Assembly (NCBI GenBank): GCA_009841435.1
Contig: VXLW01000125.1
Coordinates: forward strand, 1-64,000
DNA length: 64,000 bases
From: Dehalococcoidia bacterium
Lineage (GTDB): Bacteria > Chloroflexota > Dehalococcoidia > Tepidiformales > Tepidiformaceae
Direction of reading: 5' to 3'
The notes under the pieces were generated by a model. That model saw only the letters and a program-made list of their open reading frames with translations, searched no databases and was not told the DNA's origin. Below, piece by piece: positions 1-64,000 of this stretch (positions within the stretch are counted from its first letter, which is position 1; the number at the start of each line of letters is the position of its first letter). Made by a program: the position numbers and the translations under genes.

Positions 1-240
1 GCCTATAGCAGCGTCATCAGGCCGGACGAGGTGCTGCTCCCGGCGGTGCTAGAAGGCGTCCCCAATATCATCATCGCAGACAACCACCCCAGCGCTGACC
101 CCTCCCCCAGCCCCCAGGACATCAAGGTCACGGGGGAGCTGAGGGAGGCGGCGGAGCTGCTGGGCCTGTCGCTCCTCGACCACGTCGTCATCGGCGGGGA
201 CGAGGCCGTCAGCTTCAAGGACCGCGGCCTCCTCGACTGA
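1..240 (+). CDS. radC: RadC-like JAB-domain protein, C-terminal part
   Basis: The frame is open from the window edge and ends at a TGA, giving the last 79 residues of a RadC/JAB (JAMM-fold) protein. The segment running from VIRPDEVLLPAVLEG through DNHPSADPSPSPQD to LLDHVVIGG matches the family C-terminus. RadC proteins are common on plasmids and conjugative elements; their biochemical role is still debated. One feature is odd: the usual metal-binding H-N-H reads D-N-H here, so the first histidine is replaced by aspartate and metal binding may be altered. It is followed by co-directional element genes. The N-terminus lies outside the window. Confidence 0.8.
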   Translation, partial: AYSSVIRPDEVLLPAVLEGVPNIIIADNHPSADPSPSPQDIKVTGELREAAELLGLSLLDHVVIGGDEAVSFKDRGLLD

Positions 241-345
241 CCGCTCGTAATCCACCACCCGACCGGCGTCCCACGACGGCCCGGCATCACGCGGGGTTCC
301 TCCCCGTGCGTCCACTCCGACCACCCACCCGAAGGAGAAGGACCC

Positions 346-702
346 ATGACCACCATCCGTGCCGTCCTCGAGGACCGGCGGCACACCTTCACCACCCAGC
401 CCGCGGTCGAGGGGATGCTCTGCGACGACTGTCCGCAGCCGCATCCCGCGACCACCGAGATACTCGACGACCCCGGCGACGACAGCTGGGGGCACTACTG
501 CGACCGCCACCTGGCCGCGGAGATGGCGGGGTTCGAGAAACTGCCATCGTGGACGCTCCCACACGACCTGACGGTGAGGCTCGACGCCGGGCCGCTCTAC
601 TACGACGGGCGCTGCGCCTGCGGCGAGTGGTCCCTGCGGGCGGATGACTGGTGCGACCTGGGCGCCGCCTTCGGCGCCCACTACCTGGAGGCCGCGTCGT
701 GA
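346..702 (+). CDS. hypothetical Cys-rich protein, 118 aa
   Basis: Start chosen at an ATG with a strong AAGGAGAAGG Shine-Dalgarno. Its cysteines fall in three clusters (CDDC near residue 25, C-x-x-H near 53, CACGEW near 90), suggesting a small zinc-binding fold, but I recognise no family. It heads a tightly coupled run: its TGA overlaps the GTG of the next gene by four bases, and that gene overlaps the methyltransferase in the same way. The context of RadC, methyltransferase and helicase points to a conjugative-element accessory gene. Function unknown. Confidence 0.65.
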   Translation: MTTIRAVLEDRRHTFTTQPAVEGMLCDDCPQPHPATTEILDDPGDDSWGHYCDRHLAAEMAGFEKLPSWTLPHDLTVRLDAGPLYYDGRCACGEWSLRADDWCDLGAAFGAHYLEAAS

Positions 703-1340
703 CGCCCGACGACCTCCACACCGTGAGCGCCGGCGGCTTCTCCGCCACGGCCGACGCCTTCGCCAGGGACGCCGAGGACGGCGGTCTCTGGTTCCTCTCG
801 ATGGTGGGCTCCCAGACCGCCCTCAAGGCTATCTGGGGCTCCCTCCTCAAGCAGCCCCCCGACCCCGCCCACCTCATCCGCGGAGCGGACGGGATGGCCC
901 TTTCAGGCGGCTACCAGCGCTGCCACGTCCCCCGCGAGACGGTCGGGACGTGGACGACGAAGATCGCCCGCCTGCCCGTCTCGGGCGGCTACCACGCCCT
1001 CGTCTACACGAGGCTCGCCGAGTACGCCTTCGAGCGGGACGCCTTCCTCCTCCTGGCCAAGACAGAGGATGAGGCGCCCTCGTTGCACCACCGCTTCCTC
1101 GACCGCCGCAGCCCCCTGCCGTTGCACCGCTCCTGGGCGGACTGGCTCTGGCGGCGGGCGCTGGCGCGGGAGGAAGCCGTTCCCCTGCAGTCGGAGGGCG
1201 TCGTCGCCTACCGCTGCGACCCGGACGCGGAGGCGCTCCGGGACGACCTCTCCGTGGCGGTCGCGTCGGGACTCCTGACGCTGCCGCACGACGGGGACGC
1301 ATCAACACCGACCACCAACCCGGAAGGAGAGAACCGATGA
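699..1340 (+). CDS. hypothetical protein, 213 aa
   Basis: The frame is open further upstream, but the GTG at 699 makes a four-base GTGA overlap with the previous stop and is the natural translationally coupled start. No domain recognised; the protein is soluble, Ala/Arg/Leu-rich, with no signal peptide or membrane segment. Its 3' end overlaps the methyltransferase ATG by four bases (ATGA), so the genes from 346 to 2374 are almost certainly one transcript. Confidence 0.6.
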   Translation: MTPDDLHTVSAGGFSATADAFARDAEDGGLWFLSMVGSQTALKAIWGSLLKQPPDPAHLIRGADGMALSGGYQRCHVPRETVGTWTTKIARLPVSGGYHALVYTRLAEYAFERDAFLLLAKTEDEAPSLHHRFLDRRSPLPLHRSWADWLWRRALAREEAVPLQSEGVVAYRCDPDAEALRDDLSVAVASGLLTLPHDGDASTPTTNPEGENR

Positions 1341-2374
1341 GACTGGCCGCACAGGCGAAGGGAGGCTTCTACCCGACGCCGCCACGAGTAACCGACCTGA
1401 TGGCGGAGCTGATCCAGCCTCCCGCGGGCTACGCCCGCAAGGACGAAACGCTGCGGGTTCTCGACCCCTGCTGCGGCGAGGGCGATGCCCTCGTCCGGCT
1501 GGCGGCAGCCCTCAGGAAGCCGCATGCGGCCGACGTCGAGACCTACGGGGTGGAGCTTCACGCCGATCGCGCGGAGGCGGCGAAGAGCCGCCTCGACCAC
1601 GTGCTCGGCACCGACCTCTTCGCCACCTCGATCGCCAACGGCGCCTTCGGACTCCTCTACCTGAACCCTCCCTATGACTGGGACTCGGGGGAGGAGAGGC
1701 GCGTCGAGCACAGCTTTCTCACCCACTGCACCCGCTACCTGGCGGAGGACGGCCTGCTGGTCCTCGTCGTGCCCCGGCAGCGGCTGGCGGTGTCGGCGAG
1801 GTACCTCGCCTCCCACTTCGCACGCCTCGACTGCTGGGCCTTTCCCGAGCCGGAGCGCGAGGCCTACGACCAGGTCGTCCTGATGGGCTACCGCAAGGGT
1901 GAGGTCTTCCTCGACGCCCATGCCGAGGAGCGCATCCACGCGTGGGCCGCGGGTGAAGCTCCCGAGCTGGCTCCCCGACGCTACCCCCTCTACCTGGCCA
2001 CGGCCACGCCCGCGGGGGACGTGCTCTTCGCCACCCGCACCGTCGACCCGGTGGCGGCGGCGGACGAGGCGCGGCACTCGGGGCTCTGGGCGAGCACGGC
2101 GGTGACCGACCTGCTCTGGCCCGCCCAGGACCAGCGCACGCGACCGCTCATGCCGCTCAGGCGCGGCCACCTGGCCATGCTTGTGGCGGCTGGCTTCCTC
2201 GACAACCTCCAGCTCGAAGCCGGGGACAGCCGCATCCTCGTCAAGGGGCGCACCTCGAAAGAGATGCACCTCGTCGAGACCACACCCACAAAGGAGACCT
2301 TCCGCGAGCGTCTCCTCACTACCGTCGTCGCCCTCGACCTGGACACGGGCCAGGTCACCGACATCGCCGCCTAG
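1337..2374 (+). CDS. N6-adenine-type DNA methyltransferase of a mobile element
   Basis: 345 aa. The SAM-binding motif I is DPCCGEG (residues 43-49) and the amino-methyltransferase catalytic motif NPPY is at 110-113, the order found in gamma/beta-type N6-adenine or N4-cytosine methylases. The N-terminal FYPTPP motif before motif I resembles the DUF6094-type methylases seen on plasmids and conjugative elements. There is no partner restriction nuclease nearby, so an orphan or anti-restriction role is more likely than classical restriction-modification. It is coupled by a four-base overlap to the gene upstream and preceded by GGAAGGAG. Confidence 0.85.
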   Translation: MRLAAQAKGGFYPTPPRVTDLMAELIQPPAGYARKDETLRVLDPCCGEGDALVRLAAALRKPHAADVETYGVELHADRAEAAKSRLDHVLGTDLFATSIANGAFGLLYLNPPYDWDSGEERRVEHSFLTHCTRYLAEDGLLVLVVPRQRLAVSARYLASHFARLDCWAFPEPEREAYDQVVLMGYRKGEVFLDAHAEERIHAWAAGEAPELAPRRYPLYLATATPAGDVLFATRTVDPVAAADEARHSGLWASTAVTDLLWPAQDQRTRPLMPLRRGHLAMLVAAGFLDNLQLEAGDSRILVKGRTSKEMHLVETTPTKETFRERLLTTVVALDLDTGQVTDIAA

Positions 2375-2580
2375 TTTCTTTCAAGTCGCCTCTAGCTGGC
2401 GGCTCCCGACGGGTCAACGCCGACCCGCAAGCACGAGGCCCGCCGAGCAACCGGCAGCCTCGCACCAACGACCTCACCGGGGACGCTTCCAGCAGCCTGT
2501 GCTCACCTGTCCCCGGCTGCTGGCCGGGGCCAGTGCGCCCAGGTCCTGGTGTCGTCCCTCACAAGAGAAGGAGACACACC

Positions 2581-4845
2581 ATGGACCTGGCTGAATTCAT
2601 CGACACCTACCGCGACGCCATCGCCCAGCGGGTGGTGGAGTCCTACCCGCCCCGCTACCGGCCCTCCGCGTGCAAAAGACCTCTGCCGCACCTGCTGCGC
2701 ACGCCCCTGGGGGCGCAGGTGGACGCCATCCGCGGCGCGGCCCTCTCCCTCGGGGAGCGCCGCGGCACCACCGTCGTCGGGGAAATGGGGACGGGGAAAA
2801 CGTTCATTGCGGCCTCCGCCGCCCACCTCGCCGGCTTCCGCCGCATCCTCGTCCTCTGCCCGCCCCACCTCACCCGCAAGTGGAAGCGCGAAGTCGAGGA
2901 GACCGTGCCCGACGCCCGTGCCGCCATCGTCGCTTCCATCACCGACCTCGAGCGCCTGCGTCTCTCTCACGGGCCAGGGCCGCTCTTCGCGGTCATGTCC
3001 CGCGAGCGGGCGAAACTCTCCTACCGCTGGCTGCCCGCCGTCGTCGAGCGCTGGGCAACCGCCGACGGGAGGCTGGTGCGTCACGAGGAAACGCTGGAGC
3101 CGTTCCGGGTGCCGTGCTGCCCGGACTGTTTCGAGCCGATCGTCGACAAGGACGGGCTGCCGTTGACCTTGAACGATCTCGGGCGCAGGAAACGCACCTG
3201 CGACGAGTGCGGCTCCGCCCTCTGGAAGGCGGACCGCTCGGGACCGAAGCGCTACCCGCTCGCGGACTACGTGAAACACCGCCTGCGGGGCTTCTTCGAC
3301 CTCTTCATCGGCGACGAAGCCCATGAATACAAGGGAAGAGGTTCCGCCCAGGGCATCGCCGCTGGCATCCTCGCCGACGCCTGCGGCAAGTCGCTCTCCC
3401 TGAGCGGCACGCTCATGGGGGGTTACTCCTCCACGCTCTTCCACCTGCTGTACCGGTTCTCGCCGGAGATCCGGGGGGAGTTCGGGCGAGGCGAGGAGAG
3501 CCGCTGGATCGAGCGTTACGGCTTCGTCGAGCACACCATCGGGCGCGACGACGGCGAGTCCCTTGAGGACGGCCGCACGAGCCGACGGCGGAAGTACCGC
3601 AAGGTCATCCGTGAGCGCCCGGGGCTGGCGCCCGCAGCGCTCTTCCACCTCATCGGGAACTCCGTCTTCCTCAGGCTCTCGGACGTGGCCGCGGGGCTTC
3701 CGCCCTACGAGGAGCGGGTGCTCCTCTCCGACATGGAGACCGAGGAGGACGGCACCGGGCTCTCCCAGCGGAGCGCCTACGACGAGCTCTTCGGGACGCT
3801 GCGGAAGGCGCTGACGGAGCTCCTCGCGAAGGGCTCCAAGCGTTTGCTCGCCACCTACCTGCAGACGCTGCTGGCCTACCCGGACGGCTGCACCCGCGGC
3901 GAGACGGTCTTCGACCCCGAGTCGGAAGATGTGCTCGTGCAGGTGCCGCCCCTCTCCGAGGAGCGGCTCTACCCGAAGGAGCGCGCCCTCGTCGACCTCG
4001 TCGCCGCCGAGCGGCTGGCGGGGCGCCGAGTGCTCGTCTACGCCACCCACACGGGCACGCGCGACATCACGGGGCGCATGGAGGACTTCCTCTCCCGCCA
4101 CGGCTTCCGGGTCGCGGTGATGAAGGCCGACGCGGTGCCGCCCGAGCGCCGCGAGGCGTGGGTAGCGAAGCGGGTCGAGGAGGGCGTCGACGTGATGGTC
4201 TGCCACCCGCGGCTCGTGCAGACGGGGCTGGACCTGGTGGAGTTTCCGACGCTGATTTGGTACGAAACCGACTACAGCGTCTACACGATGAGGCAGGCCT
4301 CGCGAAGGTCCTGGCGTATCGGCCAGACCGAGCCCGTCCAGGTTGTCTTCATGGCCTACCGGAACACCCTGCAGGCCGACGCCCTCAAGCTCGTGGCGCA
4401 GAAGCTCCAGTCGTCGCTGGCCGTCGAGGGGGAGCTGCCGGAGGACGGCCTCGCCGCCTACGGCGACGAAGGGGACGACCTCATGCTCGCCCTGGCGAGG
4501 AAGATCGTTGCGGGCGAGGAGGACGCCGGCTCGGTCGAGTCGGTCTTTGCCCAGGCGCAGCAGGTCGCGGCCGAGGCTGAGGCGTTGCTGGTCGACGAGG
4601 GCTGGCGCGCGTTGGAGTCCGACCCGGTCGCGGTCGGGGCCACAGCAGCTGCCGAGAGCACGGCAGACGCTGTGGACCCTGAGCCGCAGCGGTCGCTGTT
4701 CTCGTGGGCGGAGTTCCTCGCGGACACGGCGGAGGAGGAACCGCCGCCGCGTGGCCGTCGCCGCGACGAAGCCCCGACGCTCTCGCTGTTCGATTGGGCG
4801 CTCGAACGGGAGCGTGAGGGGGTGCTGGCGGGAGCAGCCGGATAG
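2581..4845 (+). CDS. SNF2/DEAD-like helicase of the element backbone
   Basis: 754 aa from the ATG preceded by GAAGGAGA; the frame extends upstream through a GTG without such a site. Walker A GEMGTGKT is at 67-74 and DEAH at 245-248. A CCxxC...CxxC cluster (about 179-210) lies between motifs I and II and looks like an inserted zinc ribbon. The C-terminal helicase lobe ends in a QASRRSWRIGQ motif VI typical of SNF2-type translocases. It follows the methyltransferase after about 200 noncoding bases. The methylase-plus-helicase pairing recurs on conjugative elements; the substrate is unknown. A strong hairpin follows the stop. Confidence 0.85.
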   Translation: MDLAEFIDTYRDAIAQRVVESYPPRYRPSACKRPLPHLLRTPLGAQVDAIRGAALSLGERRGTTVVGEMGTGKTFIAASAAHLAGFRRILVLCPPHLTRKWKREVEETVPDARAAIVASITDLERLRLSHGPGPLFAVMSRERAKLSYRWLPAVVERWATADGRLVRHEETLEPFRVPCCPDCFEPIVDKDGLPLTLNDLGRRKRTCDECGSALWKADRSGPKRYPLADYVKHRLRGFFDLFIGDEAHEYKGRGSAQGIAAGILADACGKSLSLSGTLMGGYSSTLFHLLYRFSPEIRGEFGRGEESRWIERYGFVEHTIGRDDGESLEDGRTSRRRKYRKVIRERPGLAPAALFHLIGNSVFLRLSDVAAGLPPYEERVLLSDMETEEDGTGLSQRSAYDELFGTLRKALTELLAKGSKRLLATYLQTLLAYPDGCTRGETVFDPESEDVLVQVPPLSEERLYPKERALVDLVAAERLAGRRVLVYATHTGTRDITGRMEDFLSRHGFRVAVMKADAVPPERREAWVAKRVEEGVDVMVCHPRLVQTGLDLVEFPTLIWYETDYSVYTMRQASRRSWRIGQTEPVQVVFMAYRNTLQADALKLVAQKLQSSLAVEGELPEDGLAAYGDEGDDLMLALARKIVAGEEDAGSVESVFAQAQQVAAEAEALLVDEGWRALESDPVAVGATAAAESTADAVDPEPQRSLFSWAEFLADTAEEEPPPRGRRRDEAPTLSLFDWALEREREGVLAGAAG

Positions 4846-4852
4846 GAACCGG

Positions 4853-4888
4853 AGGGGAGGGGCGCCGCTTGCGCGGCGCCCCTCCCCT
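4853..4888 (+). terminator. strong hairpin after the helicase gene
   Basis: A perfect 16-bp inverted repeat with a TTGC loop starts 8 bases after the helicase stop. The stem is almost all G/C. No T-tract follows, so it may be an RNA-stabilising 3' hairpin or a poor intrinsic terminator rather than a canonical one. Confidence 0.55.
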
Positions 4889-5380
4889 CTCGATCCCCCT
4901 GTGTGAAGCCTTTGGTGCGTTAACGCCGCTAGCAGTGCAGGGAACCGTGTCTGTCGTCCACCCGGGACGACGCGTCCCCGACCTACAGAGGCAGGTTCAC
5001 GGAGACGGGAGCGACGCCTGGAACGGATTAACCCCGCAGGCCGGTAGGCGGCAGCCCTGAAGGGGACCACGTCGTCCATCGCATCCGCCAAGCAGGCAGC
5101 ATTCGCTTTCACAGCGTTTCCAGTTCAGCTTCAGGTGTTCCGCCACGCAACTCCGACCTCCGCCACCGTCGGAACGCCTTGGGCGCCGGTACCGCAGCTT
5201 GCGGCCTGACGCAGCCCGCTGATGGCGAGCGCTCTCGAACGTAGACGGCCAGATTGCCCTCGGCGTCTTACCTAACCTCCGGCCTGGGGCAGCAGAGGAT
5301 ATTCGATCCCACGGCGTCACCCTCGGGTTCTTCCTCCACGACTAGCCTGACATCCTCGCGCGCCCCCAGGAGGGAAGCAC
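4889..5380. other. noncoding stretch
   Basis: About 490 bases with no convincing reading frame, repeat or RNA gene on either strand. Short open frames here lack ribosome sites and family resemblance. Confidence 0.5.
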
Positions 5381-5467
5381 ATGAGTAGCAAAAGCGACCG
5401 GAGGACTGGAAAAGACGAGGACCGCCCACCGCAGAGCGGCAAGGACCGTCCGCAGCCCAGGAAGTAG
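5381..5467 (+). CDS. possible 28-aa charged peptide
   Basis: ATG preceded at good distance by AGGAGGGA, then 28 codons to TAG. The product is very hydrophilic, rich in Lys/Arg/Asp/Pro, with no hydrophobic segment. The strong ribosome site and the intrinsic terminator right behind it are the only support. It could equally be a leader peptide or chance. Confidence 0.35.
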   Translation: MSSKSDRRTGKDEDRPPQSGKDRPQPRK

Positions 5468-5501
5468 GGGGTTTAGCGGGGTATCGCCACTGCGGCAGTG
5501 G

Positions 5502-5531
5502 CCCCCGCATCCGTCCATGTGTGGGGGTTTT
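5502..5531 (+). terminator. intrinsic terminator
   Basis: An 8-bp stem (CCCCCGCA pairing with TGTGGGGG, one G-T pair) with a 10-base loop, followed directly by TTTT. It overlaps a second possible hairpin (GCCACTG/CAGTGGC) just upstream. It would end transcription from the small frame at 5381 and separates it from the convergent protease gene. Confidence 0.6.
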
Positions 5532-5560
5532 CGTCGTGTCCAGAGCGACGGCGACTGCCG

Positions 5561-5917
5561 TCAATACATGATGAGGTGCGTAGGAACCAAGCGCTGCGAG
5601 GTGGGATCCACAGCAAGCCCCAAGCCTTCAAGCGTATAGGCACCCAGCAGCGACGGGGCGTCGTCCTCTCCGAAGGCCACGACGGTCACCTCGCTGGTGC
5701 CGTTGATCGTGATCCAGGCTCGTCCGACGTCCATGTCGACCCGCCGCCCGTCGGCCAGCAGAAACCGGCGCTGGCCCGTGGGTTCGACTCCGAGTTCCCG
5801 CAACAGGCGTGCGGACAGCGTGGTGTAGGCGGCCCCCGTATCGACGGTGGCCTCGATCTCCCTGGATGGCCCGCCGTCCATACCGGATATCTGGAAGGCC
5901 CAGTTGAACGTCCCCAT
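5561..5917 (-). CDS. retropepsin-like aspartic protease, 118 aa
   Basis: A single-domain clan AA aspartic protease: the catalytic V-D-T-G is at residues 25-28 and the family's closing motif appears as LLGAYTLEGLGL near residue 90. At about 118 aa it has the size of the free-standing bacterial retropepsin-like proteins, which must dimerise to form one active site. No signal peptide, so cytoplasmic. Neighbours give no clear partner. Substrate unknown. Confidence 0.8.
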   Translation of the reverse strand: MGTFNWAFQISGMDGGPSREIEATVDTGAAYTTLSARLLRELGVEPTGQRRFLLADGRRVDMDVGRAWITINGTSEVTVVAFGEDDAPSLLGAYTLEGLGLAVDPTSQRLVPTHLIMY

Positions 5918-6139
5918 ATCGCCGATTCTAGCCGATCGCAGTGTGCGAGTCGTCGCGGCCTAGCAGCTCGCCGAGGCGGTACGGCCGTCGCTCCAGGCGC
6001 TCCTCGATGAGCGGCTCCGAGCACAACAGGTCAAGGCCGGCGGCTCCCCCCCGGTGCTCTTTCGCCTCGTCGCCGTACAGGTGGTATCGCGACCCCTAGC
6101 ACTGACACGGCGACGTTGACCGACATGGGAGAATTACGT

Positions 6140-6766
6140 ATGCGCGTGATCCTTGTGGCCGCCCTGCTCGGCGCCGCCGTTTACGGGGCTGTGCTCGTTA
6201 CTCACGAACCCCCGCTGCACCTGCGCAATCCGACACCTGCGGACTGGGCCACTGTGCCCCGCCACCTGCGGGCCAACGTGAAGGGGTGCATGTTGCGCCA
6301 CGGCGCCTGGGTCATCAGTGTGCAGGCGAGGACCACGTTCCCCGATGGCTACAACGTGTCGGGGGCAGGATTCAAGAAGTGCCGGGAAGCACTCCTCGCA
6401 GTCTGGATTCGTGAGAGGTTCTCTGTGGGAGATAGGGTCTACGACCTGCGCGTGTCCTCGCGCACCTGGGGTGGTCGGGAAGGTGTGCTGGCAGAGGCAA
6501 TCGGGGCTGTGCTCTTCGTCATGAGGTCCACGACAGGTAGCGAGCACGGCTTCTGGGTGGAAGCCCCCGGCCGGGTGGAGGATGACCTGCGCTACCCGCT
6601 TTCCTTCGAAACGGACGGTGCCCGGTACTGGGTGACGGTGACCAGAGCCCGGGGTGACCCCATCCTGTGGAAGGACCAAGAGACGGTCTTGCTCCTGCGG
6701 GACGTGCTGATCGAGCTTGTCCCGGAGGGCCACGAACACGTCTGGAAGGGACTGATGGCGAAGTGA
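6140..6766 (+). CDS. membrane-anchored or secreted protein, 208 aa
   Basis: The ATG at 6140 was chosen because it has GGAG upstream and puts the hydrophobic segment MRVILVAALLGAAVYG at the very N-terminus; in-frame TTG and ATG codons lie slightly upstream. The N-terminus is a signal anchor or signal peptide and the rest is soluble. No family recognised. Its stop overlaps a GTG in the frame of the next gene (the cupredoxin lipoprotein), so the two may be co-expressed at the cell surface. Confidence 0.6.
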   Translation: MRVILVAALLGAAVYGAVLVTHEPPLHLRNPTPADWATVPRHLRANVKGCMLRHGAWVISVQARTTFPDGYNVSGAGFKKCREALLAVWIRERFSVGDRVYDLRVSSRTWGGREGVLAEAIGAVLFVMRSTTGSEHGFWVEAPGRVEDDLRYPLSFETDGARYWVTVTRARGDPILWKDQETVLLLRDVLIELVPEGHEHVWKGLMAK

Positions 6767-6810
6767 GGATTGCTAGCGTGATAGCGAGACCGCGTGGACA
6801 GGCGGTAGCC

Positions 6811-7344
6811 ATGCTGACATCCACCCTCAAGAGGCGGCCGCTCCACGCTGGAGTGACTGCGGCCTGCCGTCTCATCCTCGCACTGGCGCTTGGCGCGCTG
6901 GTGGGTGCCTGCCAAGAAGACGCAGCACCGACGCCAGCCGCTTGCGACCAACCCGCCCCCTACTCCGTCACGATCACCGCCAGGGACGGTGCTTTCGATC
7001 CTCCCCACATGGCCCTGCCCCCGGGCGTCACGGTGGTTCTGACCCTCGACAACCAAGACGAGGACGTCACGCACAGCTTCACCGTCTGGTATCTCGGGGA
7101 TGAGGTGGTCCACCCCTACAACCCGGGCGGGTGCCTCTGTGGCTGCGAGGGAAGTGATAGCGACCCACAGCAACTCGGGTCGCCAGCGGTGGAAGGGGGA
7201 ACCAGCCACACCTTCACCTTCACGTCACCGCCGTTGTTGGCTTACAGGTCCGAGCCGCTGAGCCGCTACACCTTCTGGTGCGAGTTTCACCCGGACACGA
7301 TGACAGGCGAGTTCTGGGTGGCGGGGCCGGGCGACTTGGAGTAG
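6811..7344 (+). CDS. cupredoxin-domain lipoprotein, 177 aa
   Basis: The N-terminal signal ends in the lipobox LVGAC, so the mature protein should be lipid-anchored outside the membrane. The C-terminal half has the plastocyanin-like pattern: an upstream HSFTVW histidine and a C-x3-H-x4-M cluster (CEFHPDTM), which together would bind one type-1 copper. An inserted CLCGCEG loop between them is unusual. Start uncertain: GTG at 6763 overlaps the upstream stop, but ATG 6811 gives a normal-length lipoprotein signal. Likely role is electron transfer or copper handling, by family. Confidence 0.7.
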   Translation: MLTSTLKRRPLHAGVTAACRLILALALGALVGACQEDAAPTPAACDQPAPYSVTITARDGAFDPPHMALPPGVTVVLTLDNQDEDVTHSFTVWYLGDEVVHPYNPGGCLCGCEGSDSDPQQLGSPAVEGGTSHTFTFTSPPLLAYRSEPLSRYTFWCEFHPDTMTGEFWVAGPGDLE

Positions 7345-7499
7345 GGCGCGTTGTGCGGGCAAACCTTGGCTTTCATAGCGACGAGGTGTGGCATGCCCCG
7401 ACCAAGCCCTTGTCTGGGCAGCCACGGACGGCCACATCGGAGTCGAGTTGGGCAACGGCGGACGGGCAGTAGGCGAGCTTCGACTGCGGGACCTCCCAA

Positions 7500-7905
7500 T
7501 CAGAGCATCAGTTGAAGCGTCAACTCGAAGGTTCTCGATGAGCACAGAGAGATCGGCTTGACCAGAGGTGGCCGTCGACGCGGGAGTTACCGAAATCTGG
7601 GCTAGCGGGAGCGCGACGGGTGGGGTGGCGGCACCGTCGAGCGGAGTCACAGCAAGCACGAGCGCCAAAACCACGCCGGTGAGTGCTCCCGCCACGGCAA
7701 GGCCTGACACGACGACCTCCGAGCAAGAAGTGAGAGGGGTAGTAACGCGCCAAGGGCCTTGCGTCCCTCACCTCCCGAGGCTCGCCACGCAACAAGCTCG
7801 GATCGGTCGCGGAGGCCAAGCTTGTGCCGCATGTTCCCGACATGGAACTCGACTGCGTCCGGACTGACGCCGAGGCGCACGGCGAACTCGGAGTAGATCG
7901 CGCCC
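7500..7905 (-). pseudogene. truncated, frameshifted LuxR-type regulator
   Basis: On the minus strand a LuxR/GerE helix-turn-helix half is readable (LGVSPDAVEFHVGNMRHKLGL), followed by a linker. A hydrophobic segment (SGLAVAGALTGVVLALVLAV) continues in a different frame, so a frameshift lies near 7700-7750. The N-terminal part of the HTH is cut off exactly where a duplicated Uma2 fragment begins (7906). The original was probably a LuxR-type HTH with a C-terminal membrane segment. The 3' limit is approximate. Confidence 0.55.
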
Positions 7906-8001
7906 GACGGGCTGGATGTCCTGCCGGGCTTCGCCTGCGATGTGAACGCCGTCTTCGGGCCGGAGCCGACGGCCAAAGGCTCCAGCGAGGGAAGGCCCTA
8001 A
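7906..8001 (+). pseudogene. duplicated 3' end of a Uma2 nuclease gene
   Basis: The last 31 codons of a Uma2 protein (DGLDVLPGFACDVNAVFGP, then a short tail and stop) are nearly identical to the end of the intact gene at 11425-12027. Similarity continues about 50 bases past the stop in both copies. The 5' part of this copy is missing and replaced by LuxR debris, so this is a recombination junction rather than a gene. Confidence 0.8.
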
Positions 8002-8127
8002 ACGTGCACGAGTCCGGCCCGAGACTGGCGAGCCCAGGGGCTGCCGCCTCGCTGGGGTCGTGCTGGACGCACGGATGGTGGCTTCCTCGGCATATCTGCG
8101 ACACTCTGCGGCTAGTGTGAGCAGGCC

Positions 8128-10032
8128 CTAGGAGGGCACGAGCCACATGGACTCGCGCCTGAGAGCGTAGGGGGTCGCCCAATCGTCCGGCGCGTAGTCG
8201 CGTAATCGCGAACTGAACGCGAAGTGCTGCACCTGACTTACCGGTAGCTGCAGAAAGCACCAGGCGTTGTCGAGTATCCAGCGCTGGACATCGGTCAACA
8301 GCTCCACGCGCGTGTCGAAGTCCATCTCTTGCTCCTGTGCTTGCAGCATCGCCGTGAGTGTGAGGGCGTCGGCCTCAACCTCCGGGCGAGGAGACTCAAT
8401 CAGGTGGGAGTAGTTGAGACGCTGCCCGTGCCCCTGGGGGTCGTAATAGACGAGTGAGTCTTGGAGGACGCCAGTTGTCCCCCCGGCCTCGCCGGTGCCG
8501 GAAACAATTGCCTCCAGGTCGTCGGGCCGCCCGCTAAGGGGAGGACACCCGCTCCAGTCGCGACAGTAGGTTTCCGTATGCCAGAGTTCCGTGCTCAGGC
8601 CCAACACCTCACCGAGGGACTGCGAAACGAATTCGCCGATCCGCTGCTCCAGAGGTTGGGCACTCACCAAGGTCTTGATGCTGTCGATCGGCACCGCAAA
8701 GTCCGCTGCCGTCCATAGCGCCAGAGCCTCCTCCGGCTCGTAGCGCTGCCACTCCTGCAGCTGTTCCTGGCTCAGCCCCTGAAAGTGCGGGAGCAGGTCG
8801 GAGACTGGCGCTGCGTACCTGCCACCGAGCGGGCGGATGGCCTCAATGAAGCCCTCGTAGTCGATGGCCTTCTGCAAGGCGTCACGCGCCCGTCTGTCGT
8901 GGAACTTGGCACCGTCCATGCCCAATAGAGAGAGGCCGCCACTCGGCATCTCGGACACGGAGACGTGATCCAGCCCTTCGAAGTCGGGAAGCTCCTCGAT
9001 CCAGACATGCCCGTACACGTCGAGCTCTCCCCGCAAGAAGGGCCCCCTCGCACCACCATAGGAGTAGTCGATGACGCGCGTCTCCCAGGCGTCGATGTAC
9101 GGCCCCCCCTCCACAAAGCCGTCGTCCGCCGGAACGTGCCGGTGGTAGTCGGGCCACCGTTCGACGCGCGTCCCGTTCTCATCCCGCTTCGCGACCACGT
9201 AGGGACCGCTCCCCGATCCGAAAGGCAGCTCCTGGACGCTGTACACGTCCTCCGTCGTGCCGTCCGCTGCGGCGTACGTGCCGTCGAGCACCCCCTGGGC
9301 CTCGACCACGCGTGGGTTGAGGAACGAGTAGTAGGACCGTGCTCGATGGACCAGGGCATCGGCGTTGGGTCGCCTCCAGTGCTCCGTCATCGTGAGCTCG
9401 TCCGTCGCTTCGAAGCTGTCGACGAAGTCGAACCCCCTGCGATCCACGTGCGAGTCGCCCCGGACCTCGTACAGCTTCGCCAGCCGCCCGAAGCTGAAGG
9501 CCACGGCTTCGGAGTCCACCGGGTCGCCGTTGTGGAACTTCATCCCCGGTCTGATGCTCCACACCAGCGTCAGCGGATCGACCTGCTCGTAGCCAGCCAT
9601 GCCGTCCACGGCAAAGAGGTTCTTCGAGGGCCGGTACGTGAGCGGCTGGGTGAGCGTGGAATGGATGATGTCCCGGTTTCCGACGTGGTAGATGCCGGGA
9701 TCCAGGCCCTGGTCTTCGGCAGGCTTCCAGAGCCGCAGCGTGCCTCCGCGACGGTATGCGTACGGGTCAGGCGTTGGGGTGGCCGTAGGGCTGGGGGTGA
9801 CTGATGGCGTTGCGGTCTTTGGGGAAGCCTCGGTTGCTGCAGGCGGAGGCGTCTCCGTTTCGTGGGAGGTTGCGTCGCCAGTGGCTTTGGGACTGGGCGT
9901 GTCGCCTCCGCACCCCGCCAGCAGCGCCGCCGACCCTGCCGCCACGACTCCGCCTCCGGCAAGGAACCGCCTCCGGCTAACCGTCCGGCCTTGGAGCCTC
10001 GACCGGTAATTCGGACTCCTGCCCATCCTCAC
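8128..10032 (-). CDS. ABC transporter substrate-binding protein, family 5
   Basis: 634 aa. The N-terminus carries a twin-arginine motif (SRRRFLAGG) and a lipobox (LLAGC), followed by a long Thr/Pro/Ser-rich spacer, so the protein is a Tat-exported lipoprotein. The rest is a full-length family 5 (peptide/nickel/opine-type) solute-binding protein: GGTLRL start, LTQPLTY and GMKFHNGDPVDSEAVAFSF signature segments. No permease or ATPase gene adjoins it, so it must work with components elsewhere. Flanked on the left by the Uma2 3'-end duplication. Confidence 0.9.
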   Translation of the reverse strand: MRMGRSPNYRSRLQGRTVSRRRFLAGGGVVAAGSAALLAGCGGDTPSPKATGDATSHETETPPPAATEASPKTATPSVTPSPTATPTPDPYAYRRGGTLRLWKPAEDQGLDPGIYHVGNRDIIHSTLTQPLTYRPSKNLFAVDGMAGYEQVDPLTLVWSIRPGMKFHNGDPVDSEAVAFSFGRLAKLYEVRGDSHVDRRGFDFVDSFEATDELTMTEHWRRPNADALVHRARSYYSFLNPRVVEAQGVLDGTYAAADGTTEDVYSVQELPFGSGSGPYVVAKRDENGTRVERWPDYHRHVPADDGFVEGGPYIDAWETRVIDYSYGGARGPFLRGELDVYGHVWIEELPDFEGLDHVSVSEMPSGGLSLLGMDGAKFHDRRARDALQKAIDYEGFIEAIRPLGGRYAAPVSDLLPHFQGLSQEQLQEWQRYEPEEALALWTAADFAVPIDSIKTLVSAQPLEQRIGEFVSQSLGEVLGLSTELWHTETYCRDWSGCPPLSGRPDDLEAIVSGTGEAGGTTGVLQDSLVYYDPQGHGQRLNYSHLIESPRPEVEADALTLTAMLQAQEQEMDFDTRVELLTDVQRWILDNAWCFLQLPVSQVQHFAFSSRLRDYAPDDWATPYALRRESMWLVPS

Positions 10033-10392
10033 AGGATAGTGGCTACGGCAAGCGTCGGGTGTTCAGCCTCACGCCCGTACAAGCGAGGCGAGCGCACATC
10101 GGGGCGACCGAGGGTTGAGGACGGCCAGGCAAGGCCCACTTCCGTGGGATGACTGCGCCATAGGGATCGTCGCTACCCAGCAGTGACGTCGTCGCCGCTC
10201 CTCGGGATGTATCCGCGTGCGGTTCGCCGAGGGCTGGGCCCTCCCCTGCCGACTCCACCCGGGCGCTTCTACCCTTGGACACACACAACCTCACGTTTGC
10301 GCCGGAGCCCGCATGCCAGCCACGTTCGGTGATGTCAATGTCTTTGGCGGTGGGACACGTGCGAGCCTCCTTGCCCTGCACTGTATCTGGGC
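10033..10392. other. noncoding stretch
   Basis: About 360 bases between the divergent binding-protein and ankyrin genes. No convincing frame, repeat or RNA gene seen; presumably promoter DNA for both sides, but no clear -35/-10 pair stands out. Confidence 0.4.
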
Positions 10393-10710
10393 ATGACTCC
10401 TCTGCATGCGGCGGTCGCATTCCACAAGAGCCCCGCAGTCGTTCAGGCCTTGCTGGACGCCGGGGCCAACGTTGATGGGAGGGACCACGATGGCAGAACG
10501 CCTCTCCATAATGCGGCCCGGTCGGGCGACCTGGCGGCCGTCCAAGCCTTGCTGGACGCCGGGGCCGACGTTGAAGCAGAGGATCACCGCAGGGTGATGC
10601 CCATCGACGATGCCACTTTCTATGAGAACCTAGAGGTTCGGCAAGCTCTATTGGACGCCGGGGCCAGCTTCGAGCCGACGCCAACACCGACTCCTACCAC
10701 AGGAGACTGA
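10393..10710 (+). CDS. short ankyrin-repeat protein, 105 aa
   Basis: About three ankyrin repeats: MTPLHAAV..., GRTPLHNAARSGDLAAVQAL, and a final degraded one, each ending in a LLDAGA-type loop, then a Pro/Thr tail. Ankyrin repeats are protein-binding modules. The frame begins in the middle of a repeat consensus (TPLHAA) with no good ribosome site, so this may be the remaining end of a longer ankyrin protein. No signal peptide. Partner unknown. Confidence 0.55.
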   Translation: MTPLHAAVAFHKSPAVVQALLDAGANVDGRDHDGRTPLHNAARSGDLAAVQALLDAGADVEAEDHRRVMPIDDATFYENLEVRQALLDAGASFEPTPTPTPTTGD

Positions 10711-10823
10711 GGAACCACTCCTCCTGGTGGGTGACCTGCTTCCGCAACAAGCGACCGCCCGACTCCTTGCTTCAGGGGTGCAGCACTGCCCTCCGGTAGG
10801 CGCCCCACGGGTGGGCCGTGGTG

Positions 10824-11017
10824 CTAGGGAAGTGGCTCGAGCTTGCTCCGCAGGGCTTCAACGAAGGCCGAGCACGGGATGTCGGTGGCGGAGAGCAGCT
10901 TGCGCTGCGTGTCCTCCAACTCCAGCACCTCCCAGTGCCCACGCCTCAGCCCGGTACGAGCCGCTCCCGTCCCGCCGCCAGTTCGGGCACCATCCAGATC
11001 ACGTCCCCCGCGTCGAG
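10824..11017 (-). pseudogene. degraded small gene
   Basis: Two coding-like pieces lie in different minus-strand frames: DLDAGDVIWMVPELAAGRER then stop, and, one base shifted, LRRGHWEVLELEDTQRKLL through SKLEPLP and TAG. Joined by a single frameshift they would form one small soluble protein of about 65 aa. No family recognised. It directly follows the small frame at 11019-11177. Confidence 0.35.
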
Positions 11018-11018
11018 G

Positions 11019-11177
11019 TCATGGCTGGGCTCCTCTCTCGGCCCGCATCGAGGCGGAGTAAGACTCAGGGGTGCCGTGGTAGAGGACCCAACCGTCGTCC
11101 ACTGAGGCCAACGGATTGCTGAACAGGTCGTCGTCGAGTTCCAGCATCGGCTTCGCCCTCCCTTCTGGCTGCCCCAT
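11019..11177 (-). CDS. small hypothetical protein, 52 aa
   Basis: A 52-codon frame with an internal hydrophilic composition (LELDDDLFSNPLASVDDGW region), AGAGAGGA upstream of the ATG, ending in a four-base ATGA overlap with the degraded frame that follows. No homology recognised. The overlap suggests an original two-gene unit, such as a small toxin-antitoxin-sized pair, but that is speculation. Confidence 0.35.
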   Translation of the reverse strand: MGQPEGRAKPMLELDDDLFSNPLASVDDGWVLYHGTPESYSASMRAERGAQP

Positions 11178-11424
11178 CGTTCATCCTCTCTAAGCCTGAA
11201 GACAAGAGCGAAGGTTCTCAACTTTGTCCAGTCTGGTGGCGAAGATGACCTCACACTTGCTGCTCTCAGACTCAGAGGCCCTAGTCAGCCGGACTGACAG
11301 CTAAGACTAGTGTCGGAGCGGACTCTCGTCGCTGGCAATCCTCCTCAAGACGGCTCTGGCTCTGAGCACCAAACCTTCCCGCGGTTTGGTCGGTGTAGAC
11401 TGATCGTGCGCGGGAGCGAGGGCG

Positions 11425-12027
11425 ATGACGACCACGACGACGACCGAGGCGAAGCTGCTGACTGCCGACGACCTGCTGCGGCTCTACAGCGAAGGCGTAC
11501 GCGGCGAACTGATCCGGGGGGTGCTTTGCGAGACTATGCCGACGGGACACGAGCACGGCAAGATCGTGATGAACTTGGGAATCGAATTGGGCAACTTCGT
11601 TCGGCCCCGCCAACTTGGGACGCTGGTTGCCTCAGACTCAGGCGTCTGGTTGGAGCGCGATCCAGACACCGTGCGCGAACCCGACATTGCGTTCACGTCG
11701 GCCGAGAAGATCGGGGTAGCTGAACGCGTCACCGGCTATGCCCCGGTAGCCCCCGATCTGGTCGTCGAGGTCGCCTCGCCCAGCGACAGCCGCCGCGAGG
11801 TCCACGACAAGGCGCACATGTGGCTGAACCACGGTGTGCTTCTCGTCTGGGTCGTGCAGCCGGAAACGCGCACCATTGATGTCTACCGACCCGACGAGCC
11901 GATCGCGACGCTCGGTGACCAAGATGTCCTCGACGGGCTGGACGTCCTGCCGGGCTTCTCCTGCGATGTGAACGCCGTCTTCGGCCCGGAGCCGACGGAC
12001 AAGGGCTCCAGCGAGGGAAAGCCCTAA
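11425..12027 (+). CDS. Uma2-family (DUF820) endonuclease-like protein
   Basis: 200 aa, full length. It has the family's opening helix-strand (LTADDLLRLYSEGVRGELIRGVL) and a PD-(D/E)XK-type core: PDIAF, then PDLVVEVASPSD and a downstream HDKAHMW lysine. Uma2 proteins are abundant in cyanobacteria and Chloroflexota; their biological role is poorly defined. GAGGGCG precedes the ATG. Its last 31 codons and about 50 following bases are duplicated at 7906, and the sequence after it is a dead copy of an element gene. Confidence 0.85.
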   Translation: MTTTTTTEAKLLTADDLLRLYSEGVRGELIRGVLCETMPTGHEHGKIVMNLGIELGNFVRPRQLGTLVASDSGVWLERDPDTVREPDIAFTSAEKIGVAERVTGYAPVAPDLVVEVASPSDSRREVHDKAHMWLNHGVLLVWVVQPETRTIDVYRPDEPIATLGDQDVLDGLDVLPGFSCDVNAVFGPEPTDKGSSEGKP

Positions 12028-12082
12028 AACGTGACGAGTCCGCCCGAAACTGGCGAGCCCGGGCCGCCGGCTCGCTGGGGCG

Positions 12083-12590
12083 CGGGCAGGCGGAAGCGCT
12101 GGCGCAGTGGGAGCGGCGGCTGGCGCGGGTCGAGGCCGGACGGACTGCTGGCTGCGGAACGCCATCGGTATCGCCGTCCCCCGCGCGGGTAGCGATGCCG
12201 CAGGTCATCGGCCGGTAACTGGCTGCGGAGCGCCCCTTGGCGGTACCACCCGGAACTCGTCACTCGCGCGCCCGAGCCGGGCGAGGAGGTTGTGTACGGC
12301 GAGGCGACGCCCACCATCGTCCGGTAGCGGGCGGCACAGGTCGCGCTTCGCGACAGCACGCGCAGGTTTGACCGGTTCGACACCGAGCAGCGCGTGCTCG
12401 AGCTGGAAACCGTCATCATCGGCGAGCGAGGGCTGACGCTGCCACCCGTCACTTACGGCTGGGACGACGCCGACCGCAAGCACGAGGTGTGGAAGCGCAA
12501 GGAGGCGCTCAAGGCCTTGCAGGCGGCCCACGAGCGCGCGCGCTGAAGCGGCGCCAGGTGCGGCGCATCCTGACGCTGGGGCCGGGGTGG
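12083..12590 (+). pseudogene. dead paralogue of the element gene at 34421-35212
   Basis: Pieces match the intact 263-aa protein in order but in shifting frames: ALAQWERRLARVEA (versus ALGHWERRLARAEA), YHPELVTRAPEPGEEVVYGEA (versus YPQLVTVEPEEGEEHIFGEA) ended by a TAG, then LELETVIIGERGLTLPPVTYG (versus LEITIIADHELTLTPAVYP) ended by TGA, then RRQVRRILTLGPGW. The order, spacing and C-terminal end agree, so this is a decayed copy with at least two stops and frameshifts. It shows that element-end sequences occur twice in this window. Confidence 0.75.
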
Positions 12591-13069
12591 ACTGACCGGC
12601 GGCCACGCTTGTACCCGAAGCGGGGTCGGGACGTGGTGCCCGTGGAGATCAGCGCCCGGTCAGCCTCGTTTCGTCCGCCACCGCGACGCGGGAGCCGTTG
12701 CGAGCATGTCCCGCTCGTGGAGTCCATTTCATGAGAACTCTGTCGGCGCTTCTTCGGGGACGGCTACCACCCCCCCCGCTGGCGCTGTGCGTGTGTGCGA
12801 CTGGAGCACCGCCAAGGGCGTCGCCAACGAGCGTCTCGATCGACACGCTCGCCGAAACGGGCCACTCGGTCCGGCCCGGAGGTTTGCCGCCCCAACTGCA
12901 CCCGAACGCCGTCGCCTGCGCTTCCTCGCACGGGGTTGACACTTTGTCCGATGGGCGTTCGTAGAGCTTCCAGTAGGGGAACTCGCTTGCGCCGGCGTTG
13001 GGGCGGCCTGTCCCACTGAAACGCCCTTGTCCAGCATGCATGCGCGTGGTCCCATTGGGGCAGTTCTAC
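12591..13069. other. noncoding stretch
   Basis: About 480 bases between the dead paralogue and the exonuclease gene. I see no convincing gene, repeat or RNA; it is probably more decayed sequence. Confidence 0.4.
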
Positions 13070-13699
13070 CTACGTTCTTCTCTCTACTCCCTTGTCATCC
13101 CCAAGCAGTCCGTCGTAACTCGCCAGCGCACCCTTTTGCGACGCCGGTAAGTCGGGCTCGCGACCTTGCGAGCGACTACCCGCCAGCCACTCGCCGGGCG
13201 AACGCCCGGTGGCGACGCACGCCCGTATCACGATTTCGGCGGCCGCCCGCGCATCCTCCCCAGCGTTGTGGTGCTCGAACACTACCCCGAGATAGGCTGC
13301 GACGGACGCCAGCCCCCAGCCCCTGCCCGCGAACTGCGGCCATGTGCGGCGCGCCACTCCTGCACTGTCGAGCCACCGCGCGGCGAACATCCGCAGCCCG
13401 GCTCGCTCCGCGGCGGCTGTCAGCGCCATCCGGTCGAACATCGTGTGGCATACCACGATCCGGTTCGCGAGTCGTCCCTCAATGTCGCCCCACGCTTCCG
13501 ATAGCCGCGGCAGCCCCGCCAGATCGCTGGCGGTCATGCCGTGCACCTCCGTGTTGAGGGGACTGACGGGTGCTTCCGGGTCCAGCATCCGTTCCCACAC
13601 GTCTTCGACGCGGCCCGCACGCACGGCCGCAATCCCCACCGCGCACACCGATCCGACATCCGCGTTCGCGGTCTCCACGTCGACTGCCACGAAGTCCAT
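13070..13699 (-). CDS. DEDDh 3'-5' exonuclease (DnaQ-like) beside cas3
   Basis: 209 aa. All exonuclease motifs are visible: ExoI D-V-E near residues 7-9 (VAVDVETA), ExoII around VCHTMFDRMAL, and ExoIII HNAGEDA, the H-x-A-x-x-D of the DEDDh subgroup. It is a stand-alone nuclease domain, unlike the polymerase III proofreading subunit. Its start lies only 49 bases from the GTG of cas3, transcribed divergently. In other CRISPR systems DnaQ-like exonucleases trim pre-spacers before Cas1-Cas2 integration, and some I-E Cas2 proteins carry a DnaQ fusion; Cas2 here does not. A role in spacer acquisition is therefore plausible but inferred. Confidence 0.85.
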   Translation of the reverse strand: MDFVAVDVETANADVGSVCAVGIAAVRAGRVEDVWERMLDPEAPVSPLNTEVHGMTASDLAGLPRLSEAWGDIEGRLANRIVVCHTMFDRMALTAAAERAGLRMFAARWLDSAGVARRTWPQFAGRGWGLASVAAYLGVVFEHHNAGEDARAAAEIVIRACVATGRSPGEWLAGSRSQGREPDLPASQKGALASYDGLLGDDKGVERRT

Positions 13700-13748
13700 G
13701 CGCTTCTCGCCTCGCCGACCCTCGTGGCAAGGATGCTACCCTCTCGCA

Positions 13749-16337
13749 GTGACGAACAGCGCACCCTACCGCACTGCATTCTGGGCCAAGGCCGCGCCGT
13801 TCGGCGTGCGTGACCCCGAACGCATCCACCTCCTTGCCCACCACCTCGCCGACGTTGGCGCGACCATGGAGGCACTGCTCCGCCAGCCCACGATCCGGCA
13901 CCGCGTCGCGGGGGCCGGTGGCCTAGACGATCTCCCCGAATCCACCGCCGCCCGCCTCGCGGTCTTCGCCGCGCTGCACGACATCGGCAAGGCCAACGTC
14001 GGCTTTCAGTGCCGCATCTGGCCTCACGAGACCGGGCTGCCGCAGCGCGCCGGGCACACCGCTGACCTCGCGCCGGTGCTGGCTGGGCGCGACACCGAGA
14101 CCGCACGGTGGTTCGGCGATGGCATTGCCTGGGACGAGATCGCCGCATGGGACGATCGTGGCGGCGCGGTCGCGTTCGACATGCTCGTCGCCACGATCTC
14201 CCACCACGGCGATCCCATCGCGCTCGAGGGCGGTCGCGGGGCGAACCCGGCCGCATGGTGCGCCTTCGGTGCCATCGATCCCAGCGCGGAGATTGCGGCG
14301 ATCGGCCGCGCCGTCCGCGAATGGTTCCCCGCCGCCTGGGATCCGGCGGCCCCGCCGCTGCCCGCGTCGCCGGCCTTCCAGCACATGTTCCTCGGCCTCT
14401 GCACGCTTGCCGACTGGATCGGCTCGAACACGGAGTGGTTCCCCTTCTCGTCCGACCCCGACCCCGCCTACATCGACCGCGCCCGCAAGCAGGCAGCCCG
14501 CGCCCTGCGGGACCCGCGCGTCGGGCTGGACATCGAAGAGCAGCGTGAGAAAGAAGGCGCGGAGCCCGCCCGCGACTTCCGAGCGCTGTTCGATCTCGCC
14601 GCGCCACGCCCCGTGCAAGAGCACGCCATCGGCGATCTCTCCGAGCGCTTGATGCTCATCGAGGCCGAGACGGGCTCCGGCAAGACCGAAGCGGCCCTGT
14701 GGCGGTTCAGCGAGCTCTACCGCGAGCGGCGCGTCGATGGCGCATATTTCGCGCTGCCGACCCGCGCGGCGGCGAAGCAGCTTCACGAGCGCATGCAGGG
14801 GTTCGCCCGGCGCGCCTTCGAGTCGAAGATAGACGTCATCCTGGCGGTTCCGGGCTACGAAGCCGGCACGCGCGGACTTGCCGATTCGCAGTATGCCGAT
14901 GACGCTCCCGGCCTCCCGTGGGCGACCGAGAGCCCCAAGCGATTCCTCGCCGCCCAGCTCGCCGTCGGCACCGTCGACCAGGTGCTGCTAGGCGCGCTAC
15001 GTGTCCGGCACGCCCACCTGCGCGCGGCATCCCTTGCCCGCAACCTGCTGATCGTCGACGAGGTTCACGCGTCCGACGCCTACATGCGTGTCATCCTCCA
15101 CGCCGCGTTGCGAATGCATCTGGACGCCGGCGGCTGCGCCGTGCTCCTCTCCGCGACGCTCGGCGCGGCGTCGCGCTCCTTCTGGCTCGGCGAGGACGTA
15201 CCGCGACTCGATCAGGCGATCAGCGTCCCCTACCCCGCCGTATCGGTGCAGGGCGGACGCGTGACGGAGCATCCGGCGGCGCGCGAGAAGCGCGTCTCGG
15301 TCCACGCCAGGGCCGCCATGGACGACTACGCTGCCGTCGCGTCGGACGCCGTCGCTGCTGCTCGCTGCGGCGCGTCCGTGCTGGTGGTCCGCAATACCGT
15401 CGACGCCGCCCTTCGCACCCAGCGCGCCGTCGAAGCCGCTGCCGGCGCAGCGAGCGACCTGCTCCTGCGCGCCGCCGGGCTCGCGACACCGCACCATGGG
15501 CGCTACGCCGCCTCCGACCGTCGCGAGATCGATCGCGCCATCGAGGAGCGCTTCGGGAAGGGACGCGCGGACGCATCTGGCGCAGTCGCAGTAGGCACGC
15601 AGACGATCGAGCAGTCGCTCGACCTAGACGCCGACCTGCTTATCACTGACATCTGCCCAGCGGACGTGCTGCTGCAGCGCATCGGGCGTTTGCACCGCCA
15701 TGACCGCGGGCGTCCGTCCGGGTTCGAGGCACCACAATGCGTCGTGCTCACGCCGGACAGCTCCACGCTCGCTCCTTTGCTGACGCGACCGCGCAACGGG
15801 CTGGGGGCCTATGTCTACCCCGATCTGCGAACGATCGAGGCGGTGCGTCGACTGATCGGCGATGACACCGAGTGGGACATCCCCGCCGACTCGCGGCGTA
15901 TCGTTGAATCCGGCACTCACCCCGACGAGCTCGCCGCCATCGAGCGCGACCTCGGGGAGTCGTGGACGGAGCACGCCCTGCAGGTGGACGGCAAGCGCAT
16001 CGCTGAGCGCCTGAGTGCTGAGCACTCCGTCATCGATACAGGCCAGTCGTTCTTCGGTGACAACGCCGACATCCTGTTCCCACCCAACGACGAGCGCATC
16101 CGCACACGCCTAGGCGATCCCGCGGTCGACGTGACGCTCTCCGGGGCGAACGGCGCCTTCGGCGGTGACGTCGACCGTATCGCCATCCCGCGCCGCTGGC
16201 TGCCCGCCGTCATTTCCGATCCTGGCAGTCTCGCCGCGGTCGCGGCACCTTCGGACGGAGGCTTCGCCTTCACCGTCGAGGGCCGCGCGTTCACGTACGA
16301 CCGATTCGGACTCGTGCGTACGCCCGTCGCGCGTTGA
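13749..16337 (+). CDS. cas3: CRISPR-associated nuclease-helicase Cas3 (type I-E)
   Basis: 862 aa from GTG at 13749, which gives the family start (FWAKAAPFGVRDPERIHLL); the open frame further upstream is antisense to the exonuclease. The N-terminal HD nuclease shows an AHH near residue 31 and HDIGK at 77-81. Helicase motifs follow: ETGSGKT 307-313, DEVH 437-440, SATLGAAS, and GTQTIEQSLDLDADLLITD with QRIGRLHRH. It degrades DNA marked by Cascade. cas3 is separated from cas8e by about 320 bases holding two repeat-like hairpins and a promoter, so it may be regulated apart from the Cascade operon. Confidence 0.95.
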   Translation: MTNSAPYRTAFWAKAAPFGVRDPERIHLLAHHLADVGATMEALLRQPTIRHRVAGAGGLDDLPESTAARLAVFAALHDIGKANVGFQCRIWPHETGLPQRAGHTADLAPVLAGRDTETARWFGDGIAWDEIAAWDDRGGAVAFDMLVATISHHGDPIALEGGRGANPAAWCAFGAIDPSAEIAAIGRAVREWFPAAWDPAAPPLPASPAFQHMFLGLCTLADWIGSNTEWFPFSSDPDPAYIDRARKQAARALRDPRVGLDIEEQREKEGAEPARDFRALFDLAAPRPVQEHAIGDLSERLMLIEAETGSGKTEAALWRFSELYRERRVDGAYFALPTRAAAKQLHERMQGFARRAFESKIDVILAVPGYEAGTRGLADSQYADDAPGLPWATESPKRFLAAQLAVGTVDQVLLGALRVRHAHLRAASLARNLLIVDEVHASDAYMRVILHAALRMHLDAGGCAVLLSATLGAASRSFWLGEDVPRLDQAISVPYPAVSVQGGRVTEHPAAREKRVSVHARAAMDDYAAVASDAVAAARCGASVLVVRNTVDAALRTQRAVEAAAGAASDLLLRAAGLATPHHGRYAASDRREIDRAIEERFGKGRADASGAVAVGTQTIEQSLDLDADLLITDICPADVLLQRIGRLHRHDRGRPSGFEAPQCVVLTPDSSTLAPLLTRPRNGLGAYVYPDLRTIEAVRRLIGDDTEWDIPADSRRIVESGTHPDELAAIERDLGESWTEHALQVDGKRIAERLSAEHSVIDTGQSFFGDNADILFPPNDERIRTRLGDPAVDVTLSGANGAFGGDVDRIAIPRRWLPAVISDPGSLAAVAAPSDGGFAFTVEGRAFTYDRFGLVRTPVAR

Positions 16338-16446
16338 CCGGCACGCGCCCCATCGCGGCATGGTCATCTCGCTAGCGCTGGTCGTGGCACAATCGAGCCG
16401 ACGCGCTACCGTCGGCCAAGAACCAAGGAGCGATCACAGACAACAG
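16338..16446. other. intergenic DNA downstream of cas3
   Basis: Start of the 319-base gap between cas3 and cas8e. No gene and no clear terminator. A weak CACAAT lies about 60 bases before the first pseudo-repeat and could be a poor -10 element. Confidence 0.3.
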
Positions 16447-16523
16447 CCTCACCCCGCGCAAGCGGGGGTAGACCGTCGGTCGCTGGCTGCGCGTCAAGTG
16501 CCCCGCGCAAGCGGGGGTAGGCG
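16447..16523 (+). repeat. two degenerate CRISPR-like repeats (mini-array)
   Basis: Two 28-base units at 16447-16474 and 16496-16523 share an identical 20-base core (16452-16471 and 16501-16520). Each keeps the same 6-bp stem CCCCGC/GCGGGG as the main array repeat but with a GCAA loop instead of ACGC, followed by GGTAGACC or GGTAGGCG in place of the array's GGTAGGCC handle. Only 21 bases lie between the units, giving a 49-base period versus 61 in the array. They are upstream of the cas8e promoter and could yield a small Cas6e-processed RNA, or be a relic. Confidence 0.75.
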
Positions 16524-16590
16524 GCCGGCAGCATCGCACCCTGTCTCCGCGCTCAGCGCCCCACACGCCAGTGCCGCCACTTGCTGCATA

Positions 16591-16619
16591 TTGACCACCG
16601 GGCGGCTGAGGGATAGATT
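16591..16619 (+). promoter_or_regulatory. predicted sigma-70-type promoter of the Cascade operon
   Basis: TTGACC (16591-16596), 17-base spacer, TAGATT (16614-16619); 5/6 and 4/6 matches to consensus. Transcription would start about 30 bases before the cas8e ATG. The pseudo-repeats end about 70 bases upstream of the -35. Confidence 0.45.
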
Positions 16620-16656
16620 CTGGCCAACCAGCTACCGTATTGGAGTCGAACCTGAT

Positions 16657-18210
16657 ATGAACCTGCTTGACGACCCACTGATTCGCATCGTCGGCGCCGC
16701 TCCCGCGACGCTGCCCGACCTCTGCGCGCGCATCGCCCGCGGTGAAGCCGTGCCGGGCTTCCCGGCGCTGCGCCCCCACCAGCGCCATGCTTGGCACGCC
16801 TTTTTGGTGCAACTTGGCCTGATCGCCTTGGAGCGCGCCGGGGTTGAGGTATCGCAGATGCCGCTCGACGCTGACGCATGGCGCGATCTCCTGCACGGGC
16901 TCACGCCCGACCACCCCGGCGACGACCCGTGGCGACTGGTCGTGGACGACACGACGGTCCCGGCCTTCATGCAGCCGCCCACCGTGAACGGTGAGTCGAG
17001 TTACAAGCAGCGTGACGACACTCCTGACGACATCGACATCCTCGTTGCCTCGCGCCATCACTCGATAAAGGCGGGCGCGGCGCGGCGCGCCCGCCCCGAC
17101 GACTGGCTCTTCGCGCTCATCACTCTGCAGACGATGGGGGGGTACGGGGGCCCCGGCCTGTACGGCGTCGCCCGTATGAACGGCGGCTACAGCTCCCGCC
17201 CGGCCTTCTCGCTCGTTCCCGCCGGTGCCGACTTCGGCGCGTGCGTGCAGCGCGATATCGTCGCGCTGCACGGGCAGTGGGCGGAGTTGCGCCGCGACTC
17301 TCCGTTCAGCGGCGATGCCGCCCTGCTCTGGCTCGATCCATGGGGCGGCACGAAGAGCGAGATGTTGCCGCCCGGCGGGGTGCATCCGCTCGCCATCGAG
17401 ATTTGCCGCCGCATCCGCCTTCGCACCGACGAAACCGGTGATGGGATCTTCGCAATCCGTGCGTCGTCGAAGGCGCGGCGCATCGCCGCAGCGGACCTTC
17501 ACGGACTCACCGGCGACCCTTGGACTCCGAGGTCCACAGACAAGGTGCTGCATGTCTCCCCCGGCGCGGCGTTCCAGTACGACCACATCTCTACCCTGCT
17601 GGGACCGGGCGACTGGCGCCTGCCCCTACTCTGCCACGCCACGCCCGACGAGAAGGGCTCCGGCGCGCGGATGCACCTCATCGCACGCGCCGTTATCGGC
17701 GGCCAGGGCCGTACGGACGGCTATCGCGAACGCATCATCCCGCTGGGCGCGTCGTCCGTGCGGGCGCTTGGCGTTGCCGATAGCGGCCTCGGCGCGATCG
17801 CGCGCGATCGCGTCGACCAGGTGAAGAAGGTGCAGACGGCCCTGCGCTCCGCTCTCTACACGTTCATCGCATCCGACGCCGGTGACTCGTCGGCTAACTT
17901 CGAGCATGTCCGCGCGTGGCAGAACCGCCTCGACGAGATCGTCGAGGATTCCTTCTTCGACGCCCTGCAGACGGAGTTCGAGGCCGCCGAAGCCGATCGC
18001 AGCGCTGTTCGCCACGCCTGGCTCCGTGTCGTCGTCGATGCGGCGACCGCCATCTTCCGCGACGCCATGTTGGCGCTGCCGCACCACGCAGCGCGACGGT
18101 ACCGTGCGAGAGCGCAGGCCGAGCGCCGATTCCAGCAGCGATTGCGCGGCCCGAACGGAGTTCCGTCGCTGTACCACCATGAAGCGGATGGGGAACATGA
18201 CGCAGCCTGA
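16657..18210 (+). CDS. cas8e: Cascade large subunit Cas8e (Cse1/CasA)
   Basis: 517 aa. ATG 16657 follows GGAG and starts MNLLDDPLIRI, as in the family; the open frame runs further upstream but without support. The N-terminal ALRPHQRHAWHAFLVQL segment and the following PAFMQPP and TMGGYGGPGLYGVARMNGGY regions are characteristic; the latter includes the loop that reads the PAM. It occupies the 5' end of crRNA in Cascade and recruits Cas3. The last codons overlap cse2 by 14 bases. Confidence 0.95.
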   Translation: MNLLDDPLIRIVGAAPATLPDLCARIARGEAVPGFPALRPHQRHAWHAFLVQLGLIALERAGVEVSQMPLDADAWRDLLHGLTPDHPGDDPWRLVVDDTTVPAFMQPPTVNGESSYKQRDDTPDDIDILVASRHHSIKAGAARRARPDDWLFALITLQTMGGYGGPGLYGVARMNGGYSSRPAFSLVPAGADFGACVQRDIVALHGQWAELRRDSPFSGDAALLWLDPWGGTKSEMLPPGGVHPLAIEICRRIRLRTDETGDGIFAIRASSKARRIAAADLHGLTGDPWTPRSTDKVLHVSPGAAFQYDHISTLLGPGDWRLPLLCHATPDEKGSGARMHLIARAVIGGQGRTDGYRERIIPLGASSVRALGVADSGLGAIARDRVDQVKKVQTALRSALYTFIASDAGDSSANFEHVRAWQNRLDEIVEDSFFDALQTEFEAAEADRSAVRHAWLRVVVDAATAIFRDAMLALPHHAARRYRARAQAERRFQQRLRGPNGVPSLYHHEADGEHDAA

Positions 18211-18778
18211 CCAGCACTCCACTGACTCCGAGCGCGCGTCCGCGATCGCGCGCTACCTCGCGGCCGAACACTTCCCGCGCGGCGACCTAGCCGCACTCAG
18301 GCGCATGGCGCCCGGCGCGCCGGACGCACGCGCCCCGGCGTTCTACCGCATCGCCGCGCGGTTCGATCTCTTTGGGTCGCCCGAGCGCGAGCGCGCTTGG
18401 ACTCTCGCCGTTCACGGCATGGCGCTCATGACGCGGACCGCCGGGCCGGAGCGCTCCGCCCACAATCCGCGTGTCGCCGTTGGGCGCGCGCTGTACCGCG
18501 GCGACCGGGGCGGCGAGCGCGCCTTCTACAGCGCGGACCGGCTCGATCGCCTGCTCGCCGCGCGCGGCGACCCCTTCGAGTCGCTCGTCTCGCGCCTGTG
18601 CCGCACGCTCGGACGCGTCGGCGTGTCGTTCGACTGGGGTGAGATGGCAATGTTCATCCTCGCGCCCGACGGGCCGCGAGCCGACGTTGCGCGCGGGCGG
18701 ATCGCCGCCAACTACTACGGCGCCGAGGCATATGCCGAAGCGCAGGCATCATCGGAAGACAAGGAGACCGCCGCATGA
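18197..18778 (+). CDS. cse2: Cascade small subunit Cse2 (CasB, Cas11e)
   Basis: 193 aa. ATG 18197 chosen for its GGGGA just upstream; ATG 18188 is an in-frame alternative. All-helical basic protein with the Cse2 pattern: RRMAPGAPDA near the N-terminus, YRIAARFDLFG, then LVSRLCRTLGRVGVSFDWGEM near the C-terminus. Two copies form the belly of Cascade, contacting the non-target strand. It overlaps cas8e at its start and cas7e (ATGA) at its end. Confidence 0.93.
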   Translation: MTQPDQHSTDSERASAIARYLAAEHFPRGDLAALRRMAPGAPDARAPAFYRIAARFDLFGSPERERAWTLAVHGMALMTRTAGPERSAHNPRVAVGRALYRGDRGGERAFYSADRLDRLLAARGDPFESLVSRLCRTLGRVGVSFDWGEMAMFILAPDGPRADVARGRIAANYYGAEAYAEAQASSEDKETAA

Positions 18779-19908
18779 CCGATGTCCGCTTTATCCAGAT
18801 CCACACCCTGCACGGCTACCCCGCCGCGCTTCTCAACCGCGACGACTCGGGGCTGGCCAAGCGTATCCCGTATGGCGGTGCGGTTCGCACCCGCATCTCG
18901 TCGCAATGCCTCAAGCGCCACTGGCGGGTCGCCGACGACGCTCACGCCATCCACGCCGTTCCGGGCGCGGAGAAAGCGGTGCGCTCGCGCAACATTGTCG
19001 ACCGCGAGGTGGTGGCGGTGCTTCGCAAGGACGGCACGCCCGACGATGTCACCGATGCTATCGGCGAGGTGTTCAACGAGGGCGTGTACGGTGACAAGGG
19101 TGGCGAGGAGAGTGGACGGCAGCCGCTGCTGCTGGGTGAGCCCGAGATCCGACACCTGCTGGAGCGCGCCCGGGTCATCGTCGCCGAGCACGGAGACGAC
19201 GCCGCCGCAGTGCGAAAGGCAGCGGAGGCCCTCTTCCCGAAGGAGCGCGCCAACTGGCAGGCGTTCCGCGACCAGACACGCCTGCCCGGCGGCATTGAAG
19301 GCGCGCTCTTCGGACGCATGGTGACCTCCGACCCCGGTGCCAACATCGACGCCGCGATCCACGTCAGCCACGCGCTCACCGTGCATCGCGAAGAGTCCGA
19401 GATGGACTACTTCTCGGTGGTCGACGATCTCCGCACCGCCGACGAGGACGCCGGCGCTGCGCACATCGGTGACACCGAGTTGACCGCTGGCCTCTTCTAT
19501 GGCTACGTCGTGGTCGACGTTCCAGAGCTCGTTTCCAACGTCGCAGGGGACCGCGAACTTGCCGCGAAGATCGTCGCGAACCTGCTGCACCTCATAGCCA
19601 CCGTCTCGCCCGGCGCGAAGCTCGGCTCCACAGCGCCCTACGCCTACGCTGACACCATGCTTGTCGAGATCGGCGGGCGACAGCCCCGCAGTCTCGCCGC
19701 CGCGTTCCGCGACCCGGTCGTGCCGAGTGTCGACGTGGCCGCCAGCGCGCTGGCGGACCAGCTCGCGCGCTACGACGGGGCCTACGGTCCGCACGAGGCG
19801 CGACGTGCGATGGCCACTGTCCCGCAGGAGTTCTCCGACGCCGAGTCCAGCGCGTTGCCCGACATCGCCGGGTGGGTCGAGTCCGCCATCGCGGGTGGGG
19901 GCGCATAG
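18775..19908 (+). CDS. cas7e: Cascade backbone subunit Cas7e (Cse4/CasC)
   Basis: 377 aa with the family opening FIQIHTLHGYPAALLNRDDSG and the RISSQCLKRHWR segment near residue 45. Six copies form the crRNA-binding filament; Cas7 has an RRM-like fold with a thumb domain. The start overlaps the cse2 stop by four bases (ATGA), so translation is coupled. Length is normal for I-E. Confidence 0.96.
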   Translation: MTDVRFIQIHTLHGYPAALLNRDDSGLAKRIPYGGAVRTRISSQCLKRHWRVADDAHAIHAVPGAEKAVRSRNIVDREVVAVLRKDGTPDDVTDAIGEVFNEGVYGDKGGEESGRQPLLLGEPEIRHLLERARVIVAEHGDDAAAVRKAAEALFPKERANWQAFRDQTRLPGGIEGALFGRMVTSDPGANIDAAIHVSHALTVHREESEMDYFSVVDDLRTADEDAGAAHIGDTELTAGLFYGYVVVDVPELVSNVAGDRELAAKIVANLLHLIATVSPGAKLGSTAPYAYADTMLVEIGGRQPRSLAAAFRDPVVPSVDVAASALADQLARYDGAYGPHEARRAMATVPQEFSDAESSALPDIAGWVESAIAGGGA

Positions 19909-19910
19909 CG

Positions 19911-20648
19911 ATGGTCCGCCACATCATCCTGCGGTTCGAGGCGCCGCTGATGTCGTTCGGTGACCAACGGATCGACCACATCGGCCCGACGGGCCGCTTC
20001 CCAGCGGCGTCAATGCTCACTGGCTTGCTCGCCAACGCATTGGGGTGGTCACGGACCGACGGCGAGAAGCTGCGCGAGCTGCAATCGCGCATCCGTTACG
20101 CGGCGCGCGTCGACGTCGAGGGGCGACGTGTAGACGACTTCCAGACGGCACAGCTCGGCGCCGACGATCGGGGATGGACTACGAGCGGCACCCCTGACAA
20201 GCGTGCTGGCCACCCAGCGACCTATGACGCACCTCACATCCGGAGGCGCACGTATCTGGCCGACGCCGTCGCGACCGTCGCGCTCCGGCTCGAGTCCCCG
20301 TCGTTGGCGCCATCCATAGACGATGTCGCCGCTGCGCTCGTGACGCCCGCACGCCCGCTCTTCGTGGGCCGGAAACCGTGCCTGCCCACCGCCCGTGTGT
20401 TCGCGGGCCACGCCGAGGGCGATACCGCGCTCGAAGCGCTCCTCGCCTGGCCGCTGGACCCCAGGAGCGGCGGCGATGTGCCGTGCATGTGGGCCGCCGC
20501 CGACGCACCCGCTTGGGCCATCGCATCGGATACGCGTACGGTCGCGGACGAGCGTCAGTGGGCGGAATCCGGCCTGCACGGAGACGGGCGAACCGTTTGC
20601 GAAGGCAGCATCTCGCGCAAGCGGTTCGCGACGGGAGCCCCCGCATGA
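19911..20648 (+). CDS. cas5e: Cascade subunit Cas5e (CasD)
   Basis: 245 aa from ATG 19911, two bases after the cas7e stop. N-terminal RRM-type strand VRHIILRFEAPLMSFG, then RFPAASMLTGLLANALGW, is the Cas5e signature. Cas5e caps the 5' handle of the crRNA next to Cas8e. Ends with a four-base overlap into cas6e. Confidence 0.94.
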   Translation: MVRHIILRFEAPLMSFGDQRIDHIGPTGRFPAASMLTGLLANALGWSRTDGEKLRELQSRIRYAARVDVEGRRVDDFQTAQLGADDRGWTTSGTPDKRAGHPATYDAPHIRRRTYLADAVATVALRLESPSLAPSIDDVAAALVTPARPLFVGRKPCLPTARVFAGHAEGDTALEALLAWPLDPRSGGDVPCMWAAADAPAWAIASDTRTVADERQWAESGLHGDGRTVCEGSISRKRFATGAPA

Positions 20649-21355
20649 CCCCCGCGTCGCCGCTGCACTTTTACGCTTTCGAGGTGGACTTACGCGAGTT
20701 CGATCGCTGGTCTGGAATGCGCGACATCCACGACCGCGACCTTGCCACGCACTCCCTTCTGGCGGAGCTGTTCGGTGAGGGCGCGCCGCGCCCCTACCGC
20801 CTCGTCACTGTGCGCGACGCCCCGCGCGGAACGCTATATGGGTACGGGCCCCGCCCAGTCGACGACCTGCGCGGGACTGCGGAAACCCTGGGCGCGCCCG
20901 ACCAGCTCGCTGCGCTTCCCGTCGATCGCATGCGCGGCAAGCCGATGCCCATGGTCCCCGGGGGTACCCGCGTCTCTGTCGAGACTCGGGTCCGTCCGGT
21001 GCGCCGCAACGGCAGCCGCGAACTCGACGTGTTCATCGCCGACGGACGCACGGAGAGCCGCGAGGCCGCTTACGCCCGCTGGTGGGCGGATACCTGTGCC
21101 CGCTCCGGCCTCGACCTCGATCACGACACCATCCGCCTCGTTGCCTTCTCGCTCGTCCCGTTCTCTGCGAAGCGGCGCCGAGGCAAGCGCCCGATCGGTC
21201 CCGACGCCGTACTGCGCGGCGTCGGGAAGGTGACGGACGCGGACTCGTTCCACTCTCTGATTGCACGGGGGGTAGGCCGCCACCGCGCGTACGGGTACGG
21301 AGCGCTGCTGCTGAGCCCCGCTCGCTCGGCCGCCAACGATGGCGCAGCTCCATGA
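20645..21355 (+). CDS. cas6e: crRNA-processing endoribonuclease Cas6e
   Basis: 236 aa; the ATG overlaps the cas5e stop (ATGA). Double RRM-like fold with the C-terminal glycine-rich loop GVGRHRAYGYGALLL of Cas6 proteins and a HDRDLATHSLLAELF N-terminal helix; the conserved His in that helix is the probable catalytic residue. It cleaves the array transcript 3' of the CCCCGC/GCGGGG repeat hairpin, leaving an 8-base 5' handle. The same hairpin stem exists in the two pseudo-repeats, so they may be substrates too. Confidence 0.95.
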   Translation: MTPASPLHFYAFEVDLREFDRWSGMRDIHDRDLATHSLLAELFGEGAPRPYRLVTVRDAPRGTLYGYGPRPVDDLRGTAETLGAPDQLAALPVDRMRGKPMPMVPGGTRVSVETRVRPVRRNGSRELDVFIADGRTESREAAYARWWADTCARSGLDLDHDTIRLVAFSLVPFSAKRRRGKRPIGPDAVLRGVGKVTDADSFHSLIARGVGRHRAYGYGALLLSPARSAANDGAAP

Positions 21356-22233
21356 AAGGGCGCCTCGGCCTCGATACGGCACGCGTGCCTCATTCCGATC
21401 GACACGGCCTTGTGTGGTTGTCGCGCGGCGCCCTCGTCGTGCGGGAAGGCACGCTGCGCTTCATCCGCGACGTTCCACCTGACACCAGCAGCGCGTTGGG
21501 CGAAGGGGACTACGCCATCCCCTTCCAGACCCTTTCGGCGATCCTGCTCGGCCCCGGCTCGACGGTCAGCCACGACGCGCTCCGCCTCATGGCGCGTCAC
21601 GGCACCATCCTCGTCGCGGTCGGCGAGGATGGTGTCCGCTGCTACACAGCCCCGCCGCTCGGCCCCGACAACTCCGCGATCGCGCGGCGTCATGTCGAAC
21701 TCTGGGCCGACCCCGAGCAGCGCATGGCCGTGACCTTGCGCATGTACGAGATCCGGATCGGAGAGCCCGTGGCCGGGCGCAGCCTTGACGCCCTGCGCGG
21801 CATTGAGGGGGCACATGCGAAGCGCAGCTACCAGATCGCAGCCTCGCGGCACGGCATCATCTGGCGTGGCCGGCGCTACGATCGGATGGCTCCGCTCGCC
21901 GCGGATATCCCGAATCAGGCCATCAACCATGCATCGGTCGCCGTTGTCGCCGCCGCCGCCGTCGCCGTCGCATCCACACGGGCCATCCCCGCGCTGGGCT
22001 TCATCCACGAGGCGTCGGGGGAGGCTTTCGTCCTCGACATCGCGGACCTCGTGCGCGACACGGTGACCGTTCCGGCGGCGTTCGCCGCTGCACGCCTCAT
22101 TGAGGTTGAGCCGTCGCGCAACGTGGAACGGACGGTCCGACGGACCGTCGGGGAGCGCATCCGAGAGGAGCGCGTGATACCGAAGATGATCGACTTCATC
22201 CACGACTTGATCGGCGGGGAATCGGGGAAGTGA
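21352..22233 (+). CDS. cas1e: CRISPR integrase Cas1e
   Basis: 293 aa; ATG 21352 overlaps the cas6e stop. The I-E Cas1 features are present: N-terminal LVVREGTLRF strand, FQTLSAILLGPGSTVSHDALRLMARHG, and the C-terminal FIHEASGEAFVLDIADLVR segment with the metal-binding His and Asp; the upstream glutamate of the active site should lie in the HAKRSYQIAASRHG region's preceding helix. With Cas2 it inserts new spacers at the leader end. Confidence 0.96.
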   Translation: MKGRLGLDTARVPHSDRHGLVWLSRGALVVREGTLRFIRDVPPDTSSALGEGDYAIPFQTLSAILLGPGSTVSHDALRLMARHGTILVAVGEDGVRCYTAPPLGPDNSAIARRHVELWADPEQRMAVTLRMYEIRIGEPVAGRSLDALRGIEGAHAKRSYQIAASRHGIIWRGRRYDRMAPLAADIPNQAINHASVAVVAAAAVAVASTRAIPALGFIHEASGEAFVLDIADLVRDTVTVPAAFAAARLIEVEPSRNVERTVRRTVGERIREERVIPKMIDFIHDLIGGESGK

Positions 22234-22526
22234 CGATCGTCGTCACGATTGCCGCCGCTGGCCGGTTCCGCGGTTTCCTAGCGTCGGTGATGCTTGAGAT
22301 CGCCGCTGGCGTCTACATTGCTCCAGCCATGACCGCAGGGGTGCGCGATCGCGTTTGGGGCGTTCTCGCCCAGTGGCATGCCGACCTTGACGACGACGGC
22401 GTGATAGTCATGGCGTACCCCGACCGCGACATGCCCGGGTACCATGGCCTGCGCTTTCTCGGCGAGCCGCCCAAGGAAATCGTCGACGCGGATGGCGTCT
22501 ACTTGGTTCGACGGAGCCCGGCCTGA
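22230..22526 (+). CDS. cas2e: CRISPR adaptation protein Cas2e
   Basis: 98 aa, GTG start overlapping cas1e by four bases. The family segments GRFRGFLASVMLEIAAGVYIA and WGVLAQWHADL are clear. It is the structural partner of Cas1 in spacer integration. It has no DnaQ-like C-terminal extension, unlike some I-E Cas2 proteins, which makes the separate exonuclease at 13070-13699 worth noting. The gene ends about 117 bases before the first array repeat. Confidence 0.94.
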   Translation: MTIVVTIAAAGRFRGFLASVMLEIAAGVYIAPAMTAGVRDRVWGVLAQWHADLDDDGVIVMAYPDRDMPGYHGLRFLGEPPKEIVDADGVYLVRRSPA

Positions 22527-22643
22527 CCCCATGTTCGGGGTCGTCTTGTCCCCGCTCCTGTTACCCTGCTTGCGTGATGCTCGAACAGCGAACACACACG
22601 GTTTTCCGTCAATGCTCCTGTGTTACAGCCGTGTTACGGAAGG
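22527..22643 (+). promoter_or_regulatory. CRISPR leader
   Basis: 117 bases between cas2e and the first repeat, the usual place for the I-E leader that drives array transcription and receives new spacers. It contains GCTCCTG followed by TTAC at 22554-22564 and again (with TG inserted) at 22614-22626, exactly 60 bases apart, plus GTGTTACAG and GTGTTACGG in tandem just before repeat 1 and a small ACGG-TTTT-CCGT palindrome. No convincing -35/-10 pair. Confidence 0.7.
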
Positions 22644-25419
22644 GGTTGCCCCGCACGCGCGGGGGTAGGCCCCACCTGAGCGCGGGCTGGCTCACGCCGG
22701 CGGAGGTTGCCCCGCACGCGCGGGGGTAGGCCCCAGCGATCCACCCAGTAGCGGATGCTGTCGGCGGTTGCCCCGCACGCGCGGGGGTAGGCCCCGATCG
22801 CCGATGCCGTTCTGGATCGTCATGCGGGTTGCCCCGCACGCGCGGGGGTAGGCCGGCATCGGTGGAGGCCTCGGAGGATGACGCCTGGGTTGCCCCGCAC
22901 GCGCGGGGGTAGGCCGATGACGGTGAGGATGGAGCCGATCGCGACGAGGGTTGCCCCGCACGCGCGGGGGTAGGCCCCTGTTCCCACAAACACAACGCTT
23001 ACGTACGGGGGTTGCCCCGCACGCGCGGGGGTAGGCCCTCCACGCTAAGGCCGCGCAGCTTGCCATCGGCGGTTGCCCCGCACGCGCGGGGGTAGGCCCC
23101 TGCAGCCCAACCTGGTGGCGCGCGGCATGGCGGTTGCCCCGCACGCGCGGGGGTAGGCCCCCGCTGGCCAGCACGTGGCACAACGAGCGCTAGGTTGCCC
23201 CGCACGCGCGGGGGTAGGCCCAGTAGCGATGCCCTTACGGGCTTCTGGGGTGGGGTTGCCCCGCACGCGCGGGGGTAGGCCGGGGTGGTAGTGGGCGTCG
23301 CCGCCGACCACGAAGGTTGCCCCGCACGCGCGGGGGTAGGCCCGGCAACGGCTACCTGCACACCACCGAGTGGGAGGTTGCCCCGCACGCGCGGGGGTAG
23401 GCCAGCAACATCCCCAACACCCTGATCTCGGACAGCGGTTGCCCCGCACGCGCGGGGGTAGGCCGCGCCAGGAGTTCTACGACAAGTGGGAGGAGCGGGT
23501 TGCCCCGCACGCGCGGGGGTAGGCCTCAGTACGTGAGCTCGTCGACGGACCCGGCGAAGGTTGCCCCGCACGCGCGGGGGTAGGCCCGGCGTTTGCGTGG
23601 CCATGGGCTACTCCTTCCTGGTTGCCCCGCACGCGCGGGGGTAGGGGCCCCGCATCATTAGCAGCCTCACGAACGGGACCGAGGTTGCCCCGCACGCGCG
23701 GGGGTAGGCCTCGTCGCCGACGAGGGGGCGACCCTGCGACGGGGGTTGCCCCGCACGCGCGGGGGTAGGCCGTGGACGGAGTAAAAGGAAAGACAGATAC
23801 CATCGGTTGCCCCGCACGCGCGGGGGTAGGCCCAGGGTTACCTGGTAGTTCGCGCTGCCGTGACCGGTTGCCCCGCACGCGCGGGGGTAGGCCCGTGAGC
23901 TCGTTCGGGTCCTCCACCACCACCGAGGTTGCCCCGCACGCGCGGGGGTAGGCCTCCTGCACGATCTTGTCTCGCAGCGACGGGAGAGGTTGCCCCGCAC
24001 GCGCGGGGGTAGGCCGTGCCTGGCCGAGAACGAGACGCTGACTCGCATCGGTTGCCCCGCACGCGCGGGGGTAGGCCCTCGTAGTGCAGCATCAGGGTCG
24101 TGACGGAGCGGGTTGCCCCGCACGCGCGGGGGTAGGCCTCCTCTGCGATCGCTGGGGCTACCTCCCCGAGCGGTTGCCCCGCACGCGCGGGGGTAGGCCT
24201 CAGAGACATACGCTGACGGGCCTTACGCAGGGGGTTGCCCCGCACGCGCGGGGGTAGGCCGTCAGCGGCGGCGGCAGGTCGCGCGAATAGAGGGGTTGCC
24301 CCGCACGCGCGGGGGTAGGCCCCACACGCGCTCGAGGTAGGCGCGGTCGGCGCTGGTTGCCCCGCACGCGCGGGGGTAGGCCATCCATACGATGCCCGTC
24401 ACACCGACTTCGGAGGGTTGCCCCGCACGCGCGGGGGTAGGCCCAACCGCCTTGTGGTGGCGCGTCGCCTAGGACTGGTTGCCCCGCACGCGCGGGGGTA
24501 GGCCTCGCTTGCACGGCGGCGCGCGGTTGGACCTGGTGGTTGCCCCGCACGCGCGGGGGTAGGCCCATCGCGATCGACCAGAACGGCCGGGGGTACCCGG
24601 TTGCCCCGCACGCGCGGGGGTAGGCCCATGGCGTTGCCTACGGAGGCCACCCGGTCTGCGGTTGCCCCGCACGCGCGGGGGTAGGCCGCGACTACCTTCT
24701 TGTAGACCGCTACCTCATCCGGTTGCCCCGCACGCGCGGGGGTAGGCCCATCATCAAGGAGCAGGTGGAGGCCGCCGTCAAGGTTGCCCCGCACGCGCGG
24801 GGGTAGGCCAGATGAGCGCCGGCGTCATGCGGCGCCCTCGCTGGTTGCCCCGCACGCGCGGGGGTGGGCCCCGCGCCCGCTGACGTGGCGGAACGGCGCG
24901 TGGGGTTGCCCCGCACGCGCGGGGGTAGGCCTTCGTGGCGGCGGTGGATGACATCGCCGTTTTGGGTTGCCCCGCACGCGCGGGGGTAGGCCCATCATCA
25001 ACGTCGTCGCCGGCGCCGCGTTCGTGGTTGCCCCGCACGCGCGGGGGTAGGCCGCGATGCAGGTCGATGTGGTTCAGCACGACGTGGGTTGCCCCGCACG
25101 CGCGGGGGTAGGCCCATCGTCCAACGGAAGGTCACCATCGCCGTCACGGTTGCCCCGCACGCGCGGGGGTAGGCCCAAGGAGTCGGTGACCGAATGGTGC
25201 GTGACGTAGGTTGCCCCGCACGCGCGGGGGTAGGCCGTAGGCCGTATGGAGGTCGGCGGGTTCGTACTGGGTTGCCCCGCACGCGCGGGGGTAGGCCCCC
25301 CGAGTTCTTCGCGCAGGCGCAGCATCTCTAGGTTGCCCCGCACGCGCGGGGGTAGGCCCGTCAAAGACGTGCGGCCAGGTGACGGTCTGCGGGTTGCCCC
25401 GCACGCGCGGGGGTAGGCC
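22644..25419 (+). CRISPR. type I-E CRISPR array, 46 repeats, 45 spacers
   Basis: The 28-base repeat begins GGTTG, has the hairpin CCCCGC-ACGC-GCGGGG and ends GTAGGCC. I counted 46 copies from 22644 to 25392 (starts). The period is 61 bases (33-base spacers) except after repeat 17 (63) and after repeat 23 (62). Repeats are identical apart from repeat 17, whose end has two extra G (GTAGGGGCC), and repeat 38, which ends GTGGGCC. Even the last repeat is intact. Leader side is left, next to cas2e, and the plus strand carries the crRNA sense. I found no spacer matching the rest of the window by eye, but this was not exhaustive. Confidence 0.98.
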
Positions 25420-25849
25420 CAGAACCCCGGCCCTTTGTGGCTGGCGCCAACTGCGAGGAGCACGCTTTACGGTGGCGGCGAGCCAGCGCGTACAACACTT
25501 CCAGAGGGCTGGGCGAGGAACAGCCCGACCGCTCTCCTGTGTCATGGCCAGCATCCTACGCCCGTCAACAAGCGAGGTATCTTGCCCGCAGAACCTCCTC
25601 TGGCCAGGGATCGTCGGGTAGCTCCGTCGCGGGCGGTTCCGTCCAGACGGGACTGCCGCCGCCGTCCACGCACAGTGCTTTCTCCGATGTCGCCCTTCAC
25701 CGGGCTGGCGATCTGTGCGGTGCAGAGCGCTTCAAGGCCTAGACTGTCGAACTGATACGGGGTTCATGCCCGCACCCCCTTGCAGGCAGTTAACCGCGGG
25801 CTTTTGCCCGCTCACACTCGGTTGCCCACCACACCTGCGGAGGGCGACC
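25420..25849. other. intergenic stretch after the array
   Basis: About 430 bases. No degenerate trailing repeats. On the minus strand near 25565-25695 a short coding-like run (GGGSPVWTEPPATELPDDPW) ends in TGA but has no start, possibly a gene fragment. The element's conjugation genes begin directly after. Confidence 0.35.
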
Positions 25850-26467
25850 GTGAAGACTCGATTTCCAATTCCCAGGTCCCGTAGGAGGCGGCCAGCGCTG
25901 CTGGTCGCGGTGCTCCTGTCGGCGCTCCTCCTGGCCGCCGCTGTGGCCATCCCCACCGCCCTCGTCCTCGCCCAGGACCCGCCCACCGACGAGCTCGTCT
26001 TCGTCAACGCCAGCGAGGACCCCGTCGAGCGGAAGGGAGACGGGCGCTTTATCGCGCGCCCCATCTTCAGCCACCCTGTAGGGCCCCTCTACTACGGCGT
26101 GCGCGACCCCGACACGGGTGAGTGGCTCACGACCATGTTCAGCGTTAGGGGCGGCGAGAAGAAGCGCCAGGACGGCTGGGAGTATTCCTTCGAGTACCCC
26201 TTCGAGGACGGCCAGGTGGAGCTCGACAAGGAGCGGCCCTACCTCCTCGTCGTCCTCGCCATCAAGCAAGGCGAGACCTACCGCTTCTACACGGCCATCC
26301 CCGAGCACCGGCCCGGCGGCATCTGGAACAAGATCCTGCGCGCGCTCGACCCCAAGCAGTGGGGGCGGGCGATCGCGGGATGGGTGATCGAGGGCACGCA
26401 CGGGACGCTGTGCGGGGTGGTGGAGCGGGCCACGGGCGAAGACGCCGACCGCTGCGAGGGGCCGTAG
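25850..26467 (+). CDS. exported protein of the conjugation module, 205 aa
   Basis: GTG 25850 follows GGAGGG and gives a basic N-terminus (RFPIPRSRRRRP) and a hydrophobic stretch (ALLVAVLLSALLLAAAVAI): a signal peptide or anchor. The rest is a soluble extracytoplasmic domain with no family I recognise. It lies three bases upstream of a VirB6-like gene and is the first gene of the type IV secretion block, so a role in the transfer channel or pilus is inferred from position only. Confidence 0.65.
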   Translation: MKTRFPIPRSRRRRPALLVAVLLSALLLAAAVAIPTALVLAQDPPTDELVFVNASEDPVERKGDGRFIARPIFSHPVGPLYYGVRDPDTGEWLTTMFSVRGGEKKRQDGWEYSFEYPFEDGQVELDKERPYLLVVLAIKQGETYRFYTAIPEHRPGGIWNKILRALDPKQWGRAIAGWVIEGTHGTLCGVVERATGEDADRCEGP

Positions 26468-26470
26468 GCC

Positions 26471-27448
26471 ATGCCAGACATCATCAGCGGCACCCCCGCG
26501 GAGATGACCTACCTGCACCCCATCGTGCGCGAGGCGTGGATGGTCGTGTGGGCCATCACCTCCGCCATGCTCGTCGCCATCCTCGGCTGGATGGGACTGA
26601 GCTTCGTCATCCAGGAGCACCTCGGGCAGGTGCCGGCAGGCTGGCGTGAGATGGTCCCGCGGCTGCTCCTCGGCCTCGTGGCCGCCGCCACGAGCCTCTG
26701 GTGGTGCGGCCTCGTCCTCGATGTCGCGGACGCCGTCTCCGGCTTCGTGGCCGCCTCCCTCGGGCTGAGCGCGGGCGACCTCCTGCGCTCGTCGGCGCAG
26801 ACCCTGCTGACGGCGATCGAGGTGGGCAGCGTGGGCATGGCCCTCTTGCTGGCCCTGCTCTACCTCGTCTACGGCTTCTTCGTCCTCTACGTCCTGCTGC
26901 AGCTCATCATGCGGCTGGCCCTCATCGACCTCCTCATCGTGCTCGCGCCGGTCGCGCTCGGGCTCTGGATCCTGCCGCACACGGCGGGCTGGGGGCGGCA
27001 CTGGCTGCGGCTCTTCATGACGACCACCTTCCAGCAGGCGATCCAGCTCATCGCCCTGGCGATGGGCTTCGGGATGCTCAACCTCCTCGCCGACATCGCC
27101 GCCTTCGAGCCCATCCAGGACCTCGTCTGGAAGCTCCTGCTGTCGCTCGCCTTCATCTACCTGGCGACGCGGGTGCCGTCGCTGCTGGGCAACGCCGGCA
27201 CCTTCGACGCCTGGCTCCACACCCTCCACTTCGGCATGGCCCTGCCCGGGAGCATGGTGCGCTCGGCGCGGACCATCGGGATGTTCGGGCGGGGCGTGGC
27301 AGGAGCGGGAAGGGCGGCGGCCGGCGCAGGCGCCGCAGCTGGAGCGGCAGCGAGCACGACCCTTGCGGCCGGGGGCGCGGTGCGCTCCGCGGCGGAAACA
27401 GGCACGCCTGCTGAAGGTGCGGGCCTCCCCCGGAGCGCCAGCGAGTAG
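26471..27448 (+). CDS. VirB6/TrbL-like polytopic membrane protein
   Basis: 325 aa with about six to seven hydrophobic segments between residues 20 and 250, then an Ala/Gly-rich low-complexity C-terminal tail. The arrangement (N-terminal helix, central cluster with LLLALLYLVYGFFVLYVLLQLIMR and APVALGLWILP, long tail) fits the TrbL/VirB6 channel subunits of conjugative elements. It follows the exported protein by three bases. Call rests on topology and context more than on motifs. Confidence 0.75.
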   Translation: MPDIISGTPAEMTYLHPIVREAWMVVWAITSAMLVAILGWMGLSFVIQEHLGQVPAGWREMVPRLLLGLVAAATSLWWCGLVLDVADAVSGFVAASLGLSAGDLLRSSAQTLLTAIEVGSVGMALLLALLYLVYGFFVLYVLLQLIMRLALIDLLIVLAPVALGLWILPHTAGWGRHWLRLFMTTTFQQAIQLIALAMGFGMLNLLADIAAFEPIQDLVWKLLLSLAFIYLATRVPSLLGNAGTFDAWLHTLHFGMALPGSMVRSARTIGMFGRGVAGAGRAAAGAGAAAGAAASTTLAAGGAVRSAAETGTPAEGAGLPRSASE

Positions 27449-27581
27449 CGGCCAACACAAACACACACTGGCGTGGCGAGTTCGCGCCGCAACCACCCGA
27501 GGAGATGGAGCGATGTGCCAGTAGCGAGACGGAACAGCCTCACCGGAACGACCACGAACACGCGCAAGGAGTTGCAACCCA

Positions 27582-27872
27582 ATGGAAGACCTCGTCCAGA
27601 CCATCTCCAACATCGTCGGCATCCTCCTCGGCCTCGTGGGGGCCGTGGGCGTCGGCTTCTTCATCTACGGCGCCTACCTCTATCTCACCGCCAGCGGCGC
27701 GCCTCACCAGATGGAGCGCGGCAAGAGCGCGATGATGACGGCCCTCGCCGGCATCGTCCTGGCGATGGTGGCCTACGGCATCGTCGAGCTCGTGATGGGC
27801 GCCGTCGTGGATCCCGCCGTGAACGTGGGCAACGTGCCCACGCCCACGACGCCGACCCCCACGACGCAGTAG
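27582..27872 (+). CDS. VirB2/TrbC-like pilin, first copy
   Basis: 96 aa, ATG after AAGGAG. Two hydrophobic helices (NIVGILLGLVGAVGVGFFIYG and MTALAGIVLAMVAYGIVELV) joined by a short charged loop, then a Thr/Pro tail. This two-helix pattern is that of TrbC/VirB2 pilin-type subunits, here without a long signal peptide. A second, similar small protein is encoded at 29582-29899. Confidence 0.7.
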   Translation: MEDLVQTISNIVGILLGLVGAVGVGFFIYGAYLYLTASGAPHQMERGKSAMMTALAGIVLAMVAYGIVELVMGAVVDPAVNVGNVPTPTTPTPTTQ

Positions 27873-27884
27873 GGAGGGCATCCC

Positions 27885-29579
27885 ATGCACGAGCACGAGG
27901 TGCCCACCCACGTGCAGGCCGAGGACCACGTCCTGCTCTGGTTCACGTTTCCCCAGATCGTTGCCCTGACGGCGGTCGCCGCCCTCGCCTACGGTGCCTA
28001 CAGCCTCGCCCCCTTCGGTCCGGCGGGGGTGCGGGTGGCGCTGGCCATCCTCATCGGGCTGGTTGGGACGGCCGCGATCGTCGGTAAGATCGGGGGCCGG
28101 CGTCTGCCGCTGGTGGTGGCCGACCTTCTGCGCTTCTGGCTGGGGTCACGGCGTTACGCCGGCACTTCCGCCGAGCTGGGCAGGAGCGAACCGCCCCCAC
28201 CGCCCCCACCCACGCCGAACCCTCTCCAGTTGCTGGCGAAGCGCACGCGGCGGGGCCTGCGCAGGCTCCGCAAGAAGCGACGGCGCAGCGGGCGCAAACC
28301 GTTCCGCGCCCATGGCCGTCTCGGCAAACGGCTCTTCCGCCGCCGGGGGGAGAGCGGCGCGGGTCATCGCGTCGACATCCGTTCGCTCGGGCGGCGCATG
28401 GGCTACGCCCTCCTCGCCGCCTCCATCGGGGTGACGACGGCCTGCGGCGTGATGGCGCTCGCGTCGCAGCCGGCCAGCGCCGATGGCCACGACCAGTGGT
28501 TCGAGGAGGAGGTGCTCACGCCCGAGTCCGTTCCCGGGCAGAGGCTGTTCCTCGAGCGGCTCACCGTCTACGGCGACCGCGCCGGATTCGCCCTGCGCGC
28601 CGCCACCGACCTCGACGTCCAGGTACGCGCCTACGGAGGCGACGACGGCCAGACCCTCGTCTACCAGGCGAAGGAGAGCCTCTTCACCGGCGAGCGCCGC
28701 AGCTGGGACGTTCCCCTGGATGGGGACTTCCCGTCGGTCACGGTCTCGTGGCAGGACGGCTTCGGCGAAGCGGGCGCGTTCGGTCTCGAGGGCGCGCAGC
28801 TTCCCCACCCGCTTCCCACCGTCGAAGGGGAGCTCTGCTCCCTGTCGATGACCTCGCTGTCGTGGTCGCCGGGGCGCATCGAGGGAGGCATCGCCTCCAC
28901 GTGCGTCACAAACGTCGAGGAGCGGGTCGAGTTGCCGGTCGTCTCCGGTCACCACACCGAGTCGGTGACGGCCCTCATCGAGGCGGCTGTCTCCGGCCTC
29001 TCGGGAACGCTCATGGTCACGTCCGGCGCGTACTCGACAAGCGTCGCGCTCGTGCCGGACGGGAACACCGCCTTCCGGCTGTCCATCGAGAGCGGGGCGG
29101 GAATCCAGGGGGTGTCCATCGAGACCGCCCTCGAGGCGACCACGACGTCACCGCTGCCGGCGCTGGTGGAGTTGACCCACCACCCCGAGCGCACCGAGCA
29201 GCTCACGGAGACGGCCTCGGTCACGATCCCTGCCTTCGGCGACACCGTCACGGAGACCATCACGGTAACCGGCGAGGACGGCACCCCCGTGGTGCACAGC
29301 GTCACGGCGAGTTGCCACGTCCCCCAGTCGATCGTCCGCCAGGACGTCGTCTTCACCGTCATCCACGAGGAGCACGTGCGTGCCGAGGTCGTCGCGCGCG
29401 CTCCCCTCGTCCGCGCCCGGAGCGAGTCCCTCGCCCTGGCCCTGAGTGTCGCCTCCGACGACCCCTACGCGGCCCTCGGCTCGCAGGAGCCCGAGGAGGA
29501 GGAGCCGCTTCCGTCCACCCAGACCGCCGTCGACCCCGAGGTCCTGCAATGGCTCCTCGGGATCATCAACGGGCAGTAG
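27885..29579 (+). CDS. PrgI/VirB3-like protein with a large exported domain
   Basis: 564 aa. Residues 1-90 look like a PrgI-family protein (HEVPTHVQAEDHVLLWFTFPQI, then two membrane helices and RRLPLVVADLLRFWLGSRRY), the VirB3 counterpart of Gram-positive-type systems. A basic linker rich in Arg/Lys and a run of prolines follows, then a second membrane helix (about 170-195), then a roughly 370-residue beta-rich domain with low charge, ending acidic. PrgI proteins are usually only about 100 aa, so the extension is unusual and could be a surface adhesin or channel part. Start has GGGAGG upstream. Confidence 0.7.
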   Translation: MHEHEVPTHVQAEDHVLLWFTFPQIVALTAVAALAYGAYSLAPFGPAGVRVALAILIGLVGTAAIVGKIGGRRLPLVVADLLRFWLGSRRYAGTSAELGRSEPPPPPPPTPNPLQLLAKRTRRGLRRLRKKRRRSGRKPFRAHGRLGKRLFRRRGESGAGHRVDIRSLGRRMGYALLAASIGVTTACGVMALASQPASADGHDQWFEEEVLTPESVPGQRLFLERLTVYGDRAGFALRAATDLDVQVRAYGGDDGQTLVYQAKESLFTGERRSWDVPLDGDFPSVTVSWQDGFGEAGAFGLEGAQLPHPLPTVEGELCSLSMTSLSWSPGRIEGGIASTCVTNVEERVELPVVSGHHTESVTALIEAAVSGLSGTLMVTSGAYSTSVALVPDGNTAFRLSIESGAGIQGVSIETALEATTTSPLPALVELTHHPERTEQLTETASVTIPAFGDTVTETITVTGEDGTPVVHSVTASCHVPQSIVRQDVVFTVIHEEHVRAEVVARAPLVRARSESLALALSVASDDPYAALGSQEPEEEEPLPSTQTAVDPEVLQWLLGIINGQ

Positions 29580-29581
29580 CC

Positions 29582-29899
29582 GTGCTGAGGCGTGGTGGAA
29601 CCGCCCTGCTCTTCGCCGGCGTCGCGCTCCTCTCGATGGGCGCGGGGCCGGCGCCGGAGGAGGAGCGGGCGATGCTCGAAGCCTTCAACGGGGCGCTCAC
29701 GGCCATGGCCTACGCGGCCGCGGGCCTGGCCGTCTTCGCCATCGCCTGGGCGGGCGTCGTCCTCATGGCAGAGGGCGCCGAGGGGCGATCGGGCAGGGCA
29801 CGCACGGCCGTCGTCATGGCGGTTGTGGGGCTCGTGATCGTCCTCTCGGCGAAAGGCATCGCCCTCGCCCTCCTCAGCGGCGTCATCCCGACGCCCTAG
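29582..29899 (+). CDS. VirB2/TrbC-like pilin, second copy
   Basis: 105 aa from a GTG two bases after the preceding stop, so probably coupled. Hydrophobic N-terminal signal-like stretch (TALLFAGVALLSMGA), then two more helices (AYAAAGLAVFAIAWAGVVLMA and TAVVMAVVGLVIVLSAKGIALALL) separated by a charged loop, the TrbC/VirB2 layout. Ends 21 bases before the VirB4-like gene, which has AAGGAG. Confidence 0.65.
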   Translation: MLRRGGTALLFAGVALLSMGAGPAPEEERAMLEAFNGALTAMAYAAAGLAVFAIAWAGVVLMAEGAEGRSGRARTAVVMAVVGLVIVLSAKGIALALLSGVIPTP

Positions 29900-29920
29900 C
29901 CCAACAAGGAGAACGGACTC

Positions 29921-32124
29921 ATGCGACTACCGGTACTGAAGCGAACGGCTCCGCCCATCATCGGTGGCACTGCGACCGCGGCTCCCGAGCCGCGGCCTCC
30001 GCTGCCGCTGCCGTTGTGCTTCCTCCTGTCCCACCTGGAGGAGGAGGCCGTCGTGCGGCTCGACGGCACGAGGGTCGGGGTCTGCGAGGTGCAGGGCCTT
30101 GAGCTCGACGAACCGAAGCTTGGGGCGTTCGCGGGCTTCCTCAACGCCCTCGACTTCCCCGTCCAGCTCCTCATCCGCCAGCACCCGCCCGACCTCGGGC
30201 GGATGCGGGAGGCGCTTCGGGAAGACGAGCCGCACGACTTGCCCGAGCGCACGAAGGCGGCGGCGGACTCCCTGCACGGCCTGCTGGAGGGCCTGGAGCG
30301 CCGCGAGGGCATCCTCGACCGGCGCTTCTACGCCATTTCCGAGGTGGAGCACGCGGAGGAGCTGCAGTCGCTGCTCGTCAGGGCGGGGCTCTCCGTCCAC
30401 CCCCTGAAGGGCCGCGTCCTGCGCCGCCTGCTGCTGGCCGCGGCCCTGGGAGGGACGCCCACCGAGCGTGACGAGGAAGCCCCCGTCGAGGTCGAGGTCA
30501 ACCGGCGCGACCTGCGTGTCGGGAACCACCTCGCCCGCGCGCTGCATCTCGGACGCTGGCCGCGCTCGCTCGCCCCCGGCTTCCTGCAGGGGCTGATGAC
30601 GGCGGGCGCTCCCATGGATCTCTCCCTCCACCTGGGGGCGATCCCGGCCGAGCAGGCGGCGCGCACGCTGGAGTGGCAGAAGGTGCGGTTCGAGTCCGCT
30701 CAGAGCCTCTCCCTTAACAGGGGGCGCACCTTGTCGTCCGAGGCGGAGATTGCCCTTGAGGACGTGACCCGCCTTCGCGACGAGGTGCAGCGCGGACGGG
30801 AACGCCTCTTCCACGCTTCCCTCTCGGTGACGCTCCACGCCCCCGACGAGGAGACGCTCGACGAACTCACCCAGCGGGCGAAGGCGCACTTCGCCGCCAC
30901 CCTGGGCAAGCTCGATGCGCTCGCCTTCCGCCAGCGCGAGGGGTTGCTCTCGACCCTTCCCCTTGCCCTCAATGCTGTCGCCGCCTGGCGCACGCTCGAC
31001 ACCTCCTCGATCGCGCGCCTGTACCCCTTCTCGCCGCCCGACCTCGACACCCGCAGCGGCACGCTCGCGGGCATCGACCTGCGGGCCTGCGCGCCCGTCG
31101 TCTACGACCCCTTCGACGGGACCCACCTCAACGCCAACACGGCCGTTCTCGCACGGTCGGGCTCGGGGAAGTCGTTCGCGACGAAGCTGGGAGTCCTGCG
31201 GGGCATCACCCGCGGTGTCGTCGCCTACGTCATCGACCCGGAGGGCGAGTACGCCTCCATGGCCCGCGCCGCGGGCGGGCGCGTCCTTTCCCCGGGCGTC
31301 GCTGACCAGGGCCTCAACCCCTTCATCATCGAGCACCGCGACGGGGAGGAGCTGCTGCAGCGCATCGGCAGCCTGCGCCGCCTGATCGAGGTGATGGTGG
31401 GCGAGCCGCTAGGGGCAGAGCGCCGCGCCGGCCTCGACCACGTCCTTGCCGCCTACTACGCCGAACCGCACGAGGGTGCCGGCTTCGGCGACTTCTACCG
31501 CTTCTTGCAGGAGAGCGACGAGGACCTGTCCAGGCTGCTGCGCCCCTTCGCCACGGGCAGCCTGCGCCACCTCCTTTCCGACGAAGGCGACGACCTGCTC
31601 GCCAACGAGGCGCTGGTCACCGTCTTCGACCTGCATCTCCTGGAGCCGAGCTGCGTCCCGCCGCGACGATGGTCTGCACGGAGACGGTCTGGGCGGCCGC
31701 CGCGAGAGACCCGAGGCCGCGCCTGCTCGTCGTGGACGAGGTCTGGTCGATCATGCAGCACCCCGAGGGCGCCGCCTTCATGGTGTCGATGGCGAAGCGC
31801 GCCAGGAAACACCGGCTGGGGCTGCAGTTCATCACCCAGGACGTGCAGGACCTCCTCAGCGAGGACTCCTCCCGCACCATCACCGGCCACTCCGGGCGCG
31901 CCCTCCTCCAGAACGCCGCCTTCAAGCTCCTCCTCCAGCAGGACGCCGCCGCCATCAGCACGGTGGGCGACGCCTTCGACCTCCCCCCGGACCTGCAGCG
32001 CTGGCTCCTCTCCTGCCAGCGGGGCGACGGGCTCCTGCTGGCGCGGGGCAACCGCTTCCCCATTCGCATCGAGGCCACCCCCGAGGAGCACGCCCTCGTC
32101 GAGTTTTCTCCCGGCTCTTCCTAA
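29921..32124 (+). pseudogene. VirB4/TraC-type conjugation ATPase, frameshifted
   Basis: The first frame runs from ATG 29921 and encodes the VirB4 N-domain and the P-loop (ARSGSGKS), VIDPEGEY and the EALVTVFDLHLLEP segment. At about 31646-31668 the coding signal jumps to another frame, which carries Walker B (RLLVVDEVWSIMQHPEG), LQFITQDVQDLL and the conserved C-terminus to a TAG at 32122. Inserting one base after GAGCCG would restore the whole protein (about 735 aa). No slippery heptamer is present, so this is a mutation or a sequencing error rather than programmed frameshifting. Without Walker B, the first frame's product should be inactive. Confidence 0.85.
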
Positions 32125-32207
32125 GGCCAGCGGAGCTGACGGTCTCGCACGCCTCTCGCGGAGAACAGGCACTCCAACCCGCCACTAGCGATGAAAGGAA
32201 TACAGCC

Positions 32208-34463
32208 ATGCGACTCAACCCCTTCTACCGACCCGAGCCCCGCCCGCCCGTCCTCCTCGCCATCATCCCGCCTCGCACGGGCGAGCGCACCCTGCTCGGC
32301 GTCGAGAACCTCCTCGCCTCCATCGCCACCCCCGAACCCTTCTCCCTGGAGCTCTCCGGCGACGAAGACGCCGTCACCCTCATGGCCCGCTGCCGCGACG
32401 GCGAGGTCGTGCGCGGCCAGATCGCCGCCCACTACCCGCAGGCGCGCCTCAGGGAGCTTTCCGCCGAGGAGGATCCCCTGCGTCTCGGCGAAGGGGAGCA
32501 GGCCTGGGGCCTGACCCTGACCACCACGGGTCCGGACTACGTGCCCCTCCGCACCTTCCGCGACGACGACCTGCTCGACCCCGGCTCCGACCCGCTCCTC
32601 GCCTTGCTGGGAGCGCTCGCCACCCCCGAGGAAGGAGAGCGGGTGGTCACCCGCCTCCTTTTGCGTTCCCTCGGCCCGGACTGGTCGCAACCCCACCAGG
32701 AGCTCGCCTTCGGGCAGCCGGCCGCCCAGCGCCCGGCCCCGAAGCCCGCGCCCTCCTCACAGGGTGCCTCGGGTGGTCCGGAGCCTCTCGCCCTCGCCGT
32801 CCTCGCCGTGGTCGGACTCGTCGGCTTCAAGGGCTGGGAGTGGGTGCAGAGCGGCGAGCCCCTCAAGGCCGCCCTCCTCGGCCTCGGGGCGCTCGGGGCG
32901 AGCATCGCCGGTCTCTGGGTCTGGCAGCGCTGGAAGGGCGGCCGCGACCGTGTCTACGACCCCGCCCTCATCAGGGAGAGGGTGTCGCGCGCGGCCTTCG
33001 AGGCGCGCATCGAGGTCACCGCCATCCTGTCCGCCGGCGGGAAGGCCGAGCGCGCCCGCGAGCTGCTGGAGCCGGTGGCGGCCGCCTACCGCCACTACGA
33101 CCACCCCGCCGGGGCGCGGTTCAAGGTGGGGAAGGTGCGGCCCGTCCTGCCCACGCCCTCCCTCGAACCCGCCCCGCCCGGTCTCTTCGGCAGGCGCGGC
33201 ATCCTCGGCGTGCGCGAGGTGGCCGCCCTCTGGCATCCGCCGGGGGCCGGGGACGAGACGCCCTTCGTCGAGCGCTCCGGCGCCAGGGCGCTGCCGCCCG
33301 TGGCCAGGGGCGTCGCCGGGGGCGCGCTCGTGGGGGAGACCACGGCGGGCGCTCCCGGGGAGATTCGTTTCCCCGACGACCTCCTGCGGCGGCACCACCT
33401 CTACGTGGCGCGCACGCGCATGGGCAAGTCGACGCTCATGGGGCACCTAGTCGCCCACAAGCTGCGGGAGAAGGCCGCCGGCCGCGACGGCGACGCCATC
33501 GTCGTGGTCGACCCGCACGCCGACCTGGTCGCCGAGCTCCTCGAGCAGGTGCCCGCGTCGCTCGTTGACCACGTGCGCCTGATCGACCTCGCCACGGAGG
33601 AGGGCTCGCCCGGCGTCAACCTACTCGACACGCGCATCTTCAGCGACCGGGACCGCACGGCCGACTCCGTTGTCAGGGTGGCGAGGGGGCTGTGGCAGCA
33701 GTGGGGGCCGAGGATGCAGTCCATCCTCGAGCAGAGCGTCAAGACGCTGCACGAGGCGAACGCCTCCCTCGATCCCGACGACCAGTACACCATCCTCGAC
33801 GCCCTGCGGTTGCTCTCCGACGAGGGCTTCCGCGCCGAGGTGCTCGATCGGGTGACCGACCCCTACCTGCTGGAGTGGTGGGCACGCGACTTCGGGGGCT
33901 GGCGGCGTGAGTACCGCGCCGAGGCCCTCGCCCCGGTGCAGACGCGCCTCTCCTACTACGCCTCCTCGAAGCGGGCGCGCGCCATCCTCGGCCAGCCCCG
34001 CTCCACCATCGACCTGCGACGCGTCATCCTCGACGGCGGCGTCCTCTTCGTCTCCACGGCCCAGGGCGCCGTCGGGCGCGACGTGGCCGCCCTCGTGGGC
34101 GCCTCGCTCCTCAACCTCGTCGACGCCGTTGTCCGCGAGCAGGAGCGCCTGCCCCTGGAGCAGCGGCGGGGAGCACTCGTCGTTGTGGACGAGATGCAGT
34201 CCATGCCCGGCGTCGACTACGAGTCGATGCTCTCGGAGCTGGGCAAGTACGGGGCCTCCTTCGTGCTCGCCACCCAGAGCCTGGCCAAGCTGGCCGACCT
34301 CTCCCCCACCATGAAGGAATCCCCGCGGGAACCCAAGAGGGAACCGGGCAGGTCGACGGTCAGGAGCACCCTCCCGCCGGCGAGAGCAAGAGCCCTGAGC
34401 AGCTTCGGCACGAGCGGCTGGTGGCGTTGCTGCGGGAGGTGGCCGAGACCAGGGGCAAGGTGA
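32208..34463 (+). CDS. VirD4/TraD-like coupling ATPase, C-terminally truncated
   Basis: 751 aa from ATG 32208 with AAAGGA upstream. An N-terminal cytoplasmic part is followed by two membrane helices (about residues 188-240). The ATPase domain has a P-loop (ARTRMGKST), VVVDPHADL, and Walker B ALVVVDEMQSM, then VLATQSLAKLADLSPTM. After that Met the homologous C-terminal motor part is missing; the frame runs on for about 48 Arg/Pro-rich residues that overlap the next gene out of frame. A deletion that fused the motor domain to the next gene is the simplest reading. It would normally link the relaxosome to the channel. Confidence 0.8.
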   Translation: MRLNPFYRPEPRPPVLLAIIPPRTGERTLLGVENLLASIATPEPFSLELSGDEDAVTLMARCRDGEVVRGQIAAHYPQARLRELSAEEDPLRLGEGEQAWGLTLTTTGPDYVPLRTFRDDDLLDPGSDPLLALLGALATPEEGERVVTRLLLRSLGPDWSQPHQELAFGQPAAQRPAPKPAPSSQGASGGPEPLALAVLAVVGLVGFKGWEWVQSGEPLKAALLGLGALGASIAGLWVWQRWKGGRDRVYDPALIRERVSRAAFEARIEVTAILSAGGKAERARELLEPVAAAYRHYDHPAGARFKVGKVRPVLPTPSLEPAPPGLFGRRGILGVREVAALWHPPGAGDETPFVERSGARALPPVARGVAGGALVGETTAGAPGEIRFPDDLLRRHHLYVARTRMGKSTLMGHLVAHKLREKAAGRDGDAIVVVDPHADLVAELLEQVPASLVDHVRLIDLATEEGSPGVNLLDTRIFSDRDRTADSVVRVARGLWQQWGPRMQSILEQSVKTLHEANASLDPDDQYTILDALRLLSDEGFRAEVLDRVTDPYLLEWWARDFGGWRREYRAEALAPVQTRLSYYASSKRARAILGQPRSTIDLRRVILDGGVLFVSTAQGAVGRDVAALVGASLLNLVDAVVREQERLPLEQRRGALVVVDEMQSMPGVDYESMLSELGKYGASFVLATQSLAKLADLSPTMKESPREPKREPGRSTVRSTLPPARARALSSFGTSGWWRCCGRWPRPGAR

Positions 34464-35212
34464 AGGCGGCGGAGGCGCTGGGTGTGAGTTACCGCACGCT
34501 GGCGAGGGCCGTCGAGTCGGGCCGGCTGACAGGACGCATGACCGACGCGCTGGAGCGGCACCTGCGGGAGGTCCGGGGCACACCGGCTCCGAAGCCTGAC
34601 CAGGCGGACGGGCTGGAGCAGCGTGTCGAGCAACTGGAAGTTGAGGTGGCGGAGCTGCGGACCCGCGTGGGAACCATCGGTACCGTCGTCGGGGTGCTGC
34701 AGGAGGACCAGGCCCGGGCGCTGGGTCACTGGGAACGAAGGCTGGCCCGGGCGGAAGCGCGGCAGGTGGCCGTGAACGGGTCGGGAGTGGTGACCTCGCC
34801 GGGCGTGAAGGGTGCACCGGAAGGGGCAGGAGGGAGGCTGGAGGTGAGGCGGCCCAGGCGGCCCTACCCCCAACTGGTGACAGTTGAGCCGGAGGAAGGC
34901 GAGGAGCACATCTTCGGTGAGGCGATGGCGGCCATCACCGAGTGGCGGGAGACACGAGAGATGTTAGAGCGGGTCAGGCGGCGGCTGGACAAGCTGGATG
35001 CCCGGAAGCGGATGGTGGAGTTGGAGATCACCATCATCGCGGACCACGAGCTGACGCTGACGCCGGCGGTCTACCCCTGGGACCGCGCCGACCGGCGCGA
35101 CGAGGTCTGGCGTCGGAAGCAGTCGCTGGAGGACCTGAGAGTGGAGCGCAACCGGGCGCTGCTGTGGCGCTGGGTGCGGCGCGTGCTCACCCTGGGGCTG
35201 TGGTGGAAGTAG
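34421..35212 (+). CDS. HTH plus coiled-coil protein of the element
   Basis: 263 aa from a GTG, though the coding signal extends upstream without a start codon, so the original 5' end may have been lost in the deletion that truncated the coupling protein. N-terminal Fis-like helix-turn-helix (KVKAAEALGVSYRTLARAVESG), a long coiled coil (EQRVEQLEVEVAELRTRVG), and a charged C-terminus with MVELEITIIADHELTLTPA. A decayed homologue is at 12083-12590, so it belongs to the element backbone. A regulatory or DNA-organising role is inferred from the HTH only. Confidence 0.7.
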   Translation: MALLREVAETRGKVKAAEALGVSYRTLARAVESGRLTGRMTDALERHLREVRGTPAPKPDQADGLEQRVEQLEVEVAELRTRVGTIGTVVGVLQEDQARALGHWERRLARAEARQVAVNGSGVVTSPGVKGAPEGAGGRLEVRRPRRPYPQLVTVEPEEGEEHIFGEAMAAITEWRETREMLERVRRRLDKLDARKRMVELEITIIADHELTLTPAVYPWDRADRRDEVWRRKQSLEDLRVERNRALLWRWVRRVLTLGLWWK

Positions 35213-35355
35213 GGCCTACTTGGGCGGGTGTCGTAACGAGTGGAGATGCGGCGCAAGCGCTCGGAGTCAGCGGGAGGAGCGACCTCGCTGCGTTGTGCGT
35301 AGGGGTGTGGTCCTAATCCTACGCCCGCGCCCGGGTGCAGCAGACCGGCGCTAGA

Positions 35356-35814
35356 CTAGGAGCCCGTTCTCCACCACATGAGGACCTTGTCTGGGCGGAG
35401 CAGGCGTCCACGGAATGTACCGTGCGAGTAGTTTGCCCAGAACTTAGCCGGGATGTCTTCAAGTACGTTCTCCATCCGGGAATTCTCTGCCGTCCATGCG
35501 TAGTCAGCTTCGAACGTGACCACAGGCACGGCGCATCCATTGATAGGCTTGAGAAGAAGACGGTACTCGCTACCCTTGGGTTCCTCTTCCTCTTCCTCAC
35601 TGATCCACCAAGCCACGATGCGCTCTGGCTCAGTGATCCTCCCGACGAAGTTGCCAGAGTGGCGGTTTCCACGAAAGAAGGCCACTGGGACGTCTTCCCG
35701 CTCGTTGATGTAGGTCCCATCTGGCTTCGTCGCGGAGTCCGCCGCGATTGAGATGACAGGCAACTCGCACCCGTCAATCGGTTCAAAGAGGATGCGATAG
35801 ACCTTTGTGGTCAT
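35356..35814 (-). CDS. hypothetical protein with two tandem repeats, 152 aa
   Basis: ATG 35814 has GGAGG upstream and was preferred over the longer frame. The protein is an internal duplication of about 70 residues: YRILFEPIDGCELPVISIAAD...FVGRITEPERIVAWW and YRLLLKPINGCAVPVVTFEAD...FRGRLLRPDKVLMWW, separated by a run of glutamates. Each repeat has a hydrophobic beta-strand pattern ending in a W-W pair. No known family. Lower GC than neighbours suggests recent acquisition. Confidence 0.7.
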   Translation of the reverse strand: MTTKVYRILFEPIDGCELPVISIAADSATKPDGTYINEREDVPVAFFRGNRHSGNFVGRITEPERIVAWWISEEEEEEPKGSEYRLLLKPINGCAVPVVTFEADYAWTAENSRMENVLEDIPAKFWANYSHGTFRGRLLRPDKVLMWWRTGS

Positions 35815-35933
35815 GGCCGGCCTCCGAGCCTTGTTCCTAGGAAATGAAAAACTCAAGAGTTCGCTAGCTTGAAGTCATCGCGTTGAGCACTGCTTAGCCG
35901 CACTGTAACCCGCTCTTCCCCTTTTACGGAACG

Positions 35934-36119
35934 CTAAACCCCGTCGCGAAATTGGTCATCGCCGACGACCCACCTGCCCGTCTCTCTGTCGAAGACCAGG
36001 TTCACCGAGTAGATAGAGCGGTCCTCCCGAAGCGCCGGAGCACGATCGGAGGTAGAGGGCATGTCGGCATCATCTCCGAACTCGCGCAATTCCAACCCGG
36101 CCCGGTACCCTCCAAGCAT
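35934..36119 (-). CDS. small hypothetical protein, 61 aa
   Basis: Coding-like sequence (SIYSVNLVFDRETGRWVVGDDQFRDGV) with acidic composition. Start uncertain: ATG at 36143 overlaps the divergent DUF4062 gene by 26 bases, ATG at 36119 overlaps its start codon. No ribosome site is convincing. Could be the end of a larger lost gene. Confidence 0.4.
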   Translation of the reverse strand: MLGGYRAGLELREFGDDADMPSTSDRAPALREDRSIYSVNLVFDRETGRWVVGDDQFRDGV

Positions 36120-37227
36120 GAAGGTCTTCATCAGCTCGGTCATCGGCGGGTTTGAGTTGTATCGGGACGCGGCAGCTACCGCGGTTGAAACCCTCGGTTA
36201 CGAAGTCGTTCGGGCCGAGGACTTTGGTGCCACCGTAAGTTCTCCGCAGGAGGCTTGCCTTGCTGGAGTGCGCGAAGTTGACCTCACGATCCTGTTGCTT
36301 GGGGAGCGATATGGGGCAGAGCAACCGTCGGGCCTCTCGGCGACCCATGAGGAGTATCGGGAAGCCCAAGGGCGACAACCAGTACTGGCGTTCGTTCAGG
36401 AGGGGGTTGACCACGAGACTCGTCAGACGGAGTTCATCCGCGAGGTGCGTGAGTGGGAGACAGGTACCCTGACTAGCAGCTTTAGGACAGAAGTGGATCT
36501 CCGAGGTGCAGTGACACGGGGGCTGCACCTCTTCGCTGTCTCAGTTGCATCGGGCTCAATCGATGAGCGAGAGCTTCTCGCGATTGCCGAGGGAGGTGTT
36601 GATGACTCCACCGCTTCCAAGTTCTTCGGCGGCGAGCCAGAAGTCGTCCTGAGTCTCGCACCTGGGCCCCGTCGGGAAATCCTGCGGCCAAGTGAGCTTG
36701 AAGATGATTCGCTCGCGCGGGAACTCCAGCAGGAGGTGCTCTTTGGCACCCACTCGTTGTTCGCAGTCGAATCCGGAGCTTCGACCGAACTCCGCGGGGA
36801 ACGGCTTGTCGTCTCGCAGGATCGTGCTTCTGTGGAGATCACCTCGGCGGGAGACATCGTCGTCCGTCAGGCGGCCATGGCAGCGGATCGAAGCTTCACC
36901 GAGATACCGGCACTGATCCAGGAGGACGTTTGTAGCTCCGTAGCAGACGCGCTGAAGTTGTCCGCTGTCATCCTTGACCGCATCGACTCTCCGAAGCGGC
37001 TCTCCCATATCGCAGCCGTTGCGGCGCTGACTGACGTTGGCTTCCAGGCGTGGCGTACCCGCGATGAGCACGACAAGAACCCAAACTCGGGAAGCTTCGG
37101 GATGGGACCGGATCGCACGGTCGTGCACCTCAATCCCGCTGTACGGACCCGCGCCGAGTTCAGCCAGCGTCCCGATGAGCTAGCACACGACCTGATGTAC
37201 CTGTTCCGCCGGGAACTGAAGCAGTGA
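36118..37227 (+). CDS. DUF4062 domain protein
   Basis: 369 aa. The N-terminal 110 residues match DUF4062: KVFISSVIGGFELYRDAAATA, then CLAGVREVDLTILLLGERYG and THEEYREAQ. This domain is related to TIR/nucleotide-sensing modules and is found at the front of many NTPase-type defence and signalling proteins. Here the C-terminal 250 residues show no P-loop or nuclease motif I can name, so the effector is unknown. Situated between the conjugation module and the Hma-type locus. Lower GC than the backbone. Confidence 0.75.
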   Translation: MKVFISSVIGGFELYRDAAATAVETLGYEVVRAEDFGATVSSPQEACLAGVREVDLTILLLGERYGAEQPSGLSATHEEYREAQGRQPVLAFVQEGVDHETRQTEFIREVREWETGTLTSSFRTEVDLRGAVTRGLHLFAVSVASGSIDERELLAIAEGGVDDSTASKFFGGEPEVVLSLAPGPRREILRPSELEDDSLARELQQEVLFGTHSLFAVESGASTELRGERLVVSQDRASVEITSAGDIVVRQAAMAADRSFTEIPALIQEDVCSSVADALKLSAVILDRIDSPKRLSHIAAVAALTDVGFQAWRTRDEHDKNPNSGSFGMGPDRTVVHLNPAVRTRAEFSQRPDELAHDLMYLFRRELKQ

Positions 37228-37343
37228 AGGGGACGGATGGGGCGACGCCGGCCACTGACTGCTGGCGGCGCTGATAGAAGGAAGCTCGTGCACCCCTTCG
37301 ACTGCCTGACCGCGGAGATGAGCCGTTTAGGGGAACTATGTTG

Positions 37344-37652
37344 CTAGGTGCCCGGAGGACGGATGACCTCAGGCGGATCGCCGGTGCCCGTAAGTTCAAT
37401 GCGCTGGGAGATCGATGCGCCATCACCGATGATTGGTGCATCTGTCACGAACAGGGTCCCGAAACTGTCATCGGGAAACCGAATCTCGAACGAACCCGGG
37501 TTGATTGCATGGAAGGCAACGCCTTCTGGCTCGGCGTGCCCGCCCCACGTGATGTGGTGGCCGTTCCTTCCTGTGTGCAGATGTGCGTTGACCTTGTAAG
37601 CCAGGTCGCTACTTTCCGGGATCAACGCTGCGGGTCCTGAGTACTGGGACAC
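37344..37652 (-). CDS. DUF4873-like hypothetical protein, 102 aa
   Basis: The start SQYSGPAALI, internal WGGHAEPEG and the end ELTGTGDPP resemble the DUF4873 pattern found in actinobacterial proteins, a small beta-rich module often attached to monooxygenases. Here it stands alone. No signal peptide. Convergent with the DUF4062 gene. Family assignment is tentative. Confidence 0.5.
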   Translation of the reverse strand: MSQYSGPAALIPESSDLAYKVNAHLHTGRNGHHITWGGHAEPEGVAFHAINPGSFEIRFPDDSFGTLFVTDAPIIGDGASISQRIELTGTGDPPEVIRPPGT

Positions 37653-37941
37653 GAAAGCAGCATATCGCGGCGAAACTCAGTCGTCGAACCAAGGGGCGGT
37701 CTCGCTGTAGAGGTAGTTCCCGCCGAACCCGTAGAGCCTTACCGCTCTGCTACCTGCTGCCGCGCATTCGGGGTGCCTCGCGGGTGGTGTCAAACCTGCG
37801 CCTAAAGGTCTGTAACGCGAAAGGGGCATCGTCGCGGTTGATCTGCCCCCCGCCGCCGCGCGGATGGGTCTGACGTGGTAGGGAACCCTGGACTGAGGCT
37901 ACCCTCGAAGTCTGGCAGACTTGGCGCGCCCAGGAGCACGC

Positions 37942-41508
<3,567 letters not shown>

Positions 41509-41529
41509 CAAGCGGAGACTTGGACGAAT

Positions 41530-42153
41530 ATGACAGCCCTCGATGCCATCAAGCAACGTACCTTCCCGGTCAAGTACCGCAATCGGGATGGGGATCTTAT
41601 GAGTGGTACTGCCTTCGTAATAGACCACCAAGGGAAAGAGTACTTAGTGACTGCTCATCACATCGTCACGGACGACGCTCCCTCTTCCCGTATAGAGGTC
41701 TTTCACGGTGGGAAATGGATTGAAGAGTGGTACACGCTTGTCGGCCTCGGTCCAGTACTCAGTGACCGAAGTAGCAAGGTGGACGTGGCCGTCCTAAAGC
41801 TGTGGAATTCACTTCCGACCGGCGCTTCTGTGGCGGTATCTTCGGCCGGTCTTGTTGATGGGCAGGTGGTCCACATCCTTGGCTTCCCGACCGCGAAGAG
41901 CGCCTTTTCCACAGTGACCGTCGTGACCGGCACCTTCACGGGGTTTCGAGACGAAGAGTCCTGCATGCACTTTGAAGCTGAAGCTACTAAGGGCATGAGT
42001 GGAGGCCCGGTTGTATTCGTGCCCGAGGGCCAGTCCTCCAGCGAGCCCAGGATTGCCGGTGTCGTGGCCCATATCCCGTCTACCCCCTGTTCGGTCCCGC
42101 TTCCTTCCACCATGGCAGCCTATGACATTCGACGAGCCATCGACCTAATCTGA
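41530..42153 (+). CDS. trypsin-like serine protease inside the defence operon
   Basis: 207 aa. Catalytic triad is visible: TAHHI with His43/44, VDVAVLKL with Asp85, and GMSGGPV with Ser157, the S1/DegP-like chymotrypsin fold. No signal peptide and no PDZ domain, so it is cytoplasmic and compact. It sits 21 bases after the helicase and 34 before the methylase, within one transcript. Its base composition is less GC-rich than its neighbours, as if inserted. Trypsin-like proteases act as effectors in several defence systems; here substrate and role are unknown. Confidence 0.85.
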   Translation: MTALDAIKQRTFPVKYRNRDGDLMSGTAFVIDHQGKEYLVTAHHIVTDDAPSSRIEVFHGGKWIEEWYTLVGLGPVLSDRSSKVDVAVLKLWNSLPTGASVAVSSAGLVDGQVVHILGFPTAKSAFSTVTVVTGTFTGFRDEESCMHFEAEATKGMSGGPVVFVPEGQSSSEPRIAGVVAHIPSTPCSVPLPSTMAAYDIRRAIDLI

Positions 42154-42187
42154 TGTCAGGCTGCCCCAGCACTGAAAGACTGGCAAC

Positions 42188-45088
42188 ATGACCCAAGAGA
42201 CGCCCCCGGTCATCACCCGCAAGAAGCTGATCGAAGTGGCGCTGCCGCTGGACGCCATCAACGCGGCCTCAGCTAAAGAGAAAATGCCCGGGATCGGTGC
42301 TCACCCGCGGGGTCTGCACCTCTGGTGGGCACGGCGACCGCTAGCGGCTGCGCGGGCCGTTCTCTTCGCGCAGCTTGTGGACGACCCATCCTCCTGGCCC
42401 GAGTTGTTCCTCACAGAAGAGAAGCAGGATCAGGAGCGCCAGCGGCTCTTTGGCATCATCGAAGAGTTGGTGAAGTGGGAGAACACGACGAACGAGCAGG
42501 TGATCGAGGCGGCGCGTGAGGAGATCCGGGCGAGTTGGCGGCGCACCTGCGAGGACAACCGCAACCACCCCCAGGCGGCCGAGCTGTTCGACCCCGGCAG
42601 GCCCCCGGCCTTCCACGACCCCTTCGCGGGCGGAGGCTCCATCCCGTTGGAAGCGCAGAGGCTTGGACTGGAGGCGAACGCCAGCGACCTCAACCCTGTG
42701 GCGGTGCTAATCAACAAGGCGATGATCGAGATACCGCCCCGCTTCGCTGGGGAGCCGCCCGTGAACTCCGAAAGCCGCACGGGGCAGGCCAGCATCGAAG
42801 CCGCCTGGAAGGGCGCTCGGGGCCTGGCCGAGGATGTCCGCTACTACGGCAAGTGGATGCGCGACGAGGCTGAGAATCGCATCGGTCACCTCTACCCGAG
42901 GGTGACCGTAACAGAGGCAATGGCGCGCGAGCGCCCCGACCTGAAGCCGTACGTGGGCCGCGAGTTGGCCGTCATCGCCTGGCTGTGGGCACGCACGGTG
43001 AAGAGCCCCAACCCCGCCTTCGCCGAGGTAGACGTACCCCTCGCTTCGACCTTCGTCCTGTCGAAGAAGAAGGGGAAGGAGGCCTACGTAGAGCCCGTTG
43101 TCGAGGACGGTGACTACCGCTTCACAGTCAAGGCAGGGCCGCCGCCAGAGTCGGCCACGAAAGGCACAAAGCTGGCTCGGGGCGCGAACTTCGAGTGCAT
43201 CATGTCAGGAATTCCACTGACGGGTGACTACATCAAGTCCGAAGGAAGGGCGGGGCGAATGGGTGCCCAACTCATGGCAATCGTGGCTGAGGGCGATCGG
43301 TCACGCGTCTACTTTGGACCGTTGACGGAGCATGAGGCTGTCGTCAACAAAGCTGAGCTACCCTGGGTGCCTGATGGAGAGATCGCTCCAGACCGACGCT
43401 CGATGTTCACGCCGCTGTACGGTCTGACCCACTTCAAGCACCTCTTCACCGATCGGCAACTGGTGGCGCTCACCACTCTGTCCGACTTAGTCGGGGAAGC
43501 GCGAGACTTCATCCGCGTCGACGCCGTGGCCGCTGGCTTCCCGGACGACGGTGTCTCCCTCCGCGACGGCGGCACCGGTGCCACGGCCTACGCAGAGGCT
43601 GTCAGCGTGTACTTGGCCTTCGCGCTCGACAGGGTTGCAGACTTCTCTAACTCTTGCACACGCTGGGTACCTAGCAATGAAAAGGCGATGAGTCTGTATG
43701 GAAAACAGGCTATTGCAATGACCTGGGACTATCCTGAAGTCGGTGTTCTTAACGATGTAGTGGGGGGCCTAAAGCCCGCAGCAGAATACGTAGCTAAGTG
43801 TATTGCCACTCTTCCGGTATCCAACGCCGGGGAAGCCTCGCTTCAGAGCGCACTGGAAAATGTTCTGTCGCGGGACAGAGTTGTGTCGACAGACCCTCCC
43901 TATTATGACAATGTTGGGTACGCAGACTTATCCGACTTCTTCTATGCGTGGCTGAGGAGTTCTTTGTCTACCGTCTATCCTGAAATCTTCGCCACGCTGG
44001 AGACGCCAAAGACTGAGGAGCTCGTCGCCAGCCCCTATCGGCACGGCAGCAAGGGCGATGCCGAAGGCTTCTTTCTCGACGGGATGTCGAAAGCTCTACA
44101 GCTCTTGGCCAGTCAATCAAGCCGGCTAAGTCCTGTCACAATTTACTATGCCTTCAAGCAGTCAGAGCGGGGAGGTAGCGTAGCCGCTGGCAGCACAGGC
44201 TGGGAGACGTTCTTGGACGCAGCCATCCAAGCTGGATTCTCGGTCACCGGAACATGGCCTATGCGGACAGAGCAGGCCTATCGCATGATTGGGATGGGCA
44301 GCAACGCGCTCGCCTCCAGTGTCGTCTTGGCCTGCCGTCCTCGTCCGGTGGATGCGCCTGTAGCAACCCGCCGGGAGTTCGTCGACGCACTCAGGGCCGA
44401 CCTTCCAGGCGCGCTCACCCAGATGCAGAGCGGGAACATCGCACCAGTGGACCTCGCTCAGGCCGCCATAGGACCAGGCATGGCAGTGTTCACGCGCTAT
44501 TCCAAGGTTCTGGATGCGAGCGGTGAACCGGTGTCTGTCCGAGATGCCCTCGCCCTCATCAACCAGACGCTGGACGAGACTCTGGCCGAACAGGAAGGCG
44601 ACTTCGACGCGGACACACGCTGGGCGCTCGCCTGGTTCGAGGAGTCGGGCTTTGGCGAGGGCGACTTCGGCGTGGCCGAAACGCTCTCCAAAGCCAAGAA
44701 CACGAGCGTCGAGGGCATGGTCGACGCGGGCATCCTCGTGTCGCGGGCTGGCAAAGTGCGCCTCCTGCCTCCTGACGAGCTCCCCGAGGACTGGGATCCA
44801 CAGACGGAGCGGCGGCTCACCGTCTGGGAGTCGGTGCACCACCTCGTGCGGGTCCTCCACCTCGGCGAGGAGCCCGCGTCGGAGGTTGTGGCCCAGCTCG
44901 GGGTCATGGCTGAGCCGGCGCGGGAGCTTGCCTACCGCCTCTACCGCATCTGCGATCAGAAGAATCGCCCCCAGGAGGCGCTCGACTACAACACCCTCAT
45001 CCAGGTCTGGCCCGATCTCGCCAGCCTCGCCCGCCAGCAGGCCCCCGTCCGGCAGGGCACCCTCCTTGCGCCGGTCGAGGAGGCGTGA
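42188..45088 (+). CDS. DUF1156 anti-phage-type DNA methylase
   Basis: 966 aa. N-terminal DUF1156: KKLIEVALPLDAINAASAKEKMPGIGAHPRGLHLWWARRPLAAARAVLF region. SAM-binding DPFAGGGSIP begins at residue 144 and the amino-methyltransferase motif DPPY at 569-572, widely separated by an inserted target-recognition-like region. The middle (about 43.2-44.4 kb) is visibly poorer in GC than both ends, suggesting replacement of the recognition part. Expected to modify host DNA so that the helicase/ATPase part spares it, by analogy with other methylase-containing defence systems. Confidence 0.9.
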   Translation: MTQETPPVITRKKLIEVALPLDAINAASAKEKMPGIGAHPRGLHLWWARRPLAAARAVLFAQLVDDPSSWPELFLTEEKQDQERQRLFGIIEELVKWENTTNEQVIEAAREEIRASWRRTCEDNRNHPQAAELFDPGRPPAFHDPFAGGGSIPLEAQRLGLEANASDLNPVAVLINKAMIEIPPRFAGEPPVNSESRTGQASIEAAWKGARGLAEDVRYYGKWMRDEAENRIGHLYPRVTVTEAMARERPDLKPYVGRELAVIAWLWARTVKSPNPAFAEVDVPLASTFVLSKKKGKEAYVEPVVEDGDYRFTVKAGPPPESATKGTKLARGANFECIMSGIPLTGDYIKSEGRAGRMGAQLMAIVAEGDRSRVYFGPLTEHEAVVNKAELPWVPDGEIAPDRRSMFTPLYGLTHFKHLFTDRQLVALTTLSDLVGEARDFIRVDAVAAGFPDDGVSLRDGGTGATAYAEAVSVYLAFALDRVADFSNSCTRWVPSNEKAMSLYGKQAIAMTWDYPEVGVLNDVVGGLKPAAEYVAKCIATLPVSNAGEASLQSALENVLSRDRVVSTDPPYYDNVGYADLSDFFYAWLRSSLSTVYPEIFATLETPKTEELVASPYRHGSKGDAEGFFLDGMSKALQLLASQSSRLSPVTIYYAFKQSERGGSVAAGSTGWETFLDAAIQAGFSVTGTWPMRTEQAYRMIGMGSNALASSVVLACRPRPVDAPVATRREFVDALRADLPGALTQMQSGNIAPVDLAQAAIGPGMAVFTRYSKVLDASGEPVSVRDALALINQTLDETLAEQEGDFDADTRWALAWFEESGFGEGDFGVAETLSKAKNTSVEGMVDAGILVSRAGKVRLLPPDELPEDWDPQTERRLTVWESVHHLVRVLHLGEEPASEVVAQLGVMAEPARELAYRLYRICDQKNRPQEALDYNTLIQVWPDLASLARQQAPVRQGTLLAPVEEA

Positions 45089-45177
45089 CCCTAACTCTGC
45101 TACCGTGCGGGAAGTTCACGGGAGATAGTGCGATCATAGGGTGCGACTAACTCGAAAGGGTCGTTCGGGAGAACGGT

Positions 45178-45522
45178 ATGGCTACCACCGACCAGGAGCG
45201 CGCGACAGCCGTCGAGCCGGTTGTGGCGACGATGGTGAAGCGCATCGCCGACGGGTTCGACCCTGAGCGCATCCTCCTGTTCGGCTCGCGTGCGCGCGGT
45301 GAGGCAAGGGACTGGAGCGACGTGGACCTTCTGGTGGTAATGCCGGATGGGACGGACCGGCGCGAAGCCGCCATCAAAATGCGCGGCGCCGTGGGGGATT
45401 TGCCGGTCGCCAAGGACATCGTCGTCACAACGCCCGACCACATCGCGCGGCGCGGCCACGTCATCGGCACCGTGCTGCGCCCCGCCCTGCGCGAGGGCAG
45501 GGTTCTCTATGAGCGAGCCTGA
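45178..45522 (+). CDS. MNT nucleotidyltransferase (antitoxin-type)
   Basis: 114 aa. Minimal nucleotidyltransferase: GSRARG at 36-41 and D-x-D (Asp48, Asp50) in SDVDLLVV. Paired with a HEPN gene that overlaps its end by 14 bases, the standard MNT-HEPN toxin-antitoxin layout in which MNT AMPylates or otherwise neutralises the HEPN RNase. It lies inside the defence operon between the methylase and the DUF499 ATPase. Confidence 0.85.
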   Translation: MATTDQERATAVEPVVATMVKRIADGFDPERILLFGSRARGEARDWSDVDLLVVMPDGTDRREAAIKMRGAVGDLPVAKDIVVTTPDHIARRGHVIGTVLRPALREGRVLYERA

Positions 45523-45916
45523 GAGCGCGGCGGAGGCGCTTCGCTGGTTGAGCTACGCGCGGGAGGACCTCGAAATCGCCGGACAGATGGCGCTTGCTTC
45601 CAGGTCGCGCTATGCGTGCTGGTTCTCCCAGCAGGCGGCCGAGAAGACGCTGAAGGCCGTACTCGTCATGGAGAGTATCGAATTCCCTTACAGCCACGAC
45701 CTGCGGCGCCTGCGTGATCTCTTCCCGGAGGGCTGGCCTCAGGGCGCCTCGCCCGACCTGCTCGACCGGCTGACGGAGTGGGGGGCGGAGGCGAGGTATC
45801 CGGGCGACTGGCCGGAACCCACAGCTGCGGATGCGACTCGCGCAGAGTCGGAGGCTCGCTCAATCTACGACGCCGTGGCGGCCGAGTTCAGTCGCCGCGG
45901 TTTGACCCTCGAATAG
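45509..45916 (+). CDS. HEPN domain protein (toxin-type)
   Basis: 135 aa from ATG 45509, overlapping the MNT gene. The HEPN helices are recognisable: SYAREDLEIAGQMAL, SRYACWFSQQAAEKTLKAVLV, and SHDLRRLRDL. The motif of paired MNT-HEPN proteins (YACWFSQQAAEK) is intact; the RNase motif R-x4-6-H is not obvious, which is usual for this subfamily. Followed by the DUF499 gene 22 bases later. Confidence 0.85.
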   Translation: MSEPESAAEALRWLSYAREDLEIAGQMALASRSRYACWFSQQAAEKTLKAVLVMESIEFPYSHDLRRLRDLFPEGWPQGASPDLLDRLTEWGAEARYPGDWPEPTAADATRAESEARSIYDAVAAEFSRRGLTLE

Positions 45917-45938
45917 ACCCCTACACCGGAGGACCCCT

Positions 45939-48900
45939 ATGGCCCCCACCAACCAGGAGCGCGTCGGCAAGGCGATGGAGCTGCTCAAGAGCGGCCTCGC
46001 GCACTTTGTCTCGCGGGAGTTCATCAGCCACTACCAGGGCCGGACGGTCGAAGAGTTGGAGCGTCTGCTCAACTCCCGGATCGACGACCGGGCCAAGCCT
46101 TTCGGCGAGTTGGATGTGGCCGCCCTTCTGAAGGTCCTGGAGTACGCCTGGAACGACGTCTACCGCGACGTGCTGGGCCGCACGGAACGCAGCATCGTCT
46201 TCGAGCTGCGGGACATTCGCAACGCCTGGGCACACCAGCGCGCGTTCTCGACCGACGACACATACCGGGCTCTCGACTCGACCCACCGCCTCCTGATGGC
46301 GGTCTCCTCCCCCGTAGCCACCGAGCTCGAGCAAATGAAGACGGAACTCCTGCGCGTTCGTTTCAACGAGCAGGCGCGGACGCAGCGCCGGCGCGCCGCG
46401 TCCACCGGCGTCGAGAGCCAGACCGCGGGCGGGCTACGCCCCTGGCGCGAGGTCGTGACTCCGCACCAGGACGTCTCCAGTGGTCTCTACCAGCAGGCTG
46501 AGTTCGCCGCCGATCTCTGGCAGGTCCACCTTGGCCAGGGTGAACCCGAGTACCGCGATCCCGCGGAGTTCTTCCGCCGCACCTACCTGACCGACAGCCT
46601 CCGGCACCTCCTCGATGGCGCGATCCGTCGGCTTACCGGCACTGGAGGCGACCCCGTCATCCAACTCCAGACCAACTTCGGCGGCGGCAAGACCCACTCC
46701 ATGCTCGCCCTCTACCACCTCTTCTCCGGCACGCCGGTGGGCGAGCTTGCGGACATGGAAGCGGTCATGCAGCAGACCGGCGCCGAGAGCCTGCCCGAGG
46801 TCAAGCGCGTCGTGCTGGTGGGCAACCGCATCTCCCCCGGCAACCCGGACACGAAGCCGGACGGCACGGAGGTGAGGACGCTCTGGGGTGAGCTCGCCTG
46901 GCAGCTGGGGTTCGCGGCCGGCGGCATCGAGGAGGCGCGTCGGGCGTACGAGCGCGTCCGGCGCGACGACGAACGCGCGACGAGTCCCGGCGACACCATC
47001 CGCGAACTCATGGCGGAGTACGGTCCCGCCCTCATCCTTATCGACGAGTGGGTCGCCTACGCGCGCCAGCTCCACGACGAGGGCGACCTGCCCGCAGGGA
47101 GCTTTGAGACGCAGTTCACCTTCGCGCAGGCGCTCACGGAGTCGGCCAAGCTGGTTCCAAACTGCTTCCTCGTTATCAGCCTCCCCGCTTCCGAGTCGGG
47201 GAACTCCCCCGGCGCCCAGGCCGACGACGAGGAGGTGGGTGGACGACGGGGCCGCGCCGCCCTCGCACGCCTGCGTAACGTGATCGGGCGTGTCGACTCA
47301 TCCTGGCGGCCCGCCACGGCCGAGGAGAGCTTCGAGATCGTCCGCCGCAGGCTGTTCGAGACCATCACGGACAACGAGGGCTTCGCCACCCGTGACAACG
47401 TCGCCCGGGCCTTCTGCAACCTCTACCGGACGAACCAGCAGGAGTTTCCGCAGGAGTGCGCCGAGGGCGAGTACGAGCAACGGATCAAGGCCGCCTACCC
47501 CATCCACCCGGAGGTCTTCGACCGGCTCTACACGGACTGGTCGACGCTCCAGAGCTTCCAGCGCACGCGCGGTGTGCTGCGTCTCATGGCGGCGGTGGTG
47601 CACAGCCTCTGGCAGCAGGGGGACCGCAATCCACTGGTCCTACCCGCGAACCTTCCCCTCGACGACCCGCGCGTCCAGTTTGAGCTGACTCGCTACCTCC
47701 CCGAGAACTGGGTGCCGGTCATCGAGAGCGACATCGACGGCGGAAGCGCGCTACCCATGCGCCTCGACGGCGAGATCCCCAGCCTGGGGAAGTTCGGCGC
47801 CTGCCGAAGGGTGGCGCGCACTATCTACCTCGGGTCCGCACCCACGCCAGCGGCGGCCAACCAGGGGATCGAGGACCGGCACATCAAGCTCGGCTGCGTC
47901 ATGCCCGGCGAACAGCCCAACGTCTTCGGCGATGCGCTGCGTCGTCTGAGTGGCAGGGCGCGCTATCTCTACCAAGACGGCACGCGTTACTGGTATTCGA
48001 CCCAGCCGACCGTTGCCCGCCTGGCTGACGACCGCGCCCAGGCCTACCTCCGCGATCGCCCCCAGGACATCGAGGAGGAGATCAAGAAGCGGCTCCAGTC
48101 CGACCTCGGCAACCGGGGCGACTTCAGCGGTGTCCACCTCTTTCCATCGTCGGAGCACGATGTGCAAGACGCACTCGAGACACGGCTTGTCGTGCTCAGC
48201 CCCGACCATCCCTACAGCTCGCGGGAGGGGACGGACGAATCCCGCGCCGTGGTCGCTGCCACCTCGATCCTGGAGTCGCGCGGGAATACACCGCGGCTCT
48301 TCCGGAACACGCTTGCGTTCCTCGCTCCCGACGAGACGCGGCTCCAGGAGCTGCAGCAGGGCATCAGCCTCTACCTCGCGTGGAGTTCGATCCTGCGAGA
48401 CAAAGAGGCCCTTGACCTCCCACCGCACCAGGTTCGGCAAGCCGAACAGCAGCAAAGTGCCGCCTCTGGCGCCGTCGATGCCCGCATCGGGGAGACCTAC
48501 CAGTGGTTGTTGGCCCCGACTCAATCGACACCGCAATCCGAGGTCGAGTGGCGCGCCATCCGGCTGACCGCTCAGGGCGGTCTCGCCGAGCGCGCCGCCA
48601 GACGCATGCGGAACGACGAACTGCTGATCGCCACGTTCGCTGGCACCCGCCTCCGCATGGAGCTGGATCGTGTCCCGCTCTGGCGCGAAGAACACGTCGA
48701 GGTCCGGCAACTCCTGGACGACTTCGCGCGCTACCTCTACCTACCGAGGCTCAAGGAGCCGTCGGTGCTGCTTGACGCGATTCGCGACGGTCTCGGCCTG
48801 ATGACCTGGGCGCAGGACTCGTTCGCGTACGCAGACAGCTATGACGAGGGCGCCGGACGGTATCGAGGCCTCCACCATGGCCCACGCGGTCCCCTCACGG

Positions 48901-49316
48901 ACAGCGACCCGGGCTTAGTCGTCCGCCCCGAAGTGGCCAGGAAGCAACTGGACGCCGAGGCGGTCGCTGCAACCGAGAGTGAAGGGGCGGAAACGACCTA
49001 CCCACAGGGTGATGGCGAATACGTGGAGTTTCGAGAGGAGCCCACAACAGAACCACTCCCCGGCATCGAAGATCTGGTCCAGGCAAAGCGCTACCACGGC
49101 TCAGTACGGCTAGATCCGACACGCGTCGGCCGAGATGCCGGCAAGATCGCGGATGAGGTGATCGCGCACCTCGCCGGGCTTACTGGAGCAGATGTCAGGT
49201 TGACGCTCGAAATCGAGGCCGACATCCCCAACGGTGCACCGGAGCAGGTCGTGCGCGTTGTGACGGAGAACAGCAAGACCCTGAAGTTCGAGGACACCGG
49301 TTTCGAGAGCGAGTAG
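45939..49316 (+). CDS. DUF499 ATPase with N-terminal Swt1-type HEPN
   Basis: 1125 aa. Residues 1-125 form a Swt1-like HEPN domain with the R-x4-6-H signature (ELRDIRNAWAHQ). The AAA-type core has a P-loop NFGGGKTH (246-253), Walker B LILIDEWVAYA (Asp369, Glu370) and LVISLPASE. The long C-terminus is helical and acidic. DUF499 proteins are the ATPase partner of DUF1156 methylases in the Hma-type defence system. The RNase-type HEPN motif makes it a plausible toxic effector as well as a motor. Confidence 0.9.
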   Translation: MAPTNQERVGKAMELLKSGLAHFVSREFISHYQGRTVEELERLLNSRIDDRAKPFGELDVAALLKVLEYAWNDVYRDVLGRTERSIVFELRDIRNAWAHQRAFSTDDTYRALDSTHRLLMAVSSPVATELEQMKTELLRVRFNEQARTQRRRAASTGVESQTAGGLRPWREVVTPHQDVSSGLYQQAEFAADLWQVHLGQGEPEYRDPAEFFRRTYLTDSLRHLLDGAIRRLTGTGGDPVIQLQTNFGGGKTHSMLALYHLFSGTPVGELADMEAVMQQTGAESLPEVKRVVLVGNRISPGNPDTKPDGTEVRTLWGELAWQLGFAAGGIEEARRAYERVRRDDERATSPGDTIRELMAEYGPALILIDEWVAYARQLHDEGDLPAGSFETQFTFAQALTESAKLVPNCFLVISLPASESGNSPGAQADDEEVGGRRGRAALARLRNVIGRVDSSWRPATAEESFEIVRRRLFETITDNEGFATRDNVARAFCNLYRTNQQEFPQECAEGEYEQRIKAAYPIHPEVFDRLYTDWSTLQSFQRTRGVLRLMAAVVHSLWQQGDRNPLVLPANLPLDDPRVQFELTRYLPENWVPVIESDIDGGSALPMRLDGEIPSLGKFGACRRVARTIYLGSAPTPAAANQGIEDRHIKLGCVMPGEQPNVFGDALRRLSGRARYLYQDGTRYWYSTQPTVARLADDRAQAYLRDRPQDIEEEIKKRLQSDLGNRGDFSGVHLFPSSEHDVQDALETRLVVLSPDHPYSSREGTDESRAVVAATSILESRGNTPRLFRNTLAFLAPDETRLQELQQGISLYLAWSSILRDKEALDLPPHQVRQAEQQQSAASGAVDARIGETYQWLLAPTQSTPQSEVEWRAIRLTAQGGLAERAARRMRNDELLIATFAGTRLRMELDRVPLWREEHVEVRQLLDDFARYLYLPRLKEPSVLLDAIRDGLGLMTWAQDSFAYADSYDEGAGRYRGLHHGPRGPLTDSDPGLVVRPEVARKQLDAEAVAATESEGAETTYPQGDGEYVEFREEPTTEPLPGIEDLVQAKRYHGSVRLDPTRVGRDAGKIADEVIAHLAGLTGADVRLTLEIEADIPNGAPEQVVRVVTENSKTLKFEDTGFESE

Positions 49317-49610
49317 AGAGCTGGGTCGAGACTCAGGCAACGGCGGGAACAGTTCAAGTGCGGAGGGCTTCATGGGAACAGGCTTCGCGAGAAGTCAGGA
49401 AGGACGCAGCGTGCCTCTCAAGGAGCAGAGCCTTGGGGAACTATGTGCCTAAGTGCCCAGCGGCTCCTCAGGGAACGAAGATCCCCGAGTGAGAACGACC
49501 GGCGAATCCACGGAGACCCCTGCCGACCAATGGTCGGTCGACAGAACCCTCACCAACGGCCTGGTGAATCTCATCGCGAAACGGCACCCTATCGTGGTAC
49601 GCTAGCACGC

Positions 49611-49838
49611 ATGTTCTGCGTCAAAGTGGATCTCGAGAAGCGACTCGCCATCCTGCATCTCTGTCGTTGCCAGCATGTCCCGACCTTCGTTCGACACAAC
49701 GCTGGAGCTCCGGCAGCCACGGACGCCATGCAGTTTTGGCTTCAGGGCTGCGCGACGAAAAGCGAGGCGGAGCGTCGGGTGAACGAAACTCGGCGAAGCA
49801 TACCTGTCAGCCTCGATACATGTTCGGACTGTATCTAG
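49611..49838 (+). CDS. small hypothetical protein, 75 aa
   Basis: ATG 49611 opens MFCVKVDLEKRLAILHL, then a Cys-rich part (CRCQH, a distal C-x2-C). Compact globular composition, no membrane segment. It precedes a small antitoxin-like gene by 43 bases in the same direction. No family recognised with confidence; a toxin-antitoxin partner is possible. Confidence 0.5.
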   Translation: MFCVKVDLEKRLAILHLCRCQHVPTFVRHNAGAPAATDAMQFWLQGCATKSEAERRVNETRRSIPVSLDTCSDCI

Positions 49839-49881
49839 GGACTCGGGTACTACGTCCGCAGCTCAGGCGGAGGAGACAGCG

Positions 49882-50109
49882 GTGAGCGAGACGACAAGCA
49901 GGTTCCCGCCCGGCTGGGACGAAGAGCGCGTGCGCCACGTCATTGAGCACTACGAAGGCCAGTCGGACGACGAGTTGGCGGCGGAGATCGAGACCGCCTT
50001 CGAGGACAGGTCGCAAACCGTGATGGTCATCCCAAACGATCTCGTTCCTGCTGTGAGGGCGCTCCTCTCTGAGTCCTCCGGTCCCACGCCGGCTTCCCCT
50101 ACGCCCTGA
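49882..50109 (+). CDS. small antitoxin-like protein, 75 aa
   Basis: GTG start with GGAGGAGA upstream. Its sequence (PPGWDEERVRHVIEHYEGQ, then IPNDLVPAVRALL) matches a common family of short proteins that resemble antitoxins and are often found next to small toxins in Chloroflexota and cyanobacteria. The cognate toxin could be the 75-aa gene upstream; this is inferred from context alone. Confidence 0.6.
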   Translation: MSETTSRFPPGWDEERVRHVIEHYEGQSDDELAAEIETAFEDRSQTVMVIPNDLVPAVRALLSESSGPTPASPTP

Positions 50110-50474
50110 TGAGGGGTGGCGCGCTCTGTCACCGGTCACCGCCGAAGAACGCTCGGCGGGCATTGCGATAGAAAGCTCCCAGCGTCCCACGAAGGCGATA
50201 GCTCGGCTCAGCGATGCCACTTGCGGGGCGAACAAAACCCCGCCAGCCCCCAGAAAGGAGCGGCGGGGAAGATCATTGAGAGGATAGTCGGAGATCACCG
50301 AAGGCGCCTGTCTCAACGTCACAGAGCCACCGCCCACTGGAACGTTCGCACGACTGCGCGCGTTGGCCTACCAGCCCCCGGCAAGAGGGTGCGGGCGTGC
50401 ATCCCCAGGGCAAGGGCGAACTCCAGCCGCGAGCCGCCTCGGTCCAGCCGACCTCACGTCCCGTCGATGGAGCC
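50110..50474. other. noncoding stretch with alternative hairpins
   Basis: No gene seen. CCCCGC at 50238 can pair with GCGGGG at 50223-50228 or, as CCCCGCC, with GGCGGGG at 50262-50268, so two mutually exclusive stems exist. Lies at the 3' side of the hydrolase gene on the minus strand, so it may serve as its terminator. Confidence 0.35.
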
Positions 50475-51197
50475 TCAGCACTCCAGATGGCGCTCGAAGA
50501 ACGCCAACATCGAGGTCCACGCCGCCTCGGCCGAGGGCTCGTGATGGGCAGCCGTCATGGGCGAGAACCGCACCAGCAGCGACTGCAATCGGCCGTACCG
50601 GTTCATGAACGAGTGGCCGGCATCGGGGTAGATCGTGACCTCGTGTTCCACGCCCAGTTCCTGCAGATGGCCGCGCAACCGTTCAGCGTGGCCGCTGAAC
50701 ACGCGGTCCTGGCCACCGTAGCCGCCGACCACCGGGCAGATCCCCTCGATCGCCTGACGCTCCTTCGGGACGGCACCGTAGAAGTCCGCCACCGCGCCGA
50801 TCGGCGCGCGGGCAGCGTAGAGGATGGCGAACCCGCCGCCCATGCAGAACCCGGCCACCGCCAGGCGCGAGGCGTCGACCTCGGGCCGCGCCGCCAGCCA
50901 CTGGCGGGCGGCCTCGATGTCGTCGAAGGCGCGACCCGTGCCGCTGCGCAGCGCGGCCATGGTGCGGCGGATGCAGAGCAGCCGGGGGCCGGCTCCGGCC
51001 GAGTACAGATCCGGTGCAAGCGCCACATAGCCATGGTCGGCAAAACGCCGGGCGATCCGCCGGATGTCGTCGTTCAGGCCGAACAGTTCATGCAGGACGA
51101 TCACGCCCGGCCGGGGACCGGCAGCCTGACCTGTAGTGGCCAGGTAGGCCGATAGCTCTCCGCCGCTGGTCGCCAGGCGAACGTCTTCAGTCAGCAT
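50475..51197 (-). CDS. dienelactone hydrolase family protein
   Basis: 240 aa alpha/beta-hydrolase: GVIVLHELFGLN oxyanion region, GFCMGGG nucleophile elbow with cysteine in place of serine (the dienelactone hydrolase hallmark), and YPDAGHSFMN with the catalytic histidine. Family members open dienelactones in aromatic degradation, but many act on other esters. No pathway partners adjoin it. Soluble, no signal peptide. This gene marks the start of ordinary chromosomal metabolism. Confidence 0.9.
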   Translation of the reverse strand: MLTEDVRLATSGGELSAYLATTGQAAGPRPGVIVLHELFGLNDDIRRIARRFADHGYVALAPDLYSAGAGPRLLCIRRTMAALRSGTGRAFDDIEAARQWLAARPEVDASRLAVAGFCMGGGFAILYAARAPIGAVADFYGAVPKERQAIEGICPVVGGYGGQDRVFSGHAERLRGHLQELGVEHEVTIYPDAGHSFMNRYGRLQSLLVRFSPMTAAHHEPSAEAAWTSMLAFFERHLEC

Positions 51198-51480
51198 GGC
51201 GCACCTGCATCGAGATCTCTGGTGATTCTACAGAGAGCGCCTTTGCCGCCGCCTGAGGCCCCGCCTCTCCACGGAGAGTCCCCCGCTGCGGTATCACCTG
51301 CAGCAGTACGACCAGGGCGAAGGTTCTACCCCCAATAGGGCTAGGGGGTACCGGTCGCTCCGCGGCGTACCCCATCCGCTCTCGGTGACCGAGATTGACC
51401 GGAGGTGCTCGTGACAACGAGGATGAGCCGGCGCGCGGCAGGGGCGGAACGGTGCAGCTTGCGGTGACCCGGGAGGTGGT

Positions 51481-52338
51481 ATGACGGAGGGCTCGAGCGT
51501 CGACATTGCCAGCCTCGAGAAGCTGGGTGAGGGGTACGAGGCGGAGATCTTCGCGTGGGAGGATGGTCAGGCCCTGCGGCTGTTCCGCGAGGGGTACGAA
51601 GCCAACGTCGAGCCGGAGCGGATCGCGATACCGGCGGCTCTGGCGGGAGGCATCCCGGCGCCGCGCCTGGGGGAGGCGCTGCGCCTCGGCGGCCGCGCAG
51701 GCACGATCATGGAGCGCATCGACGGAGAAAACCTGCTCGACCTGGTGGGGCGAAAGCCGTGGCTCCTGACGCGGGAGGCGTGGGAGACGGGCAAGATCCA
51801 TGCCCGGCTGAACGCGCTTCCCGCCCCCTCAGGAATCGCGACCGTCCACGAGCGGGCGCGCGAGTGGGTCGGGAACGTGGAGATTCCGCCGCACCTGGCG
51901 GCACTCGCCAGGGAAACGCTCAAGGGGCTCGAAGGCGGAGACCGGTTCTGCCACGGAGACTTTCACGCCGGGAACGTCTTGCTGGAGCGGGGAGGGCGGC
52001 GGGTGGTGATCGACTGGGGGTCCTGTGCGGCCGGGCCACCCGAGGCGGACGTGGCTCGGACGGTGACCCTGGTGCGGCTGGGGGAACCCCTCGACGCGAC
52101 CCCGGCGATGCGTGTGATCACGCGGCTGTTCCGACCGTTGGCCGCATTCGCCTACTTGCGGGGCTACCAGCTGACGGGGCCGGTCGACACGAACCTGATG
52201 TGGCGCTGGGTGGTCGTGCGAGCGATCGAGCATCTGGCCATCCTGCGGGCGATCCGCCCACCCGACGAGGACATCCCGTTGCGAGTGACAGCGGTCGAGC
52301 GGCTGGTGACGTTGGCGAAGAAACGGGCAGGTGCGTAA
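51481..52338 (+). CDS. aminoglycoside phosphotransferase-like kinase
   Basis: 285 aa. Protein-kinase-like fold of the APH/choline-kinase family: small lobe with GEGYEAEIFAWEDGQALRLF, catalytic loop CHGDFHAGNVLL (HGDxxxxN) and metal site VIDWGSC. The strict resistance enzymes differ, so a small-molecule kinase for an unknown substrate is more likely than antibiotic resistance. GGGAGG upstream of ATG. Confidence 0.85.
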   Translation: MTEGSSVDIASLEKLGEGYEAEIFAWEDGQALRLFREGYEANVEPERIAIPAALAGGIPAPRLGEALRLGGRAGTIMERIDGENLLDLVGRKPWLLTREAWETGKIHARLNALPAPSGIATVHERAREWVGNVEIPPHLAALARETLKGLEGGDRFCHGDFHAGNVLLERGGRRVVIDWGSCAAGPPEADVARTVTLVRLGEPLDATPAMRVITRLFRPLAAFAYLRGYQLTGPVDTNLMWRWVVVRAIEHLAILRAIRPPDEDIPLRVTAVERLVTLAKKRAGA

Positions 52339-52505
52339 TCAGGCGCCTGGCCTTCCCCCGGCTCTCCGCATCAGGGCTCGCAGTGCGCGGCCGCAAGCGT
52401 CTGGCCGCTCTCACAAGAACCCGATTCAAGGTGTGGGGCAATGGCCCCGGCGATGCCTCGAACCGGGGAGCCGGACGAGGCGCCGGTGCACTCCCACGTC
52501 TGTTC
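52339..52505. other. noncoding part of a 487-base gap
   Basis: Between the kinase and the deacylase genes. Contains no supported gene apart from the doubtful minus-strand frame at 52506-52662; the rest (to 52825) shows nothing. Confidence 0.3.
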
Positions 52506-52662
52506 TCAGGCCCACGTGGCCAGCGCGCCGCCGAAGCACAGGACGGCGAGGTCCACCAGCCACCACACCTGGGGGTGGGACCGCAGGCGTCTGTCGCAGT
52601 CCATAGCCCGCGTACAGGCCTGCGAACACCACGATCGCGACGCCGACCACAAAGAAACCCAC
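52506..52662 (-). pseudogene. small two-helix membrane protein, apparently frameshifted
   Basis: The ATG frame opens with a membrane helix (MGFFVVGVAIVVFAGLYAGYGL); a second coding-like helix (VWWLVDLAVLCFGGALATWA, then stop) is in another frame about 20 codons later. A single-base shift in a C-run would join them into one small two-helix membrane protein of about 50 aa. Could be mutation or sequencing error. Confidence 0.35.
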
Positions 52663-52825
52663 CGAGCCTCCTCAGGCGCTGCCCAAGTGTAGGAGGTCTC
52701 GTCCGGCTGCAGCTCCGCGCCGCTGCGTGCGCCGGCAACCTCCCCGGCAAAGGGCAATCACGGCTTCGCGCCGGGGCTATTGCCAGACGTTGTAGGATGC
52801 GACCCACACGGTCGGAGGCGCAGCC

Positions 52826-54559
52826 ATGCCTGAGTTCGATACCGTCATAAAGGGTGGCACCGTCATCGACGGGCTGCGCACCCCCCGCTTCAAGGCCGAC
52901 ATCGGCATCAAGGACGGGCGCATCGCGTCGATAGGCGCGGTCAACGCGTCGGACGCAGCGAAGGTGCTCGACGCGAGCGGCCTGATGGTCGCGCCCGGCT
53001 TCGTCGATCTGCACACCCATTACGACTCCCAGGTGTTCTGGGATCCGTGGTGCTCGATCTCCGGGTGGCACGGCGTCACCTCGGTCGTGATCGGGAACTG
53101 CGGCTTCGGGTTCGCGCCGGTGAAGCCCAAGGACCAGGACCGCGCCATGCTCACCATGGCGCGCAACGAGGCCGTTCCCCTCGCAACGATGCAGGAAGGA
53201 ATGCCCTGGGACTGGGAGACCTACCCGGAGTTCCTCCAGAGCCTTGAGCGGACGCCCAAGGGCGTGAACCTGCTCAGCTACCTTGGCCTGAACCCGCTGC
53301 TCGTCTATGTGATGGGCATCGAGGAGAAGGGGCGGGCGGCCACCGACGAGGAGATGGACCGCATGTGCCAGATCCTCGAGGAGGCGATGGAGATCGGGTG
53401 CTGCGGCTTCTCGACCCAGCTTTCAGGCGAAGGCAGCGTCCAGCGCGACTACGACGGCACGCCGATGATCACGGACGTGATGCCGCACGAGGACGTCATC
53501 AAGCTGGCGCGCGTGCTCAAGAAGGTGGGCCGGGGATTCATCCAGGGGGCGGGGGTCAGCCGCGAGCTGACTGAGGCGCTCTGTCAGGCCAGCGGCCGCC
53601 CCGTGATGAGCAGCCTGGGCGTGACGACGGACCAGCACGGCCAGCCCATGGACAACTACAAGGAACAGATGCAGTGGCTGGAGGACACCAACCAGCGCGG
53701 CAACCGCGTCTTCGCCCAGCTGATCACGGCCGAGGTCGGCTTCGAGTTCACGCTGGAGGACTGGAACCTCTTCGACTCGAGCCCCCACTGGCGCGATATC
53801 ACCCTCGGCGACGTGCCCACGCGCATCGCCAAGATGAGCGACCCGGAGCGGCGGACAGCCCTGCGCGAAGAGTTCGACGCGGGTAAGGGCCCAATCGCGG
53901 GTGGCGGCACCGAGGAGCGCGTCGGCGGCGTCAACGTCTGGGGCGTGGCTTCGATGATCGTGGAGTCGGTGGAGAAGGACGAGTTGCGTGACTGCGAGGG
54001 GCTCACGATCGCGGAGGTCGCGGAACGGACGGAGAAGCACCCGATCGACGCGATGCTCGACCTCGCGGTGGCGGACGACCTGCAAACGACCTTCGTGACC
54101 CCGCCGCGAGAGCGCTCCGAGGGGGAGATGGAGGCGATCAAGGAAGTCTGCAACTCCAGCTTCGCGCTCCCGGGCGTCTCCGACGGGGGCGCGCACACGA
54201 AGTTCATCACGCTGGGCGCCTACACAACCGAGTACCTGACGAAGCTGGTGCGCGACGAAGGGGTGATGGACCTCGAGCAGGCCCACTGGCGGCTCTCGGC
54301 CTACCCGGCGATGGCGGCCGGATTCCTGGATCGCGGATGGATCCGCGAGGGCGCTCCGGCTGACATCGTCGTCTACGACTACGAGAACCTGGCGCTGCAG
54401 CCGCAGGAGAAGGCGTTCGACTTCCCCGCAGACGAGTGGCGTCGGGTGCGGAAGGCGACCGGCTATCGCTGGACGCTGGTAAATGGCGAGGTGACGTTCG
54501 AGGAAGGCGAGTGCACGGGCGCAACACCGGGCAAGGTATTGCGTCACGGCAGCGCCTGA
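52826..54559 (+). CDS. N-acyl-D-amino-acid deacylase family amidohydrolase
   Basis: 577 aa. Amidohydrolase-type TIM barrel: FVDLHTHYD carries the metal-binding HxH, and the late DGGAHTKF region supplies further ligands. The IKGGTVIDG opening and C-terminal GAPADIVVYD are typical of the D-aminoacylase/dihydroorotase superfamily. Substrate is uncertain; D-amino-acid N-acyl derivatives by family. Followed by a decayed peptide-transport gene remnant. Confidence 0.9.
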   Translation: MPEFDTVIKGGTVIDGLRTPRFKADIGIKDGRIASIGAVNASDAAKVLDASGLMVAPGFVDLHTHYDSQVFWDPWCSISGWHGVTSVVIGNCGFGFAPVKPKDQDRAMLTMARNEAVPLATMQEGMPWDWETYPEFLQSLERTPKGVNLLSYLGLNPLLVYVMGIEEKGRAATDEEMDRMCQILEEAMEIGCCGFSTQLSGEGSVQRDYDGTPMITDVMPHEDVIKLARVLKKVGRGFIQGAGVSRELTEALCQASGRPVMSSLGVTTDQHGQPMDNYKEQMQWLEDTNQRGNRVFAQLITAEVGFEFTLEDWNLFDSSPHWRDITLGDVPTRIAKMSDPERRTALREEFDAGKGPIAGGGTEERVGGVNVWGVASMIVESVEKDELRDCEGLTIAEVAERTEKHPIDAMLDLAVADDLQTTFVTPPRERSEGEMEAIKEVCNSSFALPGVSDGGAHTKFITLGAYTTEYLTKLVRDEGVMDLEQAHWRLSAYPAMAAGFLDRGWIREGAPADIVVYDYENLALQPQEKAFDFPADEWRRVRKATGYRWTLVNGEVTFEEGECTGATPGKVLRHGSA

Positions 54560-54583
54560 GCCAAAGGAGGATCGTTCCGAGGG

Positions 54584-54990
54584 ATGACCGCCTACATCGT
54601 CCGCCGCCTGGTCGCCGTACCGGTTGTGCTGTTCATCCTGTCGATCGCGGTGTTCTTCATGGTGGACGCCATCCCGGGCGACATCGTGGCGGCCAAGCTG
54701 GAGAACTCGTACACGCCCGCGCGGGCGGAGGCCCTGCGCGCCACAACAACTCGGACTTCGACGCGCTGGTCGAGAAGCAGCGGGGGCTCGTGGACATCGA
54801 GGAGCGGGCGGCCGTCATCCGCGAGGCGGACGACTTCCTGCTCGACGAGGCGCCGCACATCTTCAGCGCCCAGATCGTGTTCCACCCGACGTGGTGGAGC
54901 TACCTGAAGGACGTTGTGCTGGTGGCGGGCCTGACCTCGTGGTTCCAGCAGCTCTGGATCGACCCGGCGGAGAAGGAGCGCATCGGCTAA
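54584..54990 (+). pseudogene. fusion remnant of a peptide ABC transporter operon
   Basis: From ATG 54584 about 50 codons match the N-terminus of a DppB-type permease (TAYIVRRLVAVPVVLFILSIAVFFMVD). At about 54740 the coding signal switches to another frame that reads the C-terminus of a family 5 solute-binding protein (HNNSDFDALVEKQRGLVD...LWIDPAEKERIG, stop). A deletion has removed the middle and joined permease start to binding-protein end. AAAGGAGGA precedes the ATG. Confidence 0.75.
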
Positions 54991-55022
54991 CGACCGCGCA
55001 ACTCCGAGCAGTTGCCCCAACG

Positions 55023-55050
55023 AAGCGGCCCGCCAATAGGCGGGCCGCTT
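55023..55050 (+). terminator. bidirectional terminator between convergent genes
   Basis: A perfect 12-bp stem (AAGCGGCCCGCC pairing with GGCGGGCCGCTT) with an AATA loop, followed by TCTC. It lies between the transporter remnant and the convergent P450 gene and can serve both strands. Confidence 0.75.
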
Positions 55051-55071
55051 TCTCGTGGGTTAGGGACAGGG

Positions 55072-56211
55072 CTAGCCCCTGAACACGAGTGGTAGGTGGC
55101 GGAAGCCGTAGAGGAAGGGGGATGCATTCTGGCGCTGCGCTTTCCGCTCGCCGGGCTCGATGCGGTCGTAGCGATCGAGCATGGCGCCGAGCAGCTTCTC
55201 GGTCTCCAGGCGCGAGAACGGGGCGCCGATGCAGTAGTGCGCGCCACTCCCGAAGCCGAGGTGGTCCCGCACGTCGCGCTCGAGGTCCATCACGTCGGCG
55301 TGGTCGAACACCCGCGGGTCGCGGTTCGCCGCCCCGACTCCGAGGGCCACCACGGAGCCTGCGGGGAGGCGGGTCCCGCCGATCTCGGTGGCCTCGGTCG
55401 TCGTCCGGAAGATGGTCTGCGTCGGGGACTGCCAGCGCACCATCTCCTCGATGAAGACCGGGACGAGCTCCCTCTGGTCCCGAAGGCGACGCCAGAGGTC
55501 CGGGTCGGCAGCGAGCACGTTGAGGCTGTTCGCGATGAGGTTGCTGGTCGTCTCGTTGCCGGCAACGAGCAGGGTGATGCAGAGCCCGATGATCTCCCAC
55601 TCCTGCAGGCTCGGCCCGTGGCGGTCGTGCGCGAGCACCTCGCTGATGAGGTCGTCGCGGGGATCGCGCCGGCGCTCGGCGACGAGCCGCCGGAGGTAGC
55701 CGACGATGGCGGTGAACTCGGCCTCGCGCTCCTGCTGCGTCTGGCCCCGCTGGGGGCTGCGCATGCGCATGAAGCGGTGGCTGTCCTCATCGGGAATGCC
55801 GAGCAGGTGGGTGATCACAGACACGGGGAGCCCCACCGCGAAGTCGCCCATCGCCTCGACGTTCCCGGGGTCGACCGCATCGAGCAGCTGGTCGACGCGA
55901 CGCTCGATCCAGGTGTCGAGGTCGTCGTTGAGGCGGCGCGTCATCGGCCGCTGCACGAGGGCGCGCCGCTCGGTGTGTCGCGGGGGATCGTCGTTCACGA
56001 GGATGATGATGCGGCTGGGGTCGTCGACGCCCGTCTTCCCCGAGGACAAGAAGACACGGGGGTTGCGCAGGATGTCGAGGATGTCGGAGTGCCGCGTCAC
56101 GACCCACGCGTCGAGGTCGGGCTCGTGGTAGGGCGAACTGCGCCGCAGCAGGCGCCGGTGGCCGGGGTACGGATCGACGGTCGCGTGGGGGGCGAAGGGA
56201 CGGACAGGCAT
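55072..56211 (-). CDS. cytochrome P450
   Basis: 379 aa from ATG 56211, which has GGGGGAG upstream; longer frames reach further but lack a site. I-helix AGNETTSN (oxygen-binding T), K-helix E-x-x-R region, and heme-cysteine motif FGSGAHYCIGAPFSRLE. Bacterial class I type, needing a ferredoxin partner that is not nearby. Substrate unknown. Confidence 0.93.
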   Translation of the reverse strand: MPVRPFAPHATVDPYPGHRRLLRRSSPYHEPDLDAWVVTRHSDILDILRNPRVFLSSGKTGVDDPSRIIILVNDDPPRHTERRALVQRPMTRRLNDDLDTWIERRVDQLLDAVDPGNVEAMGDFAVGLPVSVITHLLGIPDEDSHRFMRMRSPQRGQTQQEREAEFTAIVGYLRRLVAERRRDPRDDLISEVLAHDRHGPSLQEWEIIGLCITLLVAGNETTSNLIANSLNVLAADPDLWRRLRDQRELVPVFIEEMVRWQSPTQTIFRTTTEATEIGGTRLPAGSVVALGVGAANRDPRVFDHADVMDLERDVRDHLGFGSGAHYCIGAPFSRLETEKLLGAMLDRYDRIEPGERKAQRQNASPFLYGFRHLPLVFRG

Positions 56212-56320
56212 GGCGCTCCCCCAAGACCCGGATGGTCGGCAGTGTACCGCCCGCTCCACACCGTTGAGTGGCAGTGACACACCTGTGCAGTGCCGGCGAT
56301 CGGTCGGTATCCTTGTGCCG

Positions 56321-56812
56321 GTGACGCTCAGCGACAGGTTTCTTCGTGTGACCCGGATACGTTCGACCCGCAGAGGCGGCGCGGTCGGGCTGGCGTTCAT
56401 GCTGGCGGCCGTGGCCGTGGTTGCTTCGGTCGCGTGCGGCGGCGGGGAGGACGAGCCGCCCCCGGCACAGGAGCCGCTGAGCGAAGAGGACGCCGAGCTT
56501 GCCGCCTACCTCAGCGAGAGGACCATGGAGCTGTGGGAGGTGTACAACACCTACGTGCTTGACGACCTCAGGCAGTTCTACGCGGCGAGCTACTGGACGA
56601 CCGAGAGGCAAGACCTCGAGCGCAACATGGCGCCCTTTAAGGACCGTGGCACCGTCTTCGTAGCAGAGGAGACATCCCCACCCAGGGAGATTGAGCCGGG
56701 GAAGTGGGAGGTCAAGCACACGGCGCGGTTCGGCGGGAGCTCAGTCAAGATGAAGTTCATCTATGAGCAGTTCGACGGAGAGTGGCTGCTCACCTACGCG
56801 GAAGTCGACTAG
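56321..56812 (+). CDS. small lipoprotein, 163 aa
   Basis: Signal peptide with lipobox VASVAC, then a DUF4440/SnoaL-like half: LSERTMELWEVYNTYVLDDLRQFYAASY and a C-terminal KMKFIYEQFDGEWLLTYAEVD strand pair typical of NTF2-like folds. GTG 56348 is an alternative start. Divergent from the P450 gene. Function unknown. Confidence 0.6.
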   Translation: MTLSDRFLRVTRIRSTRRGGAVGLAFMLAAVAVVASVACGGGEDEPPPAQEPLSEEDAELAAYLSERTMELWEVYNTYVLDDLRQFYAASYWTTERQDLERNMAPFKDRGTVFVAEETSPPREIEPGKWEVKHTARFGGSSVKMKFIYEQFDGEWLLTYAEVD

Positions 56813-56926
56813 GGCAGGCGGGGGGCGCTACGCTTCCCTCGAAGGGATCGGGAGGCTCGTCGCCCACTAGGGCTGACCGGTCTCACAATTCAACAACCTT
56901 CCTGCTGCTGAGCACCCCTACGCCCG

Positions 56927-58000
56927 ATGCCTAGACGCTCCCGCGCCGTCAGCCAACATCTAGAGAACTCTAGGCAGGCCGCTCTCGCTGCGATCGAGCA
57001 CTACAACAAACCTGGCGTTCCCTTTCGAACTCGTACATACGTCCTGCTGATGAACGTCGCCTGGACTTCTCTGTTTCACGCCGTGTTCGTTCAACAGAAG
57101 CGAAAGCCCTGGTACGTCAAGAGTGGAACCGGCAAGGGCACGCGGTACGAGTGGGTCGACGGCGATCCCAAGCACTGGGACTTGGCAAAGTGCGTCACAG
57201 AGTATTGGGCGGGCGACAACCCACCGGCACGAAAGAACATCGAGTTTTTCTTGGGACTCCGCAACAAAATCGAGCATCGAAGCCACCCGGAGCTGGATCC
57301 AGCCTTGTACGGGGAGTGCCAAGCCATGCTGACCAACTTCGAGGACATCCTCACGACCGAGTTCGGCGGAGACATGGCGCTATCGGGTGAACTAGGCGTA
57401 GCTCTGCAGTTTTCAGCCCTTCGGCCCAAGCAACAGGAGGAGGCGCTACGCCGCTTTCAGGGAGCAGCCCTGGCCGACATCAGGGACTACATCCACACCT
57501 TTAGGGCCAGCCTCCCTCCCGAGGTACTCGAAAGTTCTCAGTACGCTCTTCGAGTGTTTCTGATCCCAAAGGCTGTGAACCATCCTGGTTCAGCAGATCT
57601 TCCCGTGGAATTCGTGCCGTTCGACCCGCAGAAGCCCGAGGAAATGGAGAAACTCAGGCGGGTGACTACCCTTATCAGAGAGAAGCAAGTACCTGTGGCA
57701 AGCAAAGGCCTCTTGAAGCCGAAACAGGTCGTCTCCAGGGTTCAGGCGGGGCTCCCCTACAAGTTCACGATGGACACCCACACACGATGTTGGAAGCACT
57801 ACACGGCCAGACCCCTAGGCAATAGTGAGAACCCTGAGAATACGAAGTCGCAGTTTTGCATTTACGATGAGCTTGCAAAGAGCTACGGCTACACAGAGGC
57901 GTGGGTGACTTACCTCTGCAGGAAGCTTGCGGATGCCCAAGAGTACGAAGCCGTAACGGGCAAAGCCCCGGTGCCTACCCTGGACCCGGACCCCGGTTAG
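56927..58000 (+). CDS. DUF3644 protein (HEPN-like)
   Basis: 357 aa. The N-terminal 120 residues match DUF3644 (SRQAALAAIEHYNKPGVPFRTRTY, then ARKNIEFFLGLRNKIEHRSHP), which contains the R-N-x3-H type motif of HEPN RNases. DUF3644 proteins are frequent in defence islands. This one stands alone among metabolic genes, with lower GC than its neighbours, as expected of a recently acquired defence gene. C-terminal half not recognised. Confidence 0.75.
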   Translation: MPRRSRAVSQHLENSRQAALAAIEHYNKPGVPFRTRTYVLLMNVAWTSLFHAVFVQQKRKPWYVKSGTGKGTRYEWVDGDPKHWDLAKCVTEYWAGDNPPARKNIEFFLGLRNKIEHRSHPELDPALYGECQAMLTNFEDILTTEFGGDMALSGELGVALQFSALRPKQQEEALRRFQGAALADIRDYIHTFRASLPPEVLESSQYALRVFLIPKAVNHPGSADLPVEFVPFDPQKPEEMEKLRRVTTLIREKQVPVASKGLLKPKQVVSRVQAGLPYKFTMDTHTRCWKHYTARPLGNSENPENTKSQFCIYDELAKSYGYTEAWVTYLCRKLADAQEYEAVTGKAPVPTLDPDPG

Positions 58001-58089
58001 TTAGCAAGCCCAAAGGCCCCTGTGCGGACCGCGCGATCGTTAGGTCAGCGCAATGCGGGCACCCCTGCAAAAGACTCTGTTGGCTGCCC

Positions 58090-59238
58090 CTAGTAAATCC
58101 CCGGGACGATGCGGTAGGGCACCTTCTCCTGGTACTCGGCCCACTTCTCGGGGCCGTACTTCTCCGCGCAGGCGCGGTCGTCCTCGACCTGGCGCCAGGT
58201 GAACATGGAGATGACGAAGATCGCGTAGGCCCATGACCAGGCGACGTCGAAGTGGCCGAAGGAGAGGCCCACGGCCAGCGCGAAGAAGCCCTCGCCCATG
58301 TAGTTGAAGTGGCGGGCGGCGCCCCAGTAGCCGCTGGTCAGGATCTTGCGTTCGCCGGCCTGGATGTAGCGGGGCTCGATGATCCCGAGGAACTTGCGGT
58401 CGGGCCAGCGCTTGAAGGTGTACTTCTGCATGTTGGCGCCGCGGGAGATGCTCCACCCGACGAGGAACAGGGCGGAGGCGCCGATGATCCAGACGTAGGT
58501 CCAGGCGGTGCTGAAGCCGGGGTCGGGGTACGCGGCCATGCCGTAGAGGGGGACGATGAACAGCCAGCCGTAGACGACGATGTCGCCCCAGAACATCTTG
58601 AAGCCCATCTTCTCGTGGATGAGGTCGAAGGTGTAGAGCTGGACGCGCTCGAAGACGTGATAGTCGAACACGTAGAAGGTGAAGATGGCGGCGTAGACGA
58701 AGACGCCGAGGTTGACCTCGTTCGTCGGGCTGAACTGCTCGTAGTGCCAGGCCGCGCCGGACATGGCGTTGATGCCCAGCATCGTCCCGCCGACGACGTA
58801 GAAGGTCATCTTCAGGTCGAGGCGGTCGTTGAAGAACCGGATCTCCTGGACGCGGCCGAGGTAGAAGTCGGTGATCGGGTTCGTGTTCCCCGTCTTCGGC
58901 TGGGTGTAGACGGCCAGCGCCGTGAAGATCACGGCGAAGCCGGTGCCGCCGGCGACGGCATAGAGCGAGGTGCGGTAGAAGAACTCCCGGTCGAGCCCGG
59001 GGATGACCTCGAAGCCCCACACGAGCACCGCAACGACAAAGACGAGGAGGCCGTTGAGGCGGTACCGGCGGGGCTCGCCGGTCGCCTGGTCGGTGACGTA
59101 CCCGGGGACCCACCTTCCCGGGAAGACGACCGTCGCGATGGCAAACGCGACGAAGATCGCCAGGGGAGTGAAGAGCCCGGCGATCTTCTCCCCGGTAGAC
59201 AGTTCGAAGAGATGCTCGATACCAAGCCAGTCAATCAT
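58090..59238 (-). CDS. ERG4/ERG24-family sterol reductase-like protein
   Basis: 382 aa polytopic membrane protein (about nine helices). The family's C-terminal signature is present: SGYWGAARHFNYMGEG and the terminal YGPEKWAEYQEKVPYRIVPGIY, together with RRYRLNGLLVF near the N-terminus. Eukaryotic relatives reduce sterol double bonds (delta14 or delta24(28)) with NADPH; bacterial homologues are few and most act on unknown substrates. No other sterol genes are in the window. Confidence 0.85.
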   Translation of the reverse strand: MIDWLGIEHLFELSTGEKIAGLFTPLAIFVAFAIATVVFPGRWVPGYVTDQATGEPRRYRLNGLLVFVVAVLVWGFEVIPGLDREFFYRTSLYAVAGGTGFAVIFTALAVYTQPKTGNTNPITDFYLGRVQEIRFFNDRLDLKMTFYVVGGTMLGINAMSGAAWHYEQFSPTNEVNLGVFVYAAIFTFYVFDYHVFERVQLYTFDLIHEKMGFKMFWGDIVVYGWLFIVPLYGMAAYPDPGFSTAWTYVWIIGASALFLVGWSISRGANMQKYTFKRWPDRKFLGIIEPRYIQAGERKILTSGYWGAARHFNYMGEGFFALAVGLSFGHFDVAWSWAYAIFVISMFTWRQVEDDRACAEKYGPEKWAEYQEKVPYRIVPGIY

Positions 59239-59318
59239 CGCGGGCTACCCCCCAATTCTTAGCTCGCAGGGTAAAGAACCGGGGCCGGGCGCGCAGTAAG
59301 CGAGATGACCGGACAGGC

Positions 59319-60248
59319 CTACCCGTGTGTCTCCAGGGGGAAAACCGGCTGCGTCCAGGCGCGCGGTCCGGAAGAGCAGCTAACGGTGGCGCGGACGTAG
59401 TCCTCTTCGCCGGTGGGGCGGTACCGGGCGGTGGTGCCGGTGCACTCAGCCAGGAGCGCGCCCTCCTTGCCGGTGAACCGGGTCGCGTAGACGAAGTCAC
59501 GCTCCTGTTCGATTTCGAGGGCGATGCCCTCGGGGGAGCACTCGACTTGCGTGAGGGTCACGCCGGTGGAGGCGTAGAACCTGCCCGAGGCGAGACCTTC
59601 CACGATTGCCTCCTGTGTCAGCTCCGCGGCCTGCACCACCACCCAGCCCCGGCCGGGGTTGGCTCGCGAAGGTGCGAAGTCGTGGTAGTGGTGGGAGTCG
59701 TCGGTGGCCACCCCGAAGATGACACGGCCAGCGCTGAGGACGCCATCCCAGATCTCCTCGCAGCTCGGCCTGCCGGGGGCGCCCAGCAGATTGACAACGG
59801 GATGCCCGTTGAACACCTCCAGCAGGCTGGCTCCCTCCACCTGAGCAATCTCACGGTGGCCGAAGGCCCACTCGTAGTTCGGGTGGTTGATGGAGGCGAT
59901 GCCGCCCACCTCGGCTATCGCATCGACATTGGCCTGGAGCGTCGCCACTACGTCGCCGGCGTCGATGGGCTCAACGACGCGTGAAATCCCGATCCCGTTG
60001 AGATGCACCGGCGTCCCGTCTGCCTCGAGGCGGAGGGTGACCTCTTCGCCCGGCACCATCAACGGCTTTCGGAACCGGCGCCGGCCCGAGCCGTAGTCGA
60101 GCAGCGTCAGGTGGTTGTGGTCGCTCAGGACGAGGAAGTCGTAGCCGTGCCTGCGGTACCAACTCGTGACCCTGTAGGGATCCTCGTCACCGTCGGACTC
60201 GGTGGTGTGCGTGTGGATGTTGCCCTTGTACCACCGGACCCCGCTCAT
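59319..60248 (-). CDS. CehA/McbA-type PHP-domain metallohydrolase
   Basis: 309 aa. PHP signature: GNIHTHTTESDG, FLVLSDHNHL, SINHPNYEW and GVATDDSHHYHD supply the metal-binding His/Asp set. CehA/McbA proteins hydrolyse carbamates or other esters; many homologues act on phosphoesters. No signal peptide. Convergent or divergent neighbours give no further clue. Confidence 0.85.
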   Translation of the reverse strand: MSGVRWYKGNIHTHTTESDGDEDPYRVTSWYRRHGYDFLVLSDHNHLTLLDYGSGRRRFRKPLMVPGEEVTLRLEADGTPVHLNGIGISRVVEPIDAGDVVATLQANVDAIAEVGGIASINHPNYEWAFGHREIAQVEGASLLEVFNGHPVVNLLGAPGRPSCEEIWDGVLSAGRVIFGVATDDSHHYHDFAPSRANPGRGWVVVQAAELTQEAIVEGLASGRFYASTGVTLTQVECSPEGIALEIEQERDFVYATRFTGKEGALLAECTGTTARYRPTGEEDYVRATVSCSSGPRAWTQPVFPLETHG

Positions 60249-60342
60249 CGACGTCCCCTTCGCGAGGACAGTGTACCGGCAGGCCGCCGTGGCGGCGGCG
60301 TACCCCGGCTTCGGTGGCGAGCGTTCGGAAGCGCGATGGAGG

Positions 60343-60462
60343 CTAGGAAGAAAGGACGAGGAGGAGGGTAGCCATCACGACTCCGGCGATTGCGCCAACC
60401 ATCAGCGCGAACGCGAGCGTTGTCAGCTTTGGCAGAGGCGGCAGTCCACTTCCACTCTGCAT
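60343..60462 (-). CDS. small single-helix membrane protein, 39 aa
   Basis: ATG preceded by AGGAGG at ideal distance; 39 codons with one hydrophobic helix (LAFALMVGAIAGVVMATLLL) near the C-terminus and a Pro/Lys N-terminus. The strong ribosome site and clean helix support a real small protein. Lies about 100 bases upstream of the PHP gene on the same strand. Confidence 0.6.
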   Translation of the reverse strand: MQSGSGLPPLPKLTTLAFALMVGAIAGVVMATLLLVLSS

Positions 60463-60692
60463 TGCAGTACCTCCTGGTAGCTCTTCGTACGGTCCGACTT
60501 CGATCTGCTGGGCGGAGGTCTCACTACAGACAGACTAGGAGGTCCCGCTTGGGTGACGGGTAAGGATTCCAGCAGAGGTAATGACGGGGTTCAGCAGCGC
60601 TTCTCAGAAGGGTTCGCAGCGCACCGTGCAGCCGACGGGCCTGAGGCGCGCGGGCCGACGGGGCATCAGCGGCTTCCCTAGAATGGCGCGCG

Positions 60693-62456
60693 ATGGCCGC
60701 TGCAGCTCCCGAGCACCCGCGCTACGAGGCGGACGACAAGCCGCCCCTCCTGAGCTCGCTCGGCTATGGCCTGCAGTTCAGCCTGATTGCCTCGGCGACG
60801 CTCCTCGTCACGCCGGTGATCGTCGCGAACGCGGCGGACCGGGGTGGCTCGTACGTGACGTGGATGGTGTTCGCGTCGCTGGTGGTGGTGGGGCTCTCGA
60901 CGATCATCCAGGTACGGAAGCTCGGGTTCGTCGGCGCGGGGGCGGTGCTGCCGATGTTCACGGCGGCCTTCGCCATCCCCTTCTGCATCACCGCGCTCGT
61001 CGACGGGGGGCCGGCGACGCTGACGACGCTGGTCGTCCTCTCGGCGATCGTGCAGCTCGTCGTCTCGCGCTGGCTCTTCATCCTGCGTCGCTTCGTGACG
61101 CCGACGGTGGGCGGCACGGTGATGATGATCCTGTCGATCACGCTGGCCTCGGTCGTGTTCGACCTGCTGGACGAGGCCACGAGCGCCGATCCGGAAGAAG
61201 CATCGCTGACGGCGCTCGCGACGATGGTGGTGGCGGCGGCGCTGATGCTGCGAGGCTCGGCCTTCCTGCGCTTCTGGGGGCCACTCGTCGGGATCGTGGT
61301 CGGCTGCGTCGTGGCCGGCGCGCTGGGGATCTTTGATACGGGACGGATCACGGCGGCGAACTGGGTGGGGGTCCCGAGCGAGTCACCGGGGCTCAGGCTG
61401 GACTTCAGCGTGGACTTCTGGACGCTCGTGCCGGCGTTCCTGTTCCTCGGCGTAATCATCGCCATCCAGGCGAACGGCGCGGCCATCGCGATGCAGCGGG
61501 TCGCCTGGCGCGACAACCGGGCGGTCAGCTTCCGGCAAGTGCAGGGGGCGGTGGCGGGGGCCGGCGCGAGCAACCTGCTCGCGGGGCTCGCCGGGACGGT
61601 TCCGAACGCCATCAACCCGGCCATGGTCTCGTTCACGCAAATCACTGGCGTGGCGGCGCGGCGGGTGGGCTACTTCATCGGCGCCATCCTCATCATCGTG
61701 GCGTTCCTGCCAAAGGTGTCGGCGGTGCTCAGCAGCATCCCGGGGCCGGTCATGACGGGGTACCTGATCATGGTGACGGGGGCGCTCTTCGTCGAAGGCG
61801 CCCGGACGGTCATCCAGAACGAGCAGAGCCAGGAGAAGATCGCAGTCGCGGGGGTGTGCTTCTGGATCGCGGCGTCGTTCCAGTTCGAGCTGTTCCACCT
61901 GCCGGACATCGGGGCCGTGGGGAATGCGCTGCTGAAGAGCGGCATCACGACGGGCGGGCTCGCCGCGATCGTGATGATCCTGTACCTGGAGCTAACGAAC
62001 CCGCGGCGGATGCGGTTCAAGTCGCAGCTGAACGTCGACGCCCTGCCGGAGCTGAACGAGTTCATCACGAGATTCGCCAGACGCCGGAGCTGGGACTCGG
62101 CGATGCAGGAGCGGCTGACCGCCGTCGCGGAGGAAACGCTCCTGACCCTCGCGCCGCTCGACCTGAGCCTGGGCGGCGACGACGAGGACGAGGAGAAGCC
62201 GAAGGACGAGCGCCAGCTGGTCGTGCTCGCCTCAAGCGAGGGGACGACGGCGGACCTCGAGTTCATCGGCGGAGGCGCGGGCGCCAACCTCGAGGACCAG
62301 ATCCGGCAGATCCAGGAGCACGACTCGCTGACGGCCGTCGAGGAGGAGCTTTCGCTGGTGCTGCTCCGGAGCTACGCCGAATCGGTGACGCACCAGCAGT
62401 ACCACGACACGGATATCATCGCCGTCCGCGTCGTCCCGCCCGAGGGGGACTCCTAG
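60693..62456 (+). CDS. NCS2-type permease with C-terminal ATPase-like domain
   Basis: 587 aa. Residues 1-440 have about 12-14 helices and the nucleobase-transporter pattern (LGYGLQFSLIASATLLVTP, GNxxxA-like AGLAGTVPNAI region). Residues 445-587 form an extra soluble domain (WDSAMQERLTAVAEETLLTLAPL, then LSLVLLRSYAESVTHQQYHDTDIIAVRV) that resembles the histidine-kinase-like/serine-kinase ATPase fold (RsbW-like), with an acidic linker. This extension is not usual for NCS2 proteins and suggests regulated transport. Confidence 0.8.
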   Translation: MAAAAPEHPRYEADDKPPLLSSLGYGLQFSLIASATLLVTPVIVANAADRGGSYVTWMVFASLVVVGLSTIIQVRKLGFVGAGAVLPMFTAAFAIPFCITALVDGGPATLTTLVVLSAIVQLVVSRWLFILRRFVTPTVGGTVMMILSITLASVVFDLLDEATSADPEEASLTALATMVVAAALMLRGSAFLRFWGPLVGIVVGCVVAGALGIFDTGRITAANWVGVPSESPGLRLDFSVDFWTLVPAFLFLGVIIAIQANGAAIAMQRVAWRDNRAVSFRQVQGAVAGAGASNLLAGLAGTVPNAINPAMVSFTQITGVAARRVGYFIGAILIIVAFLPKVSAVLSSIPGPVMTGYLIMVTGALFVEGARTVIQNEQSQEKIAVAGVCFWIAASFQFELFHLPDIGAVGNALLKSGITTGGLAAIVMILYLELTNPRRMRFKSQLNVDALPELNEFITRFARRRSWDSAMQERLTAVAEETLLTLAPLDLSLGGDDEDEEKPKDERQLVVLASSEGTTADLEFIGGGAGANLEDQIRQIQEHDSLTAVEEELSLVLLRSYAESVTHQQYHDTDIIAVRVVPPEGDS

Positions 62457-62486
62457 CAAGCTCCCCCAACACGAAGGGAGGCTCCA

Positions 62487-62978
62487 ATGGCCGCGATCGA
62501 CGATCTCCTGGAGAACAACGCGAGCTACGCCGCCAGTTTCGACAAGGGTGATGCGCACGCGCCGCCGGGGCTGGGGCTGGCCGTGGTGGCGTGCATGGAC
62601 GCGCGGCTCGATACGCACGCCCTGCTGGGCATCGACGTGGGCGACGCGCACGTCATCCGCAACGCGGGCGGCGTGGTGACGGATGACGCCATCCGCTCGC
62701 TCACGATCTCACAGCGGCTGCTGGGCACCACCTCGATCATGCTCATCCACCACACCGACTGCGGCATGATGACCTTCCGCGACGACGACGTGAAAGACGC
62801 GATTGCGGCCGACACGGGCATCCGCCCGTCGTTCGCGATGGAGGCGTTTGACGATCTCGACGGCGACGTCCGGCAGTCGATCGCACGCATCAAGGCAAGC
62901 CCGTTCATCCCGAACACGGACGACATCCGCGGGTTCGTCTATGACTGCGCGACGGGAAAGCTGAACGAGGTCTCGTAG
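62487..62978 (+). CDS. beta-class carbonic anhydrase
   Basis: 163 aa. Zinc ligands are in the standard positions: CMDARLD (Cys plus Asp-Arg dyad) and HTDCGM (His, Cys), as in the small plant/bacterial-type D subclass. Interconverts CO2 and bicarbonate. It starts 31 bases after the NCS2 permease, and a SulP permease follows, so bicarbonate supply or transport is a plausible joint role. Confidence 0.92.
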   Translation: MAAIDDLLENNASYAASFDKGDAHAPPGLGLAVVACMDARLDTHALLGIDVGDAHVIRNAGGVVTDDAIRSLTISQRLLGTTSIMLIHHTDCGMMTFRDDDVKDAIAADTGIRPSFAMEAFDDLDGDVRQSIARIKASPFIPNTDDIRGFVYDCATGKLNEVS

Positions 62979-63052
62979 ACCACGCACCGCCGAGCGACTG
63001 ACCGGCTACCCCACAGGGGTCAGGCATTCTCGTATGCTTCCGGTCCCTTGAT

Positions 63053-64000
63053 ATGACGTATCGCCTTCCCCAAGCCATGCCACGGGTGAGCTATAGCCTC
63101 GATGCGTTCCGCGGGGACATCTTTGGCGGCATCACCTCGGCGGTTGTCGGACTGCCGATCGCGCTCGCCTTCGGCGTGGCCTCGGGGCTGGGGGCGGCGG
63201 CAGGGCTGTACGGGGCGATCGCCGTGGGCTTCTTCGCGGCGGTGTTCGGCGGCACGAGGTCGCAGATCTCGGGTCCCACGGCGCCGACGTCGGTGGCCAT
63301 GGCGGTCATCTTTACGGTGCACGCCGACGGCGATCTCTCGAAGGCCCTCGCAATCGCGATGATGGCCGGGGTGATCCAGATTCTCCTGGGCGTCCTGCGC
63401 ATCGGGCGGTTCATCTCGTACACGCCCTACTCGGTGACGTCGGGGTTCATGTCGGGCATCGGGATCATCATCATCATCATCCAGACGCTGCCGTTCCTGG
63501 GGTGGGCCGTGCCCACGGGCGGGCCACTCAAGGCGATGCGGTCCTGGCCGGAGGTGCTCGGGGACGTCAACTTCGAGGCGTTCGCGATCGCTGCGGCGAC
63601 CTTGCTGGTGGGCATCCTCTGGCCGCAGCAGCTCCGGAAGTTCCTGCCGCCGACGCTGGCGGCGCTCGTCGTGGGAACCATCATCGGCGTGCTCTGGCTC
63701 TCGAATACGCCCGTGATCGGCGACATCGGCGCCGTGCCCAGGGGGCTGCCCGACTTCGGCCTGCCTGCGCTCGACGCAGGGTTCCTGGCAAGCATGGTGC
63801 AGCCAGCCATCACCCTCGCGCTGCTGGGAGCGATCGACAGCCTGTTGACCTCGCTCATCGCCGACTCGATGACGCGGACCCAGCACAACCCGAACAAGGA
63901 ACTAATGGGGCAGGGGATCGGCAACGTGGCGGCGGCGCTCTCCGGAGGGCTGGCGGGCGCCGGCGCAACCCCCGGCACGGTCGTGAACCTGCGAGCCGGC
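63053..64000 (+). CDS. SulP-family anion permease, incomplete at window end
   Basis: The frame from ATG 63053 (ATG 63077 in frame) stays open to base 64000, giving at least 316 residues. SulP/SLC26 signatures: DIFGGITSAVVGLPIALAFGVASG and GGTRSQISGPTAPTSVAM, with about ten helices in the visible part. Family members carry sulfate, bicarbonate or other anions; the carbonic anhydrase directly upstream favours bicarbonate (a recognised pairing). C-terminal STAS domain, if present, lies outside. Not seen as a closed frame because it has no stop here. Confidence 0.88.
   Translation, partial: MTYRLPQAMPRVSYSLDAFRGDIFGGITSAVVGLPIALAFGVASGLGAAAGLYGAIAVGFFAAVFGGTRSQISGPTAPTSVAMAVIFTVHADGDLSKALAIAMMAGVIQILLGVLRIGRFISYTPYSVTSGFMSGIGIIIIIIQTLPFLGWAVPTGGPLKAMRSWPEVLGDVNFEAFAIAAATLLVGILWPQQLRKFLPPTLAALVVGTIIGVLWLSNTPVIGDIGAVPRGLPDFGLPALDAGFLASMVQPAITLALLGAIDSLLTSLIADSMTRTQHNPNKELMGQGIGNVAAALSGGLAGAGATPGTVVNLRAG

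Follow-up and report, generated by a model that had tools for sequence, protein, structure and literature searches.

CreR is a cas-regulating RNA attributed to Liu et al. (2023, Cell Host Microbe) in passages of PMC13131331, PMC12948488 and PMC12737573. As summarized in the relevant passage of PMC13131331, partial complementarity to cas promoters reportedly lets CreRs autorepress the cas genes of types I-B, I-E and V-A, and competition of crRNAs or anti-CRISPRs for Cascade reportedly lifts this repression (passages of PMC13131331 and PMC12737573). For one CreA that has been studied, positions 1–5 and 7–11 are required and positions 6 and 12 are irrelevant (PMC8501985). In a haloarchaeal CreA, function was lost whichever of the 10 seed bases was changed (PMC8501985).

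Here we describe a pair of repeat-like units between cas3 and cas8e in an uncultured Chloroflexota lineage. Judged from sequence comparisons, this pair is very probably a two-repeat mini-CRISPR encoding a CreR-type RNA, which would steer Cascade into repressing cas8e together with the genes that follow. The repeat pair and its target are a further example, in Chloroflexota, of a known type of regulator. The less expected part of the analysis is not this CreR-type element but the small genes that related loci carry between the targeted promoter and cas8e.

Two ectopic repeats between cas3 and cas8e

The window (the whole 64-kb stretch of DNA analysed) contains a complete type I-E gene set, cas3-cas8e-cse2-cas7-cas5-cas6-cas1-cas2, on the plus strand. 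The cas3 gene (13344–16337; HD nuclease and helicase, start codon uncertain; Pfam Cas3_HD and Cas3 C-terminal, NCBIfam cas3_core and cas3_HD) is followed by cas8e, or cse1 (16657–18210), which matched NCBIfam casA_cse1 with 46 bits, below the curated cutoff, and whose product is ∼47–50% identical to the Cas8e proteins of related loci. Behind it are an ORF with cse2/cas11 (17882–18778, true start internal; Pfam CRISPR_Cse2, NCBIfam casB_cse2), cas7e (18775–19908; Pfam Cas_CT1975, NCBIfam casC_Cse4), cas5e (19872–20648), an ORF with cas6e (20378–21355, true start internal; Pfam CRISPR_assoc, NCBIfam casE_Cse3 below cutoff), an ORF with cas1e (21082–22233, true start internal; NCBIfam cas1_ECOLI) and cas2e (22230–22526; NCBIfam cas_CT1978). 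The cas6e product is the expected processing enzyme for the mini-array. The CRISPR array (22644–25419, plus strand) consists of 46 repeats of GGTTGCCCCGCACGCGCGGGGGTAGGCC with 33-nt spacers, and a phage search with the array, aimed at its PAM, gave one weak match that is likely due to chance and no protospacer from which the PAM could be read. Elsewhere in the window, 99-nt tandem units were seen at 10435–10665, the plus-strand translation of which (AVVQALLDAGANVDGRDH, by eye) resembles ankyrin repeats.

The two units, R1 (16447–16474) and R2 (16496–16523), lie on the plus strand in the gap that extends from the cas3 stop (16337) to the cas8e ATG (16657), with an R1-to-R2 spacing of 49. Like the repeats of CreR, they are ectopic and degenerate, inside the cas locus and outside the array; R1 is identical to the array repeat at 20/28 positions and R2 at 21/28, and outside the array the pair is unique. 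An earlier note on this DNA had described two 28-base units with an identical 20-base core, a shared CCCCGC/GCGGGG stem, a GCAA loop and a separation of 21 bases, and we found all of these in R1 and R2. The core is CCCCGCGCAAGCGGGGGTAG, and the 21-nt insert, hereafter the guide, is GTCGGTCGCTGGCTGCGCGTC (16475–16495, plus strand). The stem is that of the array repeat, whereas the loop is GCAA in place of ACGC. Both units fold into a 6-bp stem with the GCAA loop, at −15.6 kcal/mol for R1 and −13.8 kcal/mol for R2. In a search of the whole 2.7-Mb genome, exact copies of CCCCGCNNNNGCGGGGGTAG were confined to the array, R1 and R2, and the full 20-base core was present in R1 and R2 only.

The last 7 nt of R1 agree with the array repeat at 6/7 positions, and R1 would supply the crRNA 5′ handle (GTAGACC) of the predicted guide RNA, with R2 as its putative 3′ hairpin. 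At 21 nt, the guide is 12 nt, or two 6-nt steps, shorter than the 33-nt array spacers. The interval 16300–16700 matched no Rfam family up to E=1. A promoter scan of the same interval recognised no promoter belonging to the mini-array itself; the sole promoter-like site (shuffle mean 0.0) was a predicted sigma-70-like cas8e promoter, TTGACC-17-TAGATT (16591–16619, plus strand; 9/12). The end of R2 is 67 bases upstream of its −35 box, in agreement with the ∼70 bases upstream of a predicted Cascade promoter noted earlier for these units.

Target of the guide at the cas8e start

Type I Cascade guides leave every 6th base unpaired. A search for an unbroken seed gave only a 7-base match inside cas3, off-promoter, and was replaced by a scoring in which positions 1–5, 7–11 and 13–14 are counted and an AAN PAM is required. 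This every-6th-base scoring was adopted after the relatives had displayed the pattern and was not fitted to the window site; the site itself was first spotted by eye, and the shuffle tests apply one scoring to all guides.

Whether the gap, the 64-kb window or the whole genome was searched, the best AAN-flanked site for the guide was at the cas8e promoter. The target (16625–16641, minus strand) reads 5′-AAT-ACGGTaGCTGGtTG from 16641 down to 16625, with the PAM AAT at 16641–16639 and protospacer positions 1–14 at 16638–16625. Mismatches are at positions 1, 6 and 12. As 6 and 12 are non-pairing positions, 11 of the 12 informative positions within 1–14 are matched, and the single informative mismatch, at position 1, is in the seed. 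The target lies 3 nt downstream of the −10 box and ends 15 nt ahead of the cas8e start codon. The runner-up AAN site in the cas3-cas8e gap scores only 5/12, and no further AAN site scoring at least 10 was found anywhere in the 64 kb of the window. Across the 2.7-Mb genome, no site but the cas8e-start target came within one mismatch of AANTCGGTNGCTGGNTG.

Shuffled guides equalled the window match in 2/20,000 and 1/50,000 trials. With the score over 15 positions that was applied to every locus, 35/50,000 shuffled guides and 34/50,000 random 18-mers from the window did as well as the guide. The chance level of the match is p ∼1e-4 to 7e-4. Among the array spacers, 0/43, and among spacer tiles, 0/689, reached the target score of the guide.

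The statement in the earlier note that no seed match longer than ∼6 bases exists at the cas promoters is correct for unbroken runs and fails under the every-6th-base rule, which gives a match over 14 positions, mismatched at one informative position only. The match had been overlooked because an unbroken run was sought, whereas type I guides skip every 6th base; this skipping explains why seed searches by eye fail. The search that the note had proposed, of the insert against the genome for a PAM-adjacent seed match, returned as its best site the AAT-flanked one at the cas8e promoter. The guide has seed-type partial complementarity to a cas promoter beside a PAM, with one mismatch at position 1, and the targeted promoter, itself predicted, would drive the effector cas genes with no toxin between; both are features by which a CreR is recognised.

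Mini-arrays and small genes in related type I-E loci

A Cas8e alignment, run against a single genome of each species, retrieved 58 related cas8e loci from Chloroflexota, Binatota, Gemmatimonadota, Acidobacteriota, Pseudomonadota and others. A repeat pair was present in 27 of them. Where the cas3-cas8e gap measured 200 bp or more, 26/29 loci had it; the 27th locus, L031, is on a contig without cas3. The three exceptions with such gaps are L027, where one repeat was seen, and L029 and L064, where the gap holds a whole second array. No pair was found in gaps shorter than ∼140 bp among the 58 loci. The second array of L029 (6276–6973) has no clear target, and the last unit (7036) of that in L064 (6365–7124) matches the gap beside AAC with 13/15.

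In all 27 loci with a pair, the first guide targets its own gap with a score of 11–15 of 15. When no PAM was imposed, the best gap site was flanked by AAN in 26/28 loci, window included; the target PAM of L048 is AGT, not AAN. Across the 27 loci, the match frequency between guide and target was ∼0.95 at positions 1–5, 0.07 at position 6, ∼0.92 at 7–11, 0.15 at position 12 and ∼0.83 at 13–17, and fell to background after 20. Read from sequence, this profile is a Cascade fingerprint. Ordinary array spacers compared with their own gaps reached 12 in only 1/626 cases. Over the same 27 mini-arrays (L024–L076), positions 6 and 12 matched below chance (6/54; binomial p ∼0.01), which looks like avoided pairing, though these bases are thought not to matter.

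The repeats of the relatives are also constrained, and differently at the two ends. In R1, the last 8 bases (handle) are nearly fully kept, save position 26, and the stem sequence drifts, while in R2 the stem is kept and the handle decays. Such a division would follow if the 5′ handle came from R1 and R2 contributed only the 3′ hairpin. Guide lengths are mostly at or within 1–2 nt of 21, 27, 33 and 39, values that are spaced by the 6-nt step of Cascade. In L037 and L039, guide and target co-change at positions 8 and 13–14. In loci with a recognised promoter next to the target, the distance from the −10 box to the start of the PAM is usually 1–8 nt. The second units of the three-repeat mini-arrays in L040 and L052 had no significant target. 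The comparison of this interval in related I-E loci, which the earlier note had put forward as a check, came out in favour of a regulator: the pair with a target in its own gap recurs in 27 loci, with the mismatches concentrated at positions 6 and 12.

The window is not the strongest member of this set. Its match, 12/15, is among the weaker ones, the mismatch at seed position 1 recurs in only 1/27 relatives (L043), and its target has an orientation opposite to that in most relatives. No Cas8e closer than ∼50% identity to that of the window was found in 196 genomes of relatives, 393 class-level and 400 phylum-level genomes. In G001, a genome of the same genus, the only I-E locus found has a 76-bp gap and no pair.

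In relatives, the targeted promoter is often 250–500 bp before cas8e, with a small ORF between. A Cys-rich, CxxC-rich small protein of about 55–90 aa recurs in this place in L033 (7086–7364), L038 (7209–7379), L040 (7218–7409) and L076 (6917–7108); the two members tested had no Pfam match. It is a candidate for a Cascade-repressed effector or toxin. L031 encodes a 165-aa HNH endonuclease-like protein (292–789) between the targeted promoter and cas8e. In L052, ARAGORN called a tRNA-Ala(AGC)-like gene (7097–7167) between the guide target and the mini-array, which was not reported by the Rfam tRNA model; a sequence similar to it by eye is present in L057 (∼7252–7330). The sequence in L052 is possibly a tRNA-mimicking payload. 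Related small ORFs, 35% identical, in L043 (3755–3988) and L047 (7257–7502) begin just past the targeted site, cross the mini-array and reach as far as the cas8e start. These small genes and the tRNA-like sequence could be payloads of the CrePA or CreTA kind. We suggest, tentatively and with more doubt than confidence, that type I-E loci of several phyla use the cas3-cas8e gap as a permanent site for a Cascade-guided switch with a varying payload, either cas8e directly, as in the window, or a small gene, and that guide lengths stepped by 6 nt would set the strength of the switch. If this is true, the small genes before cas8e (Cys-rich ∼60-aa protein, HNH protein, tRNA-like RNA) would be undescribed Cascade-repressed effectors or toxins.

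A proposed self-regulating guide and its alternatives

The best genomic match of the guide is at the start of the cas8e transcript, which indicates that the CRISPR effector most likely employs this RNA to turn down its own production. The mini-array, its target at the cas8e start and the constraint in relatives are seen in the sequences themselves; the following course of events we infer. The mini-array would be transcribed on the plus strand, perhaps by read-through from cas3, since the promoter scan recognised none for the mini-array. Cas6e would cut at both hairpins and release a short crRNA-like RNA made of the R1 handle, the 21-nt guide and the R2 hairpin. Cascade may load this RNA, probably as a shorter complex, and would then sit at the cas8e start and keep cas8e and the following genes from being transcribed. 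Because pairing ends after ∼14 bases, the bound Cascade would not call in Cas3 for destruction, and the target would stay uncut. The outcome would be a negative feedback, in which crRNAs or anti-CRISPR proteins that occupy or disable Cascade lift the block and more Cascade is made. This would place a feedback loop guided by Cascade in an uncultured Chloroflexota lineage.

The pair might instead be the dead relic of a minimal array, either a former cas-promoter guide or an immune array with an older repeat, now drifting and functionless. In favour of this, the seed is mismatched at position 1, from which weak or lost function could follow, most relatives have a better match, and R1 and R2 depart from the active array repeat in their loop and flanks. 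Against drift, both stems are perfect and the 20-nt cores identical, the sole near-complete genomic target is exactly at the cas8e start, and related loci hold the arrangement under clear constraint. A relic was the main alternative in the earlier note; the cas8e-promoter target and the 27 related pairs have made it less likely, and we consider it improbable, with the position-1 mismatch leaving some room for it. The same two results support the short-spacer crRNA-like regulator of the CreR type that the note had proposed.

There are two other readings. Two strong GC hairpins between genes of the same strand, which cas3 read-through could cross, might guide nothing and work in cis, either terminating transcription or giving Cas6e a place to cut the cas8e leader. 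This is very improbable, for the hairpins are not followed by a T-run, no terminator was called, the predicted cas8e promoter is downstream of both, and neither the guide match nor the selective retention of the R1 handle in relatives would be explained. An antitoxin guide of the CreTA or CrePA kind, which represses a toxin and makes the cell Cascade-dependent, is suggested by those relatives that carry a small gene, including the recurring Cys-rich protein, between the targeted promoter and cas8e. In the window, no second site scores at least 10 within the 64 kb, and the target ends so close to the cas8e start codon (15 nt) that no gene can fit between them; we regard such a guide as extremely improbable here.

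A CreR-type self-regulator remains the preferred reading, and it can be recognised in sequence by four marks: the kept R1 handle, the kept R2 stem, the AAN PAM and the break in the match at each sixth base. With these marks, such regulators and any small genes controlled by them are easy to find and test.

As far as the cited passages describe it, CreR resembles the window in being a mini-CRISPR beside cas genes, the guide of which is partly complementary to a cas promoter; set beside that description, the 21-nt guide, the seed mismatch at position 1 and the minus-strand target at the start region are the window's own features. The CreA of CreTA (PMC8501985, PMC9458426) also has two degenerate repeats (psiR1 and psiR2) with the R1 handle kept, pairs through seed positions 1–5 and 7–11 with positions 6 and 12 irrelevant, and takes Cascade to a promoter, but the window is without the toxin gene or RNA that CreTA has under the targeted promoter. 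CrePA (PMC12737573) is likewise a mini-CRISPR guiding Cascade repression, and differs from the window, which lacks a protein gene between the target and cas8e; some of the relatives have one.
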